Shown: positions 1-35,528 of the stretch, in pieces | How positions within the stretch are numbered: position 1 is the first letter of the stretch | How the letters are laid out: each line of letters opens with the position of its first letter | Origin: Cyclobacteriaceae bacterium | GTDB taxonomy: Bacteria; Bacteroidota; Bacteroidia; Cytophagales; Cyclobacteriaceae | DNA length: 35,528 nucleotides | Assembly: GCA_020832375.1 (NCBI GenBank) | Contig: JAFIEW010000031.1 | Span: 1-35,528, forward strand | Reading direction: 5' to 3' | Position numbers and translations under genes: made by a program | The notes under the pieces: model-generated | Told to the model about the DNA's origin: nothing | Databases searched by the model: none | Seen by the model: the letters and a program-made list of their open reading frames with translations, nothing else

Positions 1-148
1 TAGCTATTTTGGGCAAAAAACTAGTCCTCTCTCTTTATTATTTAGGACGGTATTGTTTTTTAGTGATATATTTATGTATTAGTTACCTAAAATCTAAGTT
101 AGGATTAATGCCTGTCACTGAGTTAACTTTAATAATCCAGTTTAGTTA

Positions 149-520
149 ATGAAATTCTCAAAAACCAATATTGAAAGTATATATACGGCAATAGAAGATT
201 TTTATATTCAAATCGATAGAGATGATCTTATCCTATCGGATATCTTTAAAGAGTGGCAACGTCAAACAGGTGAAGAGATTGAAGAAATGAAGCAAATGGT
301 TGTTGAAAAAAAATATTTTGACGCTTTTAAAGTTTGCCATAAAATAAAAGGAAGTTTTATTACGCTGCAATTAAATGGTGCTGCTCAACAATTGCAAAAA
401 CTTGAAAATCGCTTGAAGGCCAATGAAGCACCCCAAGATTTTTCTGCTTTTCTAGAATGGTTAGAATCATACCTAATTCTGGTTGAACAAGCATTTAACA
501 GAATATTAATAAAATCTTAA
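149..520 (+). CDS. Stand-alone Hpt (histidine phosphotransfer) protein
   Basis: A 123-residue soluble protein. Its central helix carries the Hpt signature HKIKGSF, with H64 as the likely phospho-accepting histidine. The segment that follows (LNGAAQQLQKLENRLK) matches the usual Hpt second helix, which ends in a leucine/glutamate pattern. The whole protein is about the size of one Hpt domain, with no kinase or receiver attached, so it should shuttle phosphate between a hybrid kinase and a separate response regulator in the cytoplasm. No partner lies beside it. The nearest phosphorelay genes in the window are the hybrid kinase at 17033 and the single receiver at 21058, and a link to either is only a guess. 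The gene is followed by a clear terminator and looks monocistronic, although its upstream neighbour is outside the window. The normally conserved glycine after the KGS motif region is replaced by LNGAA, an ordinary variation. Confidence 0.8.
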   Translation: MKFSKTNIESIYTAIEDFYIQIDRDDLILSDIFKEWQRQTGEEIEEMKQMVVEKKYFDAFKVCHKIKGSFITLQLNGAAQQLQKLENRLKANEAPQDFSAFLEWLESYLILVEQAFNRILIKS

Positions 521-624
521 TTTAAGTCTAGGATTCACCTTTAAAATCACTATATTTGAAAATCAAACGATTGCATTAGCATCGGAAGAATTTTCCAACA
601 ACTAACAAGCAAACAATTCAAAAA

Positions 625-659
625 AGCAAAACTCTATTAAGAGCTTTGCTTTTTTTTTT
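625..659 (+). terminator. Rho-independent terminator after the Hpt gene
   Basis: Arms AGCAAAACTCT (625-635) and AGAGCTTTGCT (640-650) pair with one mismatch around a 4-base loop and run into ten T residues. It ends the Hpt transcript about 105 bases after the stop codon. Confidence 0.8.
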
Positions 660-793
660 CATCGATGACCGTTTAAAAAACTCTCTTTTCATACCATAAA
701 CCTATTGATTATGTTGCGAAAGGATAATCACCTACAATTGTATATAAAAACAATATCAGTCTATTCCTATAATAAAATATCAAAAGCTTAAAT

Positions 794-3118
794 ATGAAAT
801 ACCTCTTTAGTACATCTCTGGCTTTTATATTAAGCCTGTCGGTTTTTGCTCAATTCAATGTACCCGACCTACCTATCATCATGCAAGATCCTAAGTGGAT
901 GGGGAGCTTCCCTTCATCGCCCTATTGGTCTTTAGATGGTGAAAAAGTATATTTTCAATATAATGAAAATGGACAAGCAGAAAGTGATTCTCTTTATGCT
1001 TATTCATTAGGGAATGGTGAGATAAAGCCGCTCGGATCTAACCTGAATGCAGCCCATTCTCCACGATACATTTCTTTTTTCAATGAAAATTTGCATGTTG
1101 ATTACCAACATCGTAAACTAAAGCTGTTTAATGATGCCAATCCATCAGGAAAGGTGCTACTTGATAATGTAGGAGGAATGAGCCAATTACATTTTGTAGA
1201 TAGAAAGCATATTGGTTTTGTATGGAATGAGCAAGTTATGCTCCTCAACTTAGAGTCGGGATTCATGAGGTCGATTGCGTCCACCAAACAGCAAAAGTCA
1301 AACGGTAGCAAAGACAGTGAACAAGCCAAATACCTAAAAGAGCAGCAACAAGAGCTTTTTATTTACATTCGATCTCAAAAGGAAAAAGATAGTCTTAGAG
1401 CCGCAAGAAGTAAGAAGTTTGAAAACTTTACGATCGATCTACAAGGGAAAAATCTTAGATCGTTACGAATCGCCCCGAATCATCAACAAATTTATATCAG
1501 CTTGGCATCGCAAAAAACAGCTAAATATACGGCAGTACCAGATTATGTAACCGAAGATGGTTATACTCAATCACTTAACGCACGCCCTAAGGTAGCTTAC
1601 GCTTTTGAAGCTCATGAATTGCTAAAAGTGGATATTGAGAAAAGAGAACAGCAATTGGTGGATTATTCTGAAATCAAAGATCTCCACAAAAAGCCTGGCT
1701 ACTTGAAAGATAAAGAAGATTTTGAGAGAGAGGTACTATTTGCTCCTGTTAGGTTTTCGCCAGACGGTAAAAAGGCTTATGTGCACATTCGAAGTACGGA
1801 CAACAAACATCGGTGGTATTATCTGCTATCTGATAGCGGGGAGCTTTCTACCTTACTAGACCATCAAGAAGATGATGCTTGGCTAGGTGGACCTGGTATT
1901 GGCTATGGTAGCTCTGAAGGAGAAGGCGGCTGGCTTCCTGATAGTGAATCGATATGGTTTCAGTCGGAGGAGTCCGGATTTTCTCATTTATATGCCGTTA
2001 ATATCAAAAATGGCAAGAAGAAAGCACTAACTTCGGGAGAGTTTGAAGTTTTTTCTCCTAGCATTAGTAGAAAAGGGGACTATTGGTACTATACTTCCTC
2101 TGAAGGTGACTTAGGTCAGCGCCATTTTTATCGCATGCCCTTAAAAGGTGGTAAAAGAGAGCGACTCACATTATCTGAGCATATTGGAAAGCATGAGGTA
2201 GTGCTTTCACCCGATGAGAAAAAACTAGCTATTCTGTATAGCTCCGCTACTCGACCACAGGAACTATTTTTGATGGATCTAGGATCTACCAACTGGAAGC
2301 AACTGACAGATGGTATTTCAGAAGATTTCGACCAATACGAATGGCTCACTCCTGAGTACATTCAGTTTACCGCTGAGGATGGTGCACAGGTTCCTGCTAG
2401 GTTATATCAGCCTAAAAGCGCAAATAAAAATAATGCCGCCGTTGTCTTCGTACATGGTGCGGGCTATCTTCAAAATGCTCATAAATGGTGGAGCATTTAC
2501 TTCAGAGAGTATATGTTTCATAATCTACTCGTTTCTCAAGGTTATACCGTCATTGATATCGACTATAGAGCGAGTGCAGGCTATGGCCGTGATTGGAGAA
2601 CGGGCATTTATCGGCATATGGGGGGTAAAGACTTGAGCGATCAGGTGGATGGTGTGAAATATTTGGTGGAAAACCATGGGATTGACCCCAAAAAAGTAGG
2701 TATATATGGTGGGTCTTATGGTGGTTTTATCACCTTGATGGCGATGTTTAATGCTCCAGAAACTTTTGCCGCTGGCGCCGCTTTAAGGTCTGTTACTGAT
2801 TGGGCGCATTACAATCACGGCTATACTTCCAATATCTTAAATGAGCCGCATCTCGACCCTGAGGCATACCGTAGAAGTTCACCCATTTATTTTGCTGAAG
2901 GATTACAAGGTGCGCTTTTGATTTGTCATGGAATGGTGGATGTAAACGTACACTTTCAAGATGTAGTCAGACTAGCACAACGTCTTATAGAGTTGGAGAA
3001 AGAAAACTGGGAATTTGCAGTGTACCCTATTGAAGATCATGGATTTACAGAGCCTTCTAGCTGGCTCGATGAATACAGAAGAATTTATAAGCTATTTAAT
3101 GACCATCTGCTTGATTGA
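794..3118 (+). CDS. Secreted S9 family peptidase (prolyl oligopeptidase/DPP-like)
   Basis: A 774-residue exported serine peptidase. Residues 1-19 are a signal peptide ending LSVFA before Q. The N-terminal two thirds has WSLDGEKVYF, FSPDGKKAYV and LSPDEKKLAIL blade motifs, the beta-propeller of S9 enzymes. The C-terminal alpha/beta-hydrolase domain carries the nucleophile motif GGSYGG with S641, an aspartate at D716 (HGMVDVNVH) and a histidine at H749 (EDHGF), so the triad is complete. S9 propeller enzymes release di- or oligopeptides from small peptides; this one should act in the periplasm or at the surface. Length is normal for DPP-like members. I cannot separate a dipeptidyl-peptidase from an acylaminoacyl or oligopeptidase specificity by eye. 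The gene stands alone, with a terminator upstream and a weak hairpin downstream. Confidence 0.9.
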   Translation: MKYLFSTSLAFILSLSVFAQFNVPDLPIIMQDPKWMGSFPSSPYWSLDGEKVYFQYNENGQAESDSLYAYSLGNGEIKPLGSNLNAAHSPRYISFFNENLHVDYQHRKLKLFNDANPSGKVLLDNVGGMSQLHFVDRKHIGFVWNEQVMLLNLESGFMRSIASTKQQKSNGSKDSEQAKYLKEQQQELFIYIRSQKEKDSLRAARSKKFENFTIDLQGKNLRSLRIAPNHQQIYISLASQKTAKYTAVPDYVTEDGYTQSLNARPKVAYAFEAHELLKVDIEKREQQLVDYSEIKDLHKKPGYLKDKEDFEREVLFAPVRFSPDGKKAYVHIRSTDNKHRWYYLLSDSGELSTLLDHQEDDAWLGGPGIGYGSSEGEGGWLPDSESIWFQSEESGFSHLYAVNIKNGKKKALTSGEFEVFSPSISRKGDYWYYTSSEGDLGQRHFYRMPLKGGKRERLTLSEHIGKHEVVLSPDEKKLAILYSSATRPQELFLMDLGSTNWKQLTDGISEDFDQYEWLTPEYIQFTAEDGAQVPARLYQPKSANKNNAAVVFVHGAGYLQNAHKWWSIYFREYMFHNLLVSQGYTVIDIDYRASAGYGRDWRTGIYRHMGGKDLSDQVDGVKYLVENHGIDPKKVGIYGGSYGGFITLMAMFNAPETFAAGAALRSVTDWAHYNHGYTSNILNEPHLDPEAYRRSSPIYFAEGLQGALLICHGMVDVNVHFQDVVRLAQRLIELEKENWEFAVYPIEDHGFTEPSSWLDEYRRIYKLFNDHLLD

Positions 3119-3216
3119 TAGGCTTATATAAGGGCTTTGGTTGGGATGCTGATAGCGTCAGCTTATTTATTTCATAAAAAATCCTTGAGGGTACATCGAA
3201 ATTGCTTTAGAATCAT

Positions 3217-3252
3217 AATGCCACAGATCAATATTGGTTTGTGGCATTTTAT
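3217..3252 (+). terminator. Possible terminator after the S9 peptidase
   Basis: Perfect arms AATGCCACA (3217-3225) and TGTGGCATT (3240-3248) with a 14-base loop. The T run after it is only four bases, so termination is plausible rather than certain. Confidence 0.5.
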
Positions 3253-3433
3253 TGCCTTACAAATTTGATTTATACTTCATCTCATTTGATTAGTAAATTG
3301 ATCCTTGAAAATTGCTTGGCTTGCAACTTTGATAAGCTAATTTGAGTTAAACTTAAGAATACTAATTTTCTCATCTCACGAAAAGAAAAAGCTACCAAAA
3401 ATAAATATTATACCTATAAATAAAGCTGCCTTA

Positions 3434-3823
3434 ATGAAATTTTATCAATTGCTTTTGTCTATTTGTTTGCTATTTATGTTTGCTGCCTGCAATAAGATGG
3501 CTGATGCTGAGAAAAATACCAATGTAGATGGTGACCTTTGGAAGAAAGATGCCTTCGGATGTGAGGGCTATCGACTGACGGTCTATCGAGAGATACTCGA
3601 TAATGAGGAATATTTCTTGGGTAAGCGAGAGGCAGACATACAAAAGTTTTTGGGTAAACCTGAAATCAATGAGCTTTATCAGCGATCACAGAAGTTTCTC
3701 CACTATGTGATAGAAGCCGATGATTGCGATAGTCAAAAGCCAAAGGCTAGAGTGAAGCTTTCTTTTCGGGTGAACGCCTTGGGCCTAACCAATAGTGTAA
3801 GCATCAGAAAAACAAGCGACTAG
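3434..3823 (+). CDS. Small lipoprotein of unknown function
   Basis: A 129-residue predicted lipoprotein. The hydrophobic leader ends in MFAAC, so C19 should be lipidated after signal peptidase II cleavage. The mature part is compact with one internal pair of cysteines (FGCEGY and DDCDSQ) that could form a disulfide. A central stretch (KREADIQKFLGKPEINELY, then a short FLHYVI strand) recalls the small two-helix/three-strand fold of BamE/SmpA-type outer-membrane lipoproteins, where a G-x-P turn follows a helix. This is a resemblance only. It converges on the flavoprotein gene 3820-5343, and the two stop codons share the palindrome CTAG at 3820-3823, leaving no room for a terminator between them. 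Function is not known. Confidence 0.7.
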   Translation: MKFYQLLLSICLLFMFAACNKMADAEKNTNVDGDLWKKDAFGCEGYRLTVYREILDNEEYFLGKREADIQKFLGKPEINELYQRSQKFLHYVIEADDCDSQKPKARVKLSFRVNALGLTNSVSIRKTSD

Positions 3824-5343
3824 GCTTGTTTTTTGATTTTTATAGTGTCGAAAAGGTTGATTTTTTGTCCAGACACATAGCGATAGGCGTTCATGGCATT
3901 TTTGTATAAGTTGGGCTTCATAATTGATTTTCCCATTAATACTCGGGCACCTTCTTGTATGCCTTCGATAATGGAAGGGTGGGGGTGAATTAACTCGGCC
4001 AATGAGTCAATGCCTTTTTCCAAAGATATGAGTAAGGCCACTGCCTGTATCGCGCTGCTAGCATGCTCCCCTACAACTCTCATCCCAAGCAATTTCATGT
4101 CTTCGTCATCACTGATGATGATTTTTACAAAACCTTGCGTATTGCGCATGGCGGTAGCTCTAGCTATACAAGAATAATCGATGGTTACACATCTGTAATT
4201 CAAGCCAGCTTTTTGGGTGGCACGTTCGTTGAGTCCTACACCTGCTACTTCAGGGGTGAGAAACATGATGGTGCTTACATTTTGGTAGCAAATCGCATCT
4301 CGTTTGATCTGATACATGGACTCTACAGCAAAGCGGCCTTCTAGCTCACCTACATTCACTAAAGCAATATCCGCGGTGATATCACCCACAGCATAAATAT
4401 TGGAAATGGAAGTTTGAGTTGATTGATCTTTGATGTGTCCTCTATGGTCTAGCTCGATAGGAAGGTCTGGACTCCAAAGATTATGGCAATTAGCCACCCT
4501 TCCTACCGATACAAGCGCTTTGTCTACCCAAAAGTCTTCAATTTTCCCATCATCATAAGCGAGTTGGTAGTGTACCTGACCTTTGTCTACTTCCATAGAA
4601 ATAAGCTGAGAATTACGGTGAATCAAAACTCCCGCTTCCTCAAGGTTTTTCTCAACAATGGCTACCACATCCGCATCTTCAGAAGGCAGAATCCGATCAC
4701 CCTTGTCGATGATATGCACTTTAGTTTGATTGAAATTACTGAATATGGTGGCATATTCACATCCTATCACACCCGCACCTAATATAACTAAGCTGTCGGG
4801 AAATCTTTTTAAATGCTCGATACCATCACTTGTTAGAATGTGTTCTTCATCGATAGGGATGTGATCCAACTTACGTGGACGACTGCCTGTTGCTAATATA
4901 ATGTTTTCACAGCTGATGATCCGTTTATCCCCATTTTCAAGCTCCACAGTTACCTGATGGGCTTCACTGATGAAGGCAGTACCTTTGATGAATTGGATTT
5001 TTGGATCATCTTCATCTTGCTCAACGAGCTGTTGTAGGTGCCCTCTTAGTAGTCCAATTCGCTCACTTGTGGCAGCTTGTACTTCTTTTATTACCTTACT
5101 AAAATGCAGGGTAGGAACTTCCCCTCCAAAACGCGCTACATTTTTCCTAAGATTTTTAAAGTCGCGAGAGAGTTCCCACATGGTTTTTGATGATAGGGCG
5201 CCATTGGTTATACCCGCACCACCAAGTTCTCGCTTTTCTATTAAGGCTACTTTTTTGTTGAAATCGAGTGCTCGCATAGCTGCTGCATAACCACTAGGGC
5301 CTGCACCTATTACACATAAATCATAATCGTAAGCCATGGACAA
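3820..5343 (-). CDS. Lipoamide-dehydrogenase-like FAD/NAD(P) oxidoreductase lacking the redox disulfide
   Basis: A 507-residue cytoplasmic flavoprotein with the layout of class I pyridine nucleotide-disulfide oxidoreductases: FAD fold with GAGPSG at 13-18, NAD(P) fold with LGAGVIGCE, the FAD-contacting AVGDIT motif, and a C-terminal dimerisation domain with HPHPS (H455) and E460 in the positions of the His-Glu dyad. The active-site loop, which in lipoamide dehydrogenase reads GGTCLNVGCIPSK, here reads GGAGITNGALSSK, so both cysteines are gone (G44 and A49). It cannot run a dithiol/disulfide reaction. The closest functional analogue is the soluble transhydrogenase type, which also lacks a full disulfide pair, so hydride transfer between FAD, NAD(P)H and an acceptor such as a quinone is more likely. 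No dehydrogenase-complex genes are adjacent. Annotation as lpdA would be misleading. Confidence 0.85.
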   Translation of the reverse strand: MSMAYDYDLCVIGAGPSGYAAAMRALDFNKKVALIEKRELGGAGITNGALSSKTMWELSRDFKNLRKNVARFGGEVPTLHFSKVIKEVQAATSERIGLLRGHLQQLVEQDEDDPKIQFIKGTAFISEAHQVTVELENGDKRIISCENIILATGSRPRKLDHIPIDEEHILTSDGIEHLKRFPDSLVILGAGVIGCEYATIFSNFNQTKVHIIDKGDRILPSEDADVVAIVEKNLEEAGVLIHRNSQLISMEVDKGQVHYQLAYDDGKIEDFWVDKALVSVGRVANCHNLWSPDLPIELDHRGHIKDQSTQTSISNIYAVGDITADIALVNVGELEGRFAVESMYQIKRDAICYQNVSTIMFLTPEVAGVGLNERATQKAGLNYRCVTIDYSCIARATAMRNTQGFVKIIISDDEDMKLLGMRVVGEHASSAIQAVALLISLEKGIDSLAELIHPHPSIIEGIQEGARVLMGKSIMKPNLYKNAMNAYRYVSGQKINLFDTIKIKKQA

Positions 5344-5490
5344 AAGGGACTAATTGAAAGAATTTTAAAAACGCAATTGATTATATTCAAGGCGACTTAA
5401 TCTGAATGCTGCGCTCTACATTAACATAAGTAAATATCAGATAAATCTAATATTTTTCCTTTGAAACACAAAATAAAACTCGGGCTGCCA

Positions 5491-6339
5491 TTAGGGTAAA
5501 TTTCGTCGGATTGCTTCAATTTTTTCTTGGGTCAGCCCTGTATATCTTATGATCTTCTCTACAGGCTCATTTTCCAAGAGTATGTTTTTGGCTACTTCTT
5601 TTCTACCATCCTCATTAGCTGTATCCAATGAATTTTTCAAATCGCGATAGTATTTGAGACTGTCCTCATAAGACTGGATTTGTTCGGGCGTAAATTTTGC
5701 TATTTCCCCAGTCTCAAAAAGCTTCTCAAAAATTCGCTCTCTAAATCGGTCGGGTATCCGATCTAGGCGATTAAGGTTGCGCAATACGTACAGCCATTTA
5801 TCAAACCTTGTTTCCAGTTCATCCAACGATTTATTGAACTTGGGCATCTCAAGGTAAATGAATGTGAGCTTATCGTAGAATATTTTTTTACTTTCTATGT
5901 CCGATAATTTTACGTCATAGCGGTATTTCTCAGCTTCTTCTTTATTGTCGTCAAAAACAAAATCTAAAATGGCAACAGTATAAACAGCTTTCAATTCAAA
6001 ATTCCAGTCTGCTTTTTTGGCTTGTTCTCTTATAGGAAATGTAGAATAGTACAGTGTGCGATCTTTAAAAAAGTTCTGCTTCGCTTTTTGTAACTCAACT
6101 ATAAACTTCTCACCTTTTTCATTTTCACAATACAAATCAAAAATAGCCTTTTGATCAAGGTCTTTCGCACCTAACTGTTCACTTTTCAAATAATTGATTT
6201 CTTTGACTACACCCTCCTCTTTTTCTAAAAGGACGTTGAGGAAATCAAGGAGTAGCTCTTTGTTCGGCTCTTCACCGAAAAGTCTTCTGAAGCCAAAGTC
6301 AGTAAATGGATTAACATACTTTTCTTTGAAATCAGTCAT
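5491..6339 (-). CDS. Rpn-type PD-(D/E)XK nuclease (transposase-like, PDDEXK_2 family)
   Basis: A 282-residue protein that opens with the family hallmark NPFTDFGFRRLFG, followed by KELLLDFLNVLL. The nuclease core shows D68 in AIFDLYC and E82-x-Q84 in IVELQK, the aspartate and (E/Q)xK-like pair of this PD-(D/E)XK group. The C-terminus ends in a helix-turn-helix-like segment (KIIRYTGLTQEKIEAIRRN), also usual for the family. Relatives include Rpn proteins of enterobacteria, which cut DNA and promote RecA-independent recombination, and many Bacteroidota copies annotated as putative transposases. No terminal inverted repeats are visible around it, so it is probably a resident gene rather than an active element. 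It sits alone between two metabolic genes. Target and role are unknown. Confidence 0.85.
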   Translation of the reverse strand: MTDFKEKYVNPFTDFGFRRLFGEEPNKELLLDFLNVLLEKEEGVVKEINYLKSEQLGAKDLDQKAIFDLYCENEKGEKFIVELQKAKQNFFKDRTLYYSTFPIREQAKKADWNFELKAVYTVAILDFVFDDNKEEAEKYRYDVKLSDIESKKIFYDKLTFIYLEMPKFNKSLDELETRFDKWLYVLRNLNRLDRIPDRFRERIFEKLFETGEIAKFTPEQIQSYEDSLKYYRDLKNSLDTANEDGRKEVAKNILLENEPVEKIIRYTGLTQEKIEAIRRNLP

Positions 6340-6481
6340 CGCTACATTTTTAATTGAGGTAATTGATATGATTACTAGCCTATTTACTAAACGTATTTCT
6401 TCGGCAAATCCTCATCCCACGCATAAAATTTTGATGATACCCACAAACTCAGCAGTCCATACCATTGCCCTTTATGAGCAA

Positions 6482-7426
6482 TCAACCTTGCTTTTCAAGA
6501 TGTAGCGCGGCCATCATACACCTTGCACTACCGCCACCGTATTTCTCAATTGTTGCGATATCAGGTACTACGAATTCTGCATATTTCTTCAACTGAGTCA
6601 CTTGGTCGGCATTCAGTGCGTCGTGAGCGGTTTTTGACATTACGAGTAGCGATTCCCCCTCCTTTGAACGTACTTGAAGCATATTGCCTGCAAACTGATA
6701 GAGCTGGTCAAAGCTTATGTCCACAATTTCTTTACCATCGGCCATGAATACTTTTTTCAATCTATCATGTTCTACAGTGGGAATGGCATCCATACAAATC
6801 ACAACGAAGGCATCGCCCATGCACATCACCACATTGGTATGATAGATCTCACGACCTTCTTTATCGTACGCATCGAAGGTAATGGCCTCAAAACCAATAC
6901 GCTCGGAAGCCTTTTCCAAAACTTCTGGTGAAGTTCTGCTGCTCAAAGAGGCATATGCTTTTTTGTTTACATAGTCAAAAACGATACTTCCCGTGCCTTC
7001 CAAATATTTACCATCCTTTTCAAAATAGCTGATATCATAAAGGTCGTTGATCTTAAAGTGATGGTCTTTTTTTAAGATATCCATCAAATCAGCTCTTCTT
7101 TCTGCACTGCGACTTTCGGCCTCCATTGGGTAATAGATCATGGTGCCGTCAGGATGGAAGCTCACCCAATTATTGGGAAATACCGCATCGGGAGTATATG
7201 GCTCATCTTCATCTTGAATGACGACTACCTCAACGCCTTTTTGGCGTAGTAGGGCCACAAATGCATCAAATTCTCGTATAGCCTGATCTTTAATTTGCTC
7301 TTTATTTTCCTTGCCATCTTGCTGCATAAAGTGATTACTCGCCGCTGTTTCCTCGTTGTAAGAGAAGCTCGCAGGACGCACCATCATGAGGTGGTCGGCA
7401 GTTTGAATCTTGATAGTTTCTCGCAT
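6482..7426 (-). CDS. ctlX: CtlX-type citrulline hydrolase (arginine deiminase-related)
   Basis: A 314-residue member of the guanidino-group modifying (pentein) superfamily. The visible active-site set is D80 with PNNW (PDAVFPNNW), E143 in LEGTGS, H196 in YHTNVVMC, and the nucleophile C303 in GGGSARCM near the C-terminus. This motif order and the length match the CtlX family, described in Francisella as hydrolysing citrulline to ornithine. The assignment to CtlX rather than a dimethylargininase is by motif resemblance. No other arginine-catabolism gene is close. It is transcribed divergently from holA, and its coding end is about 140 bases from the nuclease gene start, so the two may be co-transcribed. 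Confidence 0.8.
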   Translation of the reverse strand: MRETIKIQTADHLMMVRPASFSYNEETAASNHFMQQDGKENKEQIKDQAIREFDAFVALLRQKGVEVVVIQDEDEPYTPDAVFPNNWVSFHPDGTMIYYPMEAESRSAERRADLMDILKKDHHFKINDLYDISYFEKDGKYLEGTGSIVFDYVNKKAYASLSSRTSPEVLEKASERIGFEAITFDAYDKEGREIYHTNVVMCMGDAFVVICMDAIPTVEHDRLKKVFMADGKEIVDISFDQLYQFAGNMLQVRSKEGESLLVMSKTAHDALNADQVTQLKKYAEFVVPDIATIEKYGGGSARCMMAALHLEKQG

Positions 7427-7561
7427 GCTGATGTTGTTATTATTGATGTTGAATGCTTGTTTTTATTCATGCAAATTACAACAATTCTCATCCCCCGAAA
7501 AACAAAATTTAAAAGCTGGCACTCGGGTATTTCTTTTTTTTACGTGAGATGAGAACACGGC

Positions 7562-7592
7562 TTGGTAGATCCCGCCATTCCCACTACTTTTG
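7562..7592 (+). promoter_or_regulatory. Bacteroidota-type promoter for holA
   Basis: TTG at 7562-7564, a 20-base spacer, then TACTTTTG at 7585-7592, an exact match to the TAnnTTTG -7 element. Transcription should start near 7599, giving a leader of about 45 bases before the holA start codon. Confidence 0.65.
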
Positions 7593-7643
7593 TAAGAGTA
7601 GGTCACTTTTCTTTTATTTGTAGCTCAATAAACACGCTGTAAA

Positions 7644-8666
7644 ATGGCTCAAACCCCCGAGATGGTGCTTCGCGATATGGAAGCAGGTAAATATGCCCCT
7701 TTCTACTTTTTACAAGGTGAAGAACCCTTCTATATCGACAAAATTGCCGACTATGTGGAAGAACACGCGCTCGATGAGGCAAGCAAGGGCTTCAACCAAA
7801 TGATCATGTACGGTAAAGACGTTGAGCTGGTAGATATTCTCAACAATGCAAAGCGCTACCCTATGATGAGTGAACGACAGGTGGTAATCGTGAAGGAGGC
7901 CCAAGATATACCTCGCTTCAATACCGATGAGAGCCGTCAGATGTTGCTTTCATATCTTGAAAATATGGTGGAAACCACCATTTTAGTGTTTGCTCATAAG
8001 TACAAAAAGATTGATGGTAAGACCAAGCTCGCAAAAGCCATTGATAAGCACGGCATTTTAGTGACTACCAAAAAACTTTATGAAAATCAGATAGCCAAGT
8101 GGATTGATGATGAGGTGAAAGCTAAGGGTCATACCATACATCCGAAGGCAGCTCAAATGATGGTAGAGTCCATCGGTGCCAACTTAGAGCGACTAAGTAG
8201 TGAGTTGGATAAGTTGTATGTCAACTTTGCTGAGCCTACCCAAATTACCGATGACTTCGTACAGAAGTATGTGGGCATTAGTAAAGAATACAATGCTTTC
8301 GAACTGACCAAAGCGATTGGGATGCGCGACGTGCTCAAGGCTCAGAAGATCATTAAATATTTTGCTGCCGATCCTAAGGGAAACCCGATTATACCCATAA
8401 TCGCTGCGCTGTTCAATTATTTCAGTAAAATACTATTGATACATAGCTTGGGCACCAAAAATAAGGATGTAGTAGCTGCTAAAATCAAAATTCATCCATT
8501 CTTTGCTCAAGAATACATCATTGCAGCTCAAAGCTACCCACCCAATAAGGTGGTCGCTTGCATCAGGGAAATCCGAAATGCTGATTTACACTCTAAAGGC
8601 ATTGAAAGTGGAAGTGTCGACGATATGGAGATTTTAAAACTATTGGTGTTCAAGTTGATGCATTAG
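7644..8666 (+). CDS. holA: DNA polymerase III subunit delta
   Basis: A 340-residue protein of normal length for the delta subunit, the wrench of the clamp loader that opens the beta sliding clamp during replication. The N-terminus carries the family pattern FYFLQGEEPFYIDKI, a degenerate P-loop region that does not bind ATP, and the middle has the MMSERQVVIVKEAQDI strand-helix typical of the AAA+-like fold. The C-terminal helical domain includes LERLSSELDKL and the stretch from NPIIPIIAALFNYFSKIL, corresponding to the clamp-loader collar. Start ATG 7644 is supported by the promoter just upstream. The gene is single, and nothing is encoded for about 1 kb after it. Confidence 0.9.
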   Translation: MAQTPEMVLRDMEAGKYAPFYFLQGEEPFYIDKIADYVEEHALDEASKGFNQMIMYGKDVELVDILNNAKRYPMMSERQVVIVKEAQDIPRFNTDESRQMLLSYLENMVETTILVFAHKYKKIDGKTKLAKAIDKHGILVTTKKLYENQIAKWIDDEVKAKGHTIHPKAAQMMVESIGANLERLSSELDKLYVNFAEPTQITDDFVQKYVGISKEYNAFELTKAIGMRDVLKAQKIIKYFAADPKGNPIIPIIAALFNYFSKILLIHSLGTKNKDVVAAKIKIHPFFAQEYIIAAQSYPPNKVVACIREIRNADLHSKGIESGSVDDMEILKLLVFKLMH

Positions 8667-9665
8667 AAATGAGGATCCATGGATGATAGAGTGGTAAATA
8701 AGGCTTAGCTCATGGATGGGTATGATTTTGCCAGTAAATTGAATACTCATCGCATTACTTTTTCCTTTGTATAGGTATTTTTTGGTAGAGGTGAATTAAG
8801 TGTGCTAGCCTGTATTTCCCAGCAAGCTATAAGCTGATCCTTAAACCCGGAATATGCATTAGAATTTCTATTCCGAGCTAAAAATACTTCAAAATCAAAC
8901 GCTTCGCTGCATTTGACGCCTTCACTATAGCGGTGCTATGCCTTAGTCCTTAAATACTTGATTTTCTTGTGTTTTTAGCTCTCATAACGAACACTAACGC
9001 ATAATTCCATCTAACTAATTTTTAGAGCCGCATTTAATTCATCAACTGACATATTCAATGAAAGTATCTTTTTTTTTTCAAAAACCCTACCTTGTGCAGT
9101 TTGGGTTTTACATTTCTACCAGAATCCGGGAAGGGATAAAATCACCATTTGATGCATAGGATTTTTCATGCTACAATCAAAAGTTAACTATTTTACGTTA
9201 CTTATTTTTCAAGTCGGAGAATCCGGGTTAAAGATACTGCTGATTCAAACGAGCATTGATTAATCATTCATTATTTATTGAATTTTTACAGAGCTAACTT
9301 CCAACAATCTTCTGATACGATACATCAAAATCATCTGGTTCAAATAATTCTTTTGCAAGCAGGGGAGTACATCTATACTTTAAAGACTTAGTTCATCGTT
9401 TAATCATCAGTTTTTAGTAATTTTATGATCAGAATATAAGGATGCGTTTTTCATTTCTTTTATCGTGAAATGAAGATTAAATGCATACCTCACGACCAAG
9501 CCTTTTATTGTTGATCAGAGCTAGTTTTTTTGATTAATCATCAATAGTTTCAACTTGCTTTCATCTAGTTTTTGGCTTATTTATCTTTAAGGTTAGAAAC
9601 CGAACTTAAAACAATCTATGACTGCATTGAAAAATTGCACAATAATTTTTTTTACTTGTATGAAA
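8667..9665. other. Long spacer between holA and the TPR gene; no convincing gene
   Basis: About 1 kb of AT-rich DNA with no credible complete gene on either strand. It contains the palindromic element at 8875-8981 and two short coding-like scraps: a 33-codon plus-strand frame at 9058-9159 and a roughly 32-codon minus-strand frame near 9300-9400. These could be remnants of decayed genes. AATCCGGG occurs at 9123 and again near 9223, but too little surrounds it to define a repeat. Confidence 0.5.
8875..8981. repeat. Long imperfect palindromic element
   Basis: Outer arms GAGCTAAAAA (8875-8884) and TTTTTAGCTC (8972-8981) are perfect complements. Inner arms AAAATCAA (8891-8898) and TTGATTTT (8959-8966) pair as well, and the core has GCAT/ATGC around a GC-richer middle. 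The whole could fold into one long hairpin of about 107 bases. The GC content and internal symmetry differ from the surrounding AT-rich spacer and suggest an interspersed repeat, but copy number cannot be judged from this window. Confidence 0.55.
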
Positions 9666-12600
9666 ATGAAGGCTTTTAGGCTCGTTATCATCATTGTATT
9701 TTTTTCTATTAGTGCTACACTTACTGCACAAAATCCTATTCACTACGACTTGCCAGATCAGGCATTTCATGATGCGCTAGAGCTTTACTTCAAGCGGCAG
9801 TATGGTGCCGCACGCAAGCAATTCGAAGAATTCATTCGGGCATCTCCACACGATGCGCAAGCAGCGGAGGCAGAATATTACCGCGCATTAACGGCGTTGA
9901 AGCTATTTCACCTTGATGGAGAACCAAAAGTTCGCAGGTTTGCGGAAGAAAGAAGCTTTCATGGTCGATCCAATCGAGCGCTATTTGAAAAAGGAAACTT
10001 TTTCTTTCACGAAAAAGACTGGGTGAGAGCGATTGAATCCTATGAGGATACCCAAGCTGACCGTTTGAAAGAAGAGGAGCAGCAACTGCTTGCTTTCAGA
10101 TTAGCTTATGCTCATTTTGCTCGCCGAAACTTTGATGAAGCGCTTGAAATGTTCAATCGTATCAAAAGAGGAAAACACACTTATGCAGCCCCTGCAAGCT
10201 ATTATGCAGGCTTTATCCACTATCAGAAAAATGAATATGACTTGGCGTTACTAGATCTAGAGCGTATCAGTCAAAACGAAACCTATTCTGCAATTGTACC
10301 CTACATGATTGCCAATATTTACTACAGACAGGAGGATTACGATCGGCTGATAGCCTATTATGAAGGGATTAAAGACCGTCAAGAAATTAGAAATCAAGAG
10401 GAGGTAGAACTTCTAGTAGGAGAGAGCTACTTCCGTAAGGGCGAATATAAAAGAGCTAACACCTATTTTTCTCGATACCTCGAAAATGAAGGGAAACTAG
10501 CCGGAGATCCTATTCGTTTTCGTATGGGTTTCAGCTATTATGCTGATGGTAATTTTGAGCAGGCGGTAGAATTATTTTTACCTATTGCTACCAAAAGCGA
10601 CTCTTTGGCTCAATTCGCAGCCTACTACCTTGGGGCAGGCTATGTGAAGCTTGAAAACTTTGAGAGATCCGTTAGTGCCTTCCAAACAGCCGCCAATCTT
10701 AAGCATAGTCCGCAGCTAAGTTTACAATCGAAGTTTGAGTTGGCGAAAGTTGCTTTTCAAACGGGTGACTATCAGCGGGTGATAGAGTGGGCTGCAGAGA
10801 TCAATCAACATGAAATAAAGCTAAGTGCCAAAGATCAACAGGAGCTCGACGAATTGCTCGCAGATGCTTTTCTCAATACGAGTAATTACCCATTAGCAAT
10901 CCGCCATATTGAAAGCATGAAGTCACCGGGACTTTACTTGCGTGAAGTATATCAAAGAGTCACCTTTTTGCAAGGTGTTAAGGAGTTCAACGACGGCAGG
11001 TACGCTCGTGCCATTGAGTTTTTTAACCGATCGCTTAAAGAAAGCCTAGATCAAGAAACTGTATTGGCAGCTCACTACTGGAAAGGCGAGACTTATTCCA
11101 TTGGGCGCAGGTATGAGCAAGCTATAGCATCTTATCAAGAGGTACTTAACATAGGCATAGAGTCCAATAATCCCTATGTGGTCAATAGTCGATATGGCTT
11201 AGGCTATGCCTATTTCAATACCCGCGATTATGAGCAAGCTTTAGTACACTTTAGAGCCTATGTGAGAGCGGAGAAAGAACCCAATGAAGATAATTTTTTC
11301 CACGATGCCCTTATCCGGCTTGCCGATAGTCAGTTTGCTACGAAAGTTTACAGCGCAGCTATTAACTCTTATTCGCAAGCTATCAACAATAAAAACCCCC
11401 AACGTGCTTACGCCTATTTAAGGCGAGGGATTATTCACGGTATTTTGGAAAATAGAGAATCAGCCTTACAAGATTATGAGCAGGTATTAAAAAATTATCC
11501 CAATTCTGACTCTTATGATGAAGCACTCTATCAACATGCGGAATTAATTTTTCAGATGGGAGAGTTTAATCGATCCATTGATCGATTTTCTAAAATTATC
11601 ACAGAACGTAAAAAGAGCCCGTTTCAGCCTTACGCTCGACTGCGCAGAGGTTTGGCTCATTTCAACCTAGAACAATACGATCGTGCCAAAGATGATTATG
11701 ATTATTTGCTTACCCATCACATCACTCACTCTACTGCCAATTCGGCCTTATTGGGTATGCAGGAGGTTTTAAATCTTAAGGGAGATGAGGATCAATTCGA
11801 TAATTACCTAGCAAAGTATAAAGCTGCAAACCCCGATAATGAAGACTTAAAGGTGATTGAGTTCGATGCTGCGAAAAATTTATTTTTTGCTCAGCGATAC
11901 GAAAGAGCTATCAGTAGCTTACAAGATTATTTAAACAACTATCCTCAGACCAACTTTAGAGCTGAGGCAAACTTCTACATTGCAGAAAGTCACTTTCGCT
12001 TAGATCAGGCAGGTTTAGCACTTAGTTATTACATGAAAGTAGTAGATCAGGAGCAGGGTAGTCGCACCAACGCCTCGCTTTTACGCATTGGAGATATCTA
12101 TCGCGGCAGTGGTAGGGAAAAAGATGCGATCTCATATTATGAAAAATTAGATGAGTTGGCGAGCAATGATCGCCAGAGATTAGATGCGAGAATGGGCTTG
12201 ATTCAATCCTATTTCTCACTGACCAAGTATGATGAGGTGATCGATTATGCCAATAAAATCGCACAAATGGACAATGTCAATCCTAATGGTGTGCGGCGTG
12301 CTCAGTTATTTTTAGCTAAAGCTCTTCATGCTAAAGGGAATTTTAACCAAGCAATCCTAGAATATGCTCGAGTAAGTCAGGAGTTTTCAGATCAATTGGC
12401 CGCTGAGGCCGACTATGCTATTGCCGAAATTGAACACAAAAGAAGTGCTTTTGACCGTAGTAATGAGTTGCTTTTTGATTTCAATAAAAAATATGCAGCC
12501 TACAGCACATGGCTTGATGCCTCATTCCTTCTGATTGCTGAAAATTATGAAGCTCTAGGCGACGATTTTCAGGCTAGAGCAACGCTTAAATCAATCATTC

Positions 12601-12731
12601 AGCATTCGCCTAATACTAGCACTGTAAGTGAGGCTGAAGCCAGATTAAGTCGTATGGATGATATGCCCGAAGAAAATCCGGAAGCGAAGGAAGAAGACTT
12701 TCCCAGATTTCAGGATTTTACTGATCAGTAG
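9666..12731 (+). CDS. Large periplasmic tetratricopeptide-repeat protein
   Basis: About 1021 residues from ATG 9666, preferred over the upstream ATGs at 9618 and 9660 because it gives a clean signal peptide (basic MKAFR, hydrophobic core, cleavage after TLTA before QNP). The rest is almost entirely TPR helices: repeated A-x-x-x-Y/F and Y-x-x-A-I/L-x-x-Y/F patterns, such as YERAISSLQDYLNNYP and YEQAIASYQEVL, run from residue 20 to about 990. The tail is acidic (PEENPEAKEEDFP). Such giant TPR proteins are scaffolds at the periplasmic face of the outer membrane in Bacteroidota, resembling YbgF/BamD-type repeats. The next gene, after a 0.5 kb spacer, is a plug-less outer-membrane barrel, so a physical pairing is possible but not shown. 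Confidence 0.85.
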   Translation: MKAFRLVIIIVFFSISATLTAQNPIHYDLPDQAFHDALELYFKRQYGAARKQFEEFIRASPHDAQAAEAEYYRALTALKLFHLDGEPKVRRFAEERSFHGRSNRALFEKGNFFFHEKDWVRAIESYEDTQADRLKEEEQQLLAFRLAYAHFARRNFDEALEMFNRIKRGKHTYAAPASYYAGFIHYQKNEYDLALLDLERISQNETYSAIVPYMIANIYYRQEDYDRLIAYYEGIKDRQEIRNQEEVELLVGESYFRKGEYKRANTYFSRYLENEGKLAGDPIRFRMGFSYYADGNFEQAVELFLPIATKSDSLAQFAAYYLGAGYVKLENFERSVSAFQTAANLKHSPQLSLQSKFELAKVAFQTGDYQRVIEWAAEINQHEIKLSAKDQQELDELLADAFLNTSNYPLAIRHIESMKSPGLYLREVYQRVTFLQGVKEFNDGRYARAIEFFNRSLKESLDQETVLAAHYWKGETYSIGRRYEQAIASYQEVLNIGIESNNPYVVNSRYGLGYAYFNTRDYEQALVHFRAYVRAEKEPNEDNFFHDALIRLADSQFATKVYSAAINSYSQAINNKNPQRAYAYLRRGIIHGILENRESALQDYEQVLKNYPNSDSYDEALYQHAELIFQMGEFNRSIDRFSKIITERKKSPFQPYARLRRGLAHFNLEQYDRAKDDYDYLLTHHITHSTANSALLGMQEVLNLKGDEDQFDNYLAKYKAANPDNEDLKVIEFDAAKNLFFAQRYERAISSLQDYLNNYPQTNFRAEANFYIAESHFRLDQAGLALSYYMKVVDQEQGSRTNASLLRIGDIYRGSGREKDAISYYEKLDELASNDRQRLDARMGLIQSYFSLTKYDEVIDYANKIAQMDNVNPNGVRRAQLFLAKALHAKGNFNQAILEYARVSQEFSDQLAAEADYAIAEIEHKRSAFDRSNELLFDFNKKYAAYSTWLDASFLLIAENYEALGDDFQARATLKSIIQHSPNTSTVSEAEARLSRMDDMPEENPEAKEEDFPRFQDFTDQ

Positions 12732-13250
12732 GGATTGGTGAGTAGTAAAATAGTGAATGGTGGTTGGTAATTACTAATCGGTAATTAGTCATACACGAAA
12801 TCGGTACGCCAGAGAGAAATTGTCTGCTACCCACAGTTCACCGTTCACTGCTTACAGTTCAAAGATAAAAAAGAGTGAGATAATTTAGCTTAGGGTGCAG
12901 TCCTAAGGTTTTTTTGTAATTACGTCAGCCAAGAAAATAGACGGGACACACGTGCGTCAGCGGAGAGTGTAGAAAGGTAGAAGAGTAGAGCGAGAGAAAG
13001 GGTCTTTCGGTTGTAATGCGGTGGTCATGCAATAGTAATTATCTGCTATAAACTGTTTACTGCTTACCTTAAACTGATGGAAGCGATTAGGAATAAGTTG
13101 GTAGTGATGGTCAAAAGGTGGTCATGCAATAGTCAATTCTTGAATGACTGGTAAAATACTTATGTCAAACATTGGGTAGCTAAGTCGAATCTCCTTAGGG
13201 CGAAATGATGAAGATTCAGATCAAAAATTAAAGCGATAGACATCAATTTT
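12732..13250. other. Spacer of short decayed repeats, no gene
   Basis: About 0.5 kb without a gene. It is built of short echoing words: GGTAATTA at 12766 and 12780; related phrases around ACTGCTTAC at about 12848 and 13060; and a perfect 17-base direct repeat at 13020 and 13117. It looks like decayed low-complexity filler between the TPR gene and the barrel gene. Confidence 0.5.
13020..13133. repeat. Pair of 17-base direct repeats
   Basis: GGTGGTCATGCAATAGT occurs at 13020-13036 and again, identical, at 13117-13133, 97 bases apart start to start. No gene lies between them. Confidence 0.7.
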
Positions 13251-14924
13251 ATGCAAATAGTTAAAAAAATTCTTGTGATTTCTTTTTTTAGCCTGGCTAC
13301 TTTTAGCCTTCTTCAAGCTCAAGTACAAGAGAGATGGGAGCAAGATGGTCGCTTGGAAGATACTGAGGTGATCATAGAAAAAGATAAAGAAATCATCTTA
13401 CCACCCGGTATCAGGAAGTACAGAAAAATACCTGAGCCTCGTTTTATGAGAGATTTGCAGATAGCTCCAAACTTTGACTTTCCACAGTTTGCCCTACCAT
13501 TCGTGCCCTACGAGCCGGACGTAAGAGTGCTCACTGTGAAGCAAGAGCCACTAGAGAAGTTGTATAATAGTCATGTAAAAATAGGCTTTGGTAATTATTT
13601 ATCGCCTTATGCAGAGGGCTATTGGCATAATAAACGTAGCAGTACCCACAGTCTGGGCGCTAGGGTAAAGCATCATTCTTTTGGAAGAGGACCTGTAGAT
13701 GGTGAAAATTCTGCCTACAGCAATAATTTAGTGTCAATCGATGCAAAGTGGTTTCTTCGCAGGGTAAACCTCGGTACTGATGTGATGTACCAACGAGAGC
13801 GTTTCCATTTTTATGGTTACGAGCAAGGAGGAGATTCTATACCAAGTTCATCCGCTATTCAGCAAACCTTCCATCGCACAGGAATCAATACCTACCTAGA
13901 AAGTAATGATGTAAGATCCTCTTTACATTATCGTGGGGATGCTAAATTTAACTTCTTAGGAAATGAAAGAAACACTCAAGAGTGGGTAGCTGACTTTAAT
14001 TTGAATACTCATTATAGTTTGTCAGAAGAATTCCGGCTATCTTTTAAATCGGATCTTTTCTTAAGCAATTATACCACAGCCGAAAATTCATTGGATAGAT
14101 GGCTTTTTAGAGCCTATCCCGAGCTCTTTTATGAGTGGAATGAGCTTTTTATACATGCTGGTGTCCGCATAGTAGGTCAAAACGACCCAACTGATAATTT
14201 AGAAGATTGGAGTGTATATCCAGATATCAAGCTTGGGTATTATCTGGCTGGCAACGCTAGAGCTTTTGTTCATTTTAAAGGTGATGTAGAAACCATGCGC
14301 TTTTCGGACATGGTCGCTATCAATCCCTTCTTGGCTGAGGGGCAAAGGGTAGAGCATAGAGAGGTGATCACCATTCATGCAGCCTTGCAGGCAGAGCCTC
14401 TAAAAGATCTCAATAGCCAAGTAGGCTTTCGATATGATGGTTTCAATAACTTCTTTGTCTTCGTAAATAGTCCGTTTGAGCAGGCCGAATTCAATGCGGT
14501 CTATACCGATGGTCAGTTTGGTAGGTCGCAGTTTTATTTGAAAAATACCTATTCCTTTGGTAATAACTTTTCTTTGAGCAGCGGACTTCAGTACAATATT
14601 TACAATACAGCTGATGATATTGGGGCTTGGCATTTGCCCGTTCTCGAATGGAATACGGGTGTGAACTGGCTACTTTACAGCAAAATTCGTATGAATGCAG
14701 AGGTGAATTTAATGAGTGGAATAGAAGCACCTGATCCGCAAACCGGAGATATTAATGAACTTGGTTTCATACCCAATGTCAACTTGAAATTTGATTATTT
14801 GTATTCTGATCGGATGAGCATTTGGTTGGCTGGCGAAAACCTGTTAAATCAAAATTATCAACGCTTTCAGTTTTACCCTGTAAGAGGTGTATTTGTCTCT
14901 GCAGGAATTAGCTATTCATTTTAA
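13251..14924 (+). CDS. Outer-membrane beta-barrel protein, TonB-receptor-like without plug
   Basis: A 557-residue exported protein. The leader MQIVKKILVISFFSLATFSLLQA is a signal peptide. After a charged linker to about residue 90, the sequence is alternating amphipathic strands rich in Y, F, W and N. It ends with the typical TonB-dependent-receptor finish: NLLNQNYQRFQFYPVRG, then GISYSF with a terminal phenylalanine, which is the insertion signal for the BAM machinery. No plug domain or carboxypeptidase-like (CarbopepD_reg) start is present, and the length is too short for a full TonB receptor, so it is a barrel of that lineage without a gate. Substrate is unknown. The M16 peptidase starts only 22 bases after its stop, so the two are likely one operon, and the large TPR gene upstream may work with it. 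Confidence 0.75.
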   Translation: MQIVKKILVISFFSLATFSLLQAQVQERWEQDGRLEDTEVIIEKDKEIILPPGIRKYRKIPEPRFMRDLQIAPNFDFPQFALPFVPYEPDVRVLTVKQEPLEKLYNSHVKIGFGNYLSPYAEGYWHNKRSSTHSLGARVKHHSFGRGPVDGENSAYSNNLVSIDAKWFLRRVNLGTDVMYQRERFHFYGYEQGGDSIPSSSAIQQTFHRTGINTYLESNDVRSSLHYRGDAKFNFLGNERNTQEWVADFNLNTHYSLSEEFRLSFKSDLFLSNYTTAENSLDRWLFRAYPELFYEWNELFIHAGVRIVGQNDPTDNLEDWSVYPDIKLGYYLAGNARAFVHFKGDVETMRFSDMVAINPFLAEGQRVEHREVITIHAALQAEPLKDLNSQVGFRYDGFNNFFVFVNSPFEQAEFNAVYTDGQFGRSQFYLKNTYSFGNNFSLSSGLQYNIYNTADDIGAWHLPVLEWNTGVNWLLYSKIRMNAEVNLMSGIEAPDPQTGDINELGFIPNVNLKFDYLYSDRMSIWLAGENLLNQNYQRFQFYPVRGVFVSAGISYSF

Positions 14925-14946
14925 TTTCCAAAAATACCATCCCTTT

Positions 14947-16191
14947 ATGATTCAATTTGAGGAGAAGATTTTGCACAATGGTCTTCATGTAATTGTACAC
15001 CATGATCCTAATGTAAGTATAGAAGTTGTCAACGTATTGTACAAAGTTGGATCCGCAGATGAAGATGCGAGCCGTACTGGTTTCGCACACCTATTTGAGC
15101 ACTTGATGTTTGGTGGCTCTGAAAACATTGCCAATTTCGACAAAGAACTGCAAAAGGCAGGCGGGAATAACAATGCCTTCACTAGTCCTGATATTACCAA
15201 TTACTATGATGTACTACCTGTACAAAATGTCGACACGGCTCTTTGGCTAGAAGCGGATAGAATGCGCAATTTATCTTTTGATCCTCAAGTGCTAGAAGTA
15301 CAGCGCAAGGTGGTGATCGAAGAGTTTAAGCAAAACTATCTCAATCAGCCTTACGGCGATCTGTGGATGAAATTTAGAGCCCTTTGCTATGAGCGCCACC
15401 CTTACCAATGGCCAACTATTGGCAAGCAAATTAGCCATATCGAGGAGGCCACGATGGAGGATGTGAAATCTTTCTTTAATCGATTTTATCATCCCGGAAA
15501 CGCTATTCTTGTACTGGCCGGAAAGCTTGGGGTTGAGGAAGCGTTTACGAAAGCTGAAAGGTGGTTTGGTGATATTTCTGCACGTGATAAGTACACGCGC
15601 GATCTACCGCAAGAGCCACCCATCGGTACTCGGAAATTTCAAGAAACTAGCGCTAAGGTTGCTGCCGATGCACTTTATATGGCCTTTCAGATGCCCGGTA
15701 AAAAAGATGCAGCAGGCTACGCTTCCCATGATCTGTTGAGTGATGTAATAGGAAGAGGGAAATCTTCTCGACTGCACAAAGCCTTAGTGCGGGAACAAGA
15801 GGTTTTTACACAAATTGGAGCTTATGTGACGGGAAGTGCCGATCCAGGTTTACTAGTAATTGATGGGAAGATTAGTGAGGGTGTCACCTTGGAGCAGGCA
15901 GAGCAGGCAGTATGGGCTGTATTAGGCGACCTTGCAGATAATGGCCTTGCTAAAAATGAATTAGAGAAGACCAAGCGAAAAGCACTCACCACTCAAGAGT
16001 TTGGTGCAATAGAACTACTCAATCGGGCAATGGGTCTTGCTGAAGCAGCATATTATGGAGATACAAAGCGGGTGAATCAAGAAAGCGAAATAATCTCGCA
16101 GGTAAGCGAACTTGAGGTCAATCAGATTGCCAATTATTTGTTAAGACCTGAAAAAGCTGCGGTATTGTATTACAGAAGGGAGCATAATTAG
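14947..16191 (+). CDS. M16 family zinc metallopeptidase (pitrilysin/insulinase-like)
   Basis: From ATG 14947 the protein has 414 residues. An in-frame ATG at 14887 lies inside the barrel gene and adds only non-family sequence, so the later start, which begins directly with the M16 strand FEEKILHNGLHVIV, is preferred. The inverted zinc motif HxxEH is H48-L-F-E51-H52, and the third ligand is a glutamate in VVIEEF (E125 or E126), so the catalytic half is complete. The second half, with the R/Y-containing region around LVREQEVFTQIGAYV, is the usual non-catalytic partner domain. M16B proteins of this size act on peptides or processed proteins. No signal peptide is seen. It follows the barrel gene closely, suggesting co-expression. 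Confidence 0.88.
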   Translation: MIQFEEKILHNGLHVIVHHDPNVSIEVVNVLYKVGSADEDASRTGFAHLFEHLMFGGSENIANFDKELQKAGGNNNAFTSPDITNYYDVLPVQNVDTALWLEADRMRNLSFDPQVLEVQRKVVIEEFKQNYLNQPYGDLWMKFRALCYERHPYQWPTIGKQISHIEEATMEDVKSFFNRFYHPGNAILVLAGKLGVEEAFTKAERWFGDISARDKYTRDLPQEPPIGTRKFQETSAKVAADALYMAFQMPGKKDAAGYASHDLLSDVIGRGKSSRLHKALVREQEVFTQIGAYVTGSADPGLLVIDGKISEGVTLEQAEQAVWAVLGDLADNGLAKNELEKTKRKALTTQEFGAIELLNRAMGLAEAAYYGDTKRVNQESEIISQVSELEVNQIANYLLRPEKAAVLYYRREHN

Positions 16192-16363
16192 TGGAGGAAG
16201 TGTCTTATACCCTCATTCCAAGTAAGACCAATTTTAGAACTAAAAAAGGGTGTCCAGCCATCATAACGCTATTCGAACTTTCAAAAATCAGCTTCATGGG
16301 TGATATTGATCACAATATAGATATTTTCTAATGTTTTTTAAATCTAATACTGATGGCTTGCGT

Positions 16364-16371
16364 TACATTTG
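16364..16371 (+). promoter_or_regulatory. -7 promoter element for dps
   Basis: TACATTTG matches TAnnTTTG exactly and lies 23 bases before the dps ATG, implying a very short leader. No TTG is found at the expected -33 spacing. Instead AAATCTAA (16340-16347) occupies that area, as might be expected for a regulated promoter. Confidence 0.45.
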
Positions 16372-16394
16372 TATAAACAAAAAATAATACAGAT

Positions 16395-16859
16395 ATGAGT
16401 TTAATAGGATTAGATCAAAACAAATCAGAGAAAATCGCAGCAAAGTTAAATGTTTTATTGTCTGACTTGGAGATTTATTATCAAAACCTCAGAGGGTTTC
16501 ATTGGAATGTGAAAGGTAATAAGTTTTTTGTTTTGCATGATAAGTTTGAGGAGCTTTATGATGAGGCTGCAGGCGATATTGATGAGGTGGCAGAGAGAGT
16601 TTTAACGCTTGGTTTTCAACCATTACACAGCTATGCAGATTTCATTGACAATGCACGGCTTAAGGCTGTGAAAAATGTAAGCGATGGTGATGAGACCTGT
16701 AAACACGTTTTATCCAATCTGACTGCGTTGATAGAATTGGAAAGAGAAATTCTTGAGTTGGCAGATGATGCTTCTGATGAAGGAACACAAGCTCTTGTTG
16801 GTGATTTAATAGCCAAACAAGAGAAAACGGTATGGATGTTTAATGCATGGTTGTCATAA
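16395..16859 (+). CDS. dps: Dps-family DNA-binding ferritin-like protein
   Basis: A 154-residue protein of normal Dps length. It forms a 12-subunit shell that oxidises Fe(II) with peroxide, stores the iron and protects DNA under starvation or oxidative stress. The ferroxidase ligands fit the Dps spacing exactly: H36 (FHWNVKG), H48 (LHDKFEELYDE), E52, D63 and E67 (DIDEVAER), with W37 and the conserved G/N turn after it. The N-terminus is short and not strongly basic, so DNA binding through a lysine tail is not evident. It is flanked by its own -7 element and a terminator, so it is a single-gene unit. The position-52 ligand is Glu where the E. coli protein has Asp, a common substitution. Confidence 0.93.
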   Translation: MSLIGLDQNKSEKIAAKLNVLLSDLEIYYQNLRGFHWNVKGNKFFVLHDKFEELYDEAAGDIDEVAERVLTLGFQPLHSYADFIDNARLKAVKNVSDGDETCKHVLSNLTALIELEREILELADDASDEGTQALVGDLIAKQEKTVWMFNAWLS

Positions 16860-16884
16860 ACTCGAGTTTATAAAAAGTGATATG

Positions 16885-16917
16885 AAGTCAATCGGTCCAT
16901 GATCGGTTGACTTTTTT
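16885..16917 (+). terminator. Terminator after dps
   Basis: Arms AGTCAATCG (16886-16894) and CGGTTGACT (16904-16912), one G-T pair, a 9-base loop and six T residues. Confidence 0.75.
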
Positions 16918-17032
16918 ATTTTTAAATCAACAGAAAACTTGGTCAATATTAATTTGTTTTGATAAAATATTTTGACAAATCAAGGGTTTTGAATGTTTTA
17001 TGTTTATATTGGTTCAATTTCAATAATTGTAA

Positions 17033-20000
17033 ATGAATGGCATGCAAGACACTACTAGTTACTATTTTAGAACGATTGACTTAAATACTGATTCAGTATT
17101 TTTTTCGAATTCTTGGAGTAATTTATTGTTTTCTAGGGATGAGGATGCCTTTAATAAGTTAATTGGAAGTAGTCAAGTAGCCTTATTGAAAGCTCTTCTT
17201 CAAAACTGCATAGATAGTAAACTCCCTCAAAATTGGACTTATCCTATTGAATCAGCACAAGGATCGACCTTCATAATGGAAGAGAAAATAATCCCTGTTG
17301 TTTCTGAAGTGAATGGAAAGGTCGAGCAAATTGAGATTTATACACAGCAGAAAGAAAAGCCAAGCTCAGAAAAATTACTTGAAAGTTTTTTTAATTCGCT
17401 AGATGAGCTTGACTTGCTAGCCGTAAGTGTAAATAGCGCGGGCAAAATCATTTATGCCAATCGATCCACCTTAGCGGTACTTGATTATTGTTGGGATGAC
17501 CTAGTGGGAAAGTCTCTGATAGATACCTTAATCGCTCCCGAGGAACGTGAGCAAGTATTAGAAATGATGCAAGCTTATTTTCAAAGAAAGTCGATATCAA
17601 AGCATTTGAAAGTAAGTGTAGTATCAAAAAAAGGTGAAATACATTCCATTCGTTTTTCATCACTATTGGTAGATGAGGATATACATCCACAGCACTTAAC
17701 TGTGATTGGCGAAGACTTTTCTGAGAGGGAATATTTAGTTAAAAAACTAGAACAAAGCAATGATCAATTAATATCTGTTTTTGAAAATGTAAATGATGCC
17801 ATTCTTTTGCTTGATAGTGAATGGAATTTTTTGTTTTTCAATAAAGCATGGTTACAGATTTGTGGATATAATAAGCAAGATCTTTTTAAAAACGGCTTCA
17901 ACCAATTGCTCATCCCAAATGAAAAAAAATCAACATTAGAATTAATACAAAATTGTCAACCAAGTTCTCAAGCTACGCCTTTGCAAACCACAATTTTTAA
18001 CAAAAGTGGTGATAAGGTGATTTTGGAGGGAAGAGTGAGAAAGGAAAGCCAAGGTGGATATCAACTTATTCTTGCTGATTATACGGAAAAAATCAATGCA
18101 GAAAAGGCTCAGTTTCTTTACTATAGCATAGCAAAACTTACGGTTGACAATGAGGGTTTGGATACGCTTTATGATGAAATCTACGTTGCTCTCAATAAGG
18201 TTATAAAAACAGAAAACTTTTATATAGCTCTTCACAATGAAGAAAAGGGGATGATTGATTTTCCTTTTTATATTGATGAGTATATCAAAACAGGAAAGCG
18301 TCCAAGTAGAGCAATCACGAATGGCCTCACGGAGTACTTACTTCAAAAAGTAAAAAGAGGCTTTATTTTTAAAGAGCAAGAGATTTTAAATCTTGAAAAA
18401 AAGGGTATATTAAAGACCTTTGGTACTATACCCAAGGTATGGCTTGGTGTGCCATTAGTAGTCCAAGATAAAATTATTGGGGTGGTAGTCTTGCAATCTT
18501 ACAAAGATGCTGATGCCTACGATGACACACAACTAGATCTTTTGGAGTTTATCAGCGGTCAAATCGCTATTGCTATTCAAAGACGCGAAAATCAGCAGAA
18601 AATTACGGAGCAAAAGGCGAGTTTAGATGCCATATTTAATAGTGGGGGTCACTTAATATGGTCTGTTGATAAAAATCTAAGGATCAGGACTTACAATAAA
18701 AATCTTAGCTCATTACTTAACAATTTTTTTAATATCAATCTATCTAGCGATTATGATGGAGTTTTCATATTTGGTGAACCTGAAGATCAGCATTTATGGA
18801 TTCTGCAATTTCAAAAGGTTTTTGAAAGCGCTCAACCCTATCAATTTGAATATCGATTAAAAAATGAAAAGGGTGATTTTGAATGGCTAGAAGTTTATCT
18901 AAGTCCAATATTTGATCATCATCATAAAGTAGTGGAAGTAAGTGCTATTGCTCACTTCATTACGCAAAAGAAACTCTCCGAAATCAAGCTTCGCGAAAAT
19001 GAAGAGAAGTTCAGAAATATCTTTGAATCATTTCAAGATATTTATTTCCGCACAAACCTAAAGGGAGATCTTCAAATGATAAGCCCTTCAGTGCAAGATC
19101 TGGCATTGTACAAGGCGGATGAGGTATTGAATAAAAATGTGATGAACTATTATCTGTATACCTCTAAAACGAAAGACCTTATCCGGAAAATGCTTGCCGA
19201 CGGCAGCTACCGTAACTTTGAGGCATCTATCGTCAGAAAGGATGGAGGTATTCTGGATTGCATCTGTAATGTACGCTTCATTTATAATGAAAATAATCGA
19301 CCAATAGCCATAGAGGGTGTGGCTCGTGATATTAGCAAGCTGAAAGAGGTGAATCATGCTCTCGTGGAAGCTAAGGAGCTGGCCGAAAACTCTTTGAAGG
19401 TAAAAGAGGAGTTTTTAGCTAATATGAGTCATGAGATCCGTACGCCAATGAACGGCATTATTGGCATGATAGATCTGCTTAGATCTACTCGATTAGACAA
19501 TGAGCAGTTTAAGTATTTGGACACAGTAAAAAAATCTTCTGAAACTTTACTCTCTATTCTGAATGATATCTTAGACATCTCAAAAATCGAAGCTGGTAAG
19601 ATGATGTTGAGAACAGTACATTTCAGCGTTTCAGAATTATTTGAAAAACTTTATAATCTATTTAATCAGCAGGCAATTATTAAAGGTATTGACCTAAGCA
19701 TTGATCTAAGCGATAAAGTACCTGATACAATTAAAGCAGACGAAACAAGGTTATTACAAGTTTTATCTAACCTCACCTCTAATGCAATCAAGTTTTCAGG
19801 AGAGGGAGATAAGGTGCTCATCCGATTATTTGTAGAGCAGAGAGCTGCAGAGGATGATCTATTATTAGCTGTTGAAGTTAAAGATACGGGAATCGGTATC
19901 AATAAAAAGGATCAGAGAAAGCTTTTTCAATCCTTTACTCAGGTAGATAGTACCATTTCAAAAGCCTATGCAGGTACTGGCCTAGGACTGTCTATAAGTC

Positions 20001-20941
20001 GCCAACTAGTAGAGTTAATGGGCGGCACGATCGGGCTACATTCTACTGTAGGCGAAGGCTCATTGTTTTATTTCAATTTTAAAGCTAAAATCGGAAATAT
20101 TGAGATAACAGCCCGTAATAAGGATGAAACTACTGATTTTCAATTTGAAGATCTCTCATACCTTGAAGCTAAAGTACTTTTGGTCGATGACAACCAAATT
20201 AATAGACAAGTTGCTAGTGAAACCCTAAAAAAAGTGGGTTGCCATGTAGAAGTAGCAGTTGATGGAGCTCAAGCAATAGCGATTTGTCAAAAGGAAAAAT
20301 TTGATATTATTTTAATGGATGTTCAGATGCCAAAAATGGATGGTGTTGAAGCTACTCAATACATTAAGGCTCACCAATTATCAGATGCACCTATCATAGC
20401 ACTTACAGCTTATTCAATGAAAGAAGATGAAAGTAAGTTCATACAATTAGGCATGGACGACTATCTTTCTAAGCCCGTAAAATCGGATATGCTCATTAAT
20501 AAAATTAAAAAATGGATGACAGGGCAAGTGGAAGATCCCGATGAAACCGAGATGATAAACAGGACACTGTATCTTGAAGAATCTACAAAAGATCTTCCTA
20601 TCATAAACAAAGAAACGATAGGTCAACTTGTTAAATATATTGGTCATGAACTAACAAATGAAACCTATCAGGATTATATTAATGAAAGTAGACCAATGGT
20701 TGAACGGCTATTTCAGTTAATTCCGAGTATTCACCTAAAAGAGATATTATCCATCTTGCATACCTTTAGAGGGACTTCTGCTACTCTGGGTATAGACAGG
20801 TTAAATCATACCCTTGGTCATTTAGAAAAGGAACTGAGAGTAGCTGACTATACCAACTATACTGTATCTATCAATTTGATAAAAACTTTGTTTATTGAAT
20901 TTATTAATACTTACTCTTCCATACTCAAAAAAAATAAGTAA
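17033..20941 (+). CDS. Cytoplasmic hybrid histidine kinase: PAS-PAS-GAF-PAS-PAS-HisKA-HATPase-REC-Hpt
   Basis: A 1302-residue protein with no signal peptide or membrane segment. Approximate layout: degenerate PAS-like start 1-110; PAS 116-230; PAS 244-350; GAF 360-522; PAS 530-645; PAS 660-770, ending in GVARDISKLKE; a coiled linker; HisKA with SHEIRTPMNG and phospho-acceptor H800; ATPase with the N box (SNLTSNAIKFS), G1 box DTGIGI and G2 box GTGLGLSIS, to about 1020; receiver 1046-1162 with VDDNQ and phospho-acceptor D1096 (LMDVQMPKMDG) and the SKPV lysine; C-terminal Hpt 1190-1300 with H1243 in LHTFRGTSATLG. Phosphate can therefore pass H800 to D1096 to H1243 within one chain. The final receiver is probably the single-domain regulator that follows. 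Ligands of the sensor domains are unknown. Confidence 0.92.
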   Translation: MNGMQDTTSYYFRTIDLNTDSVFFSNSWSNLLFSRDEDAFNKLIGSSQVALLKALLQNCIDSKLPQNWTYPIESAQGSTFIMEEKIIPVVSEVNGKVEQIEIYTQQKEKPSSEKLLESFFNSLDELDLLAVSVNSAGKIIYANRSTLAVLDYCWDDLVGKSLIDTLIAPEEREQVLEMMQAYFQRKSISKHLKVSVVSKKGEIHSIRFSSLLVDEDIHPQHLTVIGEDFSEREYLVKKLEQSNDQLISVFENVNDAILLLDSEWNFLFFNKAWLQICGYNKQDLFKNGFNQLLIPNEKKSTLELIQNCQPSSQATPLQTTIFNKSGDKVILEGRVRKESQGGYQLILADYTEKINAEKAQFLYYSIAKLTVDNEGLDTLYDEIYVALNKVIKTENFYIALHNEEKGMIDFPFYIDEYIKTGKRPSRAITNGLTEYLLQKVKRGFIFKEQEILNLEKKGILKTFGTIPKVWLGVPLVVQDKIIGVVVLQSYKDADAYDDTQLDLLEFISGQIAIAIQRRENQQKITEQKASLDAIFNSGGHLIWSVDKNLRIRTYNKNLSSLLNNFFNINLSSDYDGVFIFGEPEDQHLWILQFQKVFESAQPYQFEYRLKNEKGDFEWLEVYLSPIFDHHHKVVEVSAIAHFITQKKLSEIKLRENEEKFRNIFESFQDIYFRTNLKGDLQMISPSVQDLALYKADEVLNKNVMNYYLYTSKTKDLIRKMLADGSYRNFEASIVRKDGGILDCICNVRFIYNENNRPIAIEGVARDISKLKEVNHALVEAKELAENSLKVKEEFLANMSHEIRTPMNGIIGMIDLLRSTRLDNEQFKYLDTVKKSSETLLSILNDILDISKIEAGKMMLRTVHFSVSELFEKLYNLFNQQAIIKGIDLSIDLSDKVPDTIKADETRLLQVLSNLTSNAIKFSGEGDKVLIRLFVEQRAAEDDLLLAVEVKDTGIGINKKDQRKLFQSFTQVDSTISKAYAGTGLGLSISRQLVELMGGTIGLHSTVGEGSLFYFNFKAKIGNIEITARNKDETTDFQFEDLSYLEAKVLLVDDNQINRQVASETLKKVGCHVEVAVDGAQAIAICQKEKFDIILMDVQMPKMDGVEATQYIKAHQLSDAPIIALTAYSMKEDESKFIQLGMDDYLSKPVKSDMLINKIKKWMTGQVEDPDETEMINRTLYLEESTKDLPIINKETIGQLVKYIGHELTNETYQDYINESRPMVERLFQLIPSIHLKEILSILHTFRGTSATLGIDRLNHTLGHLEKELRVADYTNYTVSINLIKTLFIEFINTYSSILKKNK

Positions 20942-20959
20942 GGATGCAATTGGTTTTCG

Positions 20960-20967
20960 TATATTTG
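20960..20967 (+). promoter_or_regulatory. -7 element upstream of the response regulator
   Basis: TATATTTG matches TAnnTTTG and sits in the 116-base gap between the kinase stop and the regulator start. No good -33 TTG is present. It may allow the regulator to be made apart from the kinase. Confidence 0.4.
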
Positions 20968-21057
20968 CGTAACAATTTTTTTAAAATTTTATACGCTTAC
21001 AGTATGAACCAACACCAAGTTCATAAGTCCTAGCGATACATAATCATATTAATAGCA

Positions 21058-21429
21058 ATGATGAAAAAAATTTTAGTAGCTGAAGATAGCTCAGTGATAG
21101 TTAACTTAACCAAGAAAATTCTAACTGTACAGAATTTTGAAATTATCTCAGTTAAAAACGGAGAACAAGTATTAAATAAGCTCTCTGATGAGTCCTTTGA
21201 TTTGATATTGATGGATATCAATATGCCAAAAATGGACGGTTTGGAGTGTACAAGGGCTATTCGTAAAATGACTGATCCTAAGAATTCACAGATTCCGATT
21301 ATTGCTATTACGGGTAATGCTATGAACTTAAGCGATGAGGAGTTCAAAGAGATTGGTATTAATGAGTTTTTACCTAAGCCACTTGACTTTGATCGATTGG
21401 TAAAACTTGTAAAACAATATACGGAGTAA
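21058..21429 (+). CDS. Single-domain response regulator (CheY-like receiver)
   Basis: A 123-residue receiver with no output domain. Acidic pocket E9-D10 (VAEDSS), phospho-acceptor D53 (LMDINMPKMDG), switch threonine T85 (AITGNA) and conserved lysine K107 (LPKPLD) are all in place. ATG codons at 21058 and 21061 are both possible, and the difference is one Met. It follows the hybrid kinase and closely resembles that kinase's own receiver in its MPKMDG block. It is the natural acceptor of phosphate from the kinase's Hpt domain, acting through protein contacts. The alternative is that it serves an unlinked system such as the stand-alone Hpt at 149. Confidence 0.9.
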   Translation: MMKKILVAEDSSVIVNLTKKILTVQNFEIISVKNGEQVLNKLSDESFDLILMDINMPKMDGLECTRAIRKMTDPKNSQIPIIAITGNAMNLSDEEFKEIGINEFLPKPLDFDRLVKLVKQYTE

Positions 21430-21451
21430 TTCTATCCTTAAAAATAGTAAT

Positions 21452-21490
21452 AACCTCAACCCACTATAGTGGTGTTGAGGTTTTTTTTTT
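21452..21490 (+). terminator. Strong terminator after the response regulator
   Basis: AACCTCAAC/CCACTA pairs with TAGTGG/GTTGAGGTT, with one bulged T, followed by ten T residues at 21481-21490. Confidence 0.9.
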
Positions 21491-21562
21491 TAGTGTGTAA
21501 CAGATTTTATAATACTAATTGCCGATCATGGAATATTCTATATAGCATGTAACAAAAGGGTT

Positions 21563-21570
21563 TAATTTTG
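21563..21570 (+). promoter_or_regulatory. -7 element for the first DUF2911 gene
   Basis: TAATTTTG matches TAnnTTTG and predicts a start near 21576. That lies downstream of the possible ATG at 21568 and supports ATG 21613 as the real start codon. No clear -33 TTG is present. Confidence 0.45.
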
Positions 21571-21612
21571 GTATTGACATATAGTTTATATTCAACCATT
21601 AAATCCATATTT

Positions 21613-22449
21613 ATGAAAACAAAATTCCACTACATTCTTCTTGTTTTATTTTTCTTTGCGTGGGATGTCAATGCACAATTATCTACACCCCAGCCAAGTC
21701 CTAGTACCAAGATCACTCAAGAGTTTGGTTTGAATGAGTTAACCATAGAGTACGCTCGGCCTTCAATGAAAGGAAGAACAATCTTTGGAGACCTTGTTCC
21801 TTATGATAAAGTATGGAGAACAGGTGCTAATGCAGCAACCAAGCTGACTTTTAAAGACGATGTTCTGATCAATGGTCAGGAACTCGCAAAAGGTACTTAT
21901 GCTTTATTTTCAATTCCATCAAAAGACGAGTGGACCATCATTATTTCAAATAACGTGGATTCTTGGGGGACTGGCAGATACAATGAGGAGGATGATGTTT
22001 TGCGTTTTAAAGTAAAGCCACAAACTATCGCTAATACAACTCAGACATTTACTATCCTTCCTGAAAATATCAGCATCACCTCTATGGAGCTTTCAGTATC
22101 TTGGGAAAATACTAAAGTTACCTTTGCGGTAGAAACTGAGGTAGATAGCAAAGTTGATCGTCAAATCGCTCAATTGTTAAGCCCAGCTCGTGATGCAGGA
22201 ATTTATTATCAGGCAGCAAATTACTACTTTGAAAAAGGTAAGGATTTAGATAAAGCCGAAGAATGGATCAATAAATCTGTAGAGATGAATCCAAGATTCT
22301 GGACAGTGCATTTACAGGCTAAGATTTTGGCTAAAAATGGTAAATCAAAAGAAGCTAAAAAAGCCGCCAATAAATCAATAGAATTGGCCAAGGAAGCAGG
22401 CAATGATGACTATGTCAGATTGAACCAAAATTTAATTAAAACGCTTTAA
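21613..22449 (+). CDS. Exported DUF2911 protein with C-terminal TPR
   Basis: A 278-residue secreted protein. From ATG 21613 it opens with a good signal peptide (MKTKFHYILLVLFFFAWDVNA, cut before Q); a longer reading from 21568 would bury that signal. The DUF2911 domain (about 35-175) carries the family landmarks IEYARPSMKGRTIFGDLVPYDKVW, RTGANAAT and GTYALFSIPSKDEWTIII. The C-terminal 90 residues form TPR-like helices (YYFEKGKDLDKAEEWINKSVEMNP and AKKAANKSIELAKEA). DUF2911 is common in Bacteroidota and has no established biochemical function. A second, shorter DUF2911 protein without TPR is encoded at 26518. The gene stands alone between two terminators. Confidence 0.85.
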   Translation: MKTKFHYILLVLFFFAWDVNAQLSTPQPSPSTKITQEFGLNELTIEYARPSMKGRTIFGDLVPYDKVWRTGANAATKLTFKDDVLINGQELAKGTYALFSIPSKDEWTIIISNNVDSWGTGRYNEEDDVLRFKVKPQTIANTTQTFTILPENISITSMELSVSWENTKVTFAVETEVDSKVDRQIAQLLSPARDAGIYYQAANYYFEKGKDLDKAEEWINKSVEMNPRFWTVHLQAKILAKNGKSKEAKKAANKSIELAKEAGNDDYVRLNQNLIKTL

Positions 22450-22469
22450 TAAAAAGTTATCCGATACTA

Positions 22470-22494
22470 AAAGCCTGAGTCATCAGGCTTTTTT
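22470..22494 (+). terminator. Terminator after the first DUF2911 gene
   Basis: Perfect arms AAAGCCTGA (22470-22478) and TCAGGCTTT (22483-22491), 4-base loop, followed by Ts. Confidence 0.88.
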
Positions 22495-22607
22495 GTTGGG
22501 TGAAACTCAAGCAAAACTTTATAATATTCTTTCAAGCCGGAATTAATGATCGAATAGCTACTTTTCAAATTAAAAGCTCAATATTCATACTTATTCAATA
22601 TCAACAG

Positions 22608-23447
22608 ATGGGTCATATAGTAATAACAGGCGCTAATAGCGGCATAGGTAAGGCGCTTTTAAATTATTTTGCATCAAAGTCACATGAGGTGACTATGGTT
22701 TGTAGAAATCCTCAAAAAGCAAAGCCCGTGGCAAGGGCGGTTCAACATAAATTCCCAAGAGCAACAATCAATCTCGAGCTTGCCGATCTTTCGAGTATGG
22801 AACAAGTAAAGGCCTTAACTGATCGATTGATAGCTAACAATCAACCAATCGATGTGTTGATTAACAATGCAGGTTTGATTGGAGAAGGGGATAGGCAGGT
22901 AACGAGTGAAGGTTTTGAAGTCAGTTTTGCTGTCAATCATTTAGCTCCATTTCTTTTAACACATCACCTAATGCCTTTGATCCTCAATAGTGACACAAAA
23001 AAGGTAATCAATGTAGCTTCTGAAGCACATCGGTTGGCTCCTTTTGATAAAAATGATCTGATGATGCAATCGGGCTATACAGAGTTAAAATCCTACGGTA
23101 ACGGAAAGCTTGCAAATATCTTACATGCAAAGGAACTTCAAAATAGATTTGGAGAAGAAGGCTTACAAGCTTTCAGCTATCATCCGGGAGGTGTGGCAAG
23201 TAATTTTGCTAAGAACAGCTCTACTTTTATGAAAGTAGCTATGTTTTTGGTGAGACCATTTTTTGTTAGCACCGAACAGGGAGCTTCCACAGGGGTTTAC
23301 CTCGCAGAAAAAGAAATGCATAAGGAGGATTTAGGGCAGTATTTCGATAAGTCTAAACGAAAATCGCCCAGTAAGAAGGCTAGAGATGTTGAAAACCAAC
23401 AATTCTTATGGGAAGAAAGCGTAAGATTATTAAAGCCTTTTTTATAG
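22608..23447 (+). CDS. Short-chain dehydrogenase/reductase (retinol dehydrogenase-like)
   Basis: A 279-residue classical SDR. ATG 22608 is chosen because the Rossmann strand begins at once (MGHIVITGANSGIGK); an upstream GTG at 22500 would add 36 residues unlike the family and start beside a terminator. Visible motifs: TGANSGIG at 7-14 for the cofactor, DLSS after the fourth strand, NNAG at 86-89, N110, S138 (VASEAH), and Y163-x-x-x-K167 (SYGNGKLAN), so the catalytic tetrad is complete. The R at VCRNP after the second strand suggests NADP(H) preference. The HPGG turn and the insertion before the C-terminus resemble the retinol-dehydrogenase/WWOX subgroup. The substrate cannot be read from the sequence. 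No operon partner. Confidence 0.9.
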   Translation: MGHIVITGANSGIGKALLNYFASKSHEVTMVCRNPQKAKPVARAVQHKFPRATINLELADLSSMEQVKALTDRLIANNQPIDVLINNAGLIGEGDRQVTSEGFEVSFAVNHLAPFLLTHHLMPLILNSDTKKVINVASEAHRLAPFDKNDLMMQSGYTELKSYGNGKLANILHAKELQNRFGEEGLQAFSYHPGGVASNFAKNSSTFMKVAMFLVRPFFVSTEQGASTGVYLAEKEMHKEDLGQYFDKSKRKSPSKKARDVENQQFLWEESVRLLKPFL

Positions 23448-23454
23448 GGAGTTA

Positions 23455-23544
23455 TTAAACTTGAACAGCCATCAATTTTTCAAGCCATTTGTTTAGAATG
23501 GGTCTGAATCGTCTCAATAGATAGAGGTGGTTACCATTTTTCAT
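23455..23544 (-). pseudogene. Coding-like scrap, possible gene remnant
   Basis: On the minus strand a 29-codon frame begins at ATG 23544 (MKNGNHLYLLRRFRP) and ends at 23455, and stays open 11 codons further upstream before a stop. The residue composition looks coding (RFRPILNKWLEKL), but the frame is too short for a domain and no homologue is recognised. It lies in the 176-base gap between the SDR gene and ypdA. It could be the C-terminal end of a lost gene, for instance a hydrolase, or chance. Confidence 0.25.
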
Positions 23545-23623
23545 TTTCACATCTTGACCATTCCTGCTGGTGGATGTTTATGAACTGCCTCTTATAAACA
23601 GTTGACACTTAAAAATCAGTTTT

Positions 23624-24601
23624 ATGAATAATGAAGTTTTAGATGTAGTTATTATCGGAGCGGGGCCTTGTGGACTTGCTGCGGCAATTGATGCTCAAAA
23701 AGCGAATTTAAAATATACTATTTTAGAAAAAGGCAATATCGTTGAATCGATTAGGAGATATCCTGTAAACATGAAGTTTTTTAGTACCTCTGAAATGATT
23801 GAGATAGGAGGAATGCCCTTTGTGTCGCAAGAGATTCGACCAAGTAGGATAGAGGCACTTAAGTATTATCAGAAGGTGACTGAACGCTTCAATCTGTCTA
23901 TCAGTAGATATACCGAGGTCAAAGAAATAAAGGGAGAAGACGGTGATTTTGAAATAATTACTTCTAAGGGTAGGTTTTATTCAAAAAAGGTCATCATTGC
24001 CATTGGCTATTATGATATTCCGAGAAAGCTGGGTGTAGCGGGCGAAGATTTACCTCATGTGAGTAATTATTATACAGAGGCGTATGCCTATCACGGAATG
24101 AAGGTAGTCGTAGTTGGTGGTGCTAACTCTGCCATTGAAACTGCACTTGACCTTTATCGGAATGGGGTGGAAGTAACTTTGGTACATCAATATGCAAGTT
24201 TGGATAAAACGGCGAAATATTGGATTGTGCCAGACCTTGAAAATAGAATCAATAAAGGAGAAGTATCAGCCTATTTTGAACATCGGGTTTCCGAGATTAA
24301 GGATGGTAGTGTGGTTTTGAGTTCGCTTAAGGGAGGTGAAAGTAAAGAGATAGCTGCCGATCAAGTATTCTTGATGGTAGGCTATCATCCTGATGAACAG
24401 TTTTTGAAAAAAGTAGGCATTCAGCTTAATGGTGAAATGATGATACCTGAAGCAAAGCCAGATACCTATGAGAGTAATATAAAAGGGATTTATCTCGCCG
24501 GATCAGTATTAGGAGGGGAGGAAACGAGCAAGATCTTTATTGAGAATGGTAAGGAGCATGGGAAAAGCATCATTCAGGATGTTGTATCGAATCAAGCATA
24601 A
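23624..24601 (+). CDS. ypdA: YpdA-family bacillithiol disulfide reductase
   Basis: A 325-residue flavoprotein of the small thioredoxin-reductase-like type. Residues 11-17 (IGAGPCG) bind FAD and contain C16, the cysteine next to the FAD loop characteristic of YpdA. The NADPH fold carries VVVGGANSAIE, and the end of the chain has the FAD-site IYLAGSVLGGEETSKIFIENG. A CxxC active site, as in thioredoxin reductase, is absent, again as in YpdA. YpdA reduces bacillithiol disulfide with NADPH in the cytoplasm to restore the low-molecular-weight thiol pool. Many Bacteroidota make bacillithiol; the bsh genes are not in this window. The gene ends at a terminator shared with the convergent lipoprotein gene. 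Confidence 0.88.
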   Translation: MNNEVLDVVIIGAGPCGLAAAIDAQKANLKYTILEKGNIVESIRRYPVNMKFFSTSEMIEIGGMPFVSQEIRPSRIEALKYYQKVTERFNLSISRYTEVKEIKGEDGDFEIITSKGRFYSKKVIIAIGYYDIPRKLGVAGEDLPHVSNYYTEAYAYHGMKVVVVGGANSAIETALDLYRNGVEVTLVHQYASLDKTAKYWIVPDLENRINKGEVSAYFEHRVSEIKDGSVVLSSLKGGESKEIAADQVFLMVGYHPDEQFLKKVGIQLNGEMMIPEAKPDTYESNIKGIYLAGSVLGGEETSKIFIENGKEHGKSIIQDVVSNQA

Positions 24602-24630
24602 AAAAACCGAACAGATTCCTGTTCGGTTTT
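24601..24630. terminator. Bidirectional terminator between ypdA and the SusE/F-like gene
   Basis: Twelve-base perfect arms AAAACCGAACAG (24603-24614) and CTGTTCGGTTTT (24619-24630) with loop ATTC. A run of A on the left and T on the right lets it stop transcripts from both sides. Confidence 0.9.
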
Positions 24631-24650
24631 GATAATGTAATATGTTATGT

Positions 24651-25586
24651 TTATTGTCTTGGAATAAACATATAAGTGCTTGCAGGGATATTTACAACCA
24701 CATCATAAGTTCCTTCTTGAGCAGGGATGTTTGGACCACCTGGGGCATCATCGATTACACCACCAGGGAAGGTAGTTCCACCGAAAGCAGTATCCCAAGC
24801 ATTATCAATTCTGAATTTCACTGACTCAGTAGAAAGTGTGATACCTTCAGCTGTCCAGATAGTAGCATCATCGTTTGGAGTTAATTGGATTGGATCGTTT
24901 CCATCTGCATCAGTATCCCAGTTTTCGCTATCAGGCCATCCGAATTCAGTGCCCGCACCTACTAATGAGATGAATGAAGCACCTGGATTTTCTATTGGGT
25001 CTCTGTCATCAGCTCCATCAGGGAGTACATTTACATTCCATACGCCATTAGCGGCAATAGTGGTTACAGTTTGAGCATTATCGCCTTCACCAATAGTTGC
25101 AGTGGCTGAAATAGTCCATACTGCCATTAAAGGGAATGCCTGTGCAGGAATTTCATCAAAAGAATTAACTCCATCAATCAAGCTTGGAAGCAAAGTTCTA
25201 GCTGTAGGTCTGTTTAAATCAAACTCGTTGCTTTCACCATTGTCATTAGAAGGTACAATTAGCGTAAGGTCCTCATTTGTTAAAACGTCAGCACCACCTG
25301 CCTCAAAAGCTGCAGCAGTTGTTAAGTGGAATGCATAAGTAACCGTAGCGCCTTCGATAGAAGGCTCAGCCGCTTCCCAAGTGATATTTACATCTTCCTC
25401 TAGCTCCAAATTGAAGGATGATCCATTTCCTGGAGTTAGCAAATTAAAAGTACCTAAAGTTAACTCACCTGCTTCACCATTTCCATCCCCATTATCGCCG
25501 GGTGTTGGGTCTTCATCGTCGTCAGAACAAGCGACGAAAGCAAAAGCCATTAAAAAGGCTAATAAAAGCGCATTAATTTTTCTCAT
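24651..25586 (-). CDS. SusE/SusF-like surface lipoprotein, orphan
   Basis: A 311-residue lipoprotein. The leader ends FAFVAC with C20 as the lipidated residue, followed by SDDDEDP, an acidic stretch like the surface-export signal of Bacteroidota lipoproteins. After a Gly/Asp/Asn-rich linker (about 28-40), residues 45-190 form a SusE-type beta domain (FNLLTPGNGSSFNL and VNITWEAAEPS). Residues 205-311 match the C-terminal SusE/F carbohydrate-binding-like domain (GAGTEFGWPDSENWD, then WTAEGITL, VKFRID and GTYDVVVN). SusE/F proteins bind glycans on the cell surface beside a SusC/SusD transporter. Here no SusC, SusD, glycosidase or regulator is nearby, and the protein is shorter than usual, with one C-terminal module. 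It has its own full promoter. Confidence 0.85.
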   Translation of the reverse strand: MRKINALLLAFLMAFAFVACSDDDEDPTPGDNGDGNGEAGELTLGTFNLLTPGNGSSFNLELEEDVNITWEAAEPSIEGATVTYAFHLTTAAAFEAGGADVLTNEDLTLIVPSNDNGESNEFDLNRPTARTLLPSLIDGVNSFDEIPAQAFPLMAVWTISATATIGEGDNAQTVTTIAANGVWNVNVLPDGADDRDPIENPGASFISLVGAGTEFGWPDSENWDTDADGNDPIQLTPNDDATIWTAEGITLSTESVKFRIDNAWDTAFGGTTFPGGVIDDAPGGPNIPAQEGTYDVVVNIPASTYMFIPRQ

Positions 25587-25980
25587 AGTGTTAAATGTTT
25601 GATTGTTAAAATTATATATACAAATATAAAGAAGTATGATTGAAGTAACAAAGTTTTTATGCCTTTGTTGCTAAAAACTTCATTTTGAATTCAATTTGAT
25701 CATTAAAAGAAAAATATTATTTCGTTTTGTAATGGTGAAGGCTTTTTTAGTCGTTCCTCATTATTTAGCATTTTCGTTGGTTTCTTTGATTCGCAATCGT
25801 TTGAAGGATCGTTTACGTTGATTTATTAGTTTTCCCTTATTCAAAATAAAATTTTGGATCGGGTGGTAAGCATCGGCTCATATTAAATCGCTTTTTAGTT
25901 AAGTTTATCCTGACTTGTAATCATCTGTAGTCAGGATATTGGCTTTTGCAGCCTCCTACCAGTTAGTTTCTGAATAAGTG
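25587..25980. other. Spacer with a stem-loop downstream of the deaminase gene
   Basis: The 394 bases hold the lipoprotein promoter at the left and a perfect 10-base inverted repeat, TATCCTGACT (25906-25915) and AGTCAGGATA (25929-25938), at the right. That hairpin lies just beyond the deaminase stop but has no T run on either side, so it may stabilise the transcript end rather than terminate it. A 29-codon frame at 25732 is not convincing. Confidence 0.5.
25621..25652 (-). promoter_or_regulatory. Promoter for the SusE/F-like lipoprotein
   Basis: Reading the minus strand: TTTG (25652-25649), a 20-base spacer, then TATATTTG (25628-25621). Both elements match the Bacteroidota consensus. Start expected near 25614, giving a leader of about 28 bases. 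Confidence 0.7.
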
Positions 25981-26478
25981 CTAGCTCAACGCAGAGGCAT
26001 GTTCGATTATTTTATTATACTTCTGAATTTTGACACCAAATCGCTTTAGAAATTCAAGCCCCTCATCTTGTGCTAGTCCCTTATATTCAGCATAGCTTTT
26101 ATAGTAGATTACTTTATCTACTTCCATGCTGTAGATCATTCTTGCGCATGGTAGGCAGGGGCTTAAGGTAATATACATTGTAGCACCTTTCACATCTGTT
26201 TTGTTTTTTACGGCATACATCAAGGCATTTTGTTCTGCGTGTAAAGCTAGTGAGCATCCTCCTTTTGCGTCTTTCGCGCACCCTTGCTCTGGCCATTCTT
26301 CATCACAATTATGTGTTCCAGGCGGTGGTCCATTGTAACCTATGGATATGATTCGAGTATCTTTCGCAAGAACAGCACCAACGTGTTTTTTAATGCAGTG
26401 TGACCTTTTTGCTATATTCACTGCTAGCTCCATAAAAATGTCATCGAAGTCTGGCCTTTCCATTCTGTATATTTTCAA
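25981..26478 (-). CDS. dCMP deaminase (cytidine/deoxycytidylate deaminase family)
   Basis: A 165-residue zinc deaminase. The catalytic zinc site is H80-A81-E82 (LHAEQNAL) with P107-C108-x-x-C111 (SPCLPCARM), where E82 is the proton shuttle. The N-terminal segment RSHCIKKHVGAVLAKD and the insert YNGPPPGTHNCDE match the dCMP deaminase/ComEB subgroup rather than tRNA adenosine or free cytidine deaminases. It converts dCMP to dUMP, feeding thymidylate synthesis. ATG 26478 is used; an in-frame ATG at 26463 is also possible. It is divergent from the second DUF2911 gene, with only 39 bases between. On the minus strand TAAATTTG (26506-26499) in that gap could be its -7 element. Confidence 0.9.
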   Translation of the reverse strand: MKIYRMERPDFDDIFMELAVNIAKRSHCIKKHVGAVLAKDTRIISIGYNGPPPGTHNCDEEWPEQGCAKDAKGGCSLALHAEQNALMYAVKNKTDVKGATMYITLSPCLPCARMIYSMEVDKVIYYKSYAEYKGLAQDEGLEFLKRFGVKIQKYNKIIEHASALS

Positions 26479-26517
26479 TTTTAATCTATATTTACATTCA
26501 AATTTAACAGACTATTT

Positions 26518-27069
26518 ATGAAATCCGCTAATTCTTTCGCTAAAGTAGGTTTTTTACTTTTTATGATGCTCACGATAATCACCGAAGCTTTTGCTCAATC
26601 GGCTGTAAGGCCTAGCGAGAGCCCACTAGCAATTTCAGCATTCAAAAATGATGATGTTTACATTAAAGTCACCTATTCAAGACCACACTTAAGGGGGAGA
26701 TCACTTTTTGGAGATATTATTGAATATGGGAGCGTATGGAGAACTGGAGCTAACGAGGCAACTGAATTAACAACTGCTACTACCATTAAATTAGCAGAAA
26801 ATGAATTAGCCCCTGGCACTTACAGTATCTTTAGTATTCCTAATAAAGAAGAATGGACTATTATAGTAAACCGAGAAGTAGGGCTATGGGGGGTATATAA
26901 ATATCAGGAAAGCGAAGACGTTTTTAGGATTAACATTCCTCGTAAAAGTACTAAAAAAACGTATGAGGCGTTTACCATTGAATTTGAGGAGGAATCTGAT
27001 GAATTATTTTTAAGCTTAAAATGGGATATCCACCAAATCAATATTCCTGTCAATTACAAAGTAGATTGA
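26518..27069 (+). CDS. Second DUF2911 protein, exported
   Basis: A 183-residue paralogue of the protein at 21613. A signal peptide (hydrophobic core ending TEAFA before QSAV) is followed by one DUF2911 domain with the same landmarks: VTYSRPHLRGRSLFGDIIEYGSVW, RTGANEAT and GTYSIFSIPNKEEWTIIV. The C-terminal TPR of the longer paralogue is missing, so this is the minimal form of the family. It is followed after 40 bases by the coiled-coil membrane protein on the same strand, with no terminator between, so the two probably form an operon. Function unknown; a periplasmic location is expected. Confidence 0.85.
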   Translation: MKSANSFAKVGFLLFMMLTIITEAFAQSAVRPSESPLAISAFKNDDVYIKVTYSRPHLRGRSLFGDIIEYGSVWRTGANEATELTTATTIKLAENELAPGTYSIFSIPNKEEWTIIVNREVGLWGVYKYQESEDVFRINIPRKSTKKTYEAFTIEFEEESDELFLSLKWDIHQINIPVNYKVD

Positions 27070-27109
27070 TCACAATAAATAGTAAATTTTTAAAATCAAA
27101 TTAAGTTTT

Positions 27110-28051
27110 ATGAGCACAAGTGACAAAGCACAACCATTAGCAAGCCCTAATTCGGGAGGATCAGGTAAAAATATTCTTATTGGTGTAATATTAGTTTTAC
27201 TAGCTGTGGTTGGTTTTTTTCTATATCAGCAATGGCAAGATAAAACTCAGGTTCAATCAAAATTATCGGCTACTGAAGATGAGCTTGAAGATACCTATTT
27301 GAAATTGGAGCGAGTAGGTGATGAATTAGAGCTTAAAATTGAAGAAATTCGTAAGTTAGGAGGAGATGTTGAAGAGCTATTGCAGGCTAAAGATCAGCTT
27401 GAAAAAGAAAAAAGCCAGCTTAGAAGGAGTGCTAGCCTAGCTCAGAATCGATATGATGAGATCAAAGACAAAGTGGAAGGGTATGAAGAACTACTTAAGA
27501 AAAAAGATCGAGATATAGCAAAGCTAGAAGAGTTAAATAAAAAGCTAGCTGACGAAAATACCGATCTACGAGGTGTAAAAAATCAGTTAACGGATTCTTT
27601 AAGAGAAGTAAGGTCGACTAAAAGAAATCTTGAAGACAAGGTAAGCATCGCTTCAAGGTTAAAAGCTACTAATTTTGAAATTATAGCAATCAATAGTAGA
27701 GGAAGAGAGAGGGACGGGGGCGAATACAGAAACCGTCATATTGACAAGCTTAGAATTGGCTTTAGTATTATGGATAATCCCGTAGCCCCGATAGAAGGCA
27801 AAGATCTCTTTTTGCGTGTGATTGAGCCTGGTGGTGAGGTTATTTTTGATGTTTCTAAAGGTTCAGGGTCTTTCACGGTTGAAGGCAAAGAAAGGTTTTA
27901 TACGCTCAAAAAAGAAATCCTTTTTGATAATTCTGGTCAAAAAATTTCTTTTGATTATGAAAAGGGTGATGACTACGAATCAGGAGATCATACTGTTGAA
28001 GTATATACAGAGGACTATCTGATGGGTAAGGGAGTCTTTACAGTCCGGTAA
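27110..28051 (+). CDS. Single-pass membrane coiled-coil protein
   Basis: A 313-residue protein. A short Ser/Gly/Pro-rich cytoplasmic start leads to one transmembrane helix at about 21-41 (NILIGVILVLLAVVGFFLY). From about 45 to 190 the sequence is a long heptad-patterned coiled coil rich in E, K, L and D, and the last 120 residues form a beta-rich globular domain (KLRIGFSIMDNPVAP, KDLFLRVIEPGGEVIFD, DHTVEVYTEDYLMGKG). The anchor plus coiled coil would hold the C-terminal domain well away from the inner membrane, in the periplasm. I do not recognise the family by name. It is likely co-transcribed with the DUF2911 gene before it and ends at its own terminator. Confidence 0.75.
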   Translation: MSTSDKAQPLASPNSGGSGKNILIGVILVLLAVVGFFLYQQWQDKTQVQSKLSATEDELEDTYLKLERVGDELELKIEEIRKLGGDVEELLQAKDQLEKEKSQLRRSASLAQNRYDEIKDKVEGYEELLKKKDRDIAKLEELNKKLADENTDLRGVKNQLTDSLREVRSTKRNLEDKVSIASRLKATNFEIIAINSRGRERDGGEYRNRHIDKLRIGFSIMDNPVAPIEGKDLFLRVIEPGGEVIFDVSKGSGSFTVEGKERFYTLKKEILFDNSGQKISFDYEKGDDYESGDHTVEVYTEDYLMGKGVFTVR

Positions 28052-28075
28052 TTTTTCAAATTTTGATCCTTTTAC

Positions 28076-28109
28076 AAAAGCTAGTTCATGAATTTGATCT
28101 AGCTTTTTT
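28076..28109 (+). terminator. Terminator after the coiled-coil gene
   Basis: Arms AAAAGCTAG (28076-28084) and CTAGCTTTT (28099-28107), 14-base loop, T run to 28109. Confidence 0.75.
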
Positions 28110-28763
28110 GATGTCTTGGCTTTTATTGCCTACTTATTTATTGTCAAAACTTAAAGATTGCACTAAATTTAATTCAATCAGTGCTATTGATAAAAAACTG
28201 ATGCTTAAAAACCCTTTAATTGGGATAGGGTCTAATTGATCAAACAGTCTTTTTTTTACAATCTTATAGAAATGTGTAAACCAGTGCTGCTGGTTTTTTC
28301 AATAGATTTTGTTTCTATATGGGGAATGACTAAAAAGTACAAAGTATGTCAGAGTGTAGACGGCATAAGCTTCGCTTGTTTTATTTTGATGGGAAAAATG
28401 ATATATTTCAAGAAGCTTATTTTAAGCTTTTAATCTTTTCTCAAATAAATACCACTTACGATTTACGAATCACAAATTACGATAATGCTTGGGGCTAAGC
28501 TATAAAATATCTGCCTCAGACATTTTCGTGCAAGCATTTTTACTTTTTTGATTAAAAACCCGTGCACTCAAAACGGTAAAGTACAGACTTTACGATTTAT
28601 TTGTCAACAATTTAGCTGTTTTAAGCATGTCCTATATAGTTTTTTTGTTTAACTAATATGCAGTAGGAGTCCAATTTTTACGATTTGTTCTATTAGTAGC
28701 CTCCATTATAATAAAGGCATAAATTCAAACTTTTTTATAAAGCATCTTTTGATTTCAACCAAT
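28110..28763. other. AT-rich spacer, no credible gene
   Basis: No convincing coding frame. A 65-codon plus-strand frame at 28236-28433 has no family features. The word TTACGATTT or close variants recurs near 28456, 28589 and 28678. A loose inverted repeat AATGCTTG (28484-28491) and CAAGCATT (28531-28538) is followed by a T-rich stretch and might be a second terminator. Confidence 0.45.
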
Positions 28764-28800
28764 AAAAAGACCCCAACTTATAAATGTTAGGGTCTTTTTT
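28764..28800. terminator. Bidirectional hairpin downstream of the SulP gene
   Basis: AAAAAGACCC...AAC and GTT...GGGTCTTTTTT pair with one internal mismatch. A run on the left and T run on the right allow termination from both sides. It would end the SulP transcript about 70 bases beyond the restored stop codon. Confidence 0.75.
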
Positions 28801-28867
28801 ATTTTTCATCATGTCCCGTCCTAAAATAGCGTTACACAAAAAGTAATGTTATGAAGGAAAGAAAAGA

Positions 28868-28969
28868 CTAGGCGTGTTGCTTATTTTTATCTTCCATAGC
28901 GTCCCAGTAGTTGACTTCTAATAATTTTGACGCATTTTGAAGCAGTCTAATGGAGTCATTACTTAGATA
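28868..28969 (-). pseudogene. Out-of-frame C-terminal end of the SulP STAS domain
   Basis: Reading minus from 28969 in the frame shifted by one relative to the SulP gene gives 33 residues, starting [20 protein letters not shown] and ending at TAG 28868-28870. SulP proteins usually finish with HLSPDC-x-x-LL-x-x-A followed by a valine/asparagine strand, which is what this frame encodes. The SulP reading frame instead stops at HLSK. So the end of the STAS domain is still present but separated by a frameshift near 28962-28972. One insertion, or a loss of 2 or 5 bases, would explain it; a 5-base loss fits the family alignment best. Confidence 0.7.
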
Positions 28970-30398
28970 AGTGAATGGTTTTATTGTACTTTTTATGACG
29001 TTTTGTAAGGCGATCAAGAGCATCTAAGGCCGAATGATCTATTACCCGAGATTCTTTAAAATCAATTACTACGACTTCTGGATCATTAGCAGGTTCAAAT
29101 TTTTCCATAAAGGTGGTAACTGACGCAAAGAATAGTGGGCCGTATACTTGGTAGTGTTTTACACCATATTCATCTACATGCTTCCTTGCACGAATTCTCT
29201 TTGCATTTTCCCATGCGAAGATAATTGCTGCAAATAAAACGCCTACAAGTACAGCGACGGCTAAATTATGGAAAATTACGGTAATTGCAGTTACGCCTAT
29301 CATGGTGATCACATCTGATTTTGGTACTTTATTAAACGTTTTTAAGCTTGCCCACTCAAATGTACCAATTGCAACCATAAACATTAGACCAACCAAGGCA
29401 GCCATTGGTATCATCTCAATATAGGTTGAGAAAAATAGTATGAAAAGAAGAAGGGCTACTGCAGCCACAATACCAGAAAGTCGATTTCTACCGCCCGAGT
29501 TGACGTTGATGAGTGATTGACCAATCATTGCACATCCTCCCATGCCACCAAAAAAGCCCGTTGTTAAATTAGCTACTCCTTGGCCAATGCACTCCCGATT
29601 AGTATTTCCTTTAGTTTCAGTTATTTCATCTAAAAGGGTTAGGCCTAATAGACTCTCTATAAGTCCTACCGCTGCCATGATGCCCGAGTAGGGAAGTATG
29701 ATCATAAAAGTTTGCCAAGTATAAGGTAATTGAGGAATGTGGAAACTGGGTAGCCCACCTGATATAGATGCTATATCTCCAACTGTTTTTGTATTGATTC
29801 CACCAATAATTACAACCGCTGAAATGAGTAATATCGCCGCTAGCGAAGATGGAATAGCTTTTGTTAACTTCGGTAAAAATTTTATTATAATCATTGTTAC
29901 CACAACAAGTGCAAGCATGACATATAAAGGAGAGCCACTCATCCAATCTGCATCTGGTGCTAGGCTTGTTTTAAATTGGCTGAATTGTGCGGTAAAAATG
30001 ATGATAGCAAGTCCATTGACAAAGCCAAACATAACAGGGTGGGGGACAAGCCTTATCAATTTACCCATTCGCAAAATACCAGCTAATATTTGGATTAGGC
30101 CCATTAAAACAACTGCCGCAAATAGATACTCTACTCCGTGCTTGATCACTAAGTTGACAACAACGACCGCTATGGCTCCCGTAGCTCCTGATATTTGACC
30201 AGGACGACCACCTAAGACAGCTGTAATAAGCCCTATGATAAAAGCGGTATATAGTCCAATAAGTGGGTTCACCTTGGCAATGATGCTAAAGGCGACAGCT
30301 TCTGGTACCAATGCTAATGAAACTGTAAGTCCAGATAGGACATCATCTTTGATGGTGCCACCATTGGGGTGTACCAACTTATAAATGTAGTTTGTCAT
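28959..30398 (-). CDS. SulP/SLC26 family anion transporter, STAS domain frameshifted
   Basis: A 479-residue inner-membrane protein with 10 or more transmembrane helices. The SulP signature is clear near the start ([28 protein letters not shown]), followed by [13 protein letters not shown], the substrate-site region between helices 3 and 10, and [15 protein letters not shown]. After the last helix comes a cytoplasmic STAS domain ([39 protein letters not shown]), which breaks off after NKTIHLSK because of a frameshift; the missing end lies in another frame at 28868-28969. SulP proteins carry sulfate, bicarbonate or other anions with Na+ or H+; which anion cannot be told here. The ion path itself looks intact, and the truncated STAS may affect regulation or folding. 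No carbonic anhydrase or sulfur gene is adjacent. Confidence 0.9.
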
Positions 30399-30555
30399 AG
30401 AAATTAAAAGAAAATCGTGTAAATGAAAAGAGAAATATAGGTATGTATCCTATCAATTAGATATAGGATGAGATTATATCAATAAATTAGACTTTTGTCG
30501 ATGCAATCAGGGTGGAGTAAGACTTATGATTGGGCTGGCTTTTTTCATAAGTGTG

Positions 30556-30584
30556 CAAATGTAGCACTTTTTAATTTGCATCAA
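30556..30584 (-). promoter_or_regulatory. Candidate promoter for the SulP gene
   Basis: On the minus strand TTG (30584-30582), an 18-base spacer and TACATTTG (30563-30556). It predicts a leader of about 150 bases, longer than others in the window, so a nearer start cannot be excluded. Confidence 0.5.
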
Positions 30585-30851
30585 TGAATAATTTTGTGTA
30601 AAGTACAATAAAATCACGCAACCGTTTGTGAAATGAGAAAAGGTAACGGAATAGTTTTAATTGATTAAAATAATAGCTAGAAGTAGCGTATCCTTATCTG
30701 CCTCTTTCCTAGCCTAGATCTTTCTCACATTTATTTCAGAAAATAGTATTCAGGAGTTATTGCTTCTGAGAAGGGTCTTTCTTCCCTTAAAGATGAAAAC
30801 TTATTCTTTTATAATCTCTTTGTTCTGATATTAACAAAGGCTAGAGTTAAT

Positions 30852-30879
30852 AAAAATAGGGGCTCAAGCCCCTATTTTT
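30852..30879. terminator. Bidirectional terminator after the ferritin gene
   Basis: Perfect arms AAAAATAGGGG (30852-30862) and CCCCTATTTTT (30869-30879), loop CTCAAG. It lies 23 bases beyond the ferritin stop codon. Confidence 0.9.
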
Positions 30880-30901
30880 ATTGCGAGAATAGCATGTGGT
30901 T

Positions 30902-31426
30902 TTAACCATCATATTCTATTTCAAGAATTCTTTCTTCGAACATAGCTAAAGCAAGTTTGTCTTCACCTAGAATTTCAAATAACTCCAGGGCTTGTCGTGC
31001 CACATACTCTTCTTCTATTTGCTCTTTCACAAACCAGCGTAAGAATTCTTCGGTCTGGATGTCATCCGCTTTTCTACATACTCTAACTAGATCGTGAATA
31101 GATTCTGTCACAGATACTTCCATGTCTAAGGCTTTTTCAAAAACCTCTCTTAAGGTTGAAAATTCAAATTCAGACTCATCAACACCAGGTGTTTTTGCCT
31201 CTGATTCCATATCATTAAGATATTTGAAAATCTTCAATTGATGCTTTCTTTCTTCTTTTGATTGCTTATAAAAAAACTCAGATGAGTTATCATAGCCTCT
31301 TACATGGCACCAGGCAGCTAATGCTAAATAATGATTAGAAGACTGAGCTTCAATTTTCACTTGTTTATTTAGAGCACTTACGACTTCATCTTTTAAAATG
31401 GCGTGTCTTCTCAATAAATCTTTCAT
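30902..31426 (-). CDS. ftnA: Ferritin
   Basis: A 174-residue non-haem ferritin; 24 subunits store iron as a mineral in the cytoplasm. All ferroxidase residues keep the E. coli FtnA spacing with a constant offset of nine: E26, Y33, E59, H62, E103, Q136 and E139. The helix motifs QSSNHYLALAAWC and EERKHQLKIF are typical. The N-terminus is a little longer than usual (MKDLLRRHAILKDE). It stands alone, ending in a strong bidirectional hairpin. Upstream, the spacer holds AATCTAA (31473-31479), a half-site like the palindrome in front of the cysteine-rich gene at 32685. This is suggestive of shared iron control but could be chance in such AT-rich DNA. Confidence 0.93.
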   Translation of the reverse strand: MKDLLRRHAILKDEVVSALNKQVKIEAQSSNHYLALAAWCHVRGYDNSSEFFYKQSKEERKHQLKIFKYLNDMESEAKTPGVDESEFEFSTLREVFEKALDMEVSVTESIHDLVRVCRKADDIQTEEFLRWFVKEQIEEEYVARQALELFEILGEDKLALAMFEERILEIEYDG

Positions 31427-31827
31427 AGTATTGCGTGTTTTATATTTCTAATTTATAGGTATTCAAACAGCTAATCTAATTAAATAGTTTATGTATTTGA
31501 CCATTTAAGTTGATAATAAGCCGTTTTATTGCTAATTTGGAATTAATCTTAAGCTATTTTAAAAGAAATGAAAAGCGTATTTTAATGAAGGTTTTAGAGG
31601 GGGTGTAATGTGATAGATGATAAAATGTTCATCTGCCGATAAATACCTCATTTATGATAATTTACAAGGATTTAGCAAATTCACTGGTTGTAAAATAATA
31701 TTGACTCTCTTGAAAAAGACTACGGGTTCAGTATGGTTGAAAAATTAGAAGCTAAGTGATTATCTTTTATTTATAGTTAACTCGATTTGTTCAAATTAAA
31801 AGTAAATTTTCAATTCAGACAATATTA
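31427..31827. other. AT-rich spacer upstream of ferritin, no gene
   Basis: About 400 bases with no credible frame. The part nearest the ferritin start should contain its promoter, but no exact TAnnTTTG is seen. Confidence 0.4.
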
Positions 31828-32030
31828 ATTATGCTTATCCGCATAATTATATAAATATACGCTTTGAAAAGACACAAATGCTTAGGATGTGACACTCTTT
31901 CAGGGCTGAGAGCGTGCTTTATATTTTTCACAGGGCTGCATCCTGTGCTATGCTATATTGCGCCTTCAGCGCTTTTAAAAAATAACAGTTCCTTTGAAAC
32001 TTAAGGTGTAAACATGCGGATATGCATAAT
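31828..32030. mobile_element. Candidate MITE-like element with 17-base terminal inverted repeats
   Basis: Left end ATTATGCTTATCCGCAT (31828-31844) is the reverse complement, 16 of 17 bases, of ATGCGGATATGCATAAT (32014-32030). Between them lie two GC-richer hairpins: CACAGG/CCTGTG (31929-31934 and 31942-31947) and GCGC/GCGC around CTTCA (31960-31972), with CAGGGCTG appearing twice (near 31912 and at 31931). The left repeat is itself a hairpin (TAATTATGC and GCATAATTA). No gene is inside. The layout fits a non-autonomous element or a compound REP-type repeat of Bacteroidota. No target-site duplication is obvious. Confidence 0.5.
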
Positions 32031-32053
32031 ATTAAAAGTGTGGAAAGCACAAA

Positions 32054-32082
32054 AGAAAAACATCAACCTAAAATGATGTTTT
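32054..32082 (-). terminator. Terminator of the small two-gene unit
   Basis: Arms AAAACATCA (32057-32065) and TGATGTTTT (32074-32082), 8-base loop. On the minus strand it runs into a T-rich tract (TTTTTCTTTT). It lies 29 bases beyond the stop of the gene at 32111. Confidence 0.75.
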
Positions 32083-32110
32083 AGAGATTCAACACCTTCA
32101 TTATTTAGTT

Positions 32111-32449
32111 TCACAGCTGTCTTGATGTGATTTTTTGAATGGTGGTATTAAGGTCAAGCATTACAAAGCTTCCAGATAAAAGTTCTTTCAATTCTAATAT
32201 TTCCCTAAGGTTTAAAATTAAAAATCGTTGGCTCATAGGCAGATAAAAAACTTCAATATCAGGAGTATCTACTGATAGCATATGAATAATATCTACTTCA
32301 TTTATTTTATTCCTTAGCTTAATTAATTCGCATATTTTTAACTCTAAAGACGTGTTTTGAAAATTAAGAATAAACTGCTCTCTTTTTTCACAAAGATTTA
32401 AACCTGCATTTTGGGTCATGAAAACTTCTTTGGTATCCTTATGGTTCAT
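32111..32449 (-). CDS. DUF6686-like small protein
   Basis: A 112-residue soluble protein, or about 102 if translation begins at the second Met (32419). The pattern is a cysteine followed by a beta strand ending in NFQNTSLEL, then helices, then FLILNLREILELKELLSG. This recalls DUF6686, a small Bacteroidota family whose members usually begin with a CxxC before a strand and FGN turn. Here only one cysteine (C20) stands in that place, so a metal site there would be incomplete. The identification is by pattern and not secure. It is encoded 80 bases downstream of the cysteine-rich gene, on the same strand, with no terminator between and a terminator after it, so the two form one unit. Confidence 0.6.
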   Translation of the reverse strand: MNHKDTKEVFMTQNAGLNLCEKREQFILNFQNTSLELKICELIKLRNKINEVDIIHMLSVDTPDIEVFYLPMSQRFLILNLREILELKELLSGSFVMLDLNTTIQKITSRQL

Positions 32450-32529
32450 TTGCGTAGTCTTAATTGGATTCTTCTTTAAATAATATTGATGACAAAATAA
32501 GGGCTCTATCTTAGCAGAGGGCTAATGAG

Positions 32530-32685
32530 TTAAAAGTTAGGGCATCTTTTACATGATTTACCCTTTTTTAAATACTTTTCACAGCAACTACTTTTTTTAG
32601 AAACTGCACCTTTACTTTTCTTTCTGTTTAAAAGAAAGTCCAGTTTAGCATCTTCGCTTCTTTTTATACAGCTTGTACTACTCAT
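32530..32685 (-). CDS. 51-residue cysteine-rich protein
   Basis: A small gene on the minus strand from ATG 32685 to TAA 32530. The first half is basic and helical (KRSEDAKLDFLLNRKKSK); the second half holds the cysteines: C34-C35 in SSCCEKYLKKGK, then C45-x-x-C48 in SCKRCPNF at the very end, with C6 near the start. A CC-x-KY-x-x-x-GK-x-CK-x-CP tail is a pattern I recall from short Bacteroidota proteins, and it could bind a metal ion or an Fe-S cluster. The gene is supported by a consensus promoter 39 bases upstream, a palindromic operator between promoter and start, and a co-directed neighbour. Function unknown; a metal-linked role is inferred from the cysteines, the operator and the nearby ferritin. 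Confidence 0.7.
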   Translation of the reverse strand: MSSTSCIKRSEDAKLDFLLNRKKSKGAVSKKSSCCEKYLKKGKSCKRCPNF

Positions 32686-32701
32686 AAAATTAAAATTTTT
32701 A

Positions 32702-32718
32702 TTTAGATTAAATCTAAA
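32702..32718. promoter_or_regulatory. Palindromic operator over the transcription start
   Basis: TTTAGATT-A-AATCTAAA is a perfect 8-base inverted repeat with one central base. It begins 6 bases downstream of the -7 element, so it covers the predicted start site, where a bound repressor would block transcription. The TTAG...CTAA outline resembles operators of DtxR/IdeR/MntR-type metal repressors; that assignment is inference. Confidence 0.6.
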
Positions 32719-32723
32719 CGACG

Positions 32724-32753
32724 CAAAATTAATATTAGTTTCCCAAAAAGCAA
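32724..32753 (-). promoter_or_regulatory. Consensus promoter of the cysteine-rich/DUF6686-like unit
   Basis: On the minus strand TTG (32753-32751), exactly 19 bases, then TAATTTTG (32731-32724): a full match to the Bacteroidota consensus. Start expected near 32717, inside the palindrome. Confidence 0.75.
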
Positions 32754-32921
32754 TCTATTGCACTTTTTTCTTCTCAATATTATTAAACATCTTTAAGACA
32801 GCATCAGCCTGCATTCGATTCTATATGATAATGTTAGGCAATTATGCTTTTTTGGAGGTTTCTGAGAAAATAGAACCTTATTAACATAACTTGATGATTC
32901 AAATTTTATCGAGGATTGACA

Positions 32922-32962
32922 CAGTAAAAAATAAAAAAGCCAACCTTATTTAAAGCTGGCTT
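32922..32962 (-). terminator. Minus-strand terminator of the 54-residue gene
   Basis: Arms AAGCCAAC (32937-32944) and GCTGGCTT (32955-32962), one wobble pair. On the minus strand it is followed by TTTTTTATTTTTT. It is 94 bases past the stop at 33056. Confidence 0.65.
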
Positions 32963-33055
32963 ACAAAATCAATACTTCCTTGACTTTCACCGATTATATT
33001 GTTAGAATTAAGAAACAATTAGACCTCTTCAGCTTAAAATTAGCTAAATAGCTAG

Positions 33056-33220
33056 TTATTTTTTAGTCTTCAATCTTCCAGCTAGTCCCGCTGGCATTTC
33101 TGCGAAAGAAAATAAATCCTCTCCAAGATTTTTAATTTTCTGTGCTTTTAATTCTGCTTTTTGTGTGGCCTCCTCACTTTTAGACCTTAAAGCCCTCACT
33201 AAGTTTTTTAATAGGTTCAT
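33056..33220 (-). CDS. 54-residue basic helical protein, unknown function
   Basis: A small minus-strand frame from ATG 33220 to TAA 33056. Residues 1-30 are an amphipathic lysine/alanine/glutamate-rich helix (VRALRSKSEEATQKAELKAQ), followed by a short hydrophobic segment (GEDLFSFAEMPAGLAGRL) and a basic end (KTKK). No cysteines, signal or known motif. The residue mix and the minus-strand terminator downstream favour a real gene over chance, but no promoter matching the consensus is visible in front of it. I do not recognise a family. Confidence 0.5.
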   Translation of the reverse strand: MNLLKNLVRALRSKSEEATQKAELKAQKIKNLGEDLFSFAEMPAGLAGRLKTKK

Positions 33221-33503
33221 TTTAGCGTATTTAAATCGTTTGTTTGTATTAAATTGAATACATAAATCCTGCCAAAATGTTTTATTGATTGAGAATTTAT
33301 TGTATGATTTATGATCTCTAGGAGAAAATATATTTCTACAACTATGGAGTGTAGTTCTTATGATTAAATGGAGTAGCTGAATAGTTAAGATAGCGGTGAT
33401 CTTACCAATTAGTATATTTTAGCGTGTGATCTATTTCAAAGCATAATCACTTTTCGGATAGGGTTTTTGTGTAGAGATTTTTTTAACTATGAGAAATATA
33501 AAA

Positions 33504-33543
33504 AAGTGAACCTAACCATCTGTTGATGTTAGTTAGTTTTTTA
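33504..33543. terminator. Bidirectional hairpin in the spacer
   Basis: CTAA-C-CATC pairs with GATG-TTAG, one bulged base, loop TGTT, with an A run to the left (about 33500) and a T run on the right (33537-33542). Confidence 0.55.
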
Positions 33544-33629
33544 TGGAATTTCATGTGTTAAGTATTGACTATATCCTGATTGAGTATTGTTGAATTTTTA
33601 TGGATGAGACTTAATATTTTGGTTTAAAA

Positions 33630-33658
33630 TTTGCAACAGATTATTTTTCATATCTTTA
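33630..33658 (+). promoter_or_regulatory. Near-consensus promoter for the CHAT gene
   Basis: TTTG (33630-33633), 17 bases, then TATCTTTA (33651-33658), one base off TAnnTTTG. The leader would be about 95 bases. Confidence 0.45.
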
Positions 33659-33758
33659 GATCAGTATTTTAGGTTTTTCCGAGTCTAATTTTTTTATCTG
33701 TAGATAATTAAAAAGAAATTTCTTTTGAAGATTTTGTTTGTGATAGAAGTAAAAGTGT

Positions 33759-35498
33759 ATGATAAAGACTGTAGCATATATTTCCACTATACTATCAAAG
33801 GATAGCCTTTATCATAAAGGTCCAGCAATTAAAAAAACCATACTCTTTTTATTTCTTTCTTGCCTACTTACCGCTTGGGATATTCAATCTATTAAAGCGT
33901 TATCAGTAAATGATGATGATTTAATCATAAGAATATATGATCGATTACACCATCTGGAAGCTCATCTACATGACTCTTTACTTAATAGTACTCAAGATTT
34001 TCGTAGTTTCACAGCCAAAACGGATAGCTTTTTGGCCTTGTGTGTCATCGATGCTAACCGTTGTGAGTTAAAAAATTTGCTTTCGGCTCAATTTCAAGCC
34101 TCTTTGTCCTATGAATTTTTTTCGGTTGCCCTTCATTTATATCCATGTGATCAAGATTCAATCATTCAAAAGGATATTCTCATTCGACTTTCAGCAGATT
34201 TACTTCAAGCAGCTCATCATCTTTTTCTTAGTGATCGATTGATTTTTGATGCTTATGCAGATCTCTACATAGAAATTTCTGAGTTGGTTTTTGATAGGAT
34301 TATCAATACCCATCAGTATAAGATTGATGAAAAACTTGCTACTGCAGCTTTCTTGATTGCTGATAAAGTTAAAACTGTTCGTTTTTTAAAGGGTTCGACG
34401 GTGAATGGTAGTATTCATAACAATAACGAAAATAGTAGACTTCGAAACTACTTGATCGCTTATAAGAATCAAGAAAAAAATAAGCATACCAAATCCATTC
34501 TAAAAGTTTTATTTGAAAGCACTTCTAACCATCAACAAGATCCTTTTGAATATATTCAGCACCTAAAAGCAAAACATCAATCGAAGCTAAATTTAGATCA
34601 GCTTGCTGTGCGTTTCTTTATTGATAGTAGTGGGAATCTATATGCCTTTGCTGTTTCCACAAATCATTTGAGCGCTCATGATTTAGGGTCAGTATTATCC
34701 ATTCGGGATACCATTAAAACACTTTATCAAAGTATGTATGACAAGGATGATTCCCTCATCGCATCACATTCTAGCAGACTTTATCAATTGCTATTAGGTG
34801 AGGTATTTGAACAACAAGCAATTAGAAAGGAATTATTAATATTAACAGATGGTGTGCTTAATTATTTGCCCTTTGATCTATTAATCACAGACCAACAAAA
34901 TAAAATAGGCCCTCACAAGTACCTTGTTTATCATACCGCTGTTAGCTATCATCATTCTTATGAGCTACTCTTTGTCAAGCCATCCGAGGTTGATGCTCTT
35001 AGCCAGGCAAAACTCATTGGTTTTAATCCAAGTTTCAAACATTCTCAAGATAATAGTCCTGTGTTCTTGGGAAATTTACAATATGCTAGAGAGGAAGTTA
35101 TTACTATATCTGAAGAATGGGGTCATCATGAAGTTTATTTAGACTCTCAAGCTACAAAGAGCAATTTGCTTTCATTAAACTTCGAGGACGGAATCATCCT
35201 TCATTTAGCTACCCATGCAAGGGTTGATGCGCAAGATGTTCAACAAACAGGTATCTACCTTCATGGTGAGAATAATGCTGAATCTTTTTTCAATTTTACA
35301 GAGCTTGAAGAAAGCAGAATAAATCCAGCCATGGTTAATCTAAGCGCTTGCAATACCGGCTTAGGTCATTTAGACGAAACTTATGGCATTACTAGTCTTA
35401 CGAGCGCATTTCTGAAAAACGGTACGCCCAATGTGATTTCTGCGCTTTGGTCCTCTGAAGACAAAAGTACTTCCCTTAAATCCGCAAGTATAAAGTAA
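33759..35498 (+). CDS. CHAT-domain (caspase-like) protease with membrane anchor
   Basis: A 579-residue protein. A hydrophobic segment at about 24-46 (KKTILFLFLSCLLTAW) is a signal or anchor, so the rest is probably periplasmic. Residues 50-250 are helical and resemble degenerate TPR repeats. Residues 280 to the end form the CHAT domain: LLILTDGVLNYLPFDLL, then the catalytic dyad H486 in LHLATHARVD and C531 in VNLSACNTGLG, then GITSLTSAFLKNGTPNVISALW. CHAT proteins are clan CD cysteine peptidases related to caspase and separase; some bacterial ones act in defence by cutting a partner protein. The usual last helix after ALWxxxDKST (30 or more residues) is replaced by a short unlike tail (LKSASIK) and a stop, close to the window edge, which suggests truncation or a sequence error. 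No partner gene is visible. Confidence 0.85.
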   Translation: MIKTVAYISTILSKDSLYHKGPAIKKTILFLFLSCLLTAWDIQSIKALSVNDDDLIIRIYDRLHHLEAHLHDSLLNSTQDFRSFTAKTDSFLALCVIDANRCELKNLLSAQFQASLSYEFFSVALHLYPCDQDSIIQKDILIRLSADLLQAAHHLFLSDRLIFDAYADLYIEISELVFDRIINTHQYKIDEKLATAAFLIADKVKTVRFLKGSTVNGSIHNNNENSRLRNYLIAYKNQEKNKHTKSILKVLFESTSNHQQDPFEYIQHLKAKHQSKLNLDQLAVRFFIDSSGNLYAFAVSTNHLSAHDLGSVLSIRDTIKTLYQSMYDKDDSLIASHSSRLYQLLLGEVFEQQAIRKELLILTDGVLNYLPFDLLITDQQNKIGPHKYLVYHTAVSYHHSYELLFVKPSEVDALSQAKLIGFNPSFKHSQDNSPVFLGNLQYAREEVITISEEWGHHEVYLDSQATKSNLLSLNFEDGIILHLATHARVDAQDVQQTGIYLHGENNAESFFNFTELEESRINPAMVNLSACNTGLGHLDETYGITSLTSAFLKNGTPNVISALWSSEDKSTSLKSASIK

Positions 35499-35528
35499 AA
35501 AAAGCCGAAAAAGCGCCTAAATTAATTG

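Follow-up and report, generated by a model that had tools for sequence, protein, structure and literature searches.

Organization of the locus

The window, as we call the whole stretch of 35,528 nt analysed here, is one entire contig (C161) of a draft genome of 4.1 Mb that comprises 215 contigs and is 99.99% complete. Its minus strand carries a gene for a cysteine-rich protein ending in CCEKYLKKGKSCKRCPNF, hereafter the microprotein, with a DUF6686-like gene starting 80 nt beyond it and a ferritin gene starting 684 nt past the latter (Table 1). Read on the minus strand, the promoter consists of TTG (32753-32751), 19 nt and TAATTTTG (32731-32724), which is followed by 5 nt, the palindrome TTTAGATTTAATCTAAA, 16 nt and the microprotein ATG; sigma-70 promoter scans are ill suited to Bacteroidota. 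The 51-residue ORF, together with the promoter and palindrome before it and the DUF6686-like gene and terminator-like hairpin after it, was recovered at the place given in the preliminary description. The promoter, called "perfect" there, does contain TTG-19-TAATTTTG, but the -33 element reads ATTG, short of the full consensus TTTG.

Table 1. Features of the microprotein locus (window coordinates)
Feature	Position	Strand	Evidence
Ferritin, 174 aa, recurring neighbour	30902..31426	-	ORF list, Pfam, neighbourhood counts
Imperfect Fur-like box, 2 mismatches, upstream of ferritin	31536..31552	-	Pattern scan
T-rich-tailed hairpin, probably terminating the two-gene unit	32059..32080	-	Position 3' of the DUF6686-like gene
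DUF6686-like protein, 112 aa, second gene of the unit	32111..32449	-	Weak Pfam match
Cysteine-rich microprotein, 51 aa, tail CC-x9-CxxCP, ATG start	32530..32685	-	ORF list, homologues, pN/pS
Operator, perfect palindrome TTTAGATTTAATCTAAA, Fur-box-like	32702..32718	-	Conservation and Riemerella anatipestifer Fur box
Promoter, Bacteroidota-type, TTG-N19-TAATTTTG	32724..32753	-	Read from the sequence
Terminator-like hairpin upstream of the unit	32937..32962	-	Terminator scan (1 in the stretch, 0.8 expected)

The hairpin downstream of the DUF6686-like gene was found with a pattern composed once it had already been seen; the terminator scan did not report it, we think because its stem has two G-C pairs only. 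Since this hairpin and a gap of 684 nt lie between them, the ferritin gene and the microprotein unit are probably separate transcripts in the window. On the other side, the upstream hairpin stands between the unit and the minus-strand frame that comes before it; a lysine-rich frame of 54 aa at 33056-33220 (-), with no Pfam family above cut-off, runs towards it. An Rfam search of 30800-33700 gave no match. Elsewhere in the window, 5491-6339 (-) holds a gene for a PD-(D/E)XK nuclease family transposase.

A conserved gene family and its neighbours

Frames sharing the microprotein tail were seen in other genera in a search of 59 relatives, and a profile built from 12 sequences matched, at E ≤0.1, 39 of 395 phylum genomes and 49 of 196 family genomes, the weakest of these matches including frames with stops. 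With stricter limits the counts were 22 of 395 for the phylum (E ≤1e-5) and 42 of 196 for the family (E ≤2.2e-5), the window's genome being among the latter. The named loci that carry the gene belong mostly to Cytophagales and other Bacteroidota. Residues C34, C35, C45, C48, P49, G42, K37, K41 and K46 are invariant in the 12 sequences. From 15 residues before CC through the protein end, 16 close pairs (picked by eye, some of them not independent) gave a pooled pN of 0.058 and pS of 0.558, a ratio of 0.10, which indicates that the 51-residue frame encodes a real protein under purifying selection. Pfam holds no family for the window microprotein or for the 12 members, and neither Pfam nor NCBIfam has a family dedicated to this conserved gene. 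A PDB sequence search with the family profile returned nothing up to E 10, and an AlphaFold model of the microprotein was discarded as too poor (pLDDT 63). A homologue-like tail, extended by a long lysine-rich stretch and not preceded by a box, was also seen from position 8001 of locus L056, which comes from the MAG Candidatus Desulfobia pelagia, by name outside the phylum. In a literature search that most subscription papers lay beyond, we found no published description of the microprotein family and no paper on DUF6686, TIGR03950 or the peptide KKCCKKY; for small cysteine-rich proteins associated with ferritin and FeoB in Bacteroidetes it returned only one paper, which by its abstract concerns a Yersinia effector.

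The assignment of the partner gene starts from a weak match, as the window protein scores 21.9 bits against DUF6686 (PF20391), under the Pfam gathering cut-off of 23.9; with E ≤1 allowed, 7 of 9 orthologues are matched, the best of them at 1e-6. Both genes occur together in 31 of the 196 family genomes, against 12.6 expected (hypergeometric 3e-11, kinship being ignored), and in 26 of these 31 the DUF6686 gene is directly downstream, with gaps of -6 to 81 nt. In three family genomes a DUF6686 copy lies about 1.1 kb upstream of the microprotein instead, eleven carry the microprotein but lack that DUF6686, and the microprotein is missing, at the limit applied, from 28 of the 59 genomes with DUF6686. 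Among DUF6686 matches of at least 104 bits, 26 of 27 directly follow the microprotein gene; this limit was set after the list was seen, and the profile, made from microprotein-adjacent copies, is biased towards ranking these highest. Three DUF6686-like paralogues surround a single microprotein/ferritin cluster in L057 (7545-9674). The structure model of the DUF6686 protein (pLDDT 88.6) has as its best PDB match a cyanobacterial protein of unknown function (Z 7.2) and also matches PUR-alpha (Z 6.8-7.0, rmsd 2.7-3.7 over 93-99 residues), but Z values below 8 are rated middling by the search tool and these matches bear no weight; the best Foldseek match has an E-value of 0.25.

Taking every distinct frame that is shorter than 130 aa and carries CC-x7-12-CxxCP in the collected loci gave a set of 65 loci, L085 being counted among them although it looks unrelated. 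The DUF6686 gene is directly downstream of the microprotein in 24 of the 65, ferritin is present in 28 and feoB lies upstream in 14, all of these counts being lower bounds because many loci span only about 3 kb. Every one of the 24 loci with DUF6686 directly downstream has ferritin on the same strand. The order feoA, feoB, microprotein, DUF6686, ferritin is found in several genomes, and 10 loci, the window included, pair DUF6686 with ferritin and show no feoB in the flanks covered. Two further loci (L113, L055) read DUF6686, ferritin, microprotein, the DUF6686 match of L055 being weak (E 2e-5), and in L076 (opposite strand) and L077 ferritin adjoins the microprotein and DUF6686 was not detected. 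No ferritin is present in the flanks covered of 37 of the 65 loci (mostly about 1.5 kb per side), and L050, L053, L056 and L058 show no ferritin, DUF6686 or feoB despite nearly 8 kb per side. In L010 and L011 the DNA between feoB and the microprotein was read as ending like GRKIFNLVRGTDQPGCEKC, which we take to resemble FeoB-associated cysteine-rich proteins. Searches of the window's genome found neither the Fer2_BFD domain of bacterioferritin-associated ferredoxin, Bfd, nor FeoB: a full FeoB query gave GTPase-domain matches only, of at most 24.4 bits, and FeoB_N only generic GTPase-domain matches. Because a genome in which FeoB and Bfd were not found keeps microprotein, DUF6686 and ferritin, ferritin is favoured over FeoB as the partner.

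A Fur-box-like operator on the microprotein promoter

The palindrome TTTAGATTTAATCTAAA matches TTTAGA-N5-TCTAAA exactly, as do only two other sites in the genome of 4.1 Mb, both of them outside the window. When the 350 nt before the CC motif were searched in each of the 65 loci, a box with at most two mismatches from this pattern was present in 45, against about 4 of 65 in mononucleotide shuffles, and absent at this threshold from 20; the commonest letters of the box across loci are TATTTAGAATTATTCTAAATAA. The core of the -7 element of Bacteroidota promoters is TTTG. This tetranucleotide stands 2-11 nt before the box in 22 of the 45 box-bearing loci, compared with 9% at random positions, and in L014 and L016 it was read downstream of the box, which would place the box within the promoter. 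In the part available to us, the study of R. anatipestifer (PMC5609570), the only one that our search for Bacteroidota Fur-box transcriptomics found, describes -7 and -33 promoter elements, predicts the Fur box ATTTAGAATTATTCTAAAT and reports that Fur bound four promoters in EMSA. The operator consensus of the microprotein loci equals this predicted box; the window box has three mismatches to the 19-bp consensus, yet it is a perfect 17-bp palindrome. Taken together, these comparisons make a conserved Fur-box-like operator on the microprotein promoter well supported, with Fur as its presumed ligand.

The same-strand ferritin genes have a box with at most two mismatches upstream in 18 of 27 loci, against 25 of 540 shuffles. 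Four of these boxes (L008, L112, L114, L115) were dropped, as they lie inside the DUF6686 coding sequence, and several of the 14 that remain come from close relatives. In L044 and L047 the ferritin box sits just upstream of a TTTG-N18-TACTTTG promoter, an activator position; this arrangement would fit iron-dependent activation of ferritin together with repression of the microprotein.

We only infer Fur as the regulator, because the genome carries two Fur-family genes, on C117 (101.8 bits) and C104 (44.3 bits), plus a gene for a DtxR-type regulator. Imperfect boxes in the window mean little alone, since 9 sites with at most two mismatches were counted against 6.25 expected, and genome-wide the one-mismatch pattern was not enriched (36 sites against 35 in the reversed control). 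The 19-bp pattern gave 16 sites, against 7 in the reversed control. Box-like sites in the genome precede genes for glutamyl-tRNA reductase, a Peripla_BP_2 binding protein, two TonB-dependent receptors and a cytochrome-c-like protein. Another precedes what we presume to be the gene for succinate dehydrogenase cytochrome b, although it has no Pfam match at E 1e-5. In L121 (G000:C209:453-510) two box-like sites stand in tandem, and the gene for a TonB-dependent receptor starts 48 nt after the start of the nearer one. Among the 14 loci of the 19-bp pattern that were examined, the sites of L123, L128 and L131 fall inside long frames; other sites lie before a glycosidase gene (L124), before a gene that is presumably mraZ-like (L127), or have no near gene. 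Within the window, the one-mismatch box TTTAGAATGGGTCTGAA (23492-23508) lies 115 nt before a gene for a Pyr_redox_3 flavoprotein (23624-24601, +), a possible reductase partner of the microprotein, although this box may be there by chance.

Tail likeness, proposed role and comparison with known systems

The microprotein tail weakly resembles the C-terminus of siderophore-iron reductases. The last 21-43 positions of TIGR03950 (siderophore ferric iron reductase) match 10 of the 12 members, with E-values from 5.9e-5 to 0.11 for nine of the ten, and 13 of the 14 members of a second set (best E 0.0007), three members being common to both sets. TIGR03951 (FhuF) matches one of the 12 (E 0.083). None of ten shuffles derived from the first ten members with the cysteines kept in position matches TIGR03950 or TIGR03951, and two of them match other models (E 0.11 and 0.28). 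As the TIGR03950 scores of 12-23 bits are far under the family cut-off of 137.9, this is a likeness and not membership. The Pfam model FhuF_C (PF11575) matched none of the 12 members and, at E 0.001, none of 148 phylum genomes, this genome included. An Fe-S tail is a plausible reading of the microprotein sequence; the likeness is possibly due to convergence, and the four cysteines could bind zinc instead.

The preliminary description had pointed to an iron- or metal-responsive unit whose protein tail would bind metal or an Fe-S cluster, and had named, as its test, conservation next to DUF6686 and iron genes. The microprotein/DUF6686/ferritin cluster does recur, with feoAB in a subset, and the two results named there as counting against the gene did not occur, the cysteine pattern being found in the 65-locus set and pN/pS being 0.10. 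Its iron idea appears largely right, judging from the iron-gene cluster and from an operator family that equals the published Fur box, and we regard an iron link of the microprotein family as well supported by these comparisons of sequence.

The account that we tentatively prefer, at somewhat under an even chance, is that a Fur-repressed, FhuF-tail-like Fe-S microprotein and its DUF6686 partner release ferritin iron upon starvation, in a Bfd-like but unrelated manner. When iron is replete, Fe-loaded Fur would occupy the palindrome over the transcription start and keep the two-gene operon off; a drop in iron would let both the microprotein and DUF6686 be produced. The four tail cysteines would coordinate a [2Fe-2S] cluster as the FhuF C-terminal tail does, and the basic surface of the microprotein would bind a partner with an acidic surface, for which the neighbouring ferritin is the likeliest choice. 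Electrons donated into ferritin would then let ferric iron exit as Fe(II), a role parallel to that of Bfd without kinship. The comparisons show that the protein is real, that its operator is conserved, that it lies in an operon and near ferritin, and that its tail has a weak likeness to the reductases; Fur binding, the cluster, ferritin as the electron acceptor and the role of DUF6686 are the parts that we infer. Against this account weigh the loci that lack ferritin or the box, TIGR03950 scores far under the cut-off and no match to FhuF_C, the poor structure model, the probably separate ferritin transcript of the window and the DtxR-type regulator. We hold as more doubtful the wider proposal that Bacteroidota free ferritin iron by means of a free-standing FhuF-type [2Fe-2S] tail of about 50 residues plus a DUF6686 adaptor; such a system would be the counterpart of Bfd but independent of it, and Fur would control it and ferritin in opposite directions.

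The same Fur-repressed, FhuF-tail-like microprotein might instead serve as a general ferredoxin of iron starvation, acting on ferric siderophores, haem degradation or Fe-S repair, with ferritin merely a regulatory neighbour. This would agree with the many homologues that are preceded by a box of their own and whose covered flanks contain no ferritin, with the siderophore reductase as the closest profile to the microprotein, and with the gene 66 nt downstream of it in L054, which we take to be TonB-dependent-receptor-like. The constant presence of ferritin in the 24 loci with DUF6686 directly downstream, and its adjacency in L076 and L077, where DUF6686 was not detected, speak the other way, and we consider this alternative rather unlikely. 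Slightly less probable still is a zinc- or RNA-binding regulator, in which a basic Cys4 zinc knuckle and DUF6686 would bind nucleic acid and tune iron genes post-transcriptionally: the microprotein is very lysine-rich and has the Cys4 set, and the DUF6686 model matches PUR-alpha, but that match is middling, Foldseek gives nothing better than E 0.25, and the spacing CC-x8-10-CxxC, together with CCxxY, agrees with the tail of siderophore reductases.

A FeoC-like accessory protein that aids FeoB in ferrous iron uptake would account for feoB upstream in 14 of 65 loci. We judge it improbable, given that the genome keeps the unit though FeoB was not found and that 10 loci combine DUF6686 and ferritin without feoB in the flanks covered. 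That the locus makes no protein at all, the palindrome and leader forming a small RNA or the frame being there by chance, we regard as very nearly negligible: the frame is short and lacks a Pfam family, but its pN/pS is 0.10, its tail is conserved across classes and 30800-33700 has no Rfam match. Release of iron from ferritin is the best single mechanism, though unproven. To our knowledge, iron recovery from ferritin in bacteria without Bfd is poorly known; a microprotein with a Fur-type operator and an Fe-S-type tail, sharing an operon with a recurrent partner beside ferritin, would be a named candidate for this step in a large phylum, and may show a reductase tail serving as a whole protein.

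With the R. anatipestifer Fur regulon the microprotein loci have in common the 19-bp palindrome near the start codons of iron genes, whereas the published table, as far as it was available, names no such microprotein, though hypothetical proteins are among its entries. The microprotein is small and sometimes adjoins feoB, as do FeoC and the FeoB-associated cysteine-rich proteins, but it differs from them in persisting in a genome where FeoB was not found. FhuF, as described in the part available of PMC8068687, binds a [2Fe-2S] cluster through C-C-x10-C-x2-C and is Fur-controlled; the C-terminus of the Escherichia coli protein is RRTCCQRYRLPDVQQCGDCTLK. The microprotein resembles FhuF, TIGR03950 and TIGR03951 in a CC-xx-[YF]...CxxC pattern that lies close to or at the C-terminus and whose two halves are 8-10 residues apart (10 in FhuF, 8-10 in the microprotein family and 9 in the window protein), and in Fur control, which for the microprotein is a prediction. 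It differs from these in being, at 51 aa, mostly tail, without a palm or substrate domain, and in its CxxCP, its lysine-rich linker, the x9 spacing in the window and the lack of a match to FhuF_C. As for Bfd, this protein has four cysteines, as does the microprotein tail, at a different spacing. The microprotein gives no match to Fer2_BFD (PF04324), comes with DUF6686 and neighbours a ferritin and not a haem bacterioferritin. In the part available of PMC7760384, bacterioferritin receives electrons from the [2Fe-2S] cluster of Bfd, and iron becomes trapped when Bfd is lost, as happens in a P. aeruginosa strain deleted for bfd; like Bfd, the microprotein is small, genetically tied to an iron-storage protein and expected to act under iron starvation.
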